From Arcanobacterium urinimassiliense (GTDB taxonomy: Bacteria > Actinomycetota > Actinomycetes > Actinomycetales > Actinomycetaceae), in NCBI RefSeq assembly GCF_900119495.1, contig NZ_LT632435.1, forward strand, positions 606,112-666,114: 60,003 nt of DNA, read 5' to 3'. Of the stretch, positions 1-60,003 are shown piece by piece. Below the pieces are notes generated by a model. That model did not search any database. It was not told the DNA's origin and saw only the letters and a list, made by a program, of their open reading frames with translations. The translations under genes were made by a program, and so were the position numbers. The first letter of the stretch is position 1; every line of letters begins with the position of its first letter.

Positions 1-372
1 GGCATTGGTAAAGCTCTCTCTGGCGCACTTATAAGCATGAATATGCCAATCATAGTCGCTGGATTCATAATTTCTTCGGCGCTGCGTGCTTCGCAAGGTT
101 CGGCCACTGTAGCTATTTTGACTACAGCCGGTTTACTTTCTGAATCTATTGCGGCAGCTGGCTACAGTGATTTACAAATAGTACTAGTCACTCTAGCTAT
201 TGGCTTCGGGGCCTTGGGGCTTTCTCATATCAACGATTCGGGATTCTGGATAGTCACTAAGTATCTCGGATTGACAGTGAAAGATGGGTTAAAGACCTGG
301 ACGGTACTCTCTACCGTCTTTGGAGTTACTGGCTTCTTACTCACCTGTGGAGTATTTGCAATAGTCTCCTAA
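1..372 (+). CDS. Gluconate/GntP-family permease, C-terminal part (cut by window edge)
   Basis: The reading frame is open from base 1, so only the last 123 residues are present. The tail shows the motif HINDSGFWIVTKYLGLTVKD followed by LKTWTVLST, which is characteristic of the C-terminus of GntP-family gluconate:proton symporters. Hydrophobic stretches fit the last three or so membrane helices. The family takes up gluconate or related sugar acids across the inner membrane. The gene ends 22 bases before a strong hairpin. The exact substrate cannot be read from this fragment, and the upstream neighbours are outside the window. Confidence 0.85.
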   Translation, partial: GIGKALSGALISMNMPIIVAGFIISSALRASQGSATVAILTTAGLLSESIAAAGYSDLQIVLVTLAIGFGALGLSHINDSGFWIVTKYLGLTVKDGLKTWTVLSTVFGVTGFLLTCGVFAIVS

Positions 373-394
373 AGGCTAAGTGCTCGTAGTAAAA

Positions 395-425
395 GCGGGG
401 CGGCAGGATTTTCCTGCCGCCCCGC
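395..425. terminator. Bidirectional hairpin terminator
   Basis: A perfect 14-bp inverted repeat (395-408 with 412-425) with a three-base loop lies between two convergent genes. The minus-strand reading runs from the stem into TTTT, so the hairpin can end transcription of the minus-strand surface protein gene and probably of the permease gene too. Confidence 0.85.
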
Positions 426-456
426 TCCGTTTAGTTAAACACGGGGATGGTCTTTA

Positions 457-501
457 ATTAGTCCGTCCGTTATCCCGTCGATTAGACCGTCAGTTATCTC
501 G
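457..501. repeat. Degenerate tandem repeat spanning the 3' end of the surface protein gene
   Basis: Two adjacent units (457-480 and 481-501) both read attag.ccgt...ttat.tcg on the plus strand. On the minus strand the first unit contains the last codons and the stop of the surface protein gene, and the second follows directly downstream. See the finding on 3'-end echoes. Confidence 0.7.
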
Positions 502-3189
502 CTCTTTCTTACGCCGCGTCAATAACGCCCAACTGCTTGCACCAGTGAAGGCAATAATTCCGGCGCCGAGCAATATCCACTGCCACAGCGGTGCATTTAC
601 CGTCTCCAAAGTGCCATTTACTGGATCTAATAGCGCCAGAGGAGATTCGGCCGCTAAATCAGTTTCCCCATCGGCTTTTTCTTCTGCATTGGCGCTCTCA
701 GGGAGGAGAGAATCTAAAATCTGGGTATCTACCCCCTCCAAGGCGCTCGCTGTGATATCTTCGAGCGTATTTTCACTCTTTGCCCCAGTATTCTCTCCCG
801 CACTCTTTCCCGGTAAATTGCCGTTGAGGCGGCGCAGCAATTCTTCTATCGGGAGCGGCGCTTCACTGGTAGTACCTGGAGTAGTTCCTTTCTGAGCAGA
901 AGCAATGGCTTTATCTCCCACTAAAAAAGTAGCCTGCAGAGGTAGTGAGAGCGATGTGCCGTCTTTCAGATGTAGAGTGTAGAGAAAAGTGAGCTGGTAT
1001 TTGCCCGGAGCAGTAAAATACATGGCCTGATGGTCATGCGTTGGCTGCGCGTAATGCAGGTGCAGATGCGGATCTGCCGAATCAAGGCGCTTGGCAAATC
1101 CGCCAGTGACGAGCGAATCGTTACCGCTAATAAAGCGACCCGGCCCCGAAAAATCAGTGATTTGCACGGTGACGCCGGTCGAATTTAACTGCCCATAATC
1201 TACCCTTAGGGTGGAAAACCCTACCCAAGGCACTCCTTCTAGTTGCGCTTCTGGCAACGCCCATACTCCCTGTGGAGCTAGTCGCCGCAACTCCGCATAA
1301 CCCCGCGCGTCCGCCGGTATTTGACTATGGGTGCTATCGGGTACTGCGTAGGCAAAACTACCGGAAAGATGCTGGCGGGGTTGGCGCGGATCGGCAGTGT
1401 CTTCTACGAACGTTTGCGCCTTACCCGCTCGATATGCCAGAGCTTGATCCATGTGGCCAGAAGTGATTAGGTATTGCCGCGCTGAATTATCGGGGGTATT
1501 TTCGCTCTCCGTGCCGGCTTCCCCTGGCTGATTGGGGGTATCTGCGGGGAGAGGTTCGTAATCTTTTTCCCCGGTGAGGTGGCGCAGCTCTTTAATAGTG
1601 GAATCGCCTACTGCGAAATAAATCGTCTGAGATTTGTAAGAAAAACGCCCGGTATTATCGGTGCTCTGCACATCGAAAGCCACTTCGTAGAATCCAGGGC
1701 GATCAAATACGTGTATAAGTTGATAAAGACTGCCGGCTGAATCGTATTGCTCTTCGGGGTAAGAAGCCGAATCGAGGAGCGGAGAAAAATTATCTTTCCC
1801 AGTATTTGCGCGCTTTTCCACCAGATATCTGGCAGATTCTGGCCCGTTAAATACACCAATATTAAAAGAAACCGGCTCCGAGCGGTGCTCTTTATCTAGT
1901 TGGCGAAAATCAAAATTAAGGCTGCTGTGGCGATCTGCAGCGCCTAATATCCAGCGTTTTCCTTGGGGAGTATCTTGCTGTAGAGAATCTGGTACTTCCA
2001 ATACTGGATTTTCAATCCGTTTTCCCGCCTTGTTCTCTATGCTTGCCGCTACGCGACTAAAAGGTGTGCCGTCATCCTTTTTATCGGCAGTGAAATACCC
2101 GCGCAGAGTATAGGCGCTAGGTGTGCTGGGATGAGGAAGCCAAGCCTCCTTTACAATCTGGAGAATCTGGGCGCGAGCCGCTTCGGGGCTGAGTGGAGCT
2201 GCGCCCGGAGTAGGAGAGGGGGTTTCCGTTAATTCGCCCGCTGCCTGCATCTGCGCACGTAAATCTTCGGCTGATACTTTTATTTCTCCTATAGAGCTAG
2301 TGGTGCCGGGCTTTAAACCTACTTCCGCATCGCTTCCTACCAGCCAAGTAATATCGCGGGGAGCGGTGGCAGTTTGCCCTTTATTCACATCTTCATAGCT
2401 GGCTTGGAAGCGCAGCTGGTAGGCACCTGCTTTGGTGAAAGTCCAATTCCAATGCCCGTGTGCCCCTATTTTTAGCTGCAAAGGAGGCAAGTTTTCGCTC
2501 GTAGAGAGCCCGCGCGTCAGTTCTTTTTGCCCGATAGTGCGCCATACTTCCACTTTGCCGGGGCCTTCTGCCTGAAGTAGAGAAAGGGCCACTGTGCCAT
2601 TTTTTATGTAATCCGGTAAAACTTTTTCATGGGCCGTATCAAAAGCGCCAATTCCCGCCCACACCGGCCGCCAGTTATCTATCTGCTCTTGCGGTGCGCG
2701 CCAAATAATGTCCCCTGGTTCACCCAAAAAAGCGAAAAGCGATTTTCCGGGCACCACCCAGCGAGATACTTCTACTCCGTCTTCTGCGCGGGCATCGGGA
2801 GCGAGGCGTACACACACAGAAGCGGGATCTTCGACGACGCTTTGCCCATCTACTACGCTGATATCCATCTTCCCAGCTATTTCAGTTACATAGGCGGCAT
2901 CTACGTGGGAATGGTGCAATAATTTTTTCCCGGCGCAGATATGCGGCACTTTTCCTTGCGCATCCGGCGTAGCTTTCGGGTCGGCACCTGGCGTGCCAGC
3001 TGGTACGCGGTAATCGGCGGGGAGGTAATCTCCATGCCCAGCCGCTCCAGCTTGATGATTGTTCTCTATAATTTCTGCTGGGGCCGCCGCTATTCCAGTA
3101 TTCTCCGCCGTTTGCGCAAAAGCTGGAATTGGATTGAGCAGTAGTGCACCGAGTAATCCCGTAAATATTTGCCGTTTCCGCAATTTCAT
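490..3189 (-). CDS. Surface-anchored protein with choice-of-anchor M domains, probable metal-uptake partner
   Basis: This 899-residue protein has a signal peptide (residues 1-25, cleavage after AFA), a long extracellular part, and a C-terminal membrane helix near residues 868-890 followed by the basic tail RRKKERDN. Three large modules each end in a similar strand (DITWLVG, TIYFAVG, ATFLVG), matching the actinobacterial surface-anchored 'choice-of-anchor M' / ABC-transporter-associated repeat families. Histidine clusters such as LLHHSHVD, AHGHWNW and DPHLHLHYAQPTHDHQ suggest metal binding. Members of these families usually sit beside metal ABC transporters; here none is adjacent. A Fur/Zur-like palindrome lies 29 bases upstream of the start. 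The start at 3189 is preceded by the ribosome site GGAAGG. Role in zinc or manganese capture is inference. Confidence 0.8.
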   Translation of the reverse strand: MKLRKRQIFTGLLGALLLNPIPAFAQTAENTGIAAAPAEIIENNHQAGAAGHGDYLPADYRVPAGTPGADPKATPDAQGKVPHICAGKKLLHHSHVDAAYVTEIAGKMDISVVDGQSVVEDPASVCVRLAPDARAEDGVEVSRWVVPGKSLFAFLGEPGDIIWRAPQEQIDNWRPVWAGIGAFDTAHEKVLPDYIKNGTVALSLLQAEGPGKVEVWRTIGQKELTRGLSTSENLPPLQLKIGAHGHWNWTFTKAGAYQLRFQASYEDVNKGQTATAPRDITWLVGSDAEVGLKPGTTSSIGEIKVSAEDLRAQMQAAGELTETPSPTPGAAPLSPEAARAQILQIVKEAWLPHPSTPSAYTLRGYFTADKKDDGTPFSRVAASIENKAGKRIENPVLEVPDSLQQDTPQGKRWILGAADRHSSLNFDFRQLDKEHRSEPVSFNIGVFNGPESARYLVEKRANTGKDNFSPLLDSASYPEEQYDSAGSLYQLIHVFDRPGFYEVAFDVQSTDNTGRFSYKSQTIYFAVGDSTIKELRHLTGEKDYEPLPADTPNQPGEAGTESENTPDNSARQYLITSGHMDQALAYRAGKAQTFVEDTADPRQPRQHLSGSFAYAVPDSTHSQIPADARGYAELRRLAPQGVWALPEAQLEGVPWVGFSTLRVDYGQLNSTGVTVQITDFSGPGRFISGNDSLVTGGFAKRLDSADPHLHLHYAQPTHDHQAMYFTAPGKYQLTFLYTLHLKDGTSLSLPLQATFLVGDKAIASAQKGTTPGTTSEAPLPIEELLRRLNGNLPGKSAGENTGAKSENTLEDITASALEGVDTQILDSLLPESANAEEKADGETDLAAESPLALLDPVNGTLETVNAPLWQWILLGAGIIAFTGASSWALLTRRKKERDN

Positions 3190-3217
3190 AGCACCTTCCT
3201 AACAATTCTCCTTACAA

Positions 3218-3232
3218 TGATAACCGTTATCA
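3218..3232 (-). promoter_or_regulatory. Fur/Zur-type 7-1-7 operator
   Basis: The sequence TGATAACCGTTATCA is a perfect 7-1-7 palindrome lying 29 bases upstream of the start codon of the His-rich surface protein. It closely resembles the known TGATAAT-N-ATTATCA core of Fur-family regulators, including Zur. The regulator identity is inferred from the site and from the target protein. Confidence 0.65.
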
Positions 3233-3304
3233 ATAAGGAGAGGGAAGGTAAAAGCTTATTTAGAATGTGAATTCGGGCGCATAGCAATTATTTAGGTGCG
3301 TAAG

Positions 3305-3340
3305 CAGGTAGGTGTAAAATATTAGATGAGTGCAAAATAT
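3305..3340. repeat. 18-bp tandem repeat downstream of the lipoprotein gene
   Basis: Two adjacent 18-bp units (3305-3322, 3323-3340) share the core TGTAAAATAT or TGCAAAATAT. They lie in the 3' flank of the minus-strand lipoprotein gene, about 34 bases after its stop. Confidence 0.55.
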
Positions 3341-3373
3341 AGCGGCGTGCAGTGTGCGGGAAAATCTGGGGTA

Positions 3374-3859
3374 TTAATTCGGAATTTTCTCTTCACATTT
3401 TGCGATAGCTGCCTCGAGAGCTTTATTATCCGCATCAGTAATCGGAGCGTTGAGTACGTGCTCGAAATCGCCTTCTGCCAGCTTATTGGCTAATTCCGCC
3501 GAGACAGTCCCGTAGCTTTCAGCCGCCACGCAAGTAATAAAGGAATCGTAAGACTTTTGCTCTGCTTCATCTAGAGTTGGATTATTTTCAATCTTCAGTA
3601 AAAGGCTACTCATTCCCGAATTGTAGGCAGAGAAAGCAGGTTGCCCAGCAATATCGGCTGGAATTTCTACTTCCGGTATTTGAGGCATATTAGAAGAGTT
3701 ATCCGCATTTGCTTCTGCCGTGCTCGGCACCGCAACGCTTTCAGCCTTTTTATCTGCACCAGCATTAGAATTATCGGCATCGCCGGACGAGCAGGAAGCT
3801 ACTCCACAAAGGAGCACTAAGCCGGCTGCCGCAGATAGAATTCTGGAAATGATACGCAT
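3374..3859 (-). CDS. Putative lipoprotein of unknown function
   Basis: This 161-residue product starts with a basic n-region and hydrophobic stretch ending in the lipobox VASC, so Cys23 should be lipidated and the protein anchored to the outer face of the membrane. A low-complexity Ser/Asp/Asn/Ala linker (about residues 24-58) follows. The rest is an acidic helical domain with one further Cys (about residue 110). I do not recognise a family. The start is supported by GAGG seven bases upstream. It is monocistronic, with about 200 bases on either side, and has no visible functional link to its neighbours. Confidence 0.75.
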   Translation of the reverse strand: MRIISRILSAAAGLVLLCGVASCSSGDADNSNAGADKKAESVAVPSTAEANADNSSNMPQIPEVEIPADIAGQPAFSAYNSGMSSLLLKIENNPTLDEAEQKSYDSFITCVAAESYGTVSAELANKLAEGDFEHVLNAPITDADNKALEAAIAKCEEKIPN

Positions 3860-3956
3860 CGTAACCTCACAAAACGATTCCCGTTAATCGTTAATATCAC
3901 TTTAGCAAATCTCGCCTGAATAGGGTAATAAAAGGTTCAGCTATGAGTAAAAACTT

Positions 3957-4046
3957 AGCTAGTTGGTGCCTAGCTAGCTATTACTTAGATAATGGCACCT
4001 AGATAGCTACGCGTAGATAGCTTATGCATCATAGGTAGCTGGCACC
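3957..4046. repeat. Degenerate intergenic repeats with GGTGCC/GGCACC and TAGCTA cores
   Basis: GGTGCC at 3965 and GGCACC at 3994 and 4041 are embedded in repeated TAGCTA/TAGATAGC text. The block fills the gap between the YggS-type gene and the lipoprotein gene. No gene is visible in it. Confidence 0.45.
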
Positions 4047-4064
4047 GGAATGGCTACCGGAAAA

Positions 4065-4787
4065 TTATTTCTGCGCGCGCGGGCCGAACACCGCCGTACC
4101 TACTCGTACCTCGGTAGATCCGTGGGCAATAGCTATTTCTAAATCAGAGGTCATTCCCATAGAAAGAATTTTCGCTCCAGATAGCCCGGGCAAAGATTGC
4201 ATCTGTGCTCCTAGTTCTTGTAAAAGAGCAAAAGAAGCATGTATCTCTTTTTCTACCTCGGTGTTAGCGCCAATAGTCATAAGGCCACAGATTTCTATCT
4301 GGGGTAATTCACTGCCGCGGCTCGCTAGTTCTAGTAGCTCTTGCGGGGAGCAGCCAAATTGCGTGGGGGCGGCTGCCGAATTGACTTGGAGCAGTACGGG
4401 ATAAGGAGCATCAGCTTCTCCGGCTGCTATCCGCGCTTCTTGCCGGCGGTTGATGCGCTGCAAATTTTTTAGCGAATCTACGGTATCTATACGCTGGGCA
4501 TGATCCATAGCAGTAGAAAGTTTATTGGATTGGATATGCCCGATTACGGAAGTGAAGTGAGGATAAGTAGAAATAGCTGCCTCAGCCTCTACCAGCTGCG
4601 GAATTAGATTGTGCCCAAAATAGTTTACGCCAGCCTCCATAGCGGCGATTAAATTTTCTGCCGGCTGATATTTAGCAGCCAGCATTAGCTTTATATCTTC
4701 GCCAGCGCGGCCAGCTTTCGCGGCGGCTTGCGCAATTCGCTCTTGTACGCGTGCTATATTTCCAGCAATATCGGGCATCTCCGCCAT
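4065..4787 (-). CDS. YggS/PROSC-type PLP homeostasis protein
   Basis: This 240-residue protein has the single TIM-barrel layout of the YggS/PLPBP family. The PLP lysine is in LMLAAKYQ near residue 38. Other family signatures are YFGHNLIPQLVEA, HFTSVIGHIQSNK, CGLMTIGA and LSMGMTSDLEIAIAHGS. The family binds pyridoxal 5'-phosphate in the cytoplasm and keeps vitamin B6 and amino-acid pools balanced, without a firmly known catalytic reaction. It begins 19 bases after the stop of the upstream helicase gene on the same strand, so the two are probably co-transcribed. In many actinobacteria the gene lies near ftsZ and sepF; here it does not. Confidence 0.9.
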   Translation of the reverse strand: MAEMPDIAGNIARVQERIAQAAAKAGRAGEDIKLMLAAKYQPAENLIAAMEAGVNYFGHNLIPQLVEAEAAISTYPHFTSVIGHIQSNKLSTAMDHAQRIDTVDSLKNLQRINRRQEARIAAGEADAPYPVLLQVNSAAAPTQFGCSPQELLELASRGSELPQIEICGLMTIGANTEVEKEIHASFALLQELGAQMQSLPGLSGAKILSMGMTSDLEIAIAHGSTEVRVGTAVFGPRAQK

Positions 4788-4806
4788 AGTTTCCTCTTTC
4801 TTCGCT

Positions 4807-7620
4807 CTAGCGCTCTCCCAGATTTATTATATGTACTACTGGCTTGCCTTGCGTATCGGAGGCATCTAAATCTATGGCCGCCCACAGAGCATAAGCTTTT
4901 TCGTCTACTCCGTCATCTAGGATTTGCATAGCTAGCCACAGCCGGCCGGGGGCGTGCTCTTCTAACCAAGTGGCTGCTTGATCTGCCTCAGCGCCCGCTT
5001 GTAGTAAATCCGCCAAGCTGGGATCTTCGAGAATCTGGAAAAATTCTCCGGCGCGCGCTTTCGTGTCGGTGCCTAGATAATCATATTCGGCAAAATAAGC
5101 GTCTATGGCATCTGCCCAGCGGTCGTAATCCCATCCATCTTGAGCATCTAAAGAATCTAATAGTTCTAAATCATCGCGTGCCAGGGCTTCGATTCTTTGG
5201 AAGAGTTCTTTTCTTACGGCTTTACGTAATGCGTGCTTATTGCGTGTGTACTGGATATTTCCGGCCGCATCCGCTCCGAAAGGTAGTTCTTCCCCGTTTT
5301 GGGCAGAATTGCCGGTAGATAAGACGGCAGAATTTTCCGAGGCATTATTTTCGGGGGCGCTATTCTCTAAGCTACTTGCCCCAGCAGCGGTTTCATTGGC
5401 GAGAGCTTCCCACTCGTCTAAAAGTGAAGAATCGATGGCGCGCACTAAATTCCCGAGCCAAGTAATGATTTCGTCTAGTTCGGGAGTGCGCGCTGATAGT
5501 GGTACTACCTGCCGGAGCGCTCGATAAGTATCAGTGAGATAGCGCAGCATTACCCCTTCGCTGCGGGTGAGATCATAGAGCGAAATGAATTCACTAAAGG
5601 TGAGCGCATTTTCCACCATTTCCCGCACCACAGATTTAGGGGTGAGAGTATGCTCTTTTACCCACGGATTGCTCTGCGCATAAATCTCTAAAGCCGGATT
5701 TAGCAACTCCGCCAAAGGAGCCGGCCAAGTGATTTCATCGAGGATTCGCATTCGCTCGGTGTATTCCACTCGCTCTTCTTTTAACTTTTGAAACGCATTT
5801 TGCCGGGCTTTCTTTTGCTGCGCGTAGAGGGCGGGCCACGGGTTTTCTTGGACTGCTTCGATAATAGAGAGAGCGTCGAGGGCGTAGTCGGGGCTCTCCA
5901 TATCTAATAGATCCAGAGCGGAAAGAGCGAAAGGAGAAAGCGGAGTATTGAGAGCGAAATCGCTTGGCACTTCTTTTGCTAGGAAAATAGCTGGTGAATC
6001 TGGGTGGGCACGGCGCCAATCGCGGTCTTTATGCACTATCACCCCGGCAGTGCGCAAGGAAGAATAAATTTCGCAGGCCGTGCGGATAAGGAGGTTGCGT
6101 TCCGTTTTAGGTGCATGATTATCGGTGAGAAAAGCGATAGTGGCAGCCAACGGGTCCGGGCGCTGCAGCAGATTCAACATGATGGAGTGGTTGCAAACGA
6201 GCTGCGAACGCAGCGTCTCCGGAGCTTTATCCCGCAACTGGGTAAAAGTTTTTTCCGACCACTGAAGTTTGCCTTCTTCCGGCTTTACGCGCTGCACTCG
6301 CTTGCGTTTCTCGGGGTCATCTCCAGCTTTTCGCAGCCGTCTGGCATTCTCAATCTCGTGCGGCGGAGCTTGCACTACTACGTAACCTACCGTATCGAAA
6401 CCAGCCCGCCCAGCGCGCCCAGCTATTTGGTGAAATTCGCGCGCCGTGAGGTGGCGGCTAGTTTTACCGTCAAACTTAGTGAGTGCCGATATGAGCACGG
6501 TACGAATCGGCACATTAATTCCCACTCCTAAAGTATCGGTGCCGCAAATTACGCTCAATAATCCAGATTGGGCGAGACGCTCGACTAGGCGCCGATAACG
6601 GGGAAGCAGGCCGGCGTGGTGCACACCGATGCCGGCGCGCAACAATTTTGAGAGCACCTTTCCGAAGCCCGCTCCGAAATGAAAATCTCCAAGCGCTGCT
6701 TGAATCTGGGCTTTCTGCTCTTTCGAAATCAGACTCATAGAGAGCAGCTCTTGGGCTTGGGTGACGGCTTCGCGCTGCGAAAAATGCACTACGTAGACCG
6801 GAGCCATATGCGTAGATACCAGATCTTGAATTACCTCTCCGATGGGGTCGGTAGACCAAGAATAGTGCAGCGGGACGGGGCGCGGAGCATCGGAGATGAC
6901 GGAGACGGGGCGATGGGTGCGCTTCTCTAAATCTTTCGCCAAGAAAGTGGTATCGCCGAGGGTGGCGGAGAGAAGTATGTGCTGTGTAGCGGTCAATTCC
7001 AGTAAAGGCACCTGCCAAGCCCATCCACGCTGCGGATCGGCATAAAAATGGAATTCATCTAGCACGGCAATTCCGCAATCTACGTCTGCTCCTTGGCGGA
7101 GGGCTAGGTTGGCGAGAATTTCGGCGGTAGCGCAGATTACGGGGGCGCTCGCATTGATAGAGGAATCGCCGGTGACCATGCCGACGTTCTGCGCCCCAAA
7201 AAGAGAAATTAAATCGAAGAATTTTTCAGATACGAGCGCTTTTAGCGGAGCTGTGTAGTAAGCGGTACGCCCAGTAGCTAGAGCCGTAAATATAGCTTGC
7301 ATGGCGATGAGACTTTTTCCAGATCCGGTGGGGGTGGAGATAATTAGATGCTCTCCGCTCACCACCCCGAGGAGAGCCTCGGCTTGGTGAGGATACATTT
7401 CTTTGCCGGTGGATTCCACCCAGCGTGCGAAAGCTTCGTATATAGCTTCCGGGGGAGGATTTAAGCCGTACTCATCTTCGAGCTCATCAAGAGCGAGATT
7501 GAGCGGGGGCGCAGAATTTTCTGCGGGTGCAGCATTTTCCGTAGGCGCAGTATTCTTCGTAGGCGCAGTCGCTTCGGAAAAACCAGCTGGAGAAGGGGCA
7601 GAATTCGATTCGGTATGCAT
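4807..7620 (-). CDS. DEAD/DEAH-box helicase with DUF3516
   Basis: This 937-residue superfamily 2 helicase has Walker A TPTGSGKS near residue 96, the DExH box DEFH near 188, SATLGD, and the C-terminal helicase motifs GTDTLGVGINVP and QIAGRAGRAGFD. The C-terminal 450 residues match the actinobacterial DUF3516 extension, including RSEGVMLRYLTDTYRALRQ. This type is usually annotated as an RNA helicase of Ski2-like build; its exact RNA substrate is not known. The first 40 residues contain an Ala-Pro-Thr-Glu-Asn repeat (TENAAPAENSAPP), and another Asn-Ser-Ala-rich insertion lies near residue 760. Both look like in-frame slippage products. The downstream YggS-type gene is probably in the same transcript. 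Confidence 0.9.
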   Translation of the reverse strand: MHTESNSAPSPAGFSEATAPTKNTAPTENAAPAENSAPPLNLALDELEDEYGLNPPPEAIYEAFARWVESTGKEMYPHQAEALLGVVSGEHLIISTPTGSGKSLIAMQAIFTALATGRTAYYTAPLKALVSEKFFDLISLFGAQNVGMVTGDSSINASAPVICATAEILANLALRQGADVDCGIAVLDEFHFYADPQRGWAWQVPLLELTATQHILLSATLGDTTFLAKDLEKRTHRPVSVISDAPRPVPLHYSWSTDPIGEVIQDLVSTHMAPVYVVHFSQREAVTQAQELLSMSLISKEQKAQIQAALGDFHFGAGFGKVLSKLLRAGIGVHHAGLLPRYRRLVERLAQSGLLSVICGTDTLGVGINVPIRTVLISALTKFDGKTSRHLTAREFHQIAGRAGRAGFDTVGYVVVQAPPHEIENARRLRKAGDDPEKRKRVQRVKPEEGKLQWSEKTFTQLRDKAPETLRSQLVCNHSIMLNLLQRPDPLAATIAFLTDNHAPKTERNLLIRTACEIYSSLRTAGVIVHKDRDWRRAHPDSPAIFLAKEVPSDFALNTPLSPFALSALDLLDMESPDYALDALSIIEAVQENPWPALYAQQKKARQNAFQKLKEERVEYTERMRILDEITWPAPLAELLNPALEIYAQSNPWVKEHTLTPKSVVREMVENALTFSEFISLYDLTRSEGVMLRYLTDTYRALRQVVPLSARTPELDEIITWLGNLVRAIDSSLLDEWEALANETAAGASSLENSAPENNASENSAVLSTGNSAQNGEELPFGADAAGNIQYTRNKHALRKAVRKELFQRIEALARDDLELLDSLDAQDGWDYDRWADAIDAYFAEYDYLGTDTKARAGEFFQILEDPSLADLLQAGAEADQAATWLEEHAPGRLWLAMQILDDGVDEKAYALWAAIDLDASDTQGKPVVHIINLGER

Positions 7621-7824
7621 CGCTATTAATAATAGCGGGATTGCTAGGGAAAAAGGCAGGGGAAGATTTTTATTTTTGTGCCATGAATATGCCGTGTAAA
7701 AAATTTAAGGCTTAGCGTTTTCGTTTTACGGTTGTACACTGGCTGCGTGCTGGTTATAAACTGGTTTGCGCGATAGATACAGTAATAGCGCGCAAGAACA
7801 ATTCCTACGCGCTATTTCTCAAAG

Positions 7825-7898
7825 TACACCGCCTGGGACTCGAACCCAGAACCCCTTGATTAAGAGTCAAGTGCTCTAGCCAGTTGAGCTAGCGGTGC
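7825..7898 (-). tRNA. tRNA-Lys (CTT)
   Basis: The minus strand folds as a complete cloverleaf with acceptor GCACCGC, D-arm GCTC...GAGC, anticodon arm CTTGA-CTCTTAA-TCAAG giving anticodon CTT, and T-arm TTCGAGT. The acceptor ends in a G-U pair and CCA is not encoded. Confidence 0.95.
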
Positions 7899-7913
7899 GC
7901 ACGAAAAGTTAGT

Positions 7914-8147
7914 CTACTTATCGGTATTTCGATAAGCAAGTTGGTGGCTAAAAGAAAGCGCTGTGAATTCTCGCACAAGCCCAAGCCCAGCGTAAATGCC
8001 GGAATTTTCGGTAAAACGAGAGGGGCGAGAAATACCCACAGATTCCTCTTGCACCATTTTTATTAGCAGATAATCTCCTTCGCCTTGTACTGAAAAGTGC
8101 AGCTCGCTAGGATTGATATTAGTGCGGGCATTTCCCGTGACTAGCAA
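7914..8147 (-). pseudogene. Possible remnant of a histidine-kinase ATPase domain
   Basis: The 77-residue frame opens with TTG and has no ribosome site. Its text weakly recalls the HATPase_c fold of sensor kinases: a strand pair around LHFSVQGEGDYLLIKM, then a VGI turn, then GLGLVREFTAL resembling the GLGL(A/S)IVRE box with residues lost. The conserved N-box and the DxGxG box are missing or altered (QEESVGI). It lies between tRNA-Lys and the divergent ATP-grasp gene. I read it as an eroded gene fragment, but it could be a chance open frame. Confidence 0.3.
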
Positions 8148-8200
8148 ATATAGCCATAAAAACGGCTAGTAAATATACGGCAGTAAATACTTCAGGATAG

Positions 8201-9136
8201 GTGAACGTGTCTCAGCCAATTGTCACTCTCGCTACTAGCGCGCAGTTTCCAAATTTGGATGCTGACGATCAAGGTCTCCCAGACGCTCTGCGGGAGCGCG
8301 GCATCGAACCGCGCATAGCTATTTGGGATGACCCCAGTGTTGATTGGGAAGAAGCCGGAATTGTAGTAGTCCGCTCCGTGCGTGATTACGCGAAAGACCG
8401 CGATAAATTCGTCTCCTGGGCGCGTTCCGTACCGCGTATTCTCAACTCTGCCGAGACCATGGCGTGGAATACCGATAAACACTATCTGCAAGATTTAGAG
8501 CGCTTGGGCTTGCCCACTATCCCCACTATTTGGCTAGAGCCCGAGCAAAATTTGTCGAAGCGCCTAGTGAATTCGCGTTTCCCGGCTCTTGGTGATTTCG
8601 TGGTGAAACCAGCAGTATCTTCCGGCGGGCGTGGCACGGGCCGTTATAAGGGCGTGAATGCGGAATCCCGCGGCGAAGCTATTGCTCATGCCATGTATGA
8701 GCTGGGGCGGGGGCGCTCAGTGATGGTGCAGCGCTATTTGAAAGAGATTGACGTAGAAGGCGAAACTTCTCTTATCTACTTCAACGGCCTAGCTTCACAT
8801 CAGGTAGTGAAAGCACCTATGCTGCATCCGCGCTTCAGCTCCGTAAAAGAGCAGCAAGTGGTAGAAGAGAGTGTGCGCAGCACCGGCGCTTCGATTGAGA
8901 TGTGGACTTGGGGAGAGAAGATCCGGGGAGCTCTGCAGGCTTATATCAAAGAAAAAGTTGGGCACAATGAGCTCTTGCTCTTCAATCGAGTAGATATAGT
9001 GCGCGGCGATAAAGATTCTCCAGAAGATTTTTACGTAATGGAAGTTTCTCTTATAGACGGTTCGCTCTATCTGCAAGCCGATGAGAAAAACCTCGGGCGT
9101 TTCGCCGACGCCATCGCTGCCCGCGTCTTTTGGTGA
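8201..9136 (+). CDS. ATP-grasp domain protein, RimK/glutathione-synthetase-like
   Basis: This 311-residue protein has an N-terminal domain with VVVRSVRDYAKDRDKFVSWA, then the ATP-grasp core with FVVKPAVSSGGRGTGRY (nucleotide-binding Lys and glycine loop) and a closing metal-binding motif FYVMEVSLIDGSLYL. Such enzymes form amide or peptide-like bonds through an acyl-phosphate. Homologues annotated as RimK-like or cycloserine-cluster DcsG-like share this layout, but the substrate here is unknown. GTG at 8201 or 8207 can serve as start, with AGGATAGG just upstream; the second gives better spacing. The gene is alone and is followed by a hairpin and tRNA-His. Confidence 0.75.
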   Translation: MNVSQPIVTLATSAQFPNLDADDQGLPDALRERGIEPRIAIWDDPSVDWEEAGIVVVRSVRDYAKDRDKFVSWARSVPRILNSAETMAWNTDKHYLQDLERLGLPTIPTIWLEPEQNLSKRLVNSRFPALGDFVVKPAVSSGGRGTGRYKGVNAESRGEAIAHAMYELGRGRSVMVQRYLKEIDVEGETSLIYFNGLASHQVVKAPMLHPRFSSVKEQQVVEESVRSTGASIEMWTWGEKIRGALQAYIKEKVGHNELLLFNRVDIVRGDKDSPEDFYVMEVSLIDGSLYLQADEKNLGRFADAIAARVFW

Positions 9137-9199
9137 TTGCTATCACCGTAAGTTGTTTGGAGGGAATCCGTAAAGCTTGATATAGTTTTACAGCGTTAC

Positions 9200-9220
9200 C
9201 GCTTCACATAAGGTGAAGCG
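9200..9220. terminator. Short hairpin between ATP-grasp gene and tRNA-His
   Basis: CGCTTCAC at 9200-9207 pairs with GTGAAGCG at 9213-9220 around a five-base loop. There is no T-tract, so terminator function is uncertain. Confidence 0.4.
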
Positions 9221-9227
9221 CGTACAT

Positions 9228-9304
9228 GGTGATTGTAGCTCAGTTGGTAGAGCACCTGGTTGTGGTCCAGGGGGTCGCGGGTTCGAGTCCCGTCAGTCAC
9301 CCCA
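9228..9304 (+). tRNA. tRNA-His (GTG)
   Basis: The cloverleaf has the extra G(-1) at 9228 typical of tRNA-His, acceptor GTGATTG/CAGTCAC, anticodon arm CCTGG-TTGTGGT-CCAGG with anticodon GTG, and discriminator C at 9301. It is followed directly by CCA (9302-9304), unlike the other tRNA genes here. Confidence 0.95.
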
Positions 9305-9318
9305 TTTTTATTTACGGT

Positions 9319-9384
9319 TTATTTTGTTTGCCGGCGTGCTTCAATAGCCCGTTATTTTGTTTGACGATGCGCTTCGAGAGCCCG
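9319..9384. repeat. 33-bp tandem repeat covering the end of orn, stop codon included
   Basis: Units 9319-9351 and 9352-9384 match at 27 of 33 positions. On the minus strand the inner unit encodes the last ten codons of orn plus TAA (RALEAHRQTK-stop) and the outer one would encode RAIEARRQTK-stop in the same frame. This is the clearest case of the 3'-end echo pattern. Confidence 0.9.
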
Positions 9385-9999
9385 CTGTTCCGTCAAATCA
9401 GCTTTTATCTGTTTCGCAATTTTTTTCGCCACTCCGCTTTCCGGGCCGTCTCCGGCCGGGAAAAGCGCACTGCGATAGTAGCGCAACTCGTCAATCGAAT
9501 CGTAAATATCTCCCAGTGCCTGGTGATTACCCGTCTTCTCCGGGGCAGCGAAATATACGCGCGGATACCAGCGCTTCGCTAATTCTTTAATCGAAGATAC
9601 GTCGATAATCCGATAGTGCAAGAAGTCAGTCAGCTCGGGCATATAGCGCGCCAAGAAAGAGCGATCAGTACCCACGGAATTGCCACCGAGCGGAGCTTTC
9701 TTCGGCTCTTTCACGAAGCGGCGAATATAATCTAAACTCTGCTTCTCGGCTTCTGCCAGATCCAATCCTGTATCCCATTTTTCTATTAACCCGGTGGTGG
9801 TGTGCATCCGGCGTACAAAATCATTCATTCCATCCACGGCACTCTGCGGAGGCTTAACGATTAAATTCAATCCCGCATCCAAGGGCTGCAAATTTCCGTC
9901 CGTCACCACGACCGCAATCTCTACAATGGCGTCTTTTTCCAGATCCAGCCCGGTCATTTCCAAATCAATCCAAACAATTGGAGCTTCTTGCCCAGCCAA
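9352..9999 (-). CDS. orn: Oligoribonuclease
   Basis: This DEDDh 3'-5' exonuclease degrades two- to five-base RNA fragments in the cytoplasm. The exonuclease motifs are WIDLEMTGLDLEKD (first Asp/Glu pair), GGNSVGTDRSFLARYMPEL, YRIIDVSSIKELAKRWYP and NHQALGDIYDSIDELRYYR with the catalytic His. The frame is open further upstream, but that extension would run into tRNA-Arg. The likely start is TTG at 9999, eight bases after GAGG, giving a 215-residue protein that starts MAGQEAPIVW. The last 33 bases, stop included, are duplicated downstream. The gene is flanked by tRNA-His and tRNA-Arg. Confidence 0.93.
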   Translation of the reverse strand: MAGQEAPIVWIDLEMTGLDLEKDAIVEIAVVVTDGNLQPLDAGLNLIVKPPQSAVDGMNDFVRRMHTTTGLIEKWDTGLDLAEAEKQSLDYIRRFVKEPKKAPLGGNSVGTDRSFLARYMPELTDFLHYRIIDVSSIKELAKRWYPRVYFAAPEKTGNHQALGDIYDSIDELRYYRSALFPAGDGPESGVAKKIAKQIKADLTEQRALEAHRQTK

Positions 10000-10032
10000 A
10001 ACATTCACCTCGTTAAAATAGGAAAACCCTAG

Positions 10033-10105
10033 CGCCTCCAGCGGGACTCGAACCCACAACCTACGGCTTAGAAGGCCGGTGCTCTATCCATTGAGCTATG
10101 GAGGC
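10033..10105 (-). tRNA. tRNA-Arg (TCT)
   Basis: The minus strand gives acceptor GCCTCCA/TGGAGGC, D-arm GCTC...GAGC, anticodon loop CTTCTAA with anticodon TCT, and T-arm GTGGG-TTCGAGT-CCCGC. The discriminator is G and CCA is not encoded. One end pair of the anticodon stem is mismatched. Confidence 0.93.
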
Positions 10106-10209
10106 CAGCACTAAGTAAATCTACTCGGTTTCAGGAAAGTCTAGCAAGCCCAGTGCCCGCTTGCTGGTGGATAAGTAATAAATGCAATATATAAGTGCAT
10201 AATAGATAT

Positions 10210-11763
10210 ATGGATACGAATTCTCTTCCGCACCACCACATCGAATTAGTACAGAGTACAATTGCGGCTCTGCACAATGCGGAGCTACCGCTCGTAATGC
10301 CGGGAGCAGAGGAACTAAATGAAACGCGCAAAATGCTCCTTACGCAGCTAGAAGCGCGGATATTACCTCGTTTAGAAGCGGAAGATATGCCGGCGCTAGT
10401 GGTGCTAGGTGGATCTTCGGGGGCGGGAAAATCTACGATTGTGAATTCGCTCCTCCAGGAAGAAGTTTCTGCTGCGTCAATCATGCGCCCTACCACGCGG
10501 ATCCCGGCAGTTGTGCTGCACCCAGCCGACGCCGCTGCTTTAGATAAGCATATGCTGAAAGAATTAGGCACCTACTGTGTATCAGAGGCAGCTATTCCGG
10601 GGATAGTAATAGTGGACGCTCCGGATTTAGATACGATTGAGCAGGAAAATCGGGAAATTTCTAACCGTCTTTTAGATGCGGCCGATTTATGGTTATTTGT
10701 GACGACGGCGGCGCGCTATGGAGATGCGGTAGCTTGGAATACTTTGCAGCTGGCGCGGCAGCGCGGAATTACCTGTGGAGTTATTTTGAATCGGGTGCGC
10801 CCGGAAGCGATAGATACTATTAGCCGGGATTTACGCCAGCGCATTAACGATTTAGGGATGGAAGATAGCCCGCTCTTTATTATTCCCGATCAAGGGGCGA
10901 TGGAAGGATTATTGCCGGCTGCCGCCGTAGCTGAGCTCCAAAACTGGTTGCAGGTGGTGGCGGAATCGAAAATGGCTGATAGTTTAGTGCAGCGCACCAC
11001 GGCAGCTACTTTCCCTACTCTGCGCACCGATTTATTACGGCTGGCAGACGGCCTAGAAGCACAGGAGCATGCACTTATAGATTTACGCGATAAAGCGCAT
11101 GAGGGAGCGCGGGCGCCGCTGGAAAAGTTAGTGGCTAATATCGAAGCGGGAAGATTTGGGCAAGGTGCTCCTACCACGGCCTGGTTGGCAGCGGCCGCGA
11201 CCGGAGGGCCTTTGGCTGGCCTAGTGGCTCTGAAAAAACCTCCGCTAGTATTGCGCCGCTACAGTGCTAAGCGAGATTTAGCAGCTCGGCAAGTATTTGA
11301 TCCGGTATTTACTTCTGCGAAGTTGGCTTTGGCACAAGGAATCGTGACGGCGCAGGCCGCTATCGAAAAATCTTGGGAAAAAGACGCGGTAGATACCAGC
11401 AACTTTGTGCCGCGCGCGCGGCAGGAAATAGATTCGGAAGAATTGGTGAATAAGGCGCTGGCGCGGTGGCAAGAAAATTTGCAGGTATTAGGGAGAAATT
11501 GCCGAGCTAATGCGTGGCTAAGCCCTGCCGGTAACGCCGCGTTAATCGGTGCAGCGGCCGGAGGTATCGTAGGAGCGCGGCGCGTGGCCGCCAAAATCTC
11601 GCTAGAGAGTTCGGTCTGGGAGGCGCGGCGGACGTTAGCTCAAATCGTGCGGGAGACGCTTGCCGAATTAGTGGCTTGCTATACGAGCGTCTTAGCAGAG
11701 GTAGAAGTAGGAGATAGCACGGCCTTACGAGCGCGCGCGAGTGAATTTTTAGCGGAATTTTAG
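10210..11763 (+). CDS. Large P-loop GTPase, first of an adjacent pair (dynamin-like/YfjP-type)
   Basis: This 517-residue protein has a P-loop LGGSSGAGKSTIVNSLL near residue 70, a Walker B-like VIVDAPDLDT, and a G4-like LNRVRPE. A helical middle section follows, then two glycine/alanine-rich hydrophobic segments (WLAAAATGGPLAGLVAL and AALIGAAAGGIVGA) that may touch the membrane. The layout matches GTPase pairs next to ssb and ettA in other actinobacteria, usually annotated as dynamin family or 50S ribosome-binding GTPase. Their role is unknown; membrane remodelling or a heteromeric GTPase is plausible. No ribosome site precedes ATG 10210 or GTG 10195, so the transcript may be leaderless. Imperfect 24-bp repeats run from its 3' end. 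Confidence 0.75.
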   Translation: MDTNSLPHHHIELVQSTIAALHNAELPLVMPGAEELNETRKMLLTQLEARILPRLEAEDMPALVVLGGSSGAGKSTIVNSLLQEEVSAASIMRPTTRIPAVVLHPADAAALDKHMLKELGTYCVSEAAIPGIVIVDAPDLDTIEQENREISNRLLDAADLWLFVTTAARYGDAVAWNTLQLARQRGITCGVILNRVRPEAIDTISRDLRQRINDLGMEDSPLFIIPDQGAMEGLLPAAAVAELQNWLQVVAESKMADSLVQRTTAATFPTLRTDLLRLADGLEAQEHALIDLRDKAHEGARAPLEKLVANIEAGRFGQGAPTTAWLAAAATGGPLAGLVALKKPPLVLRRYSAKRDLAARQVFDPVFTSAKLALAQGIVTAQAAIEKSWEKDAVDTSNFVPRARQEIDSEELVNKALARWQENLQVLGRNCRANAWLSPAGNAALIGAAAGGIVGARRVAAKISLESSVWEARRTLAQIVRETLAELVACYTSVLAEVEVGDSTALRARASEFLAEF

Positions 11764-11820
11764 CGGGGATTATTAGCGGAATTCTCGGTGTCATTCTGCG
11801 GGGGCTTTTCGGCGTCATTT
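11746..11820 (+). repeat. 24-bp periodic repeat across the stop codon of the first GTPase
   Basis: TTAGCGGAATT recurs with a 24-bp offset on either side of the stop at 11761. TCGGTGTCATT at 11785 recurs as TCGGCGTCATT at 11809, again 24 bases on. Three degraded 24-bp units therefore run from the end of the coding region into the gap. Confidence 0.7.
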
Positions 11821-11836
11821 TCCCTATTAGGTAACT

Positions 11837-11923
11837 ATGCTAGGCGCCCTAGTAGTCGCGCCGCTGATTATAGGTGCCCGGCGGCGTAGAAAAGAAAAAA
11901 TGAAAGATAATCGCTTATTATAG
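11837..11923 (+). CDS. Possible 28-residue membrane peptide between the GTPases
   Basis: ATG at 11837 opens a 28-codon frame: a hydrophobic stretch MLGALVVAPLIIGA, then RRRRKEKMKDNRLL. One short helix with a strongly basic tail would sit in the membrane. Only AGG precedes it as a ribosome site. It lies in the gap between two GTPases that may act at membranes. It may be chance, and no family is recognised. Confidence 0.3.
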   Translation: MLGALVVAPLIIGARRRRKEKMKDNRLL

Positions 11924-11970
11924 AGCTTAGATGGAGCAGGGAAATTAGATGGAGTAAGGAAAGGGGAGCC

Positions 11971-13422
11971 GTGGCAGAGAGTGCGCATTTTTCGGCGCAG
12001 ACGCAGCAGCTATATCAGCGTTTGGAAGATATGAGAGATATGCTCCAAACGGCGGCTCCTTATTTTCCTGATCAGGTGCGGGAGCGCGCCCTAGCTGATT
12101 TAGAAAAAGTGGAAAAACGCCTCCATATCGGAGGGAATTTTGCCGTAGCTGCCTTGGTAGGGGGCACGGGTTCTGGAAAATCTACGCTTTTTAATGCGCT
12201 GACGGGTCTAGAATTTGCCGACGCCGGAGAGCTCCGCCCCACCACGGAACGCCCCACTGCTTGTGCCTGGAGCGAGGAAGCGGTTGAGCTGTTGGATTAT
12301 CTGGAGATAGAGAGAAGTCGGCGCATTGTGCACGATTCAATTCTCACTCCTACCCCGGCCGAGTTAGAAGGTCTAGTATTGCTCGATCTCCCAGATCATG
12401 ATTCAGTGAAGATTGGCCACTCCTTGCTGGTCGGGAAAATTCTTCCGCTAGTAGATGTATTGATTTGGGTAGTTGATCCGCAAAAATATGCTGACCATCT
12501 CCTGCATCGCGAATACTTGGAAGCCTTAGCTGATCGGGCAGATTCCATGCTGGTGGTCTTAAATCAAGTAGATACTTTGCCGGCGGGAGGCGCAGATCGA
12601 ATTATAGAAGATTTGCGTGGCTTGCTTATAGAGGATGGCTTAAAAGATGTGCCTATCTACCCCGTTTCGGCGCTGCAAGGGCAGGGATTGGAACCCGTAA
12701 AAGCAATTTTACAGGCGGCAGTGCAACGCCCCAATATTACGCAAATGACGGCGGAGGCCGAATTAGCGGCGATTTCTGCGCGTTTACGGGTGTATGTAGG
12801 AGAAGGAGAAGCGGAGTTGCGCGGTGCGCCCGCGGCAGATTTTGCGGAAAAGATTTTCCGCGCTTCCGGTTTACCTTCAGTAGTACAGTCAATCCACGAT
12901 TCTGGAAAAGGCTGGTTCCGCCCCGCGGTTTCCGCCCCCGACCGCCCTTCACACACTATGACGGTCGCAATTCGCGATGCCTGGGAAGCACATTTAGTGG
13001 CGGGAATGCCTGATCTATGGGAGCAGGCGCTTTGCCGGGCTTTGCCCACTCCGGAGCGAATGCGGAAAAATTACGGCTTAAGGCTGGCGAAAGTGCCTGC
13101 GAAGCCAGTAGCTCACTATCCGCGGTGGTTTTTTACGCTTTTCGCCGCTTTGCTCTTTGCCGGAGGAATAGCCGGTGCGGTACTCGGTATACCATGGGCG
13201 GGAGAACCGCCGCGCATTGCCTTAGTAGTGGCGGCTTCGCTCGGAGCATTTTTACTTTTCCGTATCGGGAAATACTGGTTGGAATACAGTGCCCAGCGCG
13301 CCGCCGCGCGTTATGAAGCGCGCATCCAGGCAGAGATTAATTCGGCAGTAGAAGCAGATTTAATTGCGGAGCCGGAGAAAATTTTGGCTTTGCACCGCCG
13401 GGCGCGCGAAATTCTCCATTGA
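11971..13422 (+). CDS. YfjP-type GTPase with C-terminal membrane segments, second of the pair
   Basis: This 483-residue GTPase has all G motifs visible: G1 VGGTGSGKSTLFNALTG near residue 64, G2 RPTTERPT, G3 LLDLPDHDS, G4 LNQVDTLP and G5 PVSALQGQGLEPV. Near residues 385-440 two hydrophobic stretches (WFFTLFAALLFAGGIAGAV and IALVVAASLGAFLLF) form a membrane hairpin, followed by a helical tail. It starts with GTG eight or so bases after GGGGAGCC. The gene follows the first GTPase at 207 bases and precedes ssb and ettA. The pair probably works as a membrane-associated GTPase complex; this is inference from the adjacency and fold. Confidence 0.8.
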   Translation: MAESAHFSAQTQQLYQRLEDMRDMLQTAAPYFPDQVRERALADLEKVEKRLHIGGNFAVAALVGGTGSGKSTLFNALTGLEFADAGELRPTTERPTACAWSEEAVELLDYLEIERSRRIVHDSILTPTPAELEGLVLLDLPDHDSVKIGHSLLVGKILPLVDVLIWVVDPQKYADHLLHREYLEALADRADSMLVVLNQVDTLPAGGADRIIEDLRGLLIEDGLKDVPIYPVSALQGQGLEPVKAILQAAVQRPNITQMTAEAELAAISARLRVYVGEGEAELRGAPAADFAEKIFRASGLPSVVQSIHDSGKGWFRPAVSAPDRPSHTMTVAIRDAWEAHLVAGMPDLWEQALCRALPTPERMRKNYGLRLAKVPAKPVAHYPRWFFTLFAALLFAGGIAGAVLGIPWAGEPPRIALVVAASLGAFLLFRIGKYWLEYSAQRAAARYEARIQAEINSAVEADLIAEPEKILALHRRAREILH

Positions 13423-13642
13423 TTTACTATCGTTTAAGCACTTTCGCGTACTTATTTTCCGTTGGCTTACTTTCGCTGCAGCGCTCTCGCTAGCGTACTC
13501 TTCACTGAGGCGTTCTTTATGCACAGCTTTGCATCGGCAATCTGATTTCCACAGCTGCTAAGAACGCCGTACTTATATTTTCGTTTTCCTCCATAGTGGA
13601 AGACACCTGCCAAAAGGTAGGAGAAAATTTTGGAGGAAAATA

Positions 13643-14308
13643 ATGGCTAATGATACGAGTATTACCGTGCGGGGTTGGGCGGGAGCTAAGCCGACTCTTT
13701 ACATAAATTCGCAGACGCAGGGGAAGAAAATTTCGAAAATTTCTACCACCGTGCTTAACGTGGGAGTAACTCCGCGTAACTACAATCGCCAGACGGGAGA
13801 TTTTCAAGACGGCGATACTACTTGGTATTCGGTGCGCTGTTATGGTGCTTTAGCTAGAAACGTGGCTATTAGTATCCAAAAAGGTACACCAGTTTTAGTG
13901 CGCGGAAAGCTCACTACCCGCAGTTATCAAGATAAAACTGGAGCAGATAGGCAGGCGCAAGTAATTATTGCCGATTCTTTAGCAATCGATCTTAACTACG
14001 GAGTAGCTAATTATGTGAAGGCGCGGGGAGAGGAAATTAGTGGCGTAGAAATATCGGAATTAGGCGCAGCAGATTTCAGCACAGCCTCTAACGCAGTTGC
14101 TGCAGGCGTGCCGGCGGGAGAAAAATCGGGAAATGAAAAGCCGGGAAATGAAAAGCCGGGAAATGAAAGACCGGTGAAAAAAGTGAACGGGAAGAAGCAA
14201 AAAATTTCTGGAAATATCGAGCTCTCCGCACCGGCAAAAAATAAAAATACTTTTCTCGAAAATATAGCGGCAGCTGCAGCTAAGTCTGAATCTTTACAAG
14301 CAGTTTAG
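13643..14308 (+). CDS. Single-stranded DNA-binding protein, variant without acidic tip
   Basis: The first 120 residues form an SSB-type OB fold, with TWYSVRCYGALARNVA and GTPVLVRGKLTTRSYQDKTG as typical strands. SSB coats single-stranded DNA as a tetramer. The C-terminal 100 residues carry a six-residue repeat (GNEKPGNEKPGNERP) and a Lys-rich stretch, and the protein ends AKSESLQAV. The DDDIPF-like acidic tip used by housekeeping SSB to recruit partners is missing, so this is probably a paralogue of the SsbB kind. TGGAGGA lies nine bases before ATG. The gap upstream (13423-13642) holds no visible gene. Confidence 0.85.
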   Translation: MANDTSITVRGWAGAKPTLYINSQTQGKKISKISTTVLNVGVTPRNYNRQTGDFQDGDTTWYSVRCYGALARNVAISIQKGTPVLVRGKLTTRSYQDKTGADRQAQVIIADSLAIDLNYGVANYVKARGEEISGVEISELGAADFSTASNAVAAGVPAGEKSGNEKPGNEKPGNERPVKKVNGKKQKISGNIELSAPAKNKNTFLENIAAAAAKSESLQAV

Positions 14309-14405
14309 GGAGGTTTTTTGAATTTCCCATTCTCCGCCTTTCCAGCTACTCTAAAGGTGTGGAAATCTGCGATTCGCGGATCGAATTCGAGAGTATCGGA
14401 GAATA

Positions 14406-16088
14406 GTGGCTGAATATATATACTCAATGGTGCATGCGCGGAAGCGAGTGGGCGACAAAGTAATTTTGGACGACGTCACCATGGCTTTCTTCCCCGGAGC
14501 AAAAATAGGCATGGTGGGCCCGAACGGCGCAGGTAAATCGACTATTTTGAAGATTATGGCCGGTTTAGATGAGCCTTCGAATGGAGAAGCTCGCTTGACG
14601 CCTGGCTATTCCGTGGGAATTTTGCAGCAGGAACCACCGCTTCTAGAAGATAAAACGGTGTTGGAGAATGTACAGGAAGCCGCGGGAGATTTATTCCAAA
14701 AGCTGGCTCGCTACAACGAAATAGGCGTAGAGATGGCCGATCCGGATGCCGATTTCGATGCACTAATGGCCGAAATGGGTGATTTGCAGACGGAGATAGA
14801 TGCGGCCAACGGTTGGGATTTAGATTCTCAACTTCAGCAGGCTATGGACGCTTTGCGTTGCCCACCTCCAGAAACTCCCGTAAAAGTACTTTCGGGAGGC
14901 GAAAGAAGAAGAGTGGCACTCTGCCGGCTACTTCTGGAAGAGCCAGATTTACTGCTCTTAGACGAGCCAACTAACCATTTAGATGCCGAATCAGTGCTCT
15001 GGCTAGAGCAGCATCTTTCCCAATATCCGGGAGCGGTTATCGCCGTCACCCACGACCGCTACTTCCTTGACCATGTGGCGCAGTGGATTGCGGAAGTAGA
15101 TCGCGGCCAGCTCTATCCTTACGAAGGTAATTATTCTACGTACCTGGAAAAGAAACAGGAACGCCTGGAAGTACAGGGTAAGAAAGACGCTAAGCTGAAG
15201 AAACGCCTCAAGGAAGAATTGGAGTGGGTGCGCACTTCGGCGAAAGGTCGGCAGGCAAAGTCGAAGGCGCGTTTGCAGCGCTACGAGGAGATGGCTGCGG
15301 AAGCGGAAAAGACGCGGAAGTTGGACTTTGAAGAAATCCAAATTCCGCCCGGGCCGCGCCTTGGCAGCGTGGTAATTGAAGCGGAGAAATTACAAAAAGG
15401 CTTCGATGATCGCGTGCTGATAAAAGATCTTTCTTTCTCGTTGCCCCGCAACGGTATAGTCGGCATAATCGGCCCGAACGGAGTAGGGAAGACTACGCTT
15501 TTCAAGACGATAGTGGGCTTGGAACCGCTCGACGCCGGTGAACTGAAAATTGGTGAAACGGTACAGATTTCCTATGTAGATCAGAACCGAGCCGGTATCG
15601 ACCCAGAAAAGACCGTTTGGGAAGTGGTTTCTGACGGCTTGGATTATCTGAACGTAGGGAATGTGGAGATGCCTTCGCGCGCCTACGTATCTGCTTTCGG
15701 TTTCAAAGGAGCTGACCAGCAGAAACTAGCGGGAGTGCTCTCCGGAGGAGAACGGAATCGACTCAACCTGGCTCTCACTCTTAAGCAGGGCGGAAATCTT
15801 ATTCTGCTCGACGAGCCTACTAACGATTTAGACGTAGAGACGCTCGGCTCACTCGAAAATGCGTTATTGCAATTCCCGGGATGCGCGGTGGTAATTACCC
15901 ACGATCGCTGGTTCCTAGATCGCGTGGCTACTCATATTCTGGCTTGGGAAGGCACGGAAGCTGAACCCTACAACTGGTATTGGTTTGAAGGAAATTTCGA
16001 AGGCTACGAGAAAAATAAGATAGAGCGTCTAGGTGCGGAAGCAGCTCGACCTTCGGCCGTTACCTACCGGAAACTGACTAGAGGATAA
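14406..16088 (+). CDS. ettA: Energy-dependent translational throttle protein EttA (ABC-F ATPase)
   Basis: This 560-residue ABC-F protein has two ATPase domains joined by a charged linker and no membrane segment. Domain 1 has GPNGAGKSTILK, LSGGERRRVALCRLLL and LLLLDEPTNHLDAES; domain 2 has GPNGVGKTTLFKT, LSGGERNRLNLALTL and LILLDEPTNDLDVET. EttA binds the ribosomal E site and gates entry into elongation according to the ATP/ADP ratio. Length and linker fit EttA rather than an antibiotic-resistance ABC-F. GTG at 14406 is the start. The stop directly abuts the ATG of a small membrane peptide gene. Confidence 0.93.
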   Translation: MAEYIYSMVHARKRVGDKVILDDVTMAFFPGAKIGMVGPNGAGKSTILKIMAGLDEPSNGEARLTPGYSVGILQQEPPLLEDKTVLENVQEAAGDLFQKLARYNEIGVEMADPDADFDALMAEMGDLQTEIDAANGWDLDSQLQQAMDALRCPPPETPVKVLSGGERRRVALCRLLLEEPDLLLLDEPTNHLDAESVLWLEQHLSQYPGAVIAVTHDRYFLDHVAQWIAEVDRGQLYPYEGNYSTYLEKKQERLEVQGKKDAKLKKRLKEELEWVRTSAKGRQAKSKARLQRYEEMAAEAEKTRKLDFEEIQIPPGPRLGSVVIEAEKLQKGFDDRVLIKDLSFSLPRNGIVGIIGPNGVGKTTLFKTIVGLEPLDAGELKIGETVQISYVDQNRAGIDPEKTVWEVVSDGLDYLNVGNVEMPSRAYVSAFGFKGADQQKLAGVLSGGERNRLNLALTLKQGGNLILLDEPTNDLDVETLGSLENALLQFPGCAVVITHDRWFLDRVATHILAWEGTEAEPYNWYWFEGNFEGYEKNKIERLGAEAARPSAVTYRKLTRG

Positions 16089-16259
16089 ATGAATACACTG
16101 TACGTAATACTTTCGATACTGGCGGTAGTAGCTGCGATACTAATCGGAGCAATCGTGGTGATGGCGTGCGTCCACATGGTACGCCACCGCAACGAAGTCC
16201 CCGAAGAGGATTTGCAGGGGCCAGTGCGCGCTTACGCTACGGAAGAGTCTGATATTTAG
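16089..16259 (+). CDS. Small single-pass membrane protein, 56 residues, coupled to ettA
   Basis: The ATG follows the TAA of ettA with no gap. The product begins MNTLYVILSILAVVAAILIG and continues hydrophobic to about residue 30, then a basic patch (VRHRNE) and an acidic tail ending TEESDI. That is one membrane helix with a short charged cytoplasmic tail. GAGGAT overlapping the ettA end can serve as ribosome site, so translation is probably coupled. No family is recognised. The clean hydrophobic-to-charged layout and lack of intergenic space favour a real gene. Confidence 0.6.
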   Translation: MNTLYVILSILAVVAAILIGAIVVMACVHMVRHRNEVPEEDLQGPVRAYATEESDI

Positions 16260-16416
16260 CGATTCTCCTAGTCTTTGTAAGATTTTCGCAGTAAACTAAT
16301 AAAAGTTACTGAAAAATTTTTCATAAAGGCTGTATTCCTATCTATCTGCAGTTTTCTGATACTGGCGTCCGGAAACTATCTAGGTAGAGGATATCGATAA
16401 GGCAAGGGAGAAAATC

Positions 16417-18582
16417 ATGGGTGCCATTTCCGACCGGAGTAAACTGGAAAATCTGGCCAATTCCTATGGCATTACCGCTGATTTTTGGGGATACGACGGG
16501 CAGCATAGAAGCGTATCTGACCAGACGCTTATCCAGATTCTTGAATCAATGGGAGTGGAAGGTCTCTGCGATGAAACTATCGATGCAGAGATCCAAAAGC
16601 GGCAATATAAATCTTGGGAAACCGTACTACCCTCGTGCACGGTAGTTCGATGCGGTAGCTACAATACCCTCGCTGTGCACGTGCCCCACGGAGCGCAGAT
16701 AGAGATATGCGTAGAATTGGAGCAGGGCGGTGCGCGCACATTGGTGCAGCAGGATGATTTTACCCCGCCGCACACCATAAAAGGAGTACTCACCGGGCAG
16801 GCCAGTTTTGCGATTCCGGGCGATTTACCTCTCGGTTATCACACGTTAGTGGCCAAAGTTAGTACCGATAACGGCTGGGAAAGCCATCAAGCGCCTTTAA
16901 TCGTCGTCCCGCAGTCACTGAATCTAATAAATGAGCAGACGCCCACGGCATGGGGAATGATGATGCAGCTCTATTCAGTGCGCTCGCGAGAATCCTGGGG
17001 AGTAGGAGATTTAAATGACCTCGCGGAAACCGCATCTCTGTTTGGAGATTTACAGGCGGATTTCTTACTAATTAACCCCCTGCACGCTGGAGAACCAATC
17101 GGGCATCTTTCCCCTTCTCCTTATCTCCCCGTCACCCGGCGTTTCTTTAATCCACTTTATATTCGCCCAGAAGATATCGCAGAGGTGGCTTATCTGAGTG
17201 CACCGCAACGCTCGCTAGTCACCTGGGCAGGTGAAAAAGTTAAAAAAGATTCACTGCGCAACGATTTAATAGATCGAGATAGTGCTTGGAGCGCGAAGCT
17301 AGAGGCTTTACACGTGATCTATCAGGCAGGGCGGTCACAGGCGCGGCAGCGTTCTTTCGAAAGATTCCGGGCGCGCGCCGGGCAAGGTCTAGAAGATTTT
17401 GCGCTCTGGTGTGCAATCTATGAAAAGTATGCGGGAGAGATACCGGCTGAACTGCAAGATATTTCTTCACCATTCGTAGCGAGGGAGCGCATTAGCCTCA
17501 GTGGGCGAATCGAATTCTGGGCTTGGCTCCAGTGGATATTGGATGAGCAGCTAGAAACTGCACAAAAAGTAGCTAAATCGGCGGGAATGAAATATGGAAT
17601 TTGCCACGATTTAGCAGTAGGAGCTCATCCATATGGAGCGGATGTGTGGAGTAACCCCGAAGTCTATGCGGAAGGTTTCACCGTGGGGGCTCCGCCGGAT
17701 ATGTATAATCAGCACGGGCAAAATTGGTCGCAGCGCCCGTGGAATCCCGATGCGCTCGCAGCCCAAGCGTATAAGCCTTTGCGAGATACTCTCCGCACTA
17801 TTTTCCGCCATGCCGGCGCGCTCCGAATCGACCACGTGATGGGGCTCTTCCGTCTATGGTGGATTCCGCAAGGTGAATTACCGAGTGCGGGAGCTTATGT
17901 ACGTTTCGACCACGAAGCTATGGTAGGTATTTTGCTTCTGGAAGCGCAGCGAGCAAATGCAGTGGTCATAGGAGAAGATCTTGGCACAGTTGAACCGTGG
18001 GTGCGCGGCTACTTGAACGAGCGTGGAGTGCTGGGCACATCCGTATTCTGGTTTGAAAAAGCCGCTGATGGCCGCCCGCTAGCTCCGGAAGAATATCGGC
18101 GGCAAGTACTAGTGACGGTGGATAACCACGATTTACCGCCGATTGCTGGCTACTGGGCAGAAGAACACATCGATTTACGGGCGCGCTTGAATTTATTAGT
18201 GGAGCCAGAAGCGGAGACGCGGGTAGCTGCGCAGCGAGAACGCCAGCAGGTGCAGGAGCGGTTAGAAGAATATAATCTTCTAGGGGAGAATCCTACCGAA
18301 CGGGAAATCTGCGAAGCACTACACCAATATGTGGCAAAGACTCCGGCGGTACTTTTCGGAGTTTCGCTGACTGATGCAGTAGGCGAAAGGCGAATTCAAA
18401 ATCAGCCTGGCACCGACACCGAATATCCAAATTGGCAATTTCCTCTCGCTGACGGCACAGAGCAGGTAGTCTTAGTAGAGGAATTAGCTGCTAATCCGCG
18501 GCTCACTTCATTAGTGAAGGTTTTAAATACAGCGGTGCACGGAGAAAGGAACAGTGAGGATAACGGAAGAAGTTGCTGCTGA
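16417..18582 (+). CDS. malQ: 4-alpha-glucanotransferase (amylomaltase)
   Basis: This 721-residue GH77 enzyme transfers alpha-1,4-glucan segments between maltooligosaccharides, releasing glucose, in the cytoplasm. GH77 motifs are visible: GAPPDMYNQHGQNWSQRPWN, the nucleophile region GALRIDHVMGLFRLWW, the acid/base region VVIGEDLGTVEPWVRGYL and the third acid in TVDNHDLPPIAGYW. The N-terminal 160 residues form the extra domain common in actinobacterial MalQ. GGGAG precedes the ATG at 16417. The end overlaps the next gene by 29 bases, which suggests translational coupling with an EIIB-like protein and a link to maltodextrin or PTS sugar use. Confidence 0.92.
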   Translation: MGAISDRSKLENLANSYGITADFWGYDGQHRSVSDQTLIQILESMGVEGLCDETIDAEIQKRQYKSWETVLPSCTVVRCGSYNTLAVHVPHGAQIEICVELEQGGARTLVQQDDFTPPHTIKGVLTGQASFAIPGDLPLGYHTLVAKVSTDNGWESHQAPLIVVPQSLNLINEQTPTAWGMMMQLYSVRSRESWGVGDLNDLAETASLFGDLQADFLLINPLHAGEPIGHLSPSPYLPVTRRFFNPLYIRPEDIAEVAYLSAPQRSLVTWAGEKVKKDSLRNDLIDRDSAWSAKLEALHVIYQAGRSQARQRSFERFRARAGQGLEDFALWCAIYEKYAGEIPAELQDISSPFVARERISLSGRIEFWAWLQWILDEQLETAQKVAKSAGMKYGICHDLAVGAHPYGADVWSNPEVYAEGFTVGAPPDMYNQHGQNWSQRPWNPDALAAQAYKPLRDTLRTIFRHAGALRIDHVMGLFRLWWIPQGELPSAGAYVRFDHEAMVGILLLEAQRANAVVIGEDLGTVEPWVRGYLNERGVLGTSVFWFEKAADGRPLAPEEYRRQVLVTVDNHDLPPIAGYWAEEHIDLRARLNLLVEPEAETRVAAQRERQQVQERLEEYNLLGENPTEREICEALHQYVAKTPAVLFGVSLTDAVGERRIQNQPGTDTEYPNWQFPLADGTEQVVLVEELAANPRLTSLVKVLNTAVHGERNSEDNGRSCC

Positions 18583-18841
18583 ACGCCCTCATTTGCAAGC
18601 GGAAGAGGTAATAGCCGCCTGCGGCGGAATTACCAATATCCGCCGGATTGACGGCAGCATTTCCCGTATTACTCTTTTCTTATTCGATATGACGCTGGTG
18701 GATGTGCTACGCCTACGGCAAATGGGTATCTATAGTGTAGTGATTCAGAAAGAAAGCGTGCAGTTAATTATCGGCCCGGAAGCCGAAACTCTCCTCTATA
18801 AGATTGCAGAAAAATTCGGCAATCCGGAAGAAAAATTTTAA
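18554..18841 (+). CDS. Stand-alone EIIB-like protein lacking the catalytic cysteine
   Basis: The 95 residues align by eye with the glucose-family PTS EIIB domain: VIAACGGITNIRRIDGSISR matches the usual ALGG..NI...DACITR, and GIYSVVIQKESVQLIIGPEA matches the GVV...GVQAIFGP end. The phosphorylated Cys is replaced by Ser35 (DGSIS for DACIT), so the normal phosphotransfer is unlikely; Cys23 is in a different place. GGAGAAAGG precedes the GTG start, which lies inside malQ. The protein could sense or regulate rather than carry phosphate. No EIIA or EIIC gene is nearby. Confidence 0.75.
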   Translation: MRITEEVAAERPHLQAEEVIAACGGITNIRRIDGSISRITLFLFDMTLVDVLRLRQMGIYSVVIQKESVQLIIGPEAETLLYKIAEKFGNPEEKF

Positions 18842-18942
18842 GGCGGCTCTGGGGTGGAGTATTCCATTACTACGCCGGGTACGCCGGCACTATTTTAGAG
18901 TATCCCTATACTACTTAGAACACCTTCTTTAGCTCTGAGCAC

Positions 18943-18987
18943 TTACTTTGAGCATTCTTACACATTTTATTTAGAGCATTCCTGCAC
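18943..18987. repeat. 24-bp-offset repeat at the end of pepN
   Basis: Units 18943-18963 and 18967-18987 share TT..TT.GAGCATTC.T.CAC. On the minus strand the coding copy reads VQECSK-stop, and the downstream copy has GTG-TAA-GAA-TGC-TCA-AAG-TAA in the same frame. Confidence 0.75.
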
Positions 18988-21555
18988 GCGGCGGGCGCGT
19001 TCAGCTCCATCTACTGCTTCTGCCACGAGCCGCCGCAAAGCGGGAGCAGAATCTTGGTGCTTATCCAGCCATTCTTGCCCGGCGGCAATCACATCTACTC
19101 CTAAGTCGGTGCGTCCCGTCAGCTTAGTGGGGAAAGTATAGGTAATCATATTCGAAGCGAACTCCACCGTGCGCTCTTCCCACTGCCGTTCCACTTCCGC
19201 AAAATATTTTTCTACATATGGTACGAGCAGCTTTGCATCTCCGGCAGTAAAGCCAAGGCAGAGGGAACGTTGCTGGGCATTAGGAATTTTCCCAGCCAGC
19301 AATTCCTCCCAAGCGCGCGCTTTCGCTTCCGGAGTAGCTAAAGCAGCGCGCGCTTCTGCCGCTGCGCTCGCTCCAGCTGCGGTATTATCGCGCTCTTGCA
19401 ATTCCTGCTGGATATCAGCTGCGGTGATTCGCTGCGCAGCTGCTAAACGCTGCCATATTTCCCACCGCAGTGCTGCATCTATCTCTAATCCGGCCGGCAC
19501 CTTTTCTCTCTGCAACCAGCCGGCAAAATAATCCAAATCAGCATCGCTGTGGGCAAGAATAATGGCGGTGCGCGCCAGCTGTAACTGCCGATCCGAGCCG
19601 GGAGTTGCGCTCTGCAAAATAGCTTGCAATTTTGCCGCCACTCTTTGCTGTAGTTCTTCTCGCTGTTGCGGCGGAGAATATAGATTAGTGGCCGTCACCA
19701 GCTGGCTTAAGGTGTAGCGCAGTACTGTGCCGTGCGTTTCCGTCTCCAAGGCGCGCAAAGCAAAATCTGCATAATCGGCGGCACTCATAAGCCCATCGCG
19801 GCATAAATCCCAGACATTAAAGAGAATAAGTGCTCGCGTCAGCTGTAATTCGGGTGGGAAAGCATTAATGTGCGCTTTTATGTGCGTCAAAGATTCTTCA
19901 TCTAAACGCACTTTGGCATAAGCTAAATCGCCGTCATTAATCAGTAAGACATCGGGGCGGGAAATTCCACTGAACTCCGGCACTACGGTGCGCGCACCAG
20001 AAATATCTAGAGTAGTGAAAGCTACCTGCCGGTATTCTCCATCTTCTAAGTTATAGCCACCTACGGCAATTCGATGTGGCCGCAAAGAAGCGTGCTTATC
20101 TTTCTCCTGGCAAATTGCGAACTCATCGATTTTTCCGGCTGTTTCGGTTATTTGCGGGGAGAGAGTATTGATGCCCGCCTCTTGCAGCCAGAGCCGAGCC
20201 CACTGTTGTAAATCGCGGCCAGAAGCTGCCTCTAGCTCCGTGAGTAAATCTTGCAAAGTGGCATTTCCCCACGCTTTTTTCGCCAAGTACTGCCGCACTC
20301 CGCTAATGAAAGCCTCTTCTCCTACGTAGGCTACTAGCTGCTGGAATACGGAGGCACCTTTCCCGTAGGTGATGCCATCAAAGTTCACCAGCACATCTTC
20401 TAAATCGCGAATATCGGCAGCAATAGGATGCGTAGAAGGAAGCTGATCTTGCCGGCGGGCCCAAGATTTCTCTGAAGCCTGGAACGTGACCCATGCCTCC
20501 TGCCAGCGGGTCGCGCGCGCCGTCGCCACATGGCTCATGTATTCGGCAAAAGATTCATTCAGCCAGAGATCATCCCACCACTCCATGGTGACTAAATCGC
20601 CGAACCACATATGCGCGAGTTCGTGCAGAATAGTGATTGCCCGCCGTTCTACCAATGCGGCTGTCGGCTTAGATTGGAATACATAATCGTCGAGTATGGT
20701 GACGCAGCCCGGATGCTCCATCGCGCCCATATTGTATTCGGGTACAAAAATTTGATCATATTTGCGGAATGGATACGGCTGGGCAAAATACTCTTCGTAG
20801 AATGGCATTCCTTGCTTGGTGATTTCCAGTACCTCTGCGCCATCTAAATACTTTTGCAGTGATTTACGTGCATATACTCCGAGGGGAATTTCGCGGCCGT
20901 CGGGAGCAGTATAGGTGCCTTGCACTCCGGCATAAGGACCGGCAATTATGCAGGTAAGATAGGAAGAGATGGGTTCGGTGGGAGAAAATTCCCAGCGCGC
21001 TAGGCCGTCTGCTACCGGTTGGGGCTCCGGAGTAGGGGAGACGGAAAATACTTGCCAGTGCGCGGGAGCGAGCACGGAAAAAGTGAAACGCGCTTTTAGG
21101 TTGGGTTGCTCGAATACGGCAAACATCCGCCGCGAATCGGGAGCTTCGAATTGCGAGTAGAGATAGACTTCGCCATCTGCTGGATCGATGGCGCGGTGTA
21201 GACCTTCACCGGTGTGGGAATATAAGCAGGTAGCTTCCACAATCAAGGTGTTCTCTGCCGCTATTTCAGCCAGCTCGATTCGCGAATTTTGAAAAGCGCT
21301 AGGCGAAATAGTGGTGCCGTTCAGTTCAATTTTTTCTACTGATTGGGCTATTAAGTCTACGAAAGTGGCTGCGCCGGCTTTTCCAGAAAAATCAATAGTG
21401 GTGCGGGAGCGGAAAGTAGTGGAATCACGTAAATCCAACTCCACCCGGTAGCTATGAGTTTGTACTATTTCTGCGCGGTGGGCAGCTTCCAAGCGCGTCA
21501 AATTTTCTCCGGGCAAAATTTTTCCTTTCCACAGATGACTATGCCGTAGTGGCAT
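18967..21555 (-). CDS. pepN: Aminopeptidase N (M1 family)
   Basis: This 862-residue zinc aminopeptidase removes N-terminal residues from peptides in the cytoplasm. The exopeptidase motif GAMEHPG is at residues 277-283, the zinc site HELAH at 311-315 with the third ligand in NESFAEY (Glu334), and the transition-state Tyr in GITYGKGAS. Length and order fit actinobacterial PepN. ATG at 21555 has GAGG upstream, but TTG at 21516 also has a good site (GGAAAGG) and yields MPGENLTR, closer to the usual family N-terminus. In Mycobacterium tuberculosis pepN (Rv2467) also neighbours Rv2466c and an rpi gene, as here. The 3' end is echoed downstream. Confidence 0.93.
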   Translation of the reverse strand: MPLRHSHLWKGKILPGENLTRLEAAHRAEIVQTHSYRVELDLRDSTTFRSRTTIDFSGKAGAATFVDLIAQSVEKIELNGTTISPSAFQNSRIELAEIAAENTLIVEATCLYSHTGEGLHRAIDPADGEVYLYSQFEAPDSRRMFAVFEQPNLKARFTFSVLAPAHWQVFSVSPTPEPQPVADGLARWEFSPTEPISSYLTCIIAGPYAGVQGTYTAPDGREIPLGVYARKSLQKYLDGAEVLEITKQGMPFYEEYFAQPYPFRKYDQIFVPEYNMGAMEHPGCVTILDDYVFQSKPTAALVERRAITILHELAHMWFGDLVTMEWWDDLWLNESFAEYMSHVATARATRWQEAWVTFQASEKSWARRQDQLPSTHPIAADIRDLEDVLVNFDGITYGKGASVFQQLVAYVGEEAFISGVRQYLAKKAWGNATLQDLLTELEAASGRDLQQWARLWLQEAGINTLSPQITETAGKIDEFAICQEKDKHASLRPHRIAVGGYNLEDGEYRQVAFTTLDISGARTVVPEFSGISRPDVLLINDGDLAYAKVRLDEESLTHIKAHINAFPPELQLTRALILFNVWDLCRDGLMSAADYADFALRALETETHGTVLRYTLSQLVTATNLYSPPQQREELQQRVAAKLQAILQSATPGSDRQLQLARTAIILAHSDADLDYFAGWLQREKVPAGLEIDAALRWEIWQRLAAAQRITAADIQQELQERDNTAAGASAAAEARAALATPEAKARAWEELLAGKIPNAQQRSLCLGFTAGDAKLLVPYVEKYFAEVERQWEERTVEFASNMITYTFPTKLTGRTDLGVDVIAAGQEWLDKHQDSAPALRRLVAEAVDGAERARRVQECSK

Positions 21556-21789
21556 CTAGTTTCCTCTTTTACTCTAGCTTCTTTTTGGCGTCGAGAAAAA
21601 GTATGGCGGCATGTATAGGATTGAGATATAGCTTTTGCCGGCGGGAATTCGATAATTTGTGCGCAAAGCGAACGCAGCGTAACTGCGGTAAAAGCAATGC
21701 GGGCGAGCTGCCCGAGAATACTGGCAAATATGAGAAATATTGGCAAATAGCGGTAATAAAAATAAATAAAGTAGAGAGAAAGGCAGAAA

Positions 21790-22404
21790 ATGGCGAGTTT
21801 AGCTGCAGAGGAAAAAGTAGATTTTTGGTTCGACCCTTCTTGCCCGTGGACGTGGATTACCTCCCGCTGGATTACCGAAGTAGCTACGGAGCTCCCTCTA
21901 TCTCTCACGATGCACGCCTTTTCGCTTTGCCACCTCAATAAAGATAAAGATATACCGCAAAGCTACCGGGAGCATTTAGAATCAGCTCGGCTTGGAGCAG
22001 AAGTGGCTGCCGGAGTGGAGAAACTGGCACCAGCGCGCCTAACAGATTTCTATACCGCGCTCGGCACCCGGCATTTTGTGGAAGAAGCTCCGAAAGACGC
22101 CGCCGCTGCTCGCGCCGCGCTCCAAGAGTGCGGCCTACCGGAAGAAATAGTGGATAGAGCTGCTGCAGGAGAATTCACGGATTATCTGGCAGATAGCACG
22201 GAAAAAGCGCTCTCCCTAGTAGGGGAAGACGTAGGAGTGCCGATAATTGCTACGGCTGGCGTGGCTTTCTTTGGACCAGTAATTTCTCCCGCTCCGCACG
22301 GGGCTGCGGCAATTAAACTCTGGGAAGGGGCACTGGCGTTGGCAGAAACTCCAGGATTCTTTGAGCTAAAGCGCTCCCGCACTACGGGGCCAATTTTTTC
22401 CTAG
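21790..22404 (+). CDS. DsbA-fold mycothiol-dependent nitroreductase homologue (Rv2466c family)
   Basis: This 204-residue thioredoxin-fold protein matches Rv2466c by its N-terminal DFWFDPSCPWTWITSRWI and C-terminal VGVPIIATAGVAFFGPVIS and FFELKRSRT. In mycobacteria this family reduces nitro compounds and peroxides using mycothiol. The active site here is C18-P-W-T21, whereas Rv2466c has CPWC. The resolving Cys is lost, so a monothiol mechanism, with mycothiol resolving the mixed bond, is likely. It is divergent from pepN, and the 234-base gap between them holds both promoters but no visible gene. Confidence 0.87.
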   Translation: MASLAAEEKVDFWFDPSCPWTWITSRWITEVATELPLSLTMHAFSLCHLNKDKDIPQSYREHLESARLGAEVAAGVEKLAPARLTDFYTALGTRHFVEEAPKDAAAARAALQECGLPEEIVDRAAAGEFTDYLADSTEKALSLVGEDVGVPIIATAGVAFFGPVISPAPHGAAAIKLWEGALALAETPGFFELKRSRTTGPIFS

Positions 22405-22449
22405 TAAGAAATAGAGAGCGCTAAATAAAAGCTAAGGGCTTTTCTACCG

Positions 22450-24456
22450 TTACCAGATCTGTACCCGCTCCTGCGGTGGCAGATAGAGTTCATCGCCTTC
22501 CTGCACATCGAAAGCCTCCACAAAAGCATCGATATTCTTCACTACTCCGTTGCAACGGAACTCCGCTGGCGCATGGGGATCAGTGGCGATTCGCTGCACC
22601 ATCAGCTCATCGCGCCGTTTTTCCTGCCAAGCACGCGCATAGGAAAGGAAAACGCGCTGTAAACCGGAATAGCCTTCTTCTATCGGGCTTTCCGCAGCTC
22701 CCGTATATCCGGCTCGCCGCATAGCAATATCGTAGGCGCGCAAAGCAATCCCTAAACCACCTAAATCGCCGATATTTTCTCCTAGAGTGAGTTCCCCGTT
22801 TACGTGATGCGGAGAATCAGCGGGGAATTGAGCTGGTACATAGGAGTTATATTGCTTCACCAGTGCGCCGGTACGTTTCTCAAATTCCGCTCGGTCGTGC
22901 TCGCTCCACCAGTTATGCAATCGCCCGCTGCCGTCATATTTCGAGCCTTGGTCGTCAAAACCATGCCCGATTTCATGGCCAATAACTGCTCCGATACCTC
23001 CGTAGTTCCACGCCGGATCAGCATCTGGAGAGAAGAAAGGCGGCTGTAAAATAGCGGCTGGAAATACTATCTCGTTAGCGAGCGGGTTGTAGTAAGCATT
23101 CACCGTCTGCGGGTGCATAAACCACTCGTCTCTATCTACCGGTTTCCCTAATTTCCCTACTTCATAGGCGGTGAAAAACTTATTAGCTTGCCGCATATTC
23201 TCCACCAAATCGCCGGAAGTAATGTGTAGCTGTTGGTAATCTTTCCACTTTTCTGGATAGCCGATTTTAGTCACGAAACTATCGAGTTTTTGGAGCGCCT
23301 TCTGGCGAGTATCTTCTCCCATCCACTCCAAATTTTGAATCGAGGTGCGATAGGCGGCCAATAAATCGGCTACCAGTTGCTCCATCTGCGTTTTGGCCGT
23401 GGGAGGGAAATGGCGAGCTACATATTCTTTTCCAATCGCTTCGCCGAGAATACCGTCCACTAAATCTATGCCACGCTTCCAGCGGGGGCGCATTTTTTCT
23501 TTACCCGCCAGCACCTTTCCATAAAAATTAAACTGTGCCTCCACTAGAGCAGTAGAGAGATACGGCGCGCGCGCCAAAATGGTCTGCCAAACTAGGTATT
23601 CCTGCAGCGTATCTAGCGGCGTATCTTGCCAAAGTTGCGCAAAACCTTGGAGAGCCCCCGGAGTATATACCAGTAATTTCGGAGCATTTTGGGCGGTGAT
23701 TCCACAAACTTCCAGCGTATCTTCCCAATTAAATCCGGGGGTGGTGCTCTGAAATTCTTCCCAGCTCAACACATTATTAGTCTGTTCGGCATCGCGCAGT
23801 TTTACTACGTCGTAGTGATGGGAGGCGAGTGCAGTTTCAAAATCGAGAATACGCTGGGCGGCGTCGGCAGCTGCTTCAGCGCTAATCCCGGTGCCTAAGG
23901 CGTAAAGCTGGGGGAGAAATTCTTTATAAGCCTGCAAAATAGGAGCGTAGGCGGCATCTCGATAGAAAGATTCATCGGGGAGGCCGAGCCCATCTTGGCT
24001 AATCCATACGATATAAGCATCTGGCTGGTTGCGGTCGGCGTCTACTGTGCAGCTGAAAGGCACCGATACTCCGCTCTCTAGGAGCTGGCCGACGGCGATT
24101 CCTAAATTATCTTTATCTTTCGCAGCGCGGATGAGTGCTAAATCTTTTTCGAGAGGCCGTATGCCCTGTTCTTCTATCCGGGCTTCGTCCATAAAAGAAG
24201 CATATAGATCTGCCACTTTTTGCTCGCTGCTGTGGCGGGGATTGGCTGTAAAACTTTCAACGATTTCTCGTACTTGCGCCAAGGATTCTTCCCGAAGATC
24301 GATAAAGGCACCGGCTGCCGCTTGATCAGCTGGTATAGAAGTACTTTCTAGCCACTTTCCGTTTACAAATCCAAAAAGATCATCTTGCGGGCGAATACGA
24401 GTATCTAACTCGGAAATTACTTTAGCTCCGTAATTCTCACTGTCTTTAATCGTCAT
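22450..24456 (-). CDS. pepO: M13-family zinc endopeptidase (PepO/neprilysin-like)
   Basis: This 668-residue peptidase cleaves oligopeptides. The zinc motif GHEIGHGFDDQG, the second motif LGENIGDLGG supplying the third ligand, and the substrate-binding NAYYNPLANEIVFPA are all present in M13 order. There is no signal peptide or membrane helix, and the C-terminus ends RVQIW instead of the Cys-containing end of secreted members, so it should be cytoplasmic. It sits between the nitroreductase homologue and rpiB on the opposite strand, interrupting a gene order otherwise shared with mycobacteria. Confidence 0.92.
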   Translation of the reverse strand: MTIKDSENYGAKVISELDTRIRPQDDLFGFVNGKWLESTSIPADQAAAGAFIDLREESLAQVREIVESFTANPRHSSEQKVADLYASFMDEARIEEQGIRPLEKDLALIRAAKDKDNLGIAVGQLLESGVSVPFSCTVDADRNQPDAYIVWISQDGLGLPDESFYRDAAYAPILQAYKEFLPQLYALGTGISAEAAADAAQRILDFETALASHHYDVVKLRDAEQTNNVLSWEEFQSTTPGFNWEDTLEVCGITAQNAPKLLVYTPGALQGFAQLWQDTPLDTLQEYLVWQTILARAPYLSTALVEAQFNFYGKVLAGKEKMRPRWKRGIDLVDGILGEAIGKEYVARHFPPTAKTQMEQLVADLLAAYRTSIQNLEWMGEDTRQKALQKLDSFVTKIGYPEKWKDYQQLHITSGDLVENMRQANKFFTAYEVGKLGKPVDRDEWFMHPQTVNAYYNPLANEIVFPAAILQPPFFSPDADPAWNYGGIGAVIGHEIGHGFDDQGSKYDGSGRLHNWWSEHDRAEFEKRTGALVKQYNSYVPAQFPADSPHHVNGELTLGENIGDLGGLGIALRAYDIAMRRAGYTGAAESPIEEGYSGLQRVFLSYARAWQEKRRDELMVQRIATDPHAPAEFRCNGVVKNIDAFVEAFDVQEGDELYLPPQERVQIW

Positions 24457-24527
24457 AGAGGCTATTCTACCTTGATTTACTGGGCGGTTCCGCTTCAGGG
24501 TAGGGAAAAATTAGCTAGAATAAAAGT

Positions 24528-24977
24528 ATGAGAGTACATATTGCAAGTGACCATGCAGGTTTTGAATTAAAAAGTCATTTAGTTGCCCACCTTCAGGAAG
24601 CCGGCTACGAAGTAGAAGATCACGGCTACCATGAATACGATAAATTGGATGCTTATCCGCCGGTATGCTTTGCCTGCGCCGAAGCAGTAGCAAAAGATCC
24701 GGGGTCTCTGGGGATAGTCATCGGAGGATCTGGAAACGGCGAGCAGATGGCAGCCAATAAAGTGAAAGGCATCCGTGCCGCTTTAGCTTGGAACGAAGCT
24801 ACTGCAGAATTAGCGCGGGAGCACAATAACGCCAATGTGATATCGCTGGGTGCGCGCCAGCATGATCTAGCGGAAGCTACTAAGCTGGTGGATATTTTCC
24901 TTTCCACCTCTTATGATCCCGCTTCGCGCCACCAATCGCGTATCGATATGCTCAGTGAATACGAAGAAAAGCACTGA
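24528..24977 (+). CDS. rpiB: Ribose-5-phosphate isomerase B
   Basis: This 149-residue enzyme interconverts ribose 5-phosphate and ribulose 5-phosphate in the pentose phosphate pathway. Family motifs are MRVHIASDHAGFELKSHL at the start, GIVIGGSGNGEQMAANKVKG with the phosphate and catalytic loop, and NVISLGARQ. As in actinobacterial RpiB, no Cys replaces Ser in the GGSGNGEQ loop, so Glu is the likely catalytic base. It has its own promoter region divergent from the M13 peptidase gene and ends before a 15-bp hairpin. It is functionally linked to the transketolase operon at 56652. Confidence 0.93.
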   Translation: MRVHIASDHAGFELKSHLVAHLQEAGYEVEDHGYHEYDKLDAYPPVCFACAEAVAKDPGSLGIVIGGSGNGEQMAANKVKGIRAALAWNEATAELAREHNNANVISLGARQHDLAEATKLVDIFLSTSYDPASRHQSRIDMLSEYEEKH

Positions 24978-25005
24978 GTAGTATCTAAAAGAATTAAATA
25001 AACAA

Positions 25006-25039
25006 AGGGCAGGAGCTTCCGCATGGAAGCTCCTGCCCT
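25006..25039. terminator. 15-bp hairpin terminator between rpiB and cysE
   Basis: A perfect 15-bp inverted repeat (25006-25020 with 25025-25039) has the loop GCAT. The minus-strand side runs into TTGTTTATTTAATT, so it fits best as the terminator of cysK-cysE, and it may also stop rpiB. Confidence 0.85.
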
Positions 25040-25130
25040 GCTATTTAGGAATTATTTAGTATGTATTGGCGCGCGCAGGTACACGCGGGCGCCAGCATAC
25101 TCTAATTACTTAAATCAGTAATTTCTTAAA

Positions 25131-25715
25131 TCAGTTGCTGAAGGCTGGGTCGATATGTGGCTGCTTATTTTTCGCTGGCCGATTTTGTGCTGGAATTCCC
25201 ACTGCTACCTGGCAGCTTGGCACGTCTTTCACTACTACTGCATTAGCTCCGATTTGTACGTCGTCTCCAATCGTAATAGGGCCGAGTACTTTTGCTCCGG
25301 CGCCAATCATTACGCGATTACCGACGGTGGGGTGGCGCTTGCCTTTGCGCATAGAAATACCGCCGAGGGTGGTGCCGTGGAAAATAGTCACGTCTTCTCC
25401 TACTTCGGCAGTTTCTCCAATCACCACTCCCATGCCATGGTCAATAAAAAGTCTCCGGCCGAGTTGTGCGCCTGGATGGATTTCAATTCCGGTAATGGCG
25501 CGCGTCAGCTGCGATATTATGCGTGCCGGCAATTTTAGGAGTGGCGATTTATTCCACATCCGATGGCAGAGCCGGTAAGCCCAGACGGCGTGCACTCCCG
25601 GATAGGCGATTGCCACTTCGAGGGTATTGCGGGCAGCCGGATCATTATCTACTGCTGCTTGGAGGTCTTCTTTTAGCTGCGCAAAGAAGGGGAGGTTCTC
25701 TATCTTTTTCTGCAT
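25131..25715 (-). CDS. cysE: Serine O-acetyltransferase (EpsC type)
   Basis: This enzyme acetylates serine with acetyl-CoA to O-acetylserine, the substrate of cysK. The 194 residues comprise a helical N-domain and a left-handed beta-helix of hexapeptide repeats, with [33 protein letters not shown]-like text and [17 protein letters not shown]. The length matches the short actinobacterial/Bacillus EpsC type. It starts two bases after the cysK stop (TAAGGATG), so the two genes form an operon with coupled translation, ending at the hairpin at 25006-25039. Confidence 0.94.
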
Positions 25716-25717
25716 CC

Positions 25718-26650
25718 TTAATCATCCAATCCCGCGAATAAATCGGTCGATACGTAGCGTTCACCGAAATCAGGAATAATTACGGCGATACTTTTTCCAA
25801 CGTATTCGGGGCGTTCAGCTATTTTCAGCGCTGCCCAGAGTGCAGCTCCGCCCGAGATTCCTGCCAGTATCCCCTCTTGGTGGGCAGCCTGCCGAGCCGT
25901 AGCTAAAGCGTCGTCAAATTCTACCGGCAGCACTTCGTCATAGATATCTCTATCGAGTACTTCCGGCACGAAATTAGCGCCCAGCCCTTGTATCTTATGA
26001 GATCCGGCGTGGCCCGTGGAAAGAAGAGGTGAATCGGCGGGTTCTACCGCCACAATATGTATTTGTGGATTCTGGGATTTTAGATACTTACCGCTTCCGC
26101 TGAGAGTACCTCCGGTGCCTACGCCAGCCACCAACACATCTACTTTTCCAGATAGATCATTCCAGATTTCTGGACCGGTGGTGCGGGCGTGAGCGGCAGG
26201 ATTGGCGGGATTGGCAAACTGGGAAGCGAGAATAGCGCCGGGCAGCGAAGCAGCAATCTCTTTCGCTTTATCCACTGCGCCTTGCATTCCCGCTGCCGGT
26301 TCAGTGAGCACTAATTCTGCTCCGAATCCGCGCAATAAAATACGCCGTTCTTTAGACATTGAAGCCGGCATAGTAAGAATTACTTTGTAGCCGCGCGCTG
26401 CGCCCACCCAGGCGAGTGCAATACCAGTATTACCGGAGGTTGCTTCGACGATAGTGCCGCCGGGAGCCAGCGCTCCCGATTTTTCTGCTTCCTCCACGAT
26501 AGCCACACCTACGCGGTCTTTTACGGAGTTAGCTGGGTTGTAGAATTCTAATTTTGCAAATACGTGCCCACCTTTATCTGCCGCCAGCCGGTGGAGCTGT
26601 AGCAGGGGCGTACCTCCAGTTATTTCGGTGAGGGAGTGGTATAAGGTCAT
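25718..26650 (-). CDS. cysK: Cysteine synthase A (O-acetylserine sulfhydrylase)
   Basis: This 310-residue PLP enzyme makes cysteine from O-acetylserine and sulfide. The PLP lysine is in [16 protein letters not shown] near residue 43, the substrate loop is [11 protein letters not shown], the phosphate loop is [10 protein letters not shown], and the C-terminal [15 protein letters not shown] is typical. The gene opens the cysK-cysE operon. Its transcript has a long leader of about 260 bases with a Cys-rich leader peptide and a hairpin just before the ribosome site GAGAGAA, so its expression is probably tuned by cysteine supply. Confidence 0.95.
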
Positions 26651-26667
26651 AGGTTCTCTCTTTTCTT

Positions 26668-26698
26668 AAATTGAGGTTTTGTATAAACGGCTCAATTT
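26668..26698 (-). promoter_or_regulatory. Hairpin just upstream of the cysK ribosome site
   Basis: AAATTGAG (26668-26675) and CTCAATTT (26691-26698) form an 8-bp inverted repeat with a 15-base loop, ending about nine bases before the cysK ribosome site. In the leader transcript it may be one arm of an attenuation or translation-control structure. Confidence 0.5.
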
Positions 26699-26821
26699 TT
26701 ATTCTTCGATTTATATTCCTATTTCGCAGTTTTATCTAAAAGTTTATCTAGGAGCTGCTTTGAGCTGTTAGGAGCTACTTTTTAGCAATTTACGAGCGCC
26801 AAGCATGCCAAAGGCACAAAA

Positions 26822-26887
26822 CTAGAGCTCAGCGCCCTTGCGACAGGTACAGCAGAAAAGGGAGGCAGAGAGAGCTGCTAAACGCAT
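26822..26887 (-). CDS. Cys-rich 21-residue leader peptide of cysK-cysE
   Basis: ATG at 26887 lies seven bases after a near-perfect ribosome site (AGGAGGAGG, 26895-26903) and opens a 21-codon frame with Cys codons at 12, 13 and 15 (core FCCTCRK), ending TAG. It is the first frame in the probable cysK-cysE transcript, 171 bases before cysK. Cysteine-rich leader peptides that attenuate cysteine-biosynthesis operons are known from actinobacteria, notably mycobacteria. Ribosome stalling at the Cys codons when cysteine is scarce would change folding of the downstream leader. The gene is too short for ordinary gene callers. Function is inferred from position, ribosome site and codon content. Confidence 0.7.
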   Translation of the reverse strand: MRLAALSASLFCCTCRKGAEL

Positions 26888-26922
26888 ATTATTTCCTCCT
26901 CCTGCTCAATAGTTAATACAAA

Positions 26923-26928
26923 ATTATA
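26923..26928 (-). promoter_or_regulatory. Probable -10 box of the cysK-cysE leader transcript
   Basis: TATAAT on the minus strand lies about 36 bases upstream of the leader peptide start, correctly placed for a transcript beginning near 26915. No good -35 hexamer is visible. The rest of the 430-base gap (26651-27080) holds the leader, the hairpin and short AGCTCCTA repeats, with no other gene. Confidence 0.5.
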
Positions 26929-27035
26929 GGCACTTTTATAATTACATAGCTTTTTCGGCGGCGCAAATGTGGCAAATCTTGCTAGCGGTATTGTGCGCTA
27001 AATTTTGCTAACACCTACATATTTTGTGGCGAAAA

Positions 27036-27083
27036 ATTAGCGCCGGGCAAGGGGAGCTAATTCGCGCTGGAAAAGGGGAGCTA
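27036..27083. repeat. 24-bp tandem repeat at the yigZ stop
   Basis: Units 27036-27059 and 27060-27083 both read ATT.GCGC.GG..AAGGGGAGCTA. On the minus strand each begins TAGCTCCCC, and the first TAG is the stop codon of the YigZ gene. Confidence 0.8.
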
Positions 27084-27728
27084 GGAGATAACTCCAGCAG
27101 CTACTTCTTTATAAGCCATTTTTTGGAATTTTACCTCTGTTTCTGCGCCGCGCAGCTCTCCTAGGTACGCGGCAGCTTCGTTGCAATCATCTGCGAGAAA
27201 AGTAATCACCACTTTTTCTGATTGATAATCGAGAGCAGTGATTTCATATTTACTGCGGCGCAATCCTGCTTCTATACGTCCGGCGGCATCGAGAGGCAGT
27301 GAAACTTCCAACTGCTGGAAAATTTGCTCTTTCCAGAGTTGCGCTCCGTGGAGTGTTTGCGCCGGCGCCTCGGTATAAGCGCGCACCAGCCCGCCGGTGC
27401 CGAGCAGAGTGCCGCCAAAATACCGCACCACCACTATTGCAGTATCGGTGAGCTGGCGGGTATTTATCACCTCTAAAATTGGTTTTCCGGCGGTGCCGGA
27501 GGGTTCGCCGTCGTCAGAGGAATTAGTGATATCTTGCGCGCCGCGCACGGAAATACGGTAGGCGCTGCAATGGTGGCGTGCATCTGGGAATTCTTGGCGA
27601 ATCTCTGCTATGAAATTACGCGCAGCAGTTACGTTTTCTACGCGGCGCACTACGGCTATAAACCGCGACTTTTTCACGGTAATTTCGCTGCGCAATTCCA
27701 AATCAGGGGTCAGACGATAAATCTCCAC
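27081..27728 (-). CDS. yigZ: YigZ/IMPACT family protein
   Basis: This 215-residue protein has the N-terminal UPF0029/IMPACT domain with KKSRFIAVVRRVE, ARHHCSAYRI, SDDGEPSGTAGKPILEVI and VVRYFGGTLLGTGGLVRAY, followed by a small ferredoxin-like C-terminal domain (about residues 135-205). The family is conserved, binds nucleic acid or ribosomes in eukaryotic relatives, and has no settled bacterial role. It is divergent from rpmF. Its 3' end carries the 24-bp echo repeat. Confidence 0.92.
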   Translation of the reverse strand: MEIYRLTPDLELRSEITVKKSRFIAVVRRVENVTAARNFIAEIRQEFPDARHHCSAYRISVRGAQDITNSSDDGEPSGTAGKPILEVINTRQLTDTAIVVVRYFGGTLLGTGGLVRAYTEAPAQTLHGAQLWKEQIFQQLEVSLPLDAAGRIEAGLRRSKYEITALDYQSEKVVITFLADDCNEAAAYLGELRGAETEVKFQKMAYKEVAAGVIS

Positions 27729-27886
27729 CTTTCTATTTTTACCGAAAACTCCGTGTTTCTCAGCACAAAGTGAAAACTGTTATGAGAAAACTAGGTGCCA
27801 TCTGTTAAAGTTATGCTCTGTACGAAAGATAATCGCCTAGAGAGCGATATCGCTTACTTAATAAAGAAAGAGCAAGGAGCGGAATC

Positions 27887-28057
27887 ATGGCAGTTCCAAA
27901 ACGTAAGATGTCACGCAGCAATACCCGCTCTCGTCGTTCCCAGTGGAAGGCCAAGCTTACCGAGTTGCAGCCGGTCCGTGCCATGGGTGGCAGCGAGGTG
28001 CGCATCCCACGTCGCCTAGCAAAGGCGGCGCAGAAAGGCCTGCTCGATTTAGATTAA
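27887..28057 (+). CDS. rpmF: 50S ribosomal protein L32, cysteine-free form
   Basis: The 56-residue product begins [20 protein letters not shown] and ends [15 protein letters not shown], matching L32 over its whole length. The four zinc-binding Cys residues of the C+ form are absent, so this copy does not need zinc. C- paralogues are often expressed in zinc shortage, but in some actinobacteria the C- form is the only one. AAGGAGCGG precedes the ATG. It is followed by a hairpin terminator. Confidence 0.95.
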
Positions 28058-28078
28058 AATCAGCAGCTAAAAATTTTC

Positions 28079-28118
28079 AGAGTGGCTCCGCCGAAAAGGT
28101 GGGACCACTCTTTATTTT
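28079..28118 (+). terminator. Terminator after rpmF
   Basis: AGAGTGG pairs with CCACTCT, with an extra TCC/GGA inner pairing, followed by TTTATTTTTAT. It ends the rpmF transcript before putP. Confidence 0.75.
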
Positions 28119-28145
28119 TATAAGAAAACGGAAAAGGATCTCGAA

Positions 28146-29696
28146 ATGACGCAAGCAACCGGGCAAGCAATAGCCATGATCGTTTATTTCGTAATGATGG
28201 TGCTCATTGGTTTGTGGGCCTACACTCGCACCAAGAATTTAGATGACTATATGATTGGCGGGCGCGGTTTGAACCCATTGGTGGCGGCGCTCTCGGCGGC
28301 AGCTTCGGATATGTCGGGGTGGCTGCTTATGGGATTGCCAGGTGCGCTCTACGTTTCGGGAATTATCGAAGGCTGGATTGCAGTAGGGCTGACGATTGGT
28401 TCGTGGCTAAACTGGAAAATCGTAGCTCCCCGGCTGCGTTCTTATAGTGAAATAGCGAAAAATTCTATTACGGTGCCCTCTTTTCTGGGTAATCGGCTGC
28501 ATGACCCCACCCATGCGGTGCGTATTGCCGCCGGGCTAATCATCTTCATTTTCTTCACCTTCTACGTATCTTCTGGAATGGTAGCCGGCGGTACCTTCTT
28601 TGAGACGGCTTTCGGCCTCGACTATCACCTCGGTATGACCGTCGTGGCGGGCGTAGTAATTCTTTATACGCTCGTGGGAGGATTCTTGGCCGTATCGTGG
28701 ACGGATATGGTGCAAGGCTTAATGATGGTAGCGGCTTTAGTAGCGGTGCCCATAGCCGGAATTTTTGCCGTAGGGGGGCTCGGGAAACTGGCCGCCGGCG
28801 TTAACGCCGTGAATCCGGGATTCCTCTCTCCGGTAGGAGGCTCGCTAAGTATTGCCACTTTCATAAGTATTATTTCTGCTCTCGCTTGGGGTCTCGGCTA
28901 CTTCGGGCAGCCGCATATCATTGTGCGTTTCATGGCTTTGCGTAGCCCCGGAGAAGCTAAACAAGCGCGGCGAATTGGGCTAGGTTGGATGATATTTTCG
29001 GTATTTGGTGCCGGCGGCACTGCGCTAGTGGGCATTGCCATGAACTATTACGGTCTCATATCGGTCGGCTCGGAGCAGCGTGAATCTATATTTATTGTTT
29101 CTGGGCAGCGGCTATTTCCGGTATTTATTGCTGGCTTCATGCTCGCAGCTATTTTGGCGGCGATCATGTCTACCATTTCTTCGCAACTGCTCGTCACTTC
29201 TTCTGCCGTAGTAGAAGATATCCTCAACGCCAAAGGGGAGCGCAGCGCGGCGGCCAGTATTAATTGGGGGCGGACGGCTGTGCTGCTCTGTGCCCTCCTA
29301 GCTGCAGTATTCGCTTGGTTCCGCACCGATTCTATTTTGAATCTAGTGGCTTTTGCCTGGGCTGGATTCGGGGCGACTTTCGGCCCCATGGTATTGCTGG
29401 CGCTCTATTGGCGTAAACTCACCTGGCAGGGCACACTCTGTGGAATGCTCACCGGAGCATTGACGGTCGGAATCTGGGGTACTTATAAGTGGTTTGGGCT
29501 TTACGAAATTTTGCCGGGATTCTTACTAGCCTTGCTGGTGGCGTATCTAGTTTCTCGCCTTACCTACCGGATGAATAGCGAAATAGAAGCAGAGTTTACG
29601 AAAGCGCTACAGCTCAGTACCGCTAATGCCCAAGAGATGGCCGCTCAGAGTGATTCAGCGAGCGCTATGCCGCACGAAGAGGAAAACGAGGGGTAA
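28146..29696 (+). CDS. putP: Sodium/proline symporter (SSF family)
   Basis: This 516-residue inner-membrane protein imports proline with sodium. Hallmarks are the N-terminal DDYMIGGRGLNPLVAALSAA and ASDMSGWLLMGLPGALYVSG segments, the GGFLAVSWTDMVQG segment and LAAIMSTISSQLLVTSSAV, all in PutP order over about 13 helices. The C-terminal 40 residues are hydrophilic and acidic. The gene sits between the rpmF terminator and a long hairpin and is probably monocistronic. Its end is followed by a 36-bp-offset echo of the last codons (29706-29741). Confidence 0.93.
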   Translation: MTQATGQAIAMIVYFVMMVLIGLWAYTRTKNLDDYMIGGRGLNPLVAALSAAASDMSGWLLMGLPGALYVSGIIEGWIAVGLTIGSWLNWKIVAPRLRSYSEIAKNSITVPSFLGNRLHDPTHAVRIAAGLIIFIFFTFYVSSGMVAGGTFFETAFGLDYHLGMTVVAGVVILYTLVGGFLAVSWTDMVQGLMMVAALVAVPIAGIFAVGGLGKLAAGVNAVNPGFLSPVGGSLSIATFISIISALAWGLGYFGQPHIIVRFMALRSPGEAKQARRIGLGWMIFSVFGAGGTALVGIAMNYYGLISVGSEQRESIFIVSGQRLFPVFIAGFMLAAILAAIMSTISSQLLVTSSAVVEDILNAKGERSAAASINWGRTAVLLCALLAAVFAWFRTDSILNLVAFAWAGFGATFGPMVLLALYWRKLTWQGTLCGMLTGALTVGIWGTYKWFGLYEILPGFLLALLVAYLVSRLTYRMNSEIEAEFTKALQLSTANAQEMAAQSDSASAMPHEEENEG

Positions 29697-29741
29697 AAAG
29701 AGGCGCCGAACGAAGAGCAAAACAAGGGCCAAACGTAGGAT
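29670..29741 (+). repeat. 36-bp-offset repeat across the putP stop
   Basis: CCGCACGAAGAGGAAAACGA at 29670 recurs as CCGAACGAAGAGCAAAACAA at 29706, in the same reading frame. The coding end PHEEENEG-stop is thus echoed by PNEEQNKGQT-stop just downstream. Confidence 0.8.
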
Positions 29742-29800
29742 AAACGAGGCCTCGAGCGAGAGGCAAAATAGCTGACAAAATAATAGCTAGCAGAAAACTG

Positions 29801-29850
29801 TGGGGTAGGCAGTGCAAATCCACGAGCGTGAATTTGCGCTGCCTACCCCA
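29801..29850. terminator. Long hairpin terminator between putP and the flavin reductase gene
   Basis: An inverted repeat of about 23 paired bases with one G-U pair and one mismatch spans 29801-29850, with loop CGAGCG. It separates two convergent genes and has AAAACTG before and GTTAATTG after, so it can act in either direction. Confidence 0.8.
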
Positions 29851-29885
29851 GTTAATTGCTGTAGCTAATGCCGCGCTTTACGTAA

Positions 29886-30449
29886 CTATTTATTCTCTAC
29901 AATCGCTACGAAACGATCGATATAGTCTTGCACGAAGGCGCGCGTCTTTTCGTTGTTGAATTTACCTTGCTCATCGAGTAATTCCGGAGATTTCCCTAGG
30001 AATACTTCAGGTTGCCCCGGGAGCGTCATATTGAAATAGCTGAGCGCGAGCCGCAAATTCTTCTGCGCGCTGTAGCCGCCCATCTTCCCTACGGAATGGC
30101 TAATAATTCCGGCCGGCAGATCTTTCCAAGCTACATCAGAATTCGGCTTCGACCCGATATCTACTGCATTCTTTAGGCAGGCGGGGATGCAGCGATTATT
30201 TTCCGGAGTTACGAAGAGTACTCCATCTACGCTCTTAATTTTTTCCCGGAATTCGGTGTATACCTTCGGCAGCGGCTTTTCCGTTACTTGTGGATCATCG
30301 TAATCGAAATCGTAAAGCGGCAAATCGCGAATTTCTACTATCTCTGCTTCGTAATCAGCGGGAAACATCTCCAGAGTCTGCAAAGCAATTTTGCGGGCAT
30401 AGGAGCCACCTCGCAAACTTCCCACTAGTACGGCAATTTTCTTCGCCAT
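29886..30449 (-). CDS. NAD(P)H-dependent FMN reductase-family protein
   Basis: This 187-residue flavodoxin-fold protein begins with AVLVGSLRGGSYARKIA, the FMN phosphate loop, and has VLFVTPENNRCIPACLKNAVD in place of the usual EYN-S-PG-LKNA motif, so one flavin-contacting stretch is altered. The family reduces flavins, quinones or azo compounds with NAD(P)H. It begins about 100 bases after the end of the EEP-fold gene on the same strand, with a terminator between, so it has its own promoter. Confidence 0.87.
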   Translation of the reverse strand: MAKKIAVLVGSLRGGSYARKIALQTLEMFPADYEAEIVEIRDLPLYDFDYDDPQVTEKPLPKVYTEFREKIKSVDGVLFVTPENNRCIPACLKNAVDIGSKPNSDVAWKDLPAGIISHSVGKMGGYSAQKNLRLALSYFNMTLPGQPEVFLGKSPELLDEQGKFNNEKTRAFVQDYIDRFVAIVENK

Positions 30450-30497
30450 ATTTCCTTTTCCTTTCTTTCGTCTTTATTTAAGTATAGCGGGCAGAAA

Positions 30498-30530
30498 AGC
30501 GGGGTGCAGACTAAAAATCTGCACCCCGCT
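30498..30530. terminator. Hairpin terminator of the EEP-fold gene
   Basis: A perfect 13-bp inverted repeat (30498-30510 with 30518-30530) with a seven-base loop is followed on the minus strand by TTTTCTG. It lies just after the stop of the minus-strand gene at 30552. Confidence 0.85.
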
Positions 30531-30551
30531 AGTAATAGTTCAGCTTTTATG

Positions 30552-31667
30552 CTACTTAAGCAGCTGCATCACAAGATGTACCGGATTGTGGTCGGTAGAT
30601 TTGAATCCTTTATCTAAAGTCTCCACTTTCTTGACCTTTATATTATCCGATACGAGGAAGCCGTCTATCACGTAATACTGATGAGTTTCTTTATCAGAAT
30701 TTACATATGGCTTATCGAGCGAACGGCAGGTGGGGCGAGAATAATCGGTAAGTACCTGTAGATTCTTGGCGTCAGATGGAATTTCTAATTTACCAGGTAC
30801 CCAGAGATCTTTATTGACGGGGAATTTACCGTTGCCTTCCGGGAAAAGCTGATTGAAATCTCCGCCGGCAATCACGTAGTTACCTTTGGCAGTTTCATCT
30901 GCAAAAATCTGCATGAGCTCCCGAGTCTGAGCGGCTTTTCCAGCGCCGTCGTCATAGGCCTCTAAATGTAGATTAATCGCCACTAATTCTTTATCGCTAC
31001 CGGCGATAGGAATCCGGTTTATGAGCAGCGCGCGCTTCAAATTGAAAATCCGCTCCGGCCACTTGAAAGGAATCGGAAGCTGTACGCGGGTAGCGTCTTC
31101 CACCTTGTAGTTCGAAAGGGTGAGTAGCCCCGAATGTACTCTGCCAATTGGTGGCTTCGGATAAGGCAGATACTTAACCTTAAAGTTGGGGGCAAAGCTC
31201 GAAGTAGCTTGCGGATTATCGGCTGCTAATTTCGCCGTCTCATCTATACCGTAGCTGCGCTTCGAATCGACATCTACCTCTTGGAAGAAAGCTAAATCCG
31301 GAGCTACTTTTTTCACTTCGGCGCTGATATCCGCGATATTCTGCTCTACTCTTTCTTTCGAAGCAGTTTGCACCATCTTGCCGCCGTCCATAAAGAAATC
31401 GGCGTTATCTCCGAGCGCTCCATAGCCGAGATTCCAAGTGAGCACACTTAGTTCGCCACTAGCGGGAAGCTCTTTTTCCGCATGTGCATTAAGAGCCACT
31501 GGTTCGATATGCGCGGGCTTGTATTCAGTGGTAATAAAATAAGCTGCTACTCCAATAATGAGTGCTAGCAAGGCAGCCAGCAGCAGCCCGAGATATTTAA
31601 ATATTCGCCGTAGCAGATGTGGGCGCGCTTTAGCGCCGGCATCTTTTTCTAGACTATGGGCGGGCAC
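30552..31667 (-). CDS. Membrane-anchored endonuclease/exonuclease/phosphatase-fold protein
   Basis: This 371-residue protein has one N-terminal membrane helix (about residues 24-48, LLAALLALIIGVAAYFI) and then an outward-facing DNase I-like domain. The EEP motifs are LTWNLGYG, FFQEVDVDS (metal-binding Glu), VIAGGDFNQLFP (catalytic Asp/Asn) and KSTDHNPVHLVM (catalytic Asp/His). Relatives cleave phosphodiesters in nucleic acid, inositol phosphate or sphingomyelin head groups; the substrate here is not evident. It may be an anchored surface phosphodiesterase. Its own terminator follows. Confidence 0.85.
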   Translation of the reverse strand: MPAHSLEKDAGAKARPHLLRRIFKYLGLLLAALLALIIGVAAYFITTEYKPAHIEPVALNAHAEKELPASGELSVLTWNLGYGALGDNADFFMDGGKMVQTASKERVEQNIADISAEVKKVAPDLAFFQEVDVDSKRSYGIDETAKLAADNPQATSSFAPNFKVKYLPYPKPPIGRVHSGLLTLSNYKVEDATRVQLPIPFKWPERIFNLKRALLINRIPIAGSDKELVAINLHLEAYDDGAGKAAQTRELMQIFADETAKGNYVIAGGDFNQLFPEGNGKFPVNKDLWVPGKLEIPSDAKNLQVLTDYSRPTCRSLDKPYVNSDKETHQYYVIDGFLVSDNIKVKKVETLDKGFKSTDHNPVHLVMQLLK

Positions 31668-31787
31668 GATATTGCTCCATTCTTTCGATTGTTTCTATTT
31701 CTTTTTATATATTTATGAAAAAATAAGGTGAACTTTTCGCTTCTTTAGACTCAAATACGGATTCTTTCCTCGCTCGTTTCCTACTTG

Positions 31788-32891
31788 CTACCAGTGAGCG
31801 ATGTGATTCTCGGCCATTCCCGGAATTCCTTGTACTTCTTCTCCAAGAAGTGTGCCGGAATAGCTCCCTAAGGGGGCGCGATAGCAGCTACTGAGAGCGC
31901 TAATTCCGACGTCGCCGGCGCGCATTCCTTCGGGGGTGAAAGTTAAATCTACCGCGCCATCGTCAGTATGAATATGCCAAGGGCGCAGCGGGTTATCGCT
32001 ATCGAAATCAAAACTGGTATGCCCTACGTAGAAGAGCTCGCCATCTTTCCAGATGCCGTTTTCGCTGTACTCGTAGTCGTTGTGGCCAGCCACTAAGTTT
32101 ATTCCCCATACGGGGCCGCTGCCGTGCGCACTGCGCCCGGCTGCGCTGGCCCAGCGCCACCGCGTTTCCCGCCCGAGCAAGCCGTGGGTGTCGTCGACGA
32201 TAGAGAAGCACTCATCTAAAGAATAGGTGCGGTTTCCTACCTGCGCTTTCCCTCTCACCTCCATGCCAGCTAATTTACGAGTGATATTTACGCCTTCTTT
32301 CTTTCCTTGCGCGCGGGCATTCGGAACGCGCGAAACGAGCACCAGCTGCCCAGCAGGCGGCGCATAGGAAGCTTCGATGGTGATTTCCCCGATGTGTAAA
32401 CTCAAATGAATTTTTCCGTCCGCTGTGGTGAGGATATCTACATCGCCGCGGATGCCACGATAGGACACATGCTCCCGTTCGGGGCGGAGCTGCACAGAGG
32501 TGTCGAGGCCGCCGGGGAGAGTGATGGCAAAATCGTTGAGCCGGCTGGTGCTGCGTTCGAAAATATAGCCAAAGATATTGGAGACGATGCCGGCGCGTAC
32601 CACCGTGGCACCGATAATTACTTCTTTGCCGAAGATTCCACTAAAGCGCCAGCGCTTTTCCGCGGCGAAACGCATCCAAGCTGGCCACTGATATTTTTGA
32701 GCAAAACGGCGATAGTCAATCTGGGGAAGTGCGCCGTTATAGATTCCAAAGGGAATCGACCCATCTGGGGCTGGTACTTCCTGGGGTGGAGTAGGTAATT
32801 CTGAGGTAGGTGTTTGATAGGTGATAAACGGGTTAGTAGCTGGTAGTTCCCCGATAACTTCATTGTCAGCAGGTTGGAAAATCATAAACAT
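31788..32891 (-). CDS. DUF2804 family protein
   Basis: This 367-residue soluble protein matches DUF2804 by its ordered motifs: KRWRFSGIFGKEVIIGATVV, the central FSIVDDTHGLLGRETRWRWASAAG, WGINLVAGHNDYEYSENGIW and GELFYVGHTSFDFD. The family is rich in beta strands and resembles lipocalin or tocopherol-cyclase-like barrels, but has no established function. It has no signal peptide. The start at 32891 has no strong ribosome site; an in-frame ATG at 32885 is an alternative. The neighbours give no clear context. Confidence 0.7.
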   Translation of the reverse strand: MFMIFQPADNEVIGELPATNPFITYQTPTSELPTPPQEVPAPDGSIPFGIYNGALPQIDYRRFAQKYQWPAWMRFAAEKRWRFSGIFGKEVIIGATVVRAGIVSNIFGYIFERSTSRLNDFAITLPGGLDTSVQLRPEREHVSYRGIRGDVDILTTADGKIHLSLHIGEITIEASYAPPAGQLVLVSRVPNARAQGKKEGVNITRKLAGMEVRGKAQVGNRTYSLDECFSIVDDTHGLLGRETRWRWASAAGRSAHGSGPVWGINLVAGHNDYEYSENGIWKDGELFYVGHTSFDFDSDNPLRPWHIHTDDGAVDLTFTPEGMRAGDVGISALSSCYRAPLGSYSGTLLGEEVQGIPGMAENHIAHW

Positions 32892-33095
32892 ATAATACGT
32901 TAAAATCTCGCCAGAGGTTTACAAAACTCAAATAAGTGTAATATGCGTTACGAAAATGGGGTAAGTGTAAAGGTCTTTAGTCCCACCAAAAGTGCGTTTC
33001 GGCAAGGAATATCGGCTTATATGCGGTAAAATGAAGGCAGCCTCTTATATTTAAGACGCTTTTTATGCGAAAAAATAAAAGGATTTAGGAAGATC

Positions 33096-33869
33096 ATGGA
33101 ACATCAAGATTCGTTTTCAGATTTTATGACCGGTATCTCTACTCCGGGCATGATTAAGTGGGAGGATATGCCCACTTATAATACGATTATGGCGCTGGCC
33201 GCTGGCGTGGGATTAATACTCGTCGCTTTCTTTATATATGAGCTGCTGCAGAGCGTGAAAAATAAGAAGCCGCTGAATACGGATTCTTTTGCGCTCGCTT
33301 TTGCCGTATCGGGAATTATTCAATTCTGCACTGGTTTGCATATGACTCTCACCTGGCCACTCGCTAAAGGTGGATTCGCTTACGACAACATAATTTTCGG
33401 CGAGACCACTCTCCCCTTCGGCGTACTACTGCTAGTGGCGGCCTTCTACCTCTGGAAGCGGGGCAAAGGAATCGGGGAAGCCGAAAACCCACTTCTGGCG
33501 GTGGCGCAGAGCGCAAAACCGGTATCTATTTTCATCGGCGCCCTAGGCCTAGAACTCTTTGCGATTACCATGGCCGGCCTAATCTACCGTCTCTATGCTG
33601 CACCCGTACAGGAGCCAATCTCCGGATTCTTCTCTCCCTATCCGTGGTTTGAAGCTATTTTCCTCTCGGTTCTCTTCTTCTTAGCTGGCCTGGGAGCATT
33701 TCTCACGCCGATAGCTGCTTTCCAAATTGCCAGTGGAAAGACGGAGACGAGTGGAATTCGCGCCATCAAGACCTCGATGGTTTGCTGGGCAATCTCGGGA
33801 GTTGCTTTCATGCTTTTCGGAGCGATGAATTTCTATACCCACATCGGATTTATTCTCAACACCATCTAA
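33096..33869 (+). CDS. Multi-pass membrane protein, DUF981-like
   Basis: This 257-residue protein has about seven hydrophobic helices, for example IMALAAGVGLILVAFFIYEL, LPFGVLLLVAAFYLW and AISGVAFMLFGAMNFYTHIG. The conserved-looking FCTGLHMTLTWPL and NIIFGETTLPFGV segments fit the DUF981 family, which is uncharacterised. TTAGGAAGATC precedes the ATG. The gene stands alone between DUF2804 and YwiC on the opposite strand. Transport or membrane maintenance is possible, but I cannot assign a function. Confidence 0.6.
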   Translation: MEHQDSFSDFMTGISTPGMIKWEDMPTYNTIMALAAGVGLILVAFFIYELLQSVKNKKPLNTDSFALAFAVSGIIQFCTGLHMTLTWPLAKGGFAYDNIIFGETTLPFGVLLLVAAFYLWKRGKGIGEAENPLLAVAQSAKPVSIFIGALGLELFAITMAGLIYRLYAAPVQEPISGFFSPYPWFEAIFLSVLFFLAGLGAFLTPIAAFQIASGKTETSGIRAIKTSMVCWAISGVAFMLFGAMNFYTHIGFILNTI

Positions 33870-33997
33870 GGATAGTAAATCCAATCTTAGGCAGTAGGTA
33901 GCGCATAGACGCTAGATAGCACTGCACATAATTTACAAAATAATCTCTGCTCCGGAGTGTCTATTCGTTGGAGATAAATTCCAGATGAGTAGTTAAG

Positions 33998-34049
33998 GAA
34001 TCTGTGTAAGAAATCCGCGCGAGCAATCCGTATAAGGAATCGGCGCGAG
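33998..34049. repeat. 26-bp tandem repeat after the YwiC stop
   Basis: Units 33998-34023 and 34024-34049 both read AATC.GT.TAAG.AATC.GCGCGAG. They lie five bases after the stop of the minus-strand YwiC-like gene. They do not copy its last codons. Confidence 0.75.
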
Positions 34050-34054
34050 AAGTA

Positions 34055-34828
34055 CTAGAAAAGCAGCGTCACCCAAAGGGGGAGGCAGCAAAGCATTTCA
34101 GTGATTCCGATTTTTCGAGCAGGGAGACGGCGGGGGCGCCGGCGATCTACGTAAAGTAGCAACGCCGTGCGCCCTAGCCATATTCCGGCGTAAAGTATCC
34201 AGATCCAGCTCAGTAGCTGAAAGTAATACAGGGCAGAAATTACTAGGAGCGAAAAAAGATGCCAAACTAAGCTGCGCTGCCTAGCTGAGCGTTGCCCGCG
34301 CTCGCGGATAAGGGCTTTTACGTGGAGCACAGAGCCGAAGAAATAGCCAAAAGTGGCGAGGATTTCGCAAGTAAAAACAGCAGAATCAGCTGCTAGCCAC
34401 GCCGGCGGTGTGGGGTAGGCGGCCACTAGAGCCATAGTGCAAGAAATAAAAGTGGTAAAGGCGCCGCTGCGCACACTTCGCTCTGCGTGTGTCTTTAGGC
34501 AATACAGCGCACCTATCCCAGGAGCGGCAAGAATGGCTGCCCATCCGAGTAGACCCCAGCCACGTGCCCAGAGCGTCAGAGCGGAAAAGAGTACCGTACC
34601 GAGTAAATAGGCGAAAAGTGGCGCTCGGTAGTTTTGCCGGCGCGGTGAGCGAGTCTTCCAGTAGAGGGAGAGCTGATAGAAACTGAGGTAGGCGCTAATC
34701 CAAGCGCCGGTTAAAGCCACCTGCCCCCAGGTAAAATTTGCCGCTTCCACTAATCCAGCGGTGAGTGGAATGAGCAGTATCGCATAAGCGCCGTGCTGGC
34801 GGGGGAGCTGCAAAAAATTTTTCGCCAT
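34055..34828 (-). CDS. YwiC-like membrane protein
   Basis: This 257-residue protein begins NFLQLPRQHGAYAILLIPLT, the hallmark start of the YwiC-like family, and has about seven hydrophobic segments (for example GWAAILAAPGIGALYCL and FTTFISCTMALVAAYPTPP). The PRQHGAY motif and the fold recall UbiA-like prenyltransferases, but the Asp-rich motifs are not obvious. Function is unknown, though in Bacillus the gene sits near nitrate respiration genes. It has no operon partner here. Confidence 0.82.
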   Translation of the reverse strand: MAKNFLQLPRQHGAYAILLIPLTAGLVEAANFTWGQVALTGAWISAYLSFYQLSLYWKTRSPRRQNYRAPLFAYLLGTVLFSALTLWARGWGLLGWAAILAAPGIGALYCLKTHAERSVRSGAFTTFISCTMALVAAYPTPPAWLAADSAVFTCEILATFGYFFGSVLHVKALIRERGQRSARQRSLVWHLFSLLVISALYYFQLLSWIWILYAGIWLGRTALLLYVDRRRPRRLPARKIGITEMLCCLPLWVTLLF

Positions 34829-35026
34829 AGCTAATTTTTAGCATGGGGGTGAAAACTAATGCTATATTCTTTGCTCGGATTCACTCTGTTTTTTTGGAAG
34901 TGGAATCGTTAAGCTAAAAGCAGCCGGCGCGAGTGTCGAGGTGCAGCAGTGCTGGAGTGTAACAACGCCGAAGCATAAGAGTGCGCGAGAGTAAAATTTA
35001 GAGTTAATAGTAAGACGTGAGTGCAG

Positions 35027-35725
35027 ATGTATATACCGCAGCAGTATCAAATACCGGAAGCGCAGGCCCTGGAGCTAGCGGAGAAAATTGGCCGCGGGCA
35101 GTTCATCGGGCAAGTAGCGGGGCGCTGGGAATCCACCTTGCTGCCGTTTTTGGTGGAACGGCGGGGAGAAAAAATAATTGTGCAGAGCCATATCTCGAAA
35201 GTTAATCCGCAGTGGAAATGCAGCGGCAGCGGCTTAATCGTGGTGAACGGGGTGCAAGGGCAGGTACACGGAGCTGATTTGCCGCCGAATCCAGCGGGGG
35301 CGCGCCTGCCGCGGGTACCCACTTTAGACTATATACAGGTGCATTTACGAGGAAAGTTCTTCGCCTACACCGACCGGGAATGGAAAATAGCACATCTACA
35401 GAAAATGCTGCAACGCTTTGAAGGAGATTGGGATCTCAGCGCCGCGGATCAGAAGCTCCTCGACAATGCCCTGCCGGCTTTAGTGGGAGTGGAGATGGAA
35501 GTAGCAGAAATAGCTGGGAAAGCGAAGTTGCACCAAAATCTGCTTCCGGAAGAAATCTCTTTTACGGCAGAAAATATGGCTGCCCGCGGCGGAGAATATG
35601 CAGAAGTGGCGCAGGCTATGGAAAAAATAGCGGTGCCGTGGGCGCAGGAGCGCGAAGCGCGGGTGGCAAGTGTAGAAGCGAGCCGGCGTATCCCTCTGCG
35701 AGCAAAAACGGAGAAAAATAGCTGA
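35027..35725 (+). CDS. PaiB-family FMN-binding protein
   Basis: This 232-residue protein begins MYIPQQYQI and contains GQFIGQVAGRWESTLLPFL, HISKVNPQWK and VNGVQGQVHG, matching PaiB-type FMN-binding negative regulators with a split-barrel fold. PaiB in Bacillus affects degradative enzymes and sporulation genes, but its chemistry is unclear; flavin binding is likely here. The family usually starts MYxP, so ATG at 35027 is preferred over the GTG two codons upstream. The usual partner PaiA acetyltransferase is absent. Confidence 0.8.
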   Translation: MYIPQQYQIPEAQALELAEKIGRGQFIGQVAGRWESTLLPFLVERRGEKIIVQSHISKVNPQWKCSGSGLIVVNGVQGQVHGADLPPNPAGARLPRVPTLDYIQVHLRGKFFAYTDREWKIAHLQKMLQRFEGDWDLSAADQKLLDNALPALVGVEMEVAEIAGKAKLHQNLLPEEISFTAENMAARGGEYAEVAQAMEKIAVPWAQEREARVASVEASRRIPLRAKTEKNS

Positions 35726-35764
35726 CTGCCTGTTTCGCCTGCCAAACTCCTCTAGGATAGCAAT

Positions 35765-37114
35765 ATGAGAAATGCTCTGAGTTTTGGATTAGGCACCCTC
35801 GGGCGCGACATGATGTACGGCATGGTATCGCTGTACCTGATATTTTATCTCACCGATATCCTCGATTTATCTACCGGTACGCTGGCTGGCGTCACCGTGG
35901 TGCTGGTGTTGATGCGGATATTCGACGCCGTAAATGATCCTTTTATGGGTTATATCGTGGATAATACGCGCAGTCGCTGGGGGAAATTTAAGCCGTGGAT
36001 CACGGCCGGGGCGCTCGCCTGGTCAATCGGCACTATACTGCTTTTCACCGATTGGGGAGTGCGGGGTTGGAAATTTTTAGTCATATTCGTGCTGGTCTAT
36101 TTGATTTTCGAAGTGGCCTATACGATGAACGATATTTCCTACTACGGCATGATGCCATCCCTCAGCCGCGATAAAAAAGAGCGAGAGCGCATCGGCGTAG
36201 TTACCCGTATCTGCGCCAATATTGGGCTTTTTTCCATCGTCGTGGGAATAGTGCCAATCACGAAGTGGCTAGGAGAAGTGCTCGGCAGTGATCAGCGCGC
36301 TTGGCAGTTGCTGGCGGTGGTGCTCTCTATCCTGGCAATCGCTTTTCAATCCATCACCTTAATTTTTGCCCGCGAGCAGGTGCACGCTCCGGCGGAATCT
36401 ACTCCGCTGCGTGAGCTCGTGCGCGTTATCTTCAAAAACGATCAACTGCTCTGGGTGTCTTTAGCGTTTCTGCTCTATATGTCGGGCTACACTCTGCTCA
36501 CCAGCCTCGGATTGCACTATTTCAAATATCTAGTGGGGGATGCCGGTAAATATCCGATTTTCGCTCTGGTGCTCGGAGTGACGCAACTTCTCACCCTGCT
36601 GATATTTCCCTTTATTTCTGCGCGCTTGCCGCGTCGGCAGGTATTCACGCTCGGATGTATATCTTCCATAGTGGGATACTTAATTTTTATCTGCGCGGGG
36701 CGAAATATGGCCGTGATTCTCGGAGCTGGCCTCTTCCTCTTCTTTGGGGAGGCGCTTCTCCAAGTACTACTGATGATGTACATTGCAGACAGCGTCGAAT
36801 ATGGAGAATGGAAACTCGGGCGGCGCAATGAATCAATTACTTTTTCCTTGCAGCCTTTCATCTACAAACTCTCTAACGCCATCGCTTCTGGCCTTATGGG
36901 AGCCTGCCTCATTTGGTCGAAAGTAGAGAAAGCCACCAGTGCCGCCGATGTGACGGAAAGCGGCATCTGGATTTTCCGAATTTTCATGATGGGCTTGCCG
37001 CTGCTCTTCACACTCGCCGCCCTCGTTATTCTCCGGCGTGGCTACCGGATCGATGAAAAAACCTATAAAGATATTGTGGCGAGCTTGCAGGAGAAAGAGA
37101 GCGCGGAGCAGTGA
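35765..37114 (+). CDS. GPH-family sugar:cation symporter
   Basis: This 449-residue transporter has 12 likely helices and the glycoside-pentoside-hexuronide:cation signatures: MLYGMVSLYLIFYLTD-like start, RIFDAVNDPFMGYIVDNTRSRWGKFKPW, and YTMNDISYYGMMPSLS. This family brings in melibiose, lactose, maltosides or isoprimeverose with H+ or Na+. It overlaps the next gene by four bases (GTGA), so the transporter and the GH13 glucosidase form a translationally coupled pair. The substrate is probably an alpha-glucoside such as isomaltose, inferred from that partner. Confidence 0.88.
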   Translation: MRNALSFGLGTLGRDMMYGMVSLYLIFYLTDILDLSTGTLAGVTVVLVLMRIFDAVNDPFMGYIVDNTRSRWGKFKPWITAGALAWSIGTILLFTDWGVRGWKFLVIFVLVYLIFEVAYTMNDISYYGMMPSLSRDKKERERIGVVTRICANIGLFSIVVGIVPITKWLGEVLGSDQRAWQLLAVVLSILAIAFQSITLIFAREQVHAPAESTPLRELVRVIFKNDQLLWVSLAFLLYMSGYTLLTSLGLHYFKYLVGDAGKYPIFALVLGVTQLLTLLIFPFISARLPRRQVFTLGCISSIVGYLIFICAGRNMAVILGAGLFLFFGEALLQVLLMMYIADSVEYGEWKLGRRNESITFSLQPFIYKLSNAIASGLMGACLIWSKVEKATSAADVTESGIWIFRIFMMGLPLLFTLAALVILRRGYRIDEKTYKDIVASLQEKESAEQ

Positions 37115-39099
37115 AGGAACCGCAGGAAGTGAAAGTAGTAAAGGAAGCGAAAGCGCCAAGTTATCAAAATTTTTCGAACCTCGGGGAAATCTATGCGCAT
37201 CCGTTGGGGCGCGATATCGTCGATAAATTGATTCTGCAGCTAGGTGCGCCATCTGCTCTCGTAATAAATCCACTCACGAAGCGAATCCCACTGCCGTGGC
37301 TCCGTAAAATAGCGGAGAAAAAAGCGCCGGGGCTTTTCGAAGCGCTCCGTAAACTGCTGGAGATGAATCCGCAGCGTCTAGCAGATACGAACTTTTCTCC
37401 CGCTGTATCGGAGCCCGCCTGGTGGAAAGAAGCCGTCTTCTACCAGATTTATCCGCGCAGCTTTGCAGATGCGAATGGGGATGGGATTGGAGATCTCCGC
37501 GGCATAATCGGAAAACTAGATTACCTAGAAAATTTGGGAGTCGATTGCCTCTGGCTTTCTCCTATCTTTGCTTCCCCCAACGAAGATATGGGATACGACG
37601 TCAGTGACTACCGAGCAGTCATGGATTTGATGGGCAGCGAGGAAGATCTGGAGGAATTAATCAGAGAAGTGCATGCGCGCGGTATGCGAATAATCCTGGA
37701 TTTGGTACTCAACCACACTTCGCAGGAGCATGCTTGGTTCCAAGAGGCACTAAAGAATCCCGCCGGCGATAAAGCCGCTTACTATTTTTTCCAAGACGGC
37801 AGCCCCGATACCCCACCGAATAATTGGGTCTCGTTTTTTTCGGGTTCGGCGTGGCGCTGGATGCCGGAGATAAAGAAATGGGTCTTACATCTTTTTGCAC
37901 CCGGGCAGCTGGATCTGAATTGGGATAATCCGGCAGTGCGCCGCGAAGCAGGAGAAATCGCCCAATTCTGGCTCGAAAAAGGGGTAGACGGTTTTCGCCT
38001 CGATGTAATTAACTATATTTCGAAAGCGCCGCAGCTCCCGGCGGGTAATCCGGCAGTTGGCGATTTAGTGGGATTCACCGGTATTGAGCATTATTTCGCC
38101 GGCCCGCATCTCCACGAGTATCTGCGCGAATTCCGCCGTGCGGTGGCAGCGGGGAAAAACGGGGCACAGGCAGTGCTAATTGGAGAAACACCCGGAATAG
38201 GTGTGGAAGTGGGGCGCTTGCTCAGCCATCAGAGCCGTCAAGAGTTGGATTTGTACTTTAATTTCGATGTGCTCGAAATGCCGGGGAAAATTCGCTGGGA
38301 TGATTACCATTACGACCCCGCCTATTTTCTCGATTTTTATCTGCGCTATCTGCCGCGCCTAGACGCCGGCGACCAACTGGCGATTTTTTCCGAAAATCAC
38401 GATAATCCGCGTATCGTAAGTAAAATTACCTCCGACCCCGCCCAAGCTCCGCAAGTGGCAAAATTAATCGCGGCAATTTCCCTCACCTTGCCGGGCACTC
38501 CCTTTATTTTTCAGGGGCAGGAGCTAGGGGCAGTCAATCAGAATTTCCGGGGCATCGAGCAACTACGCGATGTGGAGTCGATAAACTACTATGCCGAGCT
38601 CCAGGAAGCAGGAATGGCGCCGGCGGTGGCTTGGGAGAGAATCTTGGCCGGTTCGCGCGATCACGCGCGGGTGCCGATGCCGTGGGAGCGGAACGGCGGA
38701 TTCACCACCGGAGAGGCCTGGCTTTCTCTGTGCGATCTTCCACCAGCTGGCAGCGCAGCCGAGCAGTTAGCGAAGCCAGATTCGGTATTTAATTTCTATC
38801 GGCAGCTATTGCAGTTGCGGAAAGATTTCGCGGCGGCTGATTTTTCTCTTCTGGTGCGCTCTGGTGCCTATGCGGCTTGGCGGCGGGGAGATTATTTCGT
38901 GGAAGTGAATCTTGCTCCCCACCCCACTCCGCGCCGAAAAAATGTAGCGGCGGCAGCTGGGGAAGTGCTCTTGGCGGCTGGGAAAATCAGTAAAGTGAAA
39001 CCTGGCGCCGGAAAAGAAAGTATGCTGGGGAAGTGGAGAGGAAAAAATGGTTGGCTTTCCCCCTATGCGGTAGTGATTAGCCGGGGGAAGCTTGGCTGA
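37111..39099 (+). CDS. GH13 alpha-glucosidase with N-terminal extension
   Basis: This 662-residue GH13 enzyme hydrolyses alpha-glucosides in the cytoplasm. The catalytic core begins near residue 103 (WWKEAVFYQIYPRSFADANG) and has GDGIGDLRGI, ILDLVLNHTSQEH, the nucleophile in GVDGFRLDVINYIS, the acid/base in VLIGETPGI and the third acid in FSENHDNPRI, as in oligo-1,6-glucosidases. The first 100 residues are a separate helical module (NFSNLGEIYAHPLGRDIVDK onward) not found in the standard enzyme. The GTG start overlaps the symporter stop. Uptake of an isomaltooligosaccharide and its hydrolysis would feed MalQ-type metabolism. Confidence 0.9.
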   Translation: MKEPQEVKVVKEAKAPSYQNFSNLGEIYAHPLGRDIVDKLILQLGAPSALVINPLTKRIPLPWLRKIAEKKAPGLFEALRKLLEMNPQRLADTNFSPAVSEPAWWKEAVFYQIYPRSFADANGDGIGDLRGIIGKLDYLENLGVDCLWLSPIFASPNEDMGYDVSDYRAVMDLMGSEEDLEELIREVHARGMRIILDLVLNHTSQEHAWFQEALKNPAGDKAAYYFFQDGSPDTPPNNWVSFFSGSAWRWMPEIKKWVLHLFAPGQLDLNWDNPAVRREAGEIAQFWLEKGVDGFRLDVINYISKAPQLPAGNPAVGDLVGFTGIEHYFAGPHLHEYLREFRRAVAAGKNGAQAVLIGETPGIGVEVGRLLSHQSRQELDLYFNFDVLEMPGKIRWDDYHYDPAYFLDFYLRYLPRLDAGDQLAIFSENHDNPRIVSKITSDPAQAPQVAKLIAAISLTLPGTPFIFQGQELGAVNQNFRGIEQLRDVESINYYAELQEAGMAPAVAWERILAGSRDHARVPMPWERNGGFTTGEAWLSLCDLPPAGSAAEQLAKPDSVFNFYRQLLQLRKDFAAADFSLLVRSGAYAAWRRGDYFVEVNLAPHPTPRRKNVAAAAGEVLLAAGKISKVKPGAGKESMLGKWRGKNGWLSPYAVVISRGKLG

Positions 39100-39220
39100 A
39101 GAGGCGAATATTCGGGTTTTCTTCGGGATTTCTGGAGTTGATCGCCTCGTGTAGATAAAATAGATAAAATCTATATATTATTATATCTAATAAATGGAAA
39201 ATCTTAGGGGAATTGAGAGA

Positions 39221-41986
39221 ATGCACCTACATAAACAAAATCGGCGAATTTTCGCTGGTATGGTAGCGCTTATTTTAGCTATCGTATTGACCGGCTTCGA
39301 GCTGCTAGTACCTAAAATGAATCTAGCAGTTGCGGACCCTACGGCTCCTGCCCGGGTGGAAGTAGATTGTACGGATTGTGAGGAAGCGGGGTTACGTGCG
39401 GCAATCACGCAGGCTGGCACTACTCCTACGCGTATTGTGGTCAGTGGATCCACCAATACTATGCTCACTTCCACGCTGGTGATTCCACAAGGAGCCGATA
39501 TTGAATTAGTGAACGGCATGTTTATAAATCCGGGAATGTCGGAAGGTGGCCTGCGGCGGGAAGATGATTTCACCGGCACGATGGTGCACGTGCAAAAAGG
39601 TGCGTCGTTAACGCTGGGAAACAATAAAGCCGGAGGTAGGTTTTATATAGATAGCCGCGGCCAGTGGGTGCCTGGTGGTGGAGAACTAATTTTCAACGAA
39701 GGCACTTTGACTATTAACAGCGGCACCTATTACGGCGTGCGCAATGGATCGGGCCAAAAAGAGGGTGCTATTACCGTTTCCGGGCCAGATGCTACTTTCA
39801 CTTTGAATGGTGGAAAAGTCACCGATAATCAACGCGAGAAAGGCAATCGCGGTGTTGTACAGGGTGGGGCAGCAAATATTGCTGTAACCGGCGGTGCCAA
39901 GTTCATTATGAACGGGGGTGAAGTCAGCAAAGGTGAGACTGAATATTTGGACGGCGCTTTCGGCGAAGTAGGTGGTATTGGCGTATATGGCGGTGGATCG
40001 GCCACTATTAATGGCGGAGAAATTTTCGGTAATAAAGGCTGGACGGGCGGTCTGCTCGGCTATGCCTTTAACACCGATAAAAAATCTGCTACTGATCCGC
40101 AAACCGCTCTTGCTGAGCGTAACTACATTACTATTAACGGCGGCAAAATCCATGACAACAATGCTTACTTCTCTGGTGGGGGAGCTTTTGCTTTCGGTAA
40201 TACCGTCATTGAAATGAATGGTGGCGTCATAGATTCTAATTTCACTTCGGGAAATGGTGGCGGCATCGGTACTCTCGATTTATATATGTGGGGAGCCAAT
40301 CGCACTTATAGAGAAATTCCTGGTTTAGGTAAAGAATGGGGCTTGAGTAAAGAAGAATGGGCAAAAGTTTCTCCGGGAAGTTTTATTTTTAACGAAGGAG
40401 TTATTTCCAATAACGAGGCACGGCGTACTGGCGGTGGAGTAAATGTGGTCTCTAATCAAGTGGAAATAAATGCCGGGCAAATTCTGAATAACAAAGCTCA
40501 TGACCAAGGAGGCGGTATTTACGTCGCTACCGTGTCTTATAATCTGCATTTGCACGATGTAGTGGTGACGAAGAATACGGCTACTGCGCAGCAGATTGAA
40601 GGGGTAGGAGGCGGAATTTGGTCGTGCCCCACCGGCTCTATCGAATTACGTATGCACAACGGTGGAGCTGTCTTCGATAATACCGCTAAGGATTTCGGCA
40701 ACGACCTCGCCCATACGAGTCTCGGCTCTACGGGCGCTGCGCCGATTTGGGTCTCTGACTATATGCTCGGCGGCGGCCGCATCGATTATTACTTAGATAA
40801 TGAAGGTAAACGTTTCGATCCGGCATCTTTAACGAAGCCAGAGAAAGAGCGCCCGCTCCCCTTGCCGCTAAAGTATATGAGCATTAAAGATGAAGGTTTC
40901 CGATCTGTGGTGCATAAGGAAAAAGCGAAAGAGAATGCACTGAAGCAGGCAAAGCTCTTCATCCAAGGTAATTCTGCTCCACGTGGTGGCGGCATTGGCA
41001 CGAATGGCGGAGTAATTTTCGGCGATTGGGGTTATGCGCAGGCGACGGTAGAGAAATCTTGGGTATACAGTGTTGAGCCGAAAGCAGACGCCGCGGGAGA
41101 AACGGCCGGCGGTGCAGCAACTGCCGCGCCTAGCGAGTATCCAGTGCGGGAGAGCGATATTACCGTCCAGAAACTGGATATGCGGCTAATGCGCGATACC
41201 GACAAAGATTTTACGCATCCGGAAAAAGTAGCGGATTTTACACTCAGCCCTTCTAAGAATCCAGAAGAAAATTGGCGGAAGACCTTTGATGAGTTAGCTA
41301 TTAAATCAGATAGCGGCGATTTGTACTATTACTTCGTGCAGGAGCTAGATAACAAGGGTGAGGTAGTAAAGACTTTGCCGCTCCAGACCTGGCAAGATAC
41401 GCAGAAGGCCGGGGAGAAGTTGCCGAAGCGGCCACCTATTGCGGAAGGTAAGATGCCACCCGAAACGTGGCTAGTGGGCACGGTAGTGAATAAAATTCCG
41501 AATCCGGTAGATATTACAGTAAATAAGCAGTGGGTATGGAAAGATTCCGCTGCACCTGTGCCCGGAGATAAGACTCCCAGCCAAGTTGATTTTGAACTAG
41601 TGCGCGCTACAGATGCGGACTTTACTAAAGCCGAAGTGGTGCAGAAGTTCACGGTGACGAAAGCAGATAACTGGGTAAAGCAGATTACCGGATTGCCTTA
41701 TCAAGATAAGGATATGCACCGCTACTACTATGGCGTGCGAGAAATTGGGGGCGATGCGGGAATTATCGCCGTGCCTTTTGCGCAATACGAGAAAGAATCT
41801 GGGCCTATCCAGGTGGCAAAAGATGGCATTATTCATCGGGAGGTCACGGTGGTGAATAAGGTGCCGAATACGCCACCCCCGCCCACTACGGTGCCCAAGA
41901 CGGGTGCTTCGCTACTCTGGGGAGCTCTCGCTGCCCTCAGCCTCTGCGGCATCGGTGGGGTGCTCAGGCGGGTAGAAAAGCGCTAG
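39221..41986 (+). CDS. Sortase-anchored surface protein with beta-helix and Cna-B-like modules
   Basis: The ATG at 39221 fits best, giving 921 residues: an upstream AGGGG is present and MHLHKQNRRIFAG starts a typical signal peptide. Residues about 110-480 are Gly/Asn-rich short strands such as TINGGEIFGNKG and ITINGGKIHDNN, a right-handed beta-helix (Pbl/polymorphic-like) fold. About 640-890 hold two Cna-B-like repeats, each with VDITVNK-type strands and VVNK.PN ends. The C-terminus has a Pro stretch, the sorting motif VPKTG, a helix and RRVEKR. VPKTG differs from LPxTG in position 1. An adhesin role is inferred; no sortase gene is in the window. Confidence 0.85.
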   Translation: MHLHKQNRRIFAGMVALILAIVLTGFELLVPKMNLAVADPTAPARVEVDCTDCEEAGLRAAITQAGTTPTRIVVSGSTNTMLTSTLVIPQGADIELVNGMFINPGMSEGGLRREDDFTGTMVHVQKGASLTLGNNKAGGRFYIDSRGQWVPGGGELIFNEGTLTINSGTYYGVRNGSGQKEGAITVSGPDATFTLNGGKVTDNQREKGNRGVVQGGAANIAVTGGAKFIMNGGEVSKGETEYLDGAFGEVGGIGVYGGGSATINGGEIFGNKGWTGGLLGYAFNTDKKSATDPQTALAERNYITINGGKIHDNNAYFSGGGAFAFGNTVIEMNGGVIDSNFTSGNGGGIGTLDLYMWGANRTYREIPGLGKEWGLSKEEWAKVSPGSFIFNEGVISNNEARRTGGGVNVVSNQVEINAGQILNNKAHDQGGGIYVATVSYNLHLHDVVVTKNTATAQQIEGVGGGIWSCPTGSIELRMHNGGAVFDNTAKDFGNDLAHTSLGSTGAAPIWVSDYMLGGGRIDYYLDNEGKRFDPASLTKPEKERPLPLPLKYMSIKDEGFRSVVHKEKAKENALKQAKLFIQGNSAPRGGGIGTNGGVIFGDWGYAQATVEKSWVYSVEPKADAAGETAGGAATAAPSEYPVRESDITVQKLDMRLMRDTDKDFTHPEKVADFTLSPSKNPEENWRKTFDELAIKSDSGDLYYYFVQELDNKGEVVKTLPLQTWQDTQKAGEKLPKRPPIAEGKMPPETWLVGTVVNKIPNPVDITVNKQWVWKDSAAPVPGDKTPSQVDFELVRATDADFTKAEVVQKFTVTKADNWVKQITGLPYQDKDMHRYYYGVREIGGDAGIIAVPFAQYEKESGPIQVAKDGIIHREVTVVNKVPNTPPPPTTVPKTGASLLWGALAALSLCGIGGVLRRVEKR

Positions 41987-42004
41987 TGCTTAACCTTTAT
42001 TAAT

Positions 42005-42047
42005 CGGCGCGGGCGGATTGGCAGGAAAAACCAATCCGCCCGCGCCG
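42005..42047 (+). terminator. Hairpin terminator of the surface protein gene
   Basis: A perfect 17-bp GC-rich inverted repeat (42005-42021 with 42031-42047) with a nine-base loop lies 18 bases after the stop. Confidence 0.8.
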
Positions 42048-42080
42048 CGTAATTCCTATGTGCGCCGCGTAATTCCTAGA
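42041..42080 (+). repeat. 20-bp tandem repeat overlapping the terminator
   Basis: CGCGCCGCGTAATTCCTATG (42041-42060) is followed by TGCGCCGCGTAATTCCTAGA (42061-42080), with 17 bases in common. The first copy includes the 3' arm of the terminator. Confidence 0.85.
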
Positions 42081-42094
42081 TGTAGGAGAAAGAA

Positions 42095-42235
42095 ATGTGG
42101 GCATCTTCATCTTTGGCGCGCGAACTTTTCGGGAATTATTTGCGGCTAATTTTCCCGTTTACCAGCTATTTTCGCCGCCAAAAGCCACTAGTTGCACAAA
42201 TTAGGGCAACTGCGTATTATGCAATCTGTGTCTAG
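42095..42235 (+). CDS. Possible 46-residue upstream frame overlapping the TrkH start
   Basis: ATG at 42095 follows AGGAGAAAGAA, a much better ribosome site than the one before TrkH. The 46-codon frame (MWASSSLARELFGN...) ends at 42235, 17 bases inside the TrkH gene in another frame. It is hydrophobic in the middle (LRLIFPFTSYF). It may be a leader peptide whose translation couples to TrkH, or a chance frame. No family is recognised. Confidence 0.4.
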   Translation: MWASSSLARELFGNYLRLIFPFTSYFRRQKPLVAQIRATAYYAICV

Positions 42236-43562
42236 AGCACATCGCCATTATTTTAATTATGCGGCAGTTATATTATCAGGGTTTCTTACCGCCCTCCTGA
42301 TAGGCACTTGCCTATTGATGTTACCGATATCTACAGTCCAAGTGGGAGGATTGCCTCCACTTCCGGCCTTATTTACGGCCACATCTGCTTTATGCGTCAC
42401 GGGATTGACGATTGTAGATACTGCTACTTATTGGACTACTTTCGGCAAAGTAGTAATTTTGGCGTTGATCCAGGTAGGCGGATTCGGAGTAATGAGCTTC
42501 GCGGCGGTGCTCGCCCAAGCGGTCATACGCAAAGAAAGTCACAGTACTAAGCTAGCTTCTGCCGCCGAGCGGCGCTCCAGCACCGGCCAGCTCGGAATGA
42601 TTCTCCGGCGGGTACTCGGAATTTCGCTACTGGTAGAGCTGGTGGCCGCAATTCTTTTGACGATTCGTTTTCTCACCCTGGAGTATTCTTTCCCGCGGGC
42701 GCTCTGGCACGGATTATTCCACGCAGTTTCCGCGTTCAACAACGCCGGATTCGCCCTCTATTCCGATAATATGACTTCTTTTGTGGGAGATTGGTGGCTG
42801 TGCCTGCCTCTTATGGTGGCAATCATCATCGGTGGTCTAGGCTTTCCCGTAATTTTCCAGCTGCGCACCAGCTTCCTCAAGCCCTACAGCTGGTCGCTCC
42901 ACACCCGTATGGTGCTAGCAGGTACCGCTGGCCTATTGCTCTTTTCTTCCCTAATAGTGACGGTTTCCGAATGGAATAACCCCAAGACGCTCGGAAAGCT
43001 CCCGGCTGCCGATGCACTCCTCGCCGGTATTTTTCAAGCCGTCCAAACTCGTACCACTGGTTTTAATTCCGTGGATATCGGGCAGATGCACGATTCGACT
43101 CTTTTCGTGATGGACACCTTTATGTTTATCGGTGGCGGGCCGGCCGGAACTGCGGGTGGTATCAAAATCACCACTATGTTTGCCTTGCTGGCCATAGTAG
43201 CTACCGTCATTCGCGGGCGCCGGCAAGTGGTGGTATTCGGGAAAAGTATTTCTTTCGAAGTGGTCTACCAGGCGGTGACCGTGGTGGTCTTGGCTTTTAT
43301 CTTGGTAGCCACCGCCACTATCGCAATTCTGTTTTTGACGGATTTCAACCTATCGCAGACGCTATTTGAAGTGATGTCTGCATTTGGTACGGTAGGTTTA
43401 TCTACCGGAATCACGCCGCTGTTAAACTATCCGGCCCAGTTTATTCTTATAGTCTTAATGATCATCGGGCGATTGGGGCCTATCACCGTCGCCACTGCGC
43501 TAGCCTTTGCGCCTAGTGCATCAAATATTTCTTTCCCCGTAGAAAGGCCGATAATTGGTTAA
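42219..43562 (+). CDS. TrkH/KtrB-type potassium channel subunit
   Basis: This membrane protein forms the K+ pore of a Trk/Ktr uptake system. From ATG 42219 it has 447 residues with the four pore-loop repeats of the family, with filter-like text TATSALCVTGLT, SAFNNAGFALYSD, TRTTGFNSVDI and SAFGTVGLSTGIT. The regulatory RCK subunit follows immediately, overlapping by eight bases. A TTG at 42192 would add nine residues; the ATG is preferred. The overlap and the four repeats fit KtrB in a KtrAB pair rather than Trk with separate subunits. Confidence 0.9.
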   Translation: MQSVSRAHRHYFNYAAVILSGFLTALLIGTCLLMLPISTVQVGGLPPLPALFTATSALCVTGLTIVDTATYWTTFGKVVILALIQVGGFGVMSFAAVLAQAVIRKESHSTKLASAAERRSSTGQLGMILRRVLGISLLVELVAAILLTIRFLTLEYSFPRALWHGLFHAVSAFNNAGFALYSDNMTSFVGDWWLCLPLMVAIIIGGLGFPVIFQLRTSFLKPYSWSLHTRMVLAGTAGLLLFSSLIVTVSEWNNPKTLGKLPAADALLAGIFQAVQTRTTGFNSVDIGQMHDSTLFVMDTFMFIGGGPAGTAGGIKITTMFALLAIVATVIRGRRQVVVFGKSISFEVVYQAVTVVVLAFILVATATIAILFLTDFNLSQTLFEVMSAFGTVGLSTGITPLLNYPAQFILIVLMIIGRLGPITVATALAFAPSASNISFPVERPIIG

Positions 43563-44223
43563 TTTTTCTAAACCCACCTACGCAGTTCTAGGATTAGGGC
43601 GTTTCGGCACGGCCGTGGCCCGCGAACTCGTCTCTGATGACGCGATAGTCATCGGTGTAGATTTGAATGAAACGGTGGTAAATCGTAATAACGGAATCTT
43701 GACGCAGGTGGTGCAAAGCGATACCACCGATATTGCTTCGATGACGGAGCTCGGAATCGCCGATTGCGACGGAGTAGTGGTGGGTATCGGAGGCCCGCAC
43801 GTGGAAGCTTCTATTCTCACTTGTTCGGTGCTTAACGATATGGGCGTGAAGAACCTGTGGGCGAAATCTTCCGGCACGGCCCACGGGCGTATTCTCGAGC
43901 AGATTGGTGTGCCGCATATTGTGCACCCGGAAGTGGCTATGGGGCGGCGGGTGGCGCATCTCGTGCGCGGCGTAAATCTGGATTACGTGGAGTTATCGGA
44001 GGGCACGGCGATGGTGCGGACGGTGCTTCCGCTTTCGGCAGTCGGCCCCCTCGATGAGATTGATATGTGGAATCGGCACGGAGTGAAGATAGTGGCTTTA
44101 CTGCGCGATGGGCAGTGGCAGCCGGTGCTCGGCGCGGTGGAACTTTCTGAAGGCGACCAAGTGCAGATTTATGGGAGCGCGAAGAAAGTGGAGAAGTTTG
44201 CGCGCTCCGCGCCGCGGATTTAG
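43555..44223 (+). CDS. TrkA/KtrA-type regulatory subunit of the potassium uptake system
   Basis: This 222-residue cytoplasmic RCK protein has the Rossmann NAD-binding start YAVLGLGRFGTAVARELVSDD and VIGVDLN, and a C-terminal RCK_C domain (about residues 135-220). It binds NADH, ATP or similar nucleotides and opens the KtrB pore. TTG at 43555 is the start, inside the end of the channel gene, with GAAAGG upstream. The two genes are co-transcribed. The 257-base gap that follows holds no visible gene. Confidence 0.9.
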   Translation: MVNFSKPTYAVLGLGRFGTAVARELVSDDAIVIGVDLNETVVNRNNGILTQVVQSDTTDIASMTELGIADCDGVVVGIGGPHVEASILTCSVLNDMGVKNLWAKSSGTAHGRILEQIGVPHIVHPEVAMGRRVAHLVRGVNLDYVELSEGTAMVRTVLPLSAVGPLDEIDMWNRHGVKIVALLRDGQWQPVLGAVELSEGDQVQIYGSAKKVEKFARSAPRI

Positions 44224-44479
44224 TTTTTAAACGCTCATTTTGCCACGGGTGCAGATAGCCGAATTGAGCGCCGGGCGCGCGTGGTGGAAAAGCTAAAAGT
44301 CTTTTTCGATCGTTTCGCTGCCCTGGGGTAGTTCCCGTTTTTAGTTTTAGCTATTTTTAATTAGAGCGATTAAATTGCGCCTTAATCCACAAAAATCTTG
44401 CTCATAAGTATTATCGGCTAAGTTTTTCAGAATTAAATGCGTTAAATAAAGCTTTAAATATTGCTCTAAACATAATTGG

Positions 44480-44550
44480 AGCGGATGACGGGAATCGAAC
44501 CCGCATGACCAGCTTGGAAGGCTGGGGCTCTACCATTGAGCTACATCCGC
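44480..44550 (-). tRNA. tRNA-Gly (TCC)
   Basis: The minus strand gives acceptor GCGGATG/CATCCGC, D-arm GCTC...GAGC, anticodon arm CCAGC-CTTCCAA-GCTGG with anticodon TCC, and T-arm GCGGG-TTCGATT-CCCGT. The discriminator is T and CCA is not encoded. Confidence 0.95.
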
Positions 44551-44735
44551 ATGGCTATTTTTACCACTGTGCTTCGTCATCACTGCCGCTCCTCTTCCGT
44601 GCCGCCGTAATGATTCAGCTCCTTGATTTTAGCAAGAAATTTCTCATAACTAAAAAATAGCTTAGTGATTTGCAGCTCATGCAAATTAATAAATTTAGGT
44701 AAATCGCGATTTCTAGTCTAAGATTTTAGGAGCAC

Positions 44736-44808
44736 GGGGCATGGCGCAGCTTGGTAGCGCGTCCGCTTTGGGAGCGGAAGGTCGTGGGTTCGAATCCCGC
44801 TGCCCCGA
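44736..44808 (+). tRNA. tRNA-Pro (TGG)
   Basis: The plus strand folds with acceptor CGGGGCA/TGCCCCG, D-arm GCGC...GCGC, anticodon arm TCCGC-TTTGGGA-GCGGA with anticodon TGG, and T-arm GTGGG-TTCGAAT-CCCGC. The discriminator is A and CCA is not encoded. It lies just upstream of tig. Confidence 0.95.
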
Positions 44809-44991
44809 CGAAAAAACTTAATATAGCGCCTTTTGGCTTTTAATGTGTTCACTTTCATCTCTAATTTCTAGGCGGAAGTGGGCACATTTGTTCTATTATT
44901 GGACGGTATGCGTCTATCTGTACAAGATAGTAGACGCGCGAAAATAGAACGGGCATCTTGCCCCCGAGGATTTATGAGTGGAGAAATCTCA

Positions 44992-46608
44992 GTGAAAAAT
45001 TCCGTGGAGTATCTCAGTGAAACACACGCCAAGCTGGATATCGCTGTTTCGGCTGCGGAGTTTCAGCCGGCATACCAGAAAGCGGCTAAGCAGCTGGCCA
45101 AGAAAGTAAATATTCCAGGATTCCGCCCTGGAAAAGCACCGCTTCGCGTACTAGAAGCCAATATCGGGCGCGGCTACCTGATCGAAGAAGCGATTAACGA
45201 AAATCTTGATTCCTATTATCAGAGCGCGGCAGAAGAATTCGGCATCAAGCCGATGGCGCGCCCCGAAGTATCTATTAATCAGGTTCCGGAAATGAGCGGA
45301 GCTGCCGACGATAAGACGGAGCTCAACTTTACCGTAGAGGTAGATATTCGCCCCGAGATTTCGCTGCCTGATCCGCGGGAAATTAAAATTGAAGTAACTG
45401 CCGGTGCGGCGGGAGAAGAAGATATCGAGGCAGCGCTTACCGATTTGCGTAAACGCTTTGCTACTCTCAGCAATGCCGAGCGCCCCGCGGTGGATGGCGA
45501 TTATCTAAATATCGATTTAGTGGCGAAGATCGGCGAAGAAGAAGTAGATGATATGCAGGGCGTATCTTATCTGCTCGGCTCCGAAAACATGCTGGAAGGC
45601 CAAGATGAAGCTCTGCAGGGAGCAAAGGCGGGAGACGTAGTCACCTTTACTTCTAAGCTAGCTGGGGGAGAGCACGCCGGTGCCGAAGCCGAAGTAAGCA
45701 TCACGGTAAATTCCGTGAAAGAATCGGTACTTCCGGATGTGGATGACGATTTTGCTCAGCTCGCTTCCGAGTTCGATACTGTGGCGGAACTGCGGGAAGA
45801 TCTCGAAAAGAGTGCTACTAAGCAGAAGAAGACGGAAGCCGTGGTATCCGCGCAGCAGAAACTGATCGACGAGTTGATGGCAAAAGCTGATTTCCCGCTT
45901 CCGGAATCCGTAGTGGAAGAAGAGCTTAATCATCAGCTGCAAAACGAAGGCAAAGAGGACGACGCAGAGCGGAAAGCCGAGCTGCTGCCAGAAATTGAGA
46001 AGCAGCTGCGCCTGCAGTTACTCCTCGATGAATACGCCATCGGTTTTGATATCACGGTAGAGCAGAATGAGCTGCTGAACTTCTTAGTACAGCAAGCCCA
46101 AATGTATGGAATGGATCCGAACCAGTTCATCCAAGCTGCTGCTCAGTCTAATCAGATTAACGCTTTTGCTGGAGAAATGGCGCGCAATAAGGCCATTATC
46201 TCTGCTCTGCGCTTGGCGCAGGTGGTAGATGAATCCGGTGCGGCTGTGGATCTGGATGAAGTATTCGGAGAAGCTCCAGAAGCTGAGAAATTGCCGGAAT
46301 TCAATAAGAAGCCAAGCCGGAAGATTACTCCGGCTAAGAAGCCAGCCGCCAAGAAGGATGCTGCCAAGAAGGCTGATGCGAAGAAGCCGGCAGCGAAGAA
46401 GGCTCCGGCGAAAGAAAAGGCCAGCGCCGATAAAGCCAAGGCGGCGAAGAAAGCAGCTAAGCAACCGGCTAAGCAAGCAGCTGTGGAGGCTCCGGCCAAG
46501 TCCGCTTTGAAAGCAGACTGGATTGCTTATCGAGTAGCCAAGGGTGATCTCGGCGAAGCGGAAGCGAAGAAACTCACCAAAGAGCAGCTAATCAATTTCG
46601 GCGAATAA
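44992..46608 (+). CDS. tig: Trigger factor with Lys/Ala-rich C-terminal tail
   Basis: Trigger factor is the ribosome-bound chaperone and prolyl isomerase that meets nascent chains. GTG at 44992 (GGAG upstream) gives 538 residues starting MKNSVEYLSETHAKLDIAVS; the open frame extends 38 codons further but without family support, and ATG 44974 is an alternative. The ribosome-binding loop is IPGFRPGKAPLRVL, followed by the PPIase domain (about 150-235) and the helical chaperone domain. After about residue 430 comes a KxxAAKK-type tail of about 75 residues and a short SAP-like end (LKADWIAYRVAKGDLGEAEA). The tail is not part of canonical trigger factor. clpP1-clpP2-clpX follow, the usual actinobacterial order. 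Confidence 0.93.
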   Translation: MKNSVEYLSETHAKLDIAVSAAEFQPAYQKAAKQLAKKVNIPGFRPGKAPLRVLEANIGRGYLIEEAINENLDSYYQSAAEEFGIKPMARPEVSINQVPEMSGAADDKTELNFTVEVDIRPEISLPDPREIKIEVTAGAAGEEDIEAALTDLRKRFATLSNAERPAVDGDYLNIDLVAKIGEEEVDDMQGVSYLLGSENMLEGQDEALQGAKAGDVVTFTSKLAGGEHAGAEAEVSITVNSVKESVLPDVDDDFAQLASEFDTVAELREDLEKSATKQKKTEAVVSAQQKLIDELMAKADFPLPESVVEEELNHQLQNEGKEDDAERKAELLPEIEKQLRLQLLLDEYAIGFDITVEQNELLNFLVQQAQMYGMDPNQFIQAAAQSNQINAFAGEMARNKAIISALRLAQVVDESGAAVDLDEVFGEAPEAEKLPEFNKKPSRKITPAKKPAAKKDAAKKADAKKPAAKKAPAKEKASADKAKAAKKAAKQPAKQAAVEAPAKSALKADWIAYRVAKGDLGEAEAKKLTKEQLINFGE

Positions 46609-46626
46609 TTAAAAGCCGCGGGATTG

Positions 46627-46659
46627 CTGCGCGGGCGGCGCTCAGCGCCGCCCGCGCAG
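46627..46659 (+). terminator. Terminator after tig
   Basis: A perfect 14-bp GC-rich hairpin (46627-46640 with 46646-46659), five-base loop, is followed by TTCTCTTTATA. It separates tig from the clpP operon. Confidence 0.85.
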
Positions 46660-46681
46660 TTCTCTTTATAGAGCCCTCCTG

Positions 46682-46692
46682 CGCCCTCAGCG
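46682..46692 (+). promoter_or_regulatory. Weak ClgR-like box upstream of clpP1
   Basis: CGCCCTCAGCG fits the core of the known ClgR operator (CGC-Y-N-A-N-R-GCG) except for one base. It is about 50 bases before a TATACA-like -10 region (near 46740). ClgR controls clp genes in corynebacteria and streptomycetes, so the position is right but the match is weak. Confidence 0.25.
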
Positions 46693-46788
46693 AAAGCGCG
46701 GGTGGCAAATTCCCAAAGCGGCGGGAAGCGATTAATCTTATATACAGATAGGCGGCGGTAATACCCGCCGGAAATATAAGGAGGAGAT

Positions 46789-47424
46789 ATGCAGGCGGGA
46801 GTAATATCCGGCGAAGAGCAGAAGCCCGGATTTGGCTTAGGGGATTCCATCTACAACCGGCTTCTAAAGGAACGCATTATCTGGTTGGGAGATCAGGTGC
46901 GCGATGATAACGCGAATATTATCTGTGCGCAGCTGCTGCTATTAGCCGCCGAGGATCCCGATAAAGATATCTATCTCTACATTAATTCTCCGGGCGGATC
47001 GGTGACTGCCGGTATGGCTATCTTTGACACCATGGAATATATAAAACCCGATGTGGCCACGGTGGGTATGGGATTAGCCGCCTCGATGGGGCAATTCCTG
47101 CTCTCTGCGGGTACGAAAGGTAAGCGCTATATTACGCCGCACACCCGTGTCTTAATGCATCAGCCGCTCGGCGGGGCAGGCGGTACCGCTACCGATATTC
47201 GCATTAACGCCGATTTAATTCTGCAGATGAAGCAAGAGCTCTCGGAATTAAATGCCGTTCATACAGGCAAGACGGTGGAGCAAATCATTGCGGATTCGGA
47301 TCGCGATCACTGGTTCACCGCTCAAGAAGCTGTGGAGTATGGATTTGCCGACCACATTATTGAAAAATCTTCTTCCGTGATCGGGGGCGGGGGAGTAAAC
47401 CGCACTTCGGACACAGCTGAATAA
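46789..47424 (+). CDS. clpP1: ATP-dependent Clp protease proteolytic subunit 1
   Basis: This 211-residue serine protease forms one of the two rings of the ClpP1P2 tetradecamer. The nucleophile is in [17 protein letters not shown], the catalytic His in [10 protein letters not shown], and the sequence starts the catalytic core with [20 protein letters not shown] precedes the ATG. It is followed after 19 bases by the second subunit. Actinobacteria need both types for an active enzyme. Expression may be controlled by ClgR. Confidence 0.95.
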
Positions 47425-47443
47425 GACGAGGAGAAAATTTAGG

Positions 47444-48115
47444 ATGGCACAGCATTTTTTCAATCAGAATCGCTCACTCCCGGGAGGAAGCGCAGCTAAT
47501 CTGCCTACTAATCGCTACATTCTCCCCAATTTCGAGGAGCGTACCCCTTACGGCTATAAACGCCAAGATCCTTACGCCAAACTCTTCGAAGATCGGATAG
47601 TCTTTCTCGGCGTGCAAGTAGATGACGCTTCCGCTGACGATGTAATGGCGCAGCTACTGGTACTAGAATCTCTAGATCCGGAATCTCCTATCACGATGTA
47701 CATCAACTCTCCGGGAGGTTCTTTCACTGCTCTTACGGCTATCTACGACACCATGCAGTACGTGAAGCCGCCTATCCAGACCGTCTGCCTCGGGCAGGCT
47801 GCCTCGGCCGCAGCGGTACTTCTTGCCGCCGGTGCTCCTGGCCGCCGTCTCGCCCTTCCGAATGCGCGAATTCTTATTCACGAGCCCGCTATGGAAGGTG
47901 TGCAAGGCCAAGCTTCCGATATTGCTATCGTGGCAGATGAAATCGACCGCATGAATCAGTGGCTTATCGATACGCTGGCTTATCATTCCAATACGCCGGC
48001 GGAGCAGATCAAGCAGGATATTAAGCGCGATAAGATTCTCACGGCCGAAGCTGCGAAAGAATACGGCTTGGTAGATCAGGTGCTCGGTTCCCGCAAAGCT
48101 GAAATCGCTTCCTAG
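47444..48115 (+). CDS. clpP2: ATP-dependent Clp protease proteolytic subunit 2
   Basis: This 223-residue paralogue has [21 protein letters not shown], the nucleophile motif GQAASAAAVLLAAG and catalytic His in RILIHEPAMEG, with EIDRMN supplying the Asp region. Its N-terminal 45 residues are longer than those of ClpP1 and include the axial-loop region. It pairs with ClpP1 in a mixed tetradecamer and is in the same operon. Three 16-17-bp repeats follow its stop in the gap before clpX. Confidence 0.95.
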   Translation: MAQHFFNQNRSLPGGSAANLPTNRYILPNFEERTPYGYKRQDPYAKLFEDRIVFLGVQVDDASADDVMAQLLVLESLDPESPITMYINSPGGSFTALTAIYDTMQYVKPPIQTVCLGQAASAAAVLLAAGAPGRRLALPNARILIHEPAMEGVQGQASDIAIVADEIDRMNQWLIDTLAYHSNTPAEQIKQDIKRDKILTAEAAKEYGLVDQVLGSRKAEIAS

Positions 48116-48171
48116 GGGCGGAGCGCCAAATTTTAGCCGCGCGCTTTCGGAAGAGTAAATCTTTCGAAAGG

Positions 48172-48220
48172 GTCAAGCTTTTGGAGAGCCAAGCTTTTGG
48201 GGGAGCCAATCTTCCCGAGG
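48172..48220 (+). repeat. Three 16-17-bp repeats between clpP2 and clpX
   Basis: Units starting at 48172, 48188 and 48205 read G(T/C)CAA(G)CTTTTGG(A/G) and a degraded GCCAATCTTCCCGAGG. They lie in a 248-base gap that otherwise shows no gene. Confidence 0.5.
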
Positions 48221-48363
48221 AATTAGACTCTCCGAAGAATTAACCGCGTGCTTCGCCAGCGAAAAAGCAAATAAGTATAGACTAAGAGCAGATTTCCCTG
48301 GCGGCTTCCGCTTTGCCGGCTAGCCCGCATGAGGGAAAATATCCAGGATGAGAAAGGGAGATA

Positions 48364-49713
48364 ATGGTGCCGACCGCTGATGCTGCCGATATTTTGAAGT
48401 GCTCTTTTTGCCAGAAGAGCCAGCGGCAGGTGCGGAAACTCATCACTGGCTCGGGAGTTTATATTTGTAACGAGTGCATAGAGCTCTGCAATGAAATAAT
48501 CGCTGAAGAGCTCGGCAATGACAGCGCCGAAGCAGAAGCAGAACGCGAGCTTCCCACTCCGCAGGAAATCTGCGATTTCTTAGATGAATATGTGGTCGGG
48601 CAAGAAGCGGCGAAGCGTACCTTAGCTGTGGCGGTATATAACCACTACAAGCGGATTCGCGCGCAGAAAACAAACCCCAATTCCGAGCGAATTACTTTTA
48701 GCTCCAGTGCTACGCCAGCGGAAGAAGAAATCGAAACGGTGGAAATCGGAAAATCGAATATTCTCTTGCTCGGCCCCACCGGCACTGGAAAAACCTACCT
48801 GGCGCAGTCTTTAGCAAGAATTTTAGATGTACCTTTCGCCATTGCCGATGCTACCTCCCTTACCGAAGCCGGCTATGTGGGCGAAGACGTAGAAAACATC
48901 TTACTTAAGCTGATTCAAGCTGCTGATGACGATGTGGAGCGAGCTGAAAAAGGCATTATCTATATCGACGAGATAGATAAAATTTCGCGGAAATCAGAGA
49001 ACCCCTCTATTACGCGCGACGTCTCCGGAGAGGGAGTACAGCAAGCCCTCTTGAAGATTATCGAAGGCACGGTGGCTTCGGTGCCGCCTACCGGTGGGCG
49101 CAAGCATCCGCAGCAAGATTTTATTCAAATAGATACCTCGAATGTGCTCTTTATTCTGGCGGGAGCTTTCGCCGGGATGGAAGAAATAATTTCACATCGC
49201 GCCGGGCGGCGGGGAATTGGTTTCGGTTCACAGCTCCATGAGGCCGATAAGATGGATGACGTCTTGGCCGAAGTCACCCCAGATGATTTGCATAAATTTG
49301 GGCTTATTCCTGAATTAGTAGGGCGCGTGCCGATTATCGCTACTGTAAATAAGCTCCAAGAAGCAGATCTGGTAGAAATTTTGGTGCGCCCGCGCAATGC
49401 TCTCATCAAACAATATCAACGGATGTTTGAGCTAGATGGCGTGCAGCTGGAGTTTACCGCCGGCGCTTTAGAAAAAATAGCGCAAGAAGCCATTGCCCGC
49501 GGTACCGGTGCGCGCGGATTGCGCTCTATTCTCGAGAAACTACTCGGGAAACTGATGTTTGAAATTCCTTCGCGTGACGACATCACCAAAGTGGTAATTA
49601 CCAGCAAGGTAGCCGCAGGAGAAGCGGAGCCCACTTTAGTACTCACTTCGGCGAAGAAAACCACCGGCACCTCTACCAAGAAAGCAGCCGGCCAGCAGGC
49701 AGCAAAAAATTAA
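48364..49713 (+). CDS. clpX: ATP-dependent Clp protease ATP-binding subunit ClpX
   Basis: ClpX is the AAA+ unfoldase that feeds tagged proteins into ClpP. The 449 residues show the N-terminal zinc domain ([17 protein letters not shown] and [10 protein letters not shown]), Walker [16 protein letters not shown], pore loop GYVGEDVE, Walker [14 protein letters not shown] loop [10 protein letters not shown] and a sensor 2 region [14 protein letters not shown]. The last 40 residues ([17 protein letters not shown]) are Lys/Thr/Ala-rich. ATG 48364 has GGGAG upstream. It is 248 bases after clpP2 and probably has its own promoter. Confidence 0.96.
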
Positions 49714-49771
49714 GCGGCCGTAATCAATTCGATAGCGCGCAACTTTAGAATTAGCGCAAAGGCTCCTAAGC

Positions 49772-49809
49772 ATTAAGATCCTAAAGCGCTAAAATGCTCC
49801 TAAAGCGCA
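49772..49809. repeat. 19-bp repeat downstream of the acyl-CoA ligase gene
   Basis: ATTAAGATCCTAAAGCGCT (49772-49790) and AAAATGCTCCTAAAGCGCA (49791-49809) match at 14 of 19 bases. They lie in the convergent gap between clpX and the ligase gene, just after the ligase stop. Confidence 0.5.
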
Positions 49810-49812
49810 CAA

Positions 49813-51660
49813 TTAAATATGCGATAGCTTATCGGCGTAAATCTTTTCAATCAAAGGCGCAAAATCTTTCAGCACTTCTGCTCTCCGCACCTTTAAAGAA
49901 GGCGAGAGGTAGCCATTATCTATCGTGAAATCGAGCGGTAATATCTCGAACTTACGGATAGATTCTGCGCGCGATACATTCCGATTCGTATACTTAACGG
50001 CACGGTCAATCGCGGCAATAATCTGCGGATCCTTTACCGCACTGGCGAGCGACATCGGCTCAATCCCATGGTTATTTAGCCACTGGGGGAGTGCATCAGC
50101 ATCGAGAGTGACGAGCGCGGAAATAAAAGGCTTTTTATCTCCCACCACTACTACCTGCGAAATAAGTGAATGCCCGCGTAGGGAATCCTCGAGCGGAGCC
50201 GGAGCTACATTCTTTCCACCCGCCGTCACAATTAATTCCTTTTTCCGCCCGGTGATCCACAAGAAATCATCGGCGTCGATACGCCCCATATCGCCAGTGC
50301 GCAGCCAGCCATCTTCCGTAAAAGCAGCAGCAGTTTCTTTCGCATCGCCAAAATAGCCCCGGAATACGTGATCGCCCTTCACCAGTATTTCCCCGTCTTC
50401 AGCCGTCTTTACATAGCAGCCAGGGTAGGCGGTACCCACCGAACCGATGCGAATTTTATTGGGTCGATTCACGGTGGTGGGAGCAGAAGTCTCCGTCATT
50501 CCGTATCCCTCAAAGACGGTGATTCCCGCCCCGCGGAAGAAATGCCCCAGGCGTTCACCGAGCGGAGCTCCGCCGGAAATTGCGTACTTCAGCCGGCCGC
50601 CGGTAATATCGCGAATCTTCGAATATACGAGCTTATCTCCGAGCCGGCGCTGTGCCTTCAACTTCGCAGAAGGGCCTTCTTCCGTATCCAAAGCCCGCGA
50701 ATACTCTATAGCTACCTTGGTGAATTTCCGGAAAGCCCGCAGCTTCAATCCCGAACCAGCAGTGGCTTCCGCGGCGTTATACATTTTTTCAAATACGCGC
50801 GGCACCGCCAAAATAAAGGACGGCCGGAAAGACTGCATATCAGATACGAGATTATGGGTATTGGGAGAGTATCCCACCACCGTGCCGGCATAGAACATAG
50901 CCACATTAATGAAGCGGGCAAATACATGCGCCATAGGTAAGAAGATAAGAGTGCGCGAAGTTTTCCCCATCGCCAGCACTTTCATCAGGTCTTCATTTAA
51001 GACGCCGTTCATCGCCACATGCAGCACATTTCGGTGCGTGAGCTCCACACCTTTTGGCTTTCCAGTAGTACCGGAGGTGTAGATAATAGTCCAAATATCA
51101 TCGGCCTTTTGGTTGCTTATCAGCGTATCAATCTGCGCTTCATCTTCACCAAAGCCGAGCTCTGCCAGCTGCGCTTGGGCACCGTCACTCATCACCCAAA
51201 TTTTCTTGAAATGGCGGTGCTTCTTCAAAAGCGGCTGCAGCACGTTTCGTAAAGTGTGGTTGTCTACAAAGGCTGCCACTATCTTCGCATCTGTGACTAT
51301 CCAGTCAGCTTGCTCCGTAGAAGAAGTTTCGTAAATAGGGATACCGCGCGCGCCGGCAAACTGGAGCGCGTAGTCGAAGAGTACCCACTCATAGGAGGTG
51401 CTCCCCATAATCGCCACATTATCTCCCGGCTTAATTCCCCAAGCAATCAGCCCCAGAGCCACCTGCTTGATTTCCCGGATAAACTGCTTGTAGGTCATAG
51501 GCAACCACTGGTTCGAGAAGCTAGATTTCCGCTCCAGAATCACTTTTTTCGGGGTGGCCTCACCCGCTCGGCGCAGCATCTCCGGCACCGAAAGCATATC
51601 GTCTATCTGAATTTTTCCGGGGGTAAAAGATATCCCATCTTCTTCTAAGAATTCGCTCAT
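49813..51660 (-). CDS. Long-chain fatty acid-CoA ligase (FadD15-like)
   Basis: This 615-residue AMP-forming acyl-CoA synthetase activates long-chain fatty acids with ATP and CoA. The adenylation motifs are IIYTSGTTGKPKGVELTH, FEGYGMTETSAPT, the hinge WLRTGDMGRIDADDFLWITGRKKELI and the Lys motif GGKNVAPAPLED. Length and the GGAPLGERLGHFFRGAGI region fit the FadD15 group of actinobacteria. It is 32 bases after the valS stop on the same strand, so it is probably in the valS transcript. Confidence 0.92.
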   Translation of the reverse strand: MSEFLEEDGISFTPGKIQIDDMLSVPEMLRRAGEATPKKVILERKSSFSNQWLPMTYKQFIREIKQVALGLIAWGIKPGDNVAIMGSTSYEWVLFDYALQFAGARGIPIYETSSTEQADWIVTDAKIVAAFVDNHTLRNVLQPLLKKHRHFKKIWVMSDGAQAQLAELGFGEDEAQIDTLISNQKADDIWTIIYTSGTTGKPKGVELTHRNVLHVAMNGVLNEDLMKVLAMGKTSRTLIFLPMAHVFARFINVAMFYAGTVVGYSPNTHNLVSDMQSFRPSFILAVPRVFEKMYNAAEATAGSGLKLRAFRKFTKVAIEYSRALDTEEGPSAKLKAQRRLGDKLVYSKIRDITGGRLKYAISGGAPLGERLGHFFRGAGITVFEGYGMTETSAPTTVNRPNKIRIGSVGTAYPGCYVKTAEDGEILVKGDHVFRGYFGDAKETAAAFTEDGWLRTGDMGRIDADDFLWITGRKKELIVTAGGKNVAPAPLEDSLRGHSLISQVVVVGDKKPFISALVTLDADALPQWLNNHGIEPMSLASAVKDPQIIAAIDRAVKYTNRNVSRAESIRKFEILPLDFTIDNGYLSPSLKVRRAEVLKDFAPLIEKIYADKLSHI

Positions 51661-51670
51661 AAATTTCGTT

Positions 51671-51716
51671 TATTTCTGCTCGATAAGTAGGGCTATTTCT
51701 GCTCGGTAAGCAGGGT
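51671..51716. repeat. 23-bp tandem repeat covering the valS stop
   Basis: Units 51671-51693 and 51694-51716 (TATTTCTGCTCG.TAAG.AGGG) match at 20 of 23 positions. On the minus strand the coding copy ends CTT-ACC-GAG-CAG-AAA-TAG, and the next copy repeats it as CTTATCGAGCAGAAATAA. Confidence 0.85.
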
Positions 51717-54356
51717 GAAATCAGTTACGGAGTAATCTTCTGCAGTTGCCACTGCTTGCAGCACGCATTCTCCTGTTATATGGGCGGCAGCCCGCAAATC
51801 ACCTTGCGCAGCGGCCACTTTTTCTTCTGCCGCGGCTGGCATTAGCAAAGTGACTTCTGCATAGGCGGTGCGCTGGCTGACTTTCTGCTCCGTCTTTACC
51901 TTTCGCAAGGCATGCAAAGCTTCTGCCGTAGCCTCCAGTACGCTGCCATCGGCATCGCCAATAGCGGAAGCTAGCATCTGCGCATCTGGCCATTCGGCTC
52001 GATGTACGCTGCCACTGCGGTACCACGACCATATTTCTTCCGCTGCATAGGGAAGATACGGGGCAAAGAGCCGCACAAATACATCGACAGCTATATTCAG
52101 GGTGGTGCGGGCAGAAATAATTTCCGCCGTTTTCCCAGCTGCCGAATAGGCGCCGTCTCGGTCTTGGGCGCGCGCCTTCACCAGCTCCAGATAGTCATCG
52201 CAGAAACTCCAGAAGCAGCTCTCGGCTTCTTCTAAAGCGTAGCTATGCTGATAATTCTCTAGTGCGGTGGTAGCTTCTTTCACCACTGCCGTCAACTTAG
52301 CCAGCAAAGCGCGATCGAGTGGCTCGGTGACGGCCGCCAAATCGAGGCTTACGGGCGCGCCTTCGTTCATCTGGAATGCAAACTTAGCTGCATTCAAGAG
52401 TTTCATCGCTAAGCGCCGCCCAATCTTCATTTGCTTTTCATCGAAGGCGGTATCCATGCCTAAACGCGCAGAGGCAGCCCAATAGCGCACCGCATCGGAG
52501 CCGTGCTTTTCTAGCAGCCCCATCGGCGTGACTACATTGCCTTTCGATTTCGACATCTTTTTCCGATCCTCATCGAGAATCCAGCCCGAAATAGCGGCAT
52601 TCTTCCACGGAATATCGTGGAATTCGAGATGGGAGCGCACCATCGTGGAAAATAGCCAGGTGCGGATAATATCTTGCCCCTGTGGGCGCACGTCCATTGG
52701 ATAAACCTTGGCAAATAAATCGGCGTCATTAATCCACCCACCCGCAATTTGTGGAGTGAGAGAAGAAATTGCCCAGGTATCCATAATATCTACTTCCGGA
52801 GCGAAACCGCCGGCTTGGCCGCGCTGCTCAGGAGTATATCCAGGCGGGCAATCCGAGCTTGGATCTACGGGAAGTTGTTCTTCGCGCGGAGTGATAACCG
52901 CGGAATAGTCAATCTGCCCATTCTCATCTATGCGATACCAAAGTGGCAATGGCACGCCGAAGAAGCGTTGCCGCGAAATCAGCCAATCGGTGCTAAGGCC
53001 CTCTACCCAATTGTTGTAGCGTACGCGCATGAAATCTGGATGGAAATCCAACTCTTTACCACAGTCGAGCAGGTTCTCGCGAAGAGTCTTCCCGTTTTCT
53101 TCGCGGTACTCAGTGCCGCCGTTGCGAATATACCACTGGCGCGAGAGCACGATTTCGAGCGGCTTATCTCCTTTTTCAAAGAAATTAGCTTCTCGATCGG
53201 TGGGGCGGGCTTCGCCAATCATCTCGCCGCTTTCTTGGAGCTTCTCCACCAAAATCTTCCGCGCGGTGAAAGTAGTTTTACCCGCCATTTCTTCGTAAAC
53301 GGCGATTCCGTGTGGATCCGTAATCCATTCCGGAGTAGTGCGGTACAGCCGGCCGTCTTTTTCTAAAATAGAGCGCATCGGCAGGGAGAGATCGCGCCAC
53401 CACTCGATATCGGTGATATCGCCGAAAGTACAGCACATAGCAATTCCGGCGCCTTTATCCTTTTCCGCTTTGTGATGCGGAAGTACCGGGATTTCCACTC
53501 CGAAAATCGGCGAAGTTACGGTGGTGCCAAAAAGATGCTGGAAGCGCTCATCGCTCGGGTGGGCAATCAAAGCCACACAAGCGGGGAGCAGTTCGGGGCG
53601 TGTAGTCTCGATTACTACATCTTCGCCATTTGGGCGGTGAAAAGCGAGGGCGTGGTAAGCGCCCGGATAGGAGCGATGCTCCACTTCTGCCTGCGCCACC
53701 GCGGTCTGGAAAGTAACATCCCACAGCCCCGGTGCTTGGGCTTGGTAGGCTTCGCCGCGCTCTAAATTGCGCAGGAACGCACTCTGGGCGACTATCTGCG
53801 CTCGCTTCCCAATTGTTTGGTAGTTTTGCTGCCAATCTACCGAAAGACCGAGATATCGCCAGAGATTCTCAAACTGCTTTTCATCTTCAGTAGAGAGCTT
53901 CCAACAAAGTTCAATAAAGTTACGCCGCGAAATCGGTTTCTGATCGGCATAGCGAATAGATTTTCCCTCTCCGCCTTCGTACGGCGGCTGGAAATTTTCT
54001 TCATATGGAAGAGAAGGATCGCAGCGCACTCCGTAGTAATTTTGTACGCGCCGCTCGGTAGGCAGGCCGTTATCGTCCCACCCCATTGGATAGAATACGT
54101 TTTTTCCGCACATTCTCTGGAAGCGCGCAATGATGTCGGTGTGGGTGTAGCTAAATACATGCCCTACGTGTAGTGAACCAGAGACGGTCGGGGGAGGAGT
54201 GTCGATAGAATAGACTTCCTCCCGGGTAGTTTGCCGGTCAAAGCGATAAGTGCCGGCCTCTTCCCACTCTTTACTCCAACGTTTTTCTAAGCCCTCTAGG
54301 GCAGCTTTTTCCGGAACCTCGGTGTGATCGAGCAATGCGGATTTCTTCTCATACAT
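51693..54356 (-). CDS. valS: Valyl-tRNA synthetase
   Basis: This 887-residue class I synthetase charges tRNA-Val. The HIGH-like signature is GSLHVGHVFSYTHTDIIARF, followed by MGWDDNGLPTERRVQNYYGV and the KMSKS loop EDRKKMSKSKGNVVTP; the editing domain lies between and the C-terminal anticodon and coiled-coil regions follow. The GWDDNGLPTERRV text fits the type with DDNGLP found in actinobacteria. The start ATG 54356 has no strong ribosome site in sight. It is followed by the acyl-CoA ligase on the same strand, and its 3' end is duplicated. Confidence 0.96.
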   Translation of the reverse strand: MYEKKSALLDHTEVPEKAALEGLEKRWSKEWEEAGTYRFDRQTTREEVYSIDTPPPTVSGSLHVGHVFSYTHTDIIARFQRMCGKNVFYPMGWDDNGLPTERRVQNYYGVRCDPSLPYEENFQPPYEGGEGKSIRYADQKPISRRNFIELCWKLSTEDEKQFENLWRYLGLSVDWQQNYQTIGKRAQIVAQSAFLRNLERGEAYQAQAPGLWDVTFQTAVAQAEVEHRSYPGAYHALAFHRPNGEDVVIETTRPELLPACVALIAHPSDERFQHLFGTTVTSPIFGVEIPVLPHHKAEKDKGAGIAMCCTFGDITDIEWWRDLSLPMRSILEKDGRLYRTTPEWITDPHGIAVYEEMAGKTTFTARKILVEKLQESGEMIGEARPTDREANFFEKGDKPLEIVLSRQWYIRNGGTEYREENGKTLRENLLDCGKELDFHPDFMRVRYNNWVEGLSTDWLISRQRFFGVPLPLWYRIDENGQIDYSAVITPREEQLPVDPSSDCPPGYTPEQRGQAGGFAPEVDIMDTWAISSLTPQIAGGWINDADLFAKVYPMDVRPQGQDIIRTWLFSTMVRSHLEFHDIPWKNAAISGWILDEDRKKMSKSKGNVVTPMGLLEKHGSDAVRYWAASARLGMDTAFDEKQMKIGRRLAMKLLNAAKFAFQMNEGAPVSLDLAAVTEPLDRALLAKLTAVVKEATTALENYQHSYALEEAESCFWSFCDDYLELVKARAQDRDGAYSAAGKTAEIISARTTLNIAVDVFVRLFAPYLPYAAEEIWSWYRSGSVHRAEWPDAQMLASAIGDADGSVLEATAEALHALRKVKTEQKVSQRTAYAEVTLLMPAAAEEKVAAAQGDLRAAAHITGECVLQAVATAEDYSVTDFTLLTEQK

Positions 54357-54530
54357 AGAACTATTCTTACACGAAAGCCCCGGATTCCGCTCCTATATTA
54401 ATTATGCAGGTGGTCATATTATTTGTCTGCACATTCTTTTTAAAGAAATTACTTATTTCCAATTGAATGTGAGCTGAGTAATATGTAGACTGTTTATATC
54501 GAGAATAGAGTATCAGGTAAATTTTAAGTA

Positions 54531-54556
54531 ATTTAGATGCGCAAAATCGTCTAAAT
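54531..54556 (+). promoter_or_regulatory. Inverted repeat upstream of the transketolase operon, operator-like
   Basis: ATTTAGA (54531-54537) and TCTAAAT (54550-54556) form a perfect 7-bp inverted repeat with a 12-base spacer. It lies upstream of TATTAT (54575-54580), a possible -10 box, and of the ribosome site GAGGAGG at 54594. It looks like a binding site for a dimeric regulator or a small hairpin. Confidence 0.45.
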
Positions 54557-54608
54557 ACTCGAAACTCAGGGTACTATTATTCTTAAGCTCAACGAGGAGG
54601 CGACCTAA

Positions 54609-55358
54609 ATGGATAATGCAACATTAAGTCGAGTCAATCTAAATGGCGTATTTAAAGCGCTAGAAAAATTGGTTGAACTTGACGATAAAGCTGCAGCTCT
54701 CATCGCAAATGCCGATGAGGTCATTCAGTTTACCAGTCCGAAGGTAACGATTCGGCTGGCTATTAAGCACGGGACCATTACGCATCACCGCGGTGCAGGT
54801 CCAAACACTATGAACCTAGCGTTCCCCACCCCTAAGATGGTGAACAAAATGTTCGACGGCACCGGTATGCCGATTCCGGTTAAAGGAATTACCAAGATTA
54901 AGTTCTTGACCGGAACCTTTACCGAACTGACCAATATTCTTACTGATTATTTGCGCCCCACTCCGGAAGCTCTCAAGGATGAGAATTTCCGGCGCATCAA
55001 TACGATTCTGACGCTCTGTGTAGTGGCCAATTCTGCTAGCGAAATAGCTAATAGCGATGAGAAGGGTCAGCAGAGTGCGCAAGGAATGCGGGACGGCGAT
55101 TTGCAACTGGCAGTAATAGATGGTCCGGCCTATATTCTCCGCATTAAGGATCACAAGCTCACCACCATTGAAGGAGTTACGAATACCCCGAGCTCTCGCA
55201 TGATTTTCTCCAGCTTGGATGTGGTTGGTGGAGTACTGCGGGGAGAGATTGCTGCTTTCTCTGCCATCGGTTCGCAGGATATCCGCATTAGCGGTTACGT
55301 CCCGAATCTGGATAACTTTAATCGGCTTCTCGGTCTGGTATCTCAGTACCTCAGTTAG
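54609..55358 (+). CDS. Protein with tandem SCP2-like modules, first carrier of the operon
   Basis: This 249-residue soluble protein looks like two SCP2-like (sterol-carrier, lipid-binding) halves. The N-half has IRLAIKHGTITHHRG and MNLAFPTPKMVNKMF with PIPVKGITKIKFLTG; the C-half has LQLAVIDGPAYILRIKDHKL, MIFSSLDVVGGVLRGEIAAF and GSQDIRISGYVPNLDNFNRL. Such folds carry hydrophobic molecules, but the assignment is by eye. There is no signal peptide or membrane helix. It opens a six-gene operon, with GAGGAGG nine bases before ATG, and ends six bases before the aminotransferase gene. The partner at 58531 has the same double layout. Confidence 0.55.
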   Translation: MDNATLSRVNLNGVFKALEKLVELDDKAAALIANADEVIQFTSPKVTIRLAIKHGTITHHRGAGPNTMNLAFPTPKMVNKMFDGTGMPIPVKGITKIKFLTGTFTELTNILTDYLRPTPEALKDENFRRINTILTLCVVANSASEIANSDEKGQQSAQGMRDGDLQLAVIDGPAYILRIKDHKLTTIEGVTNTPSSRMIFSSLDVVGGVLRGEIAAFSAIGSQDIRISGYVPNLDNFNRLLGLVSQYLS

Positions 55359-55364
55359 GAAAAG

Positions 55365-56651
55365 ATGATGGAAACATACAAATACCCCAAGAGTCAAGAA
55401 CTATTTCAGAAGAGTGCCAAGGTAGTACCGAGCGGTATTTACGGCCACCTCGGACCAGGCGAAGGCTGCTTCATGCCTATCGACGCTTATCCGCTTTATG
55501 CTGAGAAAGCTAAGGGATCCTATTTCTGGGATATTGACGGCAATAAGTTCATTGACTACATGTGCGCTTATGGTCCGAATGTCCTCGGCTACAACGATCC
55601 CGATGTGGATAACGCCTTCAAAGAGCAGTTGAAGAAGGGTAACTGCATTTCTCTTGCTTCGGCGCGTCTGCCTGAACTGGCAGAATTGCTGGTAGATACG
55701 ATTGATTCAGCTGATTGGGCCTTCTTCGCGAAGAACGGTGGCGACGTAACTGCCATGGCCGCTCTGACGGCTAAGGCAGCGACCGGCCGGAGCAAGATGC
55801 TGATGTTGCACGGTGGCTACCACGGTGTAGCTCCTTGGATGCAGCAGATTGATTACTCTGGTATCGCCAAGGAAGACGTAGCCAACAATCTCTATGCAGA
55901 TTTCGGCAACTTCTCCCAGATTAAGCGGATTGTCTACGAAAACAAGGGTCAGATTGCTGGCTTGATTTCGACTCCGTATCACCATCCTGCTTTGGCAGAT
56001 AATATGCTGCCGCCGGAAGGCTACTGGCAGAAGGTACGCGATCTGTGTACGCAGGAAGGAATTGTACTAATCGTAGACGACGTACGCTGCGGATTCCGTT
56101 TGGATGTACACGGCTCTGATCATCGCTATGGCTTCAACGCTGATCTGCTCACCTACTGTAAGGCACTGGCCAATGGCTACAATATCTCCGCTCTCGTAGG
56201 GCGCGAATCCCTGCAGGATGCCGCAGCTTCGGTATTCTACACTGGTTCCTACTGGCTCTCCGCGGCTCCGATGGCTGCCGCGATTGCTTGTATCACCAAG
56301 ATGCGGGAGATGGATCTAGCGAAGGTCTGCTTGGAGAAAGGCAAGAAGATCACGGATGGCCTCGTAGAGGTAGCTGCTAACAACGGCTTCCATCTCAAGG
56401 TGACTGGTGAGCCTTCGATGTGGTTCATGCGCACCACCGGCTATGAGGATATTGAAGATCCGAATAATATGCTGCATCAAGCATTTATCGGCGAGTGCGT
56501 ACGGCGCGGAGTGTTCTTGGCCAACCACCACAACCTCTTCATCAATGCCTCTTTGACTGATAAAGACATTGAGCAGACCTTAGAAGTCGCTGATGAAGCT
56601 TACCGCGTAATTCGCAAGGACGTTAAGAATATTCTCGGAAAGGGATTTTAA
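55365..56651 (+). CDS. Class III aminotransferase, glutamate-1-semialdehyde-aminotransferase-like
   Basis: This 428-residue PLP enzyme has fold-type I class III features: MLHGGYHGVAPWMQQIDYSG, the Asp that pairs with the PLP ring in LIVDDVRCGFRLD, and the PLP lysine in LLTYCKALANGYNISALVG. The start of the domain, PSGIYGHLGPGEG, and the ends resemble glutamate-1-semialdehyde aminomutase relatives. These enzymes move an amino group onto a carbonyl compound or sugar. Here it lies between an SCP2-like carrier and split transketolase, so the substrate is probably not glutamate-1-semialdehyde. ATG 55368 is an alternative start. It ends directly at the next ATG. Confidence 0.88.
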   Translation: MMETYKYPKSQELFQKSAKVVPSGIYGHLGPGEGCFMPIDAYPLYAEKAKGSYFWDIDGNKFIDYMCAYGPNVLGYNDPDVDNAFKEQLKKGNCISLASARLPELAELLVDTIDSADWAFFAKNGGDVTAMAALTAKAATGRSKMLMLHGGYHGVAPWMQQIDYSGIAKEDVANNLYADFGNFSQIKRIVYENKGQIAGLISTPYHHPALADNMLPPEGYWQKVRDLCTQEGIVLIVDDVRCGFRLDVHGSDHRYGFNADLLTYCKALANGYNISALVGRESLQDAAASVFYTGSYWLSAAPMAAAIACITKMREMDLAKVCLEKGKKITDGLVEVAANNGFHLKVTGEPSMWFMRTTGYEDIEDPNNMLHQAFIGECVRRGVFLANHHNLFINASLTDKDIEQTLEVADEAYRVIRKDVKNILGKGF

Positions 56652-57515
56652 ATGAGTATCGATCCGAATACCTGGCGGCGTCTCGAAGATAAAGCTCACG
56701 AACTTCGAGGACTCACCCTAGATACCGTCTATTGGGCTGGCGGCGGGCACGTGGGCGGCTCGCTTTCCGCACTCGATGTGCTGACCGTACTTTACTACGA
56801 TGTAATGAACTTCAGCGCCGATAAGCTCGACGATCCTGATCGTGATCGCTTCGTGCTTTCCAAAGGGCATATTGGTGTAGGTTATGCACCACTGCTAGCC
56901 GATTTGGGCTGCTTCCCCAAGGATTGGTTGAAGCGCTTCAATAAGACTGGTTCCCCCTTGGGCATTCACCCAGACGGTTCGAAAGTACCGGGCGTAGAAA
57001 TCGCGACCGGCTCTCTCGGGCACGGCCTTTCGATTGCTGCTGGCATGGCAAATGCTTCGCGGCTTTCCGGGCGTAACTTCGACGTCTACTGCATGATGGG
57101 CGACGGCGAATGCGATGAGGGCTCTGTATGGGAGGCAGCTATGGCTGCTTCACACTTCAAGCTCGATCGCCTTATCGGCATTGTCGACCGCAACAAGGCC
57201 ATGATTGACGGCATGACGGAAGACGTCATGAACCTGGAGCCTTTTGCAGATAAGTGGCGTGCCTTCGGTTGGGAAGTATTTGACATCGACGGATCTTCGA
57301 TTCCGGAGATTTACGATGCTATTTATGCGGCCCGCGAAGTAAAGGGCAAGCCGGCCATGATTATTGCCAATACGGTGAAAGGCGCTGGAATCGATAGTAT
57401 CGCCGGCGACTACAAGTGGCATTACGGCTCGTTCAGCGAAGACCAGGTCAAAGATGGGCATGAATCCCTCGAGCGCTACCATGCACAGCGCGTAGCAAAG
57501 ATTAAGGAGAGCTAA
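56652..57515 (+). CDS. Transketolase N-terminal (TPP-binding) subunit
   Basis: This 287-residue protein is the N-terminal third of transketolase encoded separately. It has the TPP region WAGGGHVGGSLSALDVLTVL, KGHIGVGYAPLLA, GSLGHGLSIAAGMANASR and the cofactor motif MMGDGECDEGSVWEAAMAA with GIVDRNKAMIDGM. It transfers two-carbon ketol units between sugars when combined with the C-terminal subunit encoded just downstream. The ATG follows the aminotransferase TAA directly. Split transketolase is common in bacteria and archaea; in this operon it may serve a special pathway rather than the main pentose phosphate cycle. Confidence 0.93.
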   Translation: MSIDPNTWRRLEDKAHELRGLTLDTVYWAGGGHVGGSLSALDVLTVLYYDVMNFSADKLDDPDRDRFVLSKGHIGVGYAPLLADLGCFPKDWLKRFNKTGSPLGIHPDGSKVPGVEIATGSLGHGLSIAAGMANASRLSGRNFDVYCMMGDGECDEGSVWEAAMAASHFKLDRLIGIVDRNKAMIDGMTEDVMNLEPFADKWRAFGWEVFDIDGSSIPEIYDAIYAAREVKGKPAMIIANTVKGAGIDSIAGDYKWHYGSFSEDQVKDGHESLERYHAQRVAKIKES

Positions 57516-57517
57516 AG

Positions 57518-58528
57518 ATGGCTGGAGGATTAACTTATACAATGCTTGACGCCGGCGATATGGCTACCGCTGAGGTATATGGCCGCACGCTGGTGGAGCT
57601 GGCTGGGGAGCATCCGGATATTGTCGGTTTCTCCGGCGATTTGGCAAAATCCACGAAGATTGGTCTGTTGGCAGATGCCTACCCGGATCGTTTCTTCAAC
57701 GTAGGTATTGCTGAGCAGAATATGTTTGGTATGGCTGCTGGTATGGCGAAGTGCGGATACACCCCCTTCGTCTCCACCTTCGCCGCATTCGCAACTATGC
57801 GTGCCTTGGAGCAGCTGCGTACCGATATTTGCTACGGCAATGCAAATGTAAAAGTAATTGCTACGCACTCCGGTCTTTCTTTCGGCAATGCTGGTTCTAC
57901 CCATCAGAGCCCTGAAGATATCGCGATTCTGCGTTCCATTACTAACCTGGTCACCCTCTGCCCGGCAGACGGCCGTTCGACGGTGCAGGCAGTACTAGCT
58001 GCCTATGAGCATCAAGGTCCGGTCTATGTGCGTGTAAACCGTGGCTATGACCAGAATGTATACACTGAAGAGATTCCGAACTATCGCATTGGTGGTTCTC
58101 ACACAGTGCGCGAAGGCTCCGATTTGACGATTATGGCCACCGGCTCGGCAGTATGGCGGGCTATTCAGGCGGCAGATATGCTCAATAAGGAAGACGGCCT
58201 TTCCGTACGGGTAATCGACCTCTATTCGATTAAGCCTCTCGACGAAGAAGCTATTAAGAATGCAGTGGCCGAAACCCGCCGTGTAATTACGGTAGAAGAT
58301 GCCAATATTGCCCACGGCCTCGGCTCGGCAGTCGCCGATGTTGCAGCCAGCACGGGCAAGGGCTTCGCCTTCCGTAAGCTCGGTGTTCCGGATACCTGGT
58401 CGATGATTGGCCAGCCGGAGGATCTCTACGCTCACTATGGTTATGATGAGAACGGTATCGTCGAATCCGCTCGGGAGCTGATGCGCATCGAGATTGAAGA
58501 GGACGACGACTGGGATGATGAGGTATAA
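57518..58528 (+). CDS. Transketolase C-terminal (pyrimidine-binding) subunit
   Basis: This 336-residue protein carries the middle and C-terminal transketolase domains. The catalytic Glu is in FFNVGIAEQNMFGMAAGMA, with YTPFVSTFAAFATMRALEQL, THSGLSFGNAGSTHQS and DLTIMATGSAVWRAIQAA following. It pairs with the N-subunit encoded two bases upstream to make an active TPP enzyme. The end EIEEDDDWDDEV is unusually acidic and extends beyond the usual domain. The next gene starts two bases after the stop. Confidence 0.92.
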   Translation: MAGGLTYTMLDAGDMATAEVYGRTLVELAGEHPDIVGFSGDLAKSTKIGLLADAYPDRFFNVGIAEQNMFGMAAGMAKCGYTPFVSTFAAFATMRALEQLRTDICYGNANVKVIATHSGLSFGNAGSTHQSPEDIAILRSITNLVTLCPADGRSTVQAVLAAYEHQGPVYVRVNRGYDQNVYTEEIPNYRIGGSHTVREGSDLTIMATGSAVWRAIQAADMLNKEDGLSVRVIDLYSIKPLDEEAIKNAVAETRRVITVEDANIAHGLGSAVADVAASTGKGFAFRKLGVPDTWSMIGQPEDLYAHYGYDENGIVESARELMRIEIEEDDDWDDEV

Positions 58529-58530
58529 GA

Positions 58531-59376
58531 ATGAGCGATATACCTCTCGAGCAAGAAGTAAAGTACCAGACCCTCGTTTTCCTAAACGCGGTGGTGCCGA
58601 CCTTAAAGCCGATAATCAATAACGTTCCGGCGCTGACGAAGGCTTTTAAGGGTCTGAACGGCGTGGTGCAGATTTCTGCATTAACCGGCGAAAAAGATGA
58701 ATTCGGCGCTCCCGAGAAGGTAGCTACGCGGCTGGAGGTGAACGACGGAGAAGTCTCTATTCGCACCGGTGTGCATCCGGCGCCGAATGTGGAGCTACAA
58801 TTCGCATCGCGCGAAGCTCTAAACGGATTTTTCCTCGGCACCATCAATCTGCAGACGCTGCCGAAGATGAAGGGAGTACTCTCTAATGTCCGGCTTTTCG
58901 TAGCCGCCTTGCGGTCGCTGCTCTACATGGCAGATCTGCTCGGCCAGACGGAAGCTCCCGAAGATCCCGATAAGGCAGCTCTGCTCACCAGATGCATGTT
59001 CTACCTGCTCACTAGTGGAATATCTCAGCTTAATAAAGCTAAGCATCCACTCTTTAGTGAATGGGCAAAGAACCAGCCTGATCGCGTCTACGAACTCTGC
59101 GTAATTGGCCATGAAGAACTTAATGCGTATATTCGTGTTAAGGGCGGGCGCACTAAGGCAGTAAGAGGGCCTTATACACGCTCTAAGCCATTCTTCGCTC
59201 TCGCATTCGACTCGGTACCGAGCGCCTTAGGCACTCTGCAGGGTACCGATGACATGATCGACGCTACTATTGCGCAAAGAATTATTATGCAAGGAGCTCC
59301 GGAGTATGGAGCTGATTTGGGGGCTATGATGCTCGCAGTCGGCGACTATGCTCAGAAGCCAGTTGGAGGTGCCTAA
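58531..59376 (+). CDS. Second SCP2-like protein of the operon
   Basis: This 281-residue soluble protein resembles the one encoded at 54609. The N-half has GVVQISALTGEKDEF, TRLEVNDGEVSIRTGVHPA and NVELQFASREALNGFFLGTI; the C-half has YELCVIGHEELNAYIRVKGG, FALAFDSVPSALGTLQG and IIMQGAPEYGADLGAMMLAV, the strand and helix pattern of two SCP2-like modules. Between them is a hydrophobic helical stretch (VRLFVAALRSLLYMADLLG). It is probably a carrier for a hydrophobic intermediate. The overall identity with the first protein is low, so it is a diverged copy or a partner subunit. The VOC gene starts one base after the stop. Confidence 0.5.
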   Translation: MSDIPLEQEVKYQTLVFLNAVVPTLKPIINNVPALTKAFKGLNGVVQISALTGEKDEFGAPEKVATRLEVNDGEVSIRTGVHPAPNVELQFASREALNGFFLGTINLQTLPKMKGVLSNVRLFVAALRSLLYMADLLGQTEAPEDPDKAALLTRCMFYLLTSGISQLNKAKHPLFSEWAKNQPDRVYELCVIGHEELNAYIRVKGGRTKAVRGPYTRSKPFFALAFDSVPSALGTLQGTDDMIDATIAQRIIMQGAPEYGADLGAMMLAVGDYAQKPVGGA

Positions 59377-59377
59377 A

Positions 59378-59932
59378 ATGGGAATTCTCGATCCAGTAAA
59401 GAAGCTGTTCTGCGGTCCGCGCGTCCATGGGGTTACCCATGCGGGAGTGACTGTAAGCAATTTTGAAGAAGCCATCAAATGGTATAGCTATATGTTTGAT
59501 TGGCATCTGCTCAATGAGCTTACTGTAGAGCCGGAGAAAGCTAATACGCTGGTAGATCTCTACGGAGAAGAAGGGCTGACGATTCGGCTGGGCTTCCTAG
59601 GTACGCAGAGCACAAATGTACTAGAGATATTTGAGTTCTCGCCTAAGGCAGAGCCAGCACCGAAGACGGTCTGGAATCGCCCCGGCTATACGCATATCGC
59701 TATTAGCGTGAGCAATGTGCCGGCATTAAAGAAGAAGCTAGAAGAGAAAGGCGCGGAGTTCGTTTCGGACGTGCAGTTTATGGGCGGTGCCCACTGGGCG
59801 TTTATGCGTGACCCCGATGGCAATCTCATCGAGCTGATTGATTATCACGCAAACCGGATACCGATTGCCTTGGCCTCTAATCTGGTCGGGAAATTGCTGA
59901 AGAAGCTGCAATTCGGGTCCTACTATATCTAA
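59378..59932 (+). CDS. VOC-superfamily (glyoxalase/dioxygenase fold) enzyme
   Basis: This 184-residue protein has two babab modules with the metal ligands of the vicinal-oxygen-chelate family: His in GVTHAGVTV, Glu in NVLEIFEF, His in YTHIAISV and Glu in GNLIELIDY. Such enzymes work as epimerases, glyoxalases, dioxygenases or resistance proteins, always on a metal-bound vicinal oxygen substrate. ATG 59378 starts after GGAGGTGCC, one base past the previous stop. The last 25 residues (ALASNLVGKLLKKLQFGSYY) are an added amphipathic helix. It is probably the last gene of the operon. Confidence 0.85.
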   Translation: MGILDPVKKLFCGPRVHGVTHAGVTVSNFEEAIKWYSYMFDWHLLNELTVEPEKANTLVDLYGEEGLTIRLGFLGTQSTNVLEIFEFSPKAEPAPKTVWNRPGYTHIAISVSNVPALKKKLEEKGAEFVSDVQFMGGAHWAFMRDPDGNLIELIDYHANRIPIALASNLVGKLLKKLQFGSYYI

Positions 59933-59983
59933 AAAATAATTTCTGCCGCAGAGCAGAGATTTATAGATAGCATTGAGGCGGGG

Positions 59984-60003
59984 GCTGAGCTTAGTTGCTC
60001 AGC
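59984..60003 (+). terminator. Probable terminator of the operon, cut by the window edge
   Basis: GCTGAGC at 59984-59990 pairs with GCTCAGC at 59997-60003 around a six-base loop. It lies 51 bases after the VOC stop, and the stem may extend beyond the window because GGGG precedes it. Confidence 0.6.

Follow-up and report, generated by a model that had tools for sequence, protein, structure and literature searches.

A conserved six-gene operon of Arcanobacterium urinimassiliense with a predicted transaminase/split-transketolase route for sphingoid bases

Sphingolipids are lipids common in animal cells. The described route for breaking their backbone, through sphingosine kinase and S1P lyase, uses a phosphorylated base and a retro-aldol-like cleavage between C2 and C3 that frees a long-chain aldehyde and phosphoethanolamine (excerpted part of PMC6148460). 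The target of FumI-type aminotransferases is the amino group at C2 of hydrolysed fumonisin (PMC9858248, passages on these enzymes), a sphinganine analogue; FumI itself comes from a fumonisin degradation system. A transketolase encoded by split genes and made of two chains has been described from Carboxydothermus hydrogenoformans (PDB 6yak; extract of PMC7661550). In the 60,003-nucleotide stretch of Arcanobacterium urinimassiliense DNA analysed here (the window), relatives of the last two enzymes lie in one operon of six ORFs, p1 to p6, at 54609–59932 on the + strand. Their intergenic gaps are 0–6 bases, so that the gene calls bear out the tight packing described in an earlier reading made from the letters alone (the sequence-only reading). 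A ribosome binding site, GAGGAGG, precedes p1 (54594..54600, + strand), and a 7-bp perfect stem with a 6-base loop lies at 59984..60003 (+ strand), where the bases further downstream were masked and a terminator scan made no call.

Searching with p1, we collected 42 loci from Actinomycetota (12), Spirochaetota (22) and Bacillota (8), counting once each the contigs that appear both as L029–L035 and L040 and as L017–L024; the 22 spirochaete neighbourhoods were read from 37 p1-bearing genomes, some with partial or weak matches. p1 and p2 are adjacent in 42/42 loci and a transketolase follows p2 in 34, leaving eight p1–p2 loci without one. The order p1–p5 is kept in 32/42 loci and p1–p6 in 21/42, p6 being absent from 11 of the 32. 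The six-gene unit is real and mobile, with a gene order conserved across three phyla, which answers the question of conserved linkage raised by the sequence-only reading. That reading had also known of no described pathway with this gene set, and the open literature that we searched yielded no description of the operon or of its pathway. A virus-borne cassette was considered and set aside, no p1 relative being confirmed among the viral contigs searched.

The second gene, p2 (55365..56651, + strand; PF00202), encodes a class III aminotransferase that we describe as FumI-like and as a predicted long-chain-base transaminase. Its closest solved relative is FumI of Sphingopyxis (PDB 6hbs/6hbv; 267 bits for 6hbs, aligned over p2 residues 10–421) rather than glutamate-semialdehyde aminotransferase (GSAM, 152 bits) or the GABA or ornithine transaminases, and the two class III enzymes have in common motifs around IDYMCAYGPN and TGS-W-SA-PMAAAI. 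FumI is also the best solved relative of p2 from the distant Clostridia locus L042 (335 vs 175 bits). Lys266 and Asp238, which we take from family knowledge to be the PLP lysine and the pyridine-binding aspartate, are invariant in 42/42 loci. Judging from these resemblances, p2 is predicted to deaminate a long-chain 2-amino-3-hydroxy compound, much as FumI removes the C2 amine from a sphingoid-like chain, but in a setting where it follows p1 and mostly precedes a transketolase instead of belonging to fumonisin degradation. Two other identities were rejected on NCBIfam cut-offs: a GSAM/heme (HemL) role, for which TIGR00713 gave 199 bits against the 527 required of an equivalog, and guanitoxin GntE, which was the top model yet reached 221 of 525 bits.

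The next two genes encode a split transketolase, p3 (56652..57515, + strand; PF00456) being the ThDP (PP) chain and p4 (57518..58528, + strand; PF02779 and PF02780) the Pyr + C chain, with an altered substrate pocket. All Pfam transketolase domains score above their cut-offs, the catalytic residues (E. coli numbering) H26, H66, H100, H261, Asn185, E411 and H473 are retained in 13/13 aligned proteins, and S385, H461 and R520 are kept as well. The C. hydrogenoformans enzyme is the best solved relative of both chains and keeps the same catalytic residues; it carries ATREAYG and GEDG motifs, which hold the equivalents of Arg358 and Asp469, whereas in the operon Asp469 is replaced by Ala in 33/33 p4 chains, and Arg358 gives way to Ala in 30 chains, Gly in two and Ser in one. 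These 33 chains include four from Bacillota (Ala469 in 4/4, Gly358 in two); p4 of L088 ends before position 469. Since the substrate-funnel pair by which we recognised canonical EC 2.2.1.1 enzymes is missing throughout, we class p3/p4 as a transketolase-superfamily enzyme and not as a pentose-phosphate enzyme. D469 is among the positions changed when E. coli transketolase was evolved towards non-polar aldehydes (PMC5073344, in the part available). Loss of D469 is not specific to the operon: among 22 non-operon rows, one of which (L156) did not align, the split paralogues L147–L151 have a gap, Gly or Asn at this position, L148, L149 and L151 keeping Arg358 with Gly or Asn at 469 and L147 and L150 having neither residue. 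Both residues are present in L137, L138 and L158, and most of the remaining rows look like DXS or E1-type paralogues, mostly with Asp469.

The predicted structure of p1 (54609..55358, + strand; 249 aa) has the SCP2 fold, and p5 (58531..59376, + strand) is its homologue by hhalign (E 4.5e-15 over 240 columns). The fold is that of SCP2, UbiJ and the SCP2-like C-terminal domains of alkylsulfatases, but the window's p1 and p5 differ from these in that no model of Pfam or NCBIfam matches either of them and in that they apparently contain two modules. The curated cut-off of PF02036 is passed by p1 of two of the nine p1-bearing genomes searched. An internal repeat was weak in p1 (hhalign probability 15) and none was found in p5; because, across different homologues, PF02036 matches occur in either half of the protein, and in view of the structure model, p1 is probably a two-module protein, and two modules each seem to make up p1 and p5. 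Both would bind a lipid ligand as carriers. The sequence-only reading is supported as to the SCP2-like carriers, the hydrophobic intermediate that it associated with them and its idea of an amino transfer combined with a two-carbon transfer.

The last gene, p6 (59378..59932, + strand; PF00903, 53.4 bits), encodes a VOC-superfamily protein that is accessory, being present in 21/42 loci. His21, Glu83, His106 and Glu152, presumably metal ligands to judge from the family, are invariant in 21/21 proteins. Neither glyoxalase I (44.8 of 120 bits) nor methylmalonyl-CoA epimerase (27.1 of 114.95 bits) reached its NCBIfam equivalog cut-off.

We give an even chance to the explanation that the operon encodes a transaminase/transketolase route which splits a sphingoid base to yield a fatty aldehyde and a C2 fragment, independently of S1P lyase. 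The substrate and direction that we infer are as follows. p2 would shift the C2 amino group of sphinganine or sphingosine onto a keto acid; this may be pyruvate, which a FumI relative is reported to use. The product would be a 1,3-dihydroxyalkan-2-one, whose HOCH2-CO-CHOH- head is of the kind recognised by transketolases. p3/p4 would then break the C2–C3 bond: the long-chain aldehyde would be set free, and an aldose (or aldose phosphate) would accept the two-carbon ketol unit and so bring it into sugar metabolism. The insoluble base, ketone and aldehyde would be held by p1 and p5. Natural sphingoid bases are 3R and canonical transketolase donors 3S, for which reason p6 may have its place in the pathway in enediolate chemistry on the alpha-hydroxyketone, e.g. 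C3 epimerisation. Like the S1P lyase route, this one would free a long-chain aldehyde by a break between C2 and C3, but by predicted transamination followed by ThDP-dependent ketol transfer and with no ATP step. If correct, it would be a second route of sphingoid-backbone cleavage, chemically unlike S1P lyase, for which neither an ATP step nor an oxygen step is foreseen. It would also provide a natural lipid-handling transketolase, an explanation of host sphingolipid use by host-associated and anaerobic bacteria, a genome marker of sphingoid-base turnover in p1–p2 and enzymes with which to make 2-amino-1,3-diols by the transketolase/transaminase scheme.

Host ceramide, cut by ceramidase, would be the source of the bases in Arcanobacterium. 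The window's genome has two near-full-length neutral ceramidase matches (PF04734), and full-length ceramidase, defined among relatives as PF04734 with E<1e-100, occurs in 6/6 operon-bearing and 0/4 operon-free Arcanobacterium genomes. Among 99 relatives, seven have operon and ceramidase, three the operon only, one ceramidase only and 88 neither (p=6e-8 by Fisher tests, which, here and below, ignore the relatedness of genomes). The association gives p=0.009 when counted by genus and p=1.2e-5 when the weaker matches of five genomes, excluded above, are included. No full-length ceramidase was found in the operon-bearing relatives G058 (Mobiluncus curtisii), G080 and G086 or in the operon-bearing genomes G488, G490, G491 and G493. 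In Spirochaetota, 11/37 p1-bearing genomes have any ceramidase match compared with 37/355 others (p=0.002), 9/37 and 27/355 at E<1e-30 (p=0.003), 4/37 and 21/355 at E<1e-90 (p=0.20), and 2/37 and 19/355 at the E<1e-100 used for the relatives (p=0.6); the link there is threshold-dependent, vanishes at the strict cut and is not general outside Arcanobacterium. The S1P-lyase superfamily (PF00282) is absent from 10/10 Arcanobacterium genomes and from M. curtisii G058, with a match in one genome, G029, and a search of the window's genome for an SPT-like gene gave no match. Since this genome has neither an SPT-like nor an S1P-lyase match, yet two ceramidases, cleavage is the more likely direction there. 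One of its ceramidases lies near a second split transketolase (L027), with duplicated LysR/MFS genes between; the two were not counted as linked.

The direction is less clear-cut at L042, where p1–p2 are preceded by an SDR, a fusion of AMP-ligase, ACP and oxoamine synthase, and another SDR. The top NCBIfam model for the first SDR is 3-ketodihydrosphingosine reductase (KdsR-like). SPT is among the high-scoring relatives of the fusion, whose NCBIfam models are bioF first (344 bits) and SPT third (297 bits), and no model reached its cut-off. A similar fusion lies elsewhere in the operon-bearing genome G808. This SPT/KdsR-like neighbourhood, found at 1/42 loci, suggests synthesis as much as breakdown. 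The operon might run in reverse, with a fatty aldehyde receiving the two-carbon ketol unit of a ketose phosphate and p2 aminating the resulting 1,3-dihydroxy-2-ketone to a 2-amino-1,3-diol; sphingoid bases would then be made with no need of serine palmitoyltransferase. We think this unlikely, although both enzyme reactions are reversible, the window's genome has no SPT-like match and the L042 cluster looks anabolic. In biocatalysis, 2-amino-1,3-diols are made by known transketolase/omega-transaminase cascades, which follow the same reaction logic in the synthesis direction but are man-made and use small substrates. The two ceramidases of the window's genome and the ceramidase association in relatives favour breakdown, five operon-bearing Spirochaetota (G800, G525, G628, G500 and G615, operon-bearing genomes alone being searched) also have SPT-like matches of about 500 bits, a finding that weighs against the cleavage reading too, and no fatty-aldehyde-forming reductase was seen by eye among the neighbour families present in at least three of 33 loci. 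There is likewise a small chance that the pathway is reversible in nature, some hosts making sphingoid bases from fatty aldehyde and a ketose-derived two-carbon unit; in that case, SPT-based searches would have missed bacteria that make sphingolipids.

Hydrolysed fumonisin is a 1-deoxy-type analogue, and the substrate could be some other long-chain 2-amine or alpha-hydroxyketone, such as a 1-deoxy-sphingoid base, a toxin analogous to sphinganine (fumonisin, for example) or a CAI-1-like signal, handled for detoxification or signalling. The known FumI substrate is hydrolysed fumonisin itself, the p1–p2-only loci (8/42) would fit a pair that simply deaminates its substrate or makes a signal, and CAI-1 autoinducer synthase is among the weaker matches of the L042 oxoamine synthase (89 bits). 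We nevertheless rate this as distinctly unlikely: canonical ketol transfer by the transketolase of the full operon depends on a hydroxyl at C1, as in a normal base, ceramidase co-occurs with the operon in relatives, and host-associated Arcanobacterium and Mobiluncus would hardly encounter fumonisin.

The sequence-only reading had offered lipid-linked amino-polyol production as one hypothesis. For a product of this, the amino-sugar or the aminocyclitol kind speak a split transketolase beside a class III aminotransferase and two lipid-carrier-like proteins, together with a glycosyltransferase-like gene (by eye) just 5' of p1 in the closely related spirochaete loci L090, L093 and L094 and Gfo/Idh/MocA oxidoreductases in the vicinity of the L036 and L038 operons. 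Such neighbours occur in few loci, several neighbour families being confined to three closely related spirochaete loci, whereas the most frequent family is a TetR regulator (9/33 loci, and by eye L169 and L170), followed by alanine dehydrogenase/transhydrogenase-like (4), signalling (4), AMP-ligase (3) and ABC-ATPase (3) families. Moreover, aminoglycoside-type C-6' aminotransferases score 112 bits with p2, against 267 for FumI. We consider amino-polyol production improbable: because of the FumI relationship, the SPT/BioF-like and KdsR-like neighbours at L042 and the ceramidase co-occurrence in relatives, the evidence points to long-chain sphingoid-type bases as the substrate of p2. Finally, the operon might be no more than a further pentose-phosphate transketolase locus that carries unrelated genes along. 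The sequence-only reading, which had set the operon apart from such a locus, would have given way to this view if the pair were the genome's only transketolase and its linkage were not conserved; instead, a full-length transketolase is present elsewhere in the window's genome and the linkage is conserved. Compatible as it is with the Pfam domains and with S385, H461 and R520, a plain locus of this kind is very improbable and already contradicted by conservation, for the p1–p5 order is kept in 32/42 loci and neither D469 nor R358 survives in the p4 chains of the operon family.

The six open reading frames p1–p6 are encoded in tandem on the window's + strand (positions 54609–59932), separated by intergenic gaps of 6, 0, 2, 2 and 1 bases and preceded by a GAGGAGG site. 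Pfam and NCBIfam profiles assign p2 to the class III aminotransferases, p3 and p4 to transketolase, each as one half of a split enzyme, and p6 to the VOC proteins; for p1 and p5, the SCP2-like putative lipid carriers, no model of either collection matched at the thresholds used. ORF and profile checks showed the gene calls of the sequence-only reading to be correct and confirmed the tight six-gene operon that it had observed, the linkage being real. That reading had also asked whether the genome holds another full-length transketolase: one is present elsewhere in the genome (G000; 1.68 Mb, two contigs), as is a second split pair outside the operon. Terminator scans at the 3′ end of the operon gave scores not above those of shuffled sequence, and from just past the window end at 60003 (L026 from 6115) the following bases are masked as N.

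Operon loci were collected with p1 as the probe, which places p1-less loci outside the sample. Of 99 genomes from the genus, family and order, 10 gave a p1 match, the genome of the window among them; p1 was further found in 1/396 genomes drawn from the phylum, that one being the window's own, in 37/392 Spirochaetota, partial or weak matches among them, and in 7/398 Bacillota. Named carriers are Arcanobacterium ihumii, A. pluranimalium, A. bovis, Mobiluncus porci, M. curtisii and Mobilicoccus caccae, and MAG carriers come from Arcanobacterium, Actinomycetaceae, Mobilicoccus, Bifidobacteriaceae, Spirochaetes and Clostridia. At all 42 distinct p1 loci, p2 lies directly 3′ of p1. Genes p1–p5 occur in order at 32 of these (Actinomycetota 11/12, Spirochaetota 18/22, Bacillota 3/8), the contig ends after p4 at two further loci, and eight have p1–p2 alone; p6 comes next at 21 of the 42 and is missing from 11 of the 32 p1–p5 loci. 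A midpoint-rooted tree of concatenated p1–p5 from 29 loci places the Arcanobacterium/Mobiluncus/Mobilicoccus group among spirochaetes, with three spirochaete loci as its sister lineage; the node uniting the two has a support of 1.0. This position fits a putative transfer of the operon from the spirochaete side to host-associated actinobacteria.

Several flanking genes were observed. One locus from another family of the order (L025:10392-12410) lacks the transketolase genes, and its p1–p2 pair is preceded by a TetR-like gene and followed by an MFS transporter gene, both judged by eye. A TetR-family regulator, a candidate lipid sensor, recurs beside the operon (L036, L038, L082, L085, L088, L091, L095, L096, L098 and, by eye, L169 and L170). 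In three Arcanobacterium species (L017, L018, L019), genes for the binding protein, permease and ATPase of an ABC transporter of the sugar type are convergent to the operon; none was seen in the readable flank of the window's operon.

The best solved relative of p2 is the aminopentol aminotransferase FumI (267 bits, followed by GSAM at 152), and FumI again comes first for the distant p2 of a Clostridia MAG locus, L042 (335 vs 175 bits). K266 and D238 are invariant in 42/42 p2 sequences. In passages of PMC9858248, FumI-type transaminases are described as acting on hydrolysed fumonisin at its C2 amino group; of three new ones, one gave 2-keto and 2-acetamido products with pyruvate and the other two only an m/z 448 product. 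Fumonisins are classed as sphinganine analogues in PMC7711896.

In E. coli TktA numbering, 13 operon transketolases keep H26, H66, H100, H261, E411, H473 and N185 and carry Asn or Ser in place of R91. Among 33 p4 chains (the first 13 with 16 spirochaetal and 4 Bacillota chains added), D469 is Ala in every one and R358, which we take to have a phosphate-binding role, is Ala in 30, Gly in two and Ser in one, with S385, H461 and R520 unchanged. Both R358 and D469 are present in the E. coli enzyme, the housekeeping transketolase of G000 and the controls L137, L138 and L158; D469 is also lost from five non-operon split paralogues (Gly, Asn or a gap), including the second pair of G000. Passages of PMC5073344 report how E. 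coli transketolase was evolved to take polar aldehydes in place of phosphorylated ones, and then non-polar ones, both aliphatic and aromatic. The end point was S385Y/D469T/R520Q; the D469–R91 salt bridge had been removed, and S385 is called a phosphate contact there. S385 and R520 are unchanged in the operon enzyme. Since the catalytic residues are kept and D469 and R91 are replaced, the operon enzyme appears to be a competent transketolase in which the pocket lacks the D469–R91 polar pair.

We propose a single scheme linking the FumI-like enzyme, the changed-pocket transketolase, the carriers and a ceramidase. In this scheme, p2 would transaminate a 2-amino-1,3-diol and so produce the head group that transketolase donors carry, a 1,3-dihydroxy-2-ketone, from which p3/p4 would transfer the ketol unit and free a fatty aldehyde; an aldose phosphate as acceptor would suit the kept S385, H461 and R520. 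The VOC superfamily has a record of enediolate chemistry, and because H21, E83, H106 and E152 of p6 are invariant (21/21) at the expected metal-ligand places, p6 would be a candidate for such a step, though it is absent from those 11 p1–p5 loci. We give sphingoid-base cleavage by transamination and ketol transfer about an even chance of being correct, a confidence reduced because in Spirochaetota the ceramidase link changes with the cut chosen and because other split paralogues have lost D469 too.

A neutral-ceramidase gene, its match confirmed by profile search, lies ∼5 kb upstream of p1 at locus L022. With full-length ceramidase set at E<1e-100, the 99 genus, family and order genomes divide into seven with p1 and ceramidase, three with p1 only, one with ceramidase only and 88 with neither (Fisher p=6e-8, ignoring relatedness; p=0.009 when counted by genus). 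Within Arcanobacterium, ceramidase is present in 6/6 genomes with the operon vs 0/4 without (p=0.005, ignoring relatedness), and no protein of PF00282, the superfamily of S1P lyase, was found in any of the 10 genomes. G000 holds two ceramidase copies (L027, L049), each starting with an apparent secretion signal by eye. Outside Arcanobacterium and its relatives the link is weak: six further carrier genomes gave one full match and, in another genome, a weak one, and in Spirochaetota the association varies with the cut, from 11/37 p1 carriers vs 37/355 others for any match (p=0.002) and 9/37 vs 27/355 at E<1e-30 (p=0.003; both ignoring relatedness) to 4/37 vs 21/355 at E<1e-90 (p=0.20) and 2/37 vs 19/355 at E<1e-100 (p=0.6).

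The same route run in reverse would yield sphingoid bases, which we regard as improbable; in the window's genus breakdown is favoured, since ceramidase is present and G000 has no SPT-like match at 1e-10. Such matches do occur in G007, G008 and G009, that of A. ihumii (G008) being a glycine C-acetyltransferase (626 bits vs a cut-off of 460) whose gene adjoins a threonine-dehydrogenase-like gene (by eye). Across 29 genomes, 21 had a match at 1e-10 and none scored above the cut-off of 640. Because SPT-like genes of ∼500 bits occur in five spirochaete genomes, in a spirochaete set made up of operon carriers, the operon could there serve turnover of the cell's own lipids. A sphingoid-type neighbourhood was found at 1/42 p1 loci, L042, where an SDR gene, an AMP-ligase/carrier protein/alpha-oxoamine synthase fusion and a second SDR gene precede p1–p2. 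The best NCBIfam model for the SDR is 3-ketodihydrosphingosine reductase (233 bits of 400 needed). For the synthase domain, the best solved relatives are 8-amino-7-oxononanoate synthase/2-amino-3-ketobutyrate CoA ligase (223 bits) and serine palmitoyltransferase (210), and since the bioF model (344 of 426 bits) outscores that of SPT (297 of 640), both under their cut-offs, the fusion is a candidate sphingoid-base synthase and no proven SPT. An operon-bearing spirochaete (G808) has a similar fusion beside an SDR gene away from the operon, that SDR not being KdsR-like at E<=1e-40. Fusions of ∼1095 aa at L042:4864-8157 and in a spirochaete at L190:2919-6197 (domains seen for the synthase part) each adjoin an SDR gene, an arrangement resembling a self-contained sphingoid-base-synthase-like cassette.

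The component proteins belong to known superfamilies; the gene combination and the predicted pathway are undescribed as far as we searched. In the open PMC literature, subscription papers being mostly outside this scope, we found among the matches listed, judged by title or the opening of the abstract, no description of an SCP2/transketolase/aminotransferase set or of a transaminase–transketolase sphingoid pathway, and no relevant paper on ceramidase in Arcanobacterium. The new aspect would be sphingoid-base metabolism through a different chemistry.

Among the spirochaetes, a sulfatase-like gene (by eye) directly follows p6 at L083:15002-16573, in a genome that also has ceramidases, and at three closely related loci the gene immediately preceding p1 is, by eye, glycosyltransferase-like (L090:7496-8437, L093:10585-11526, L094:3066-4007). 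In G000, a LysR-type regulator and MFS transporter are duplicated in tandem (L027:2773-7042; contig C2, about 1194772-1199041; 2076/2096 bases identical) between a ceramidase gene and the second split transketolase with its SDR gene.
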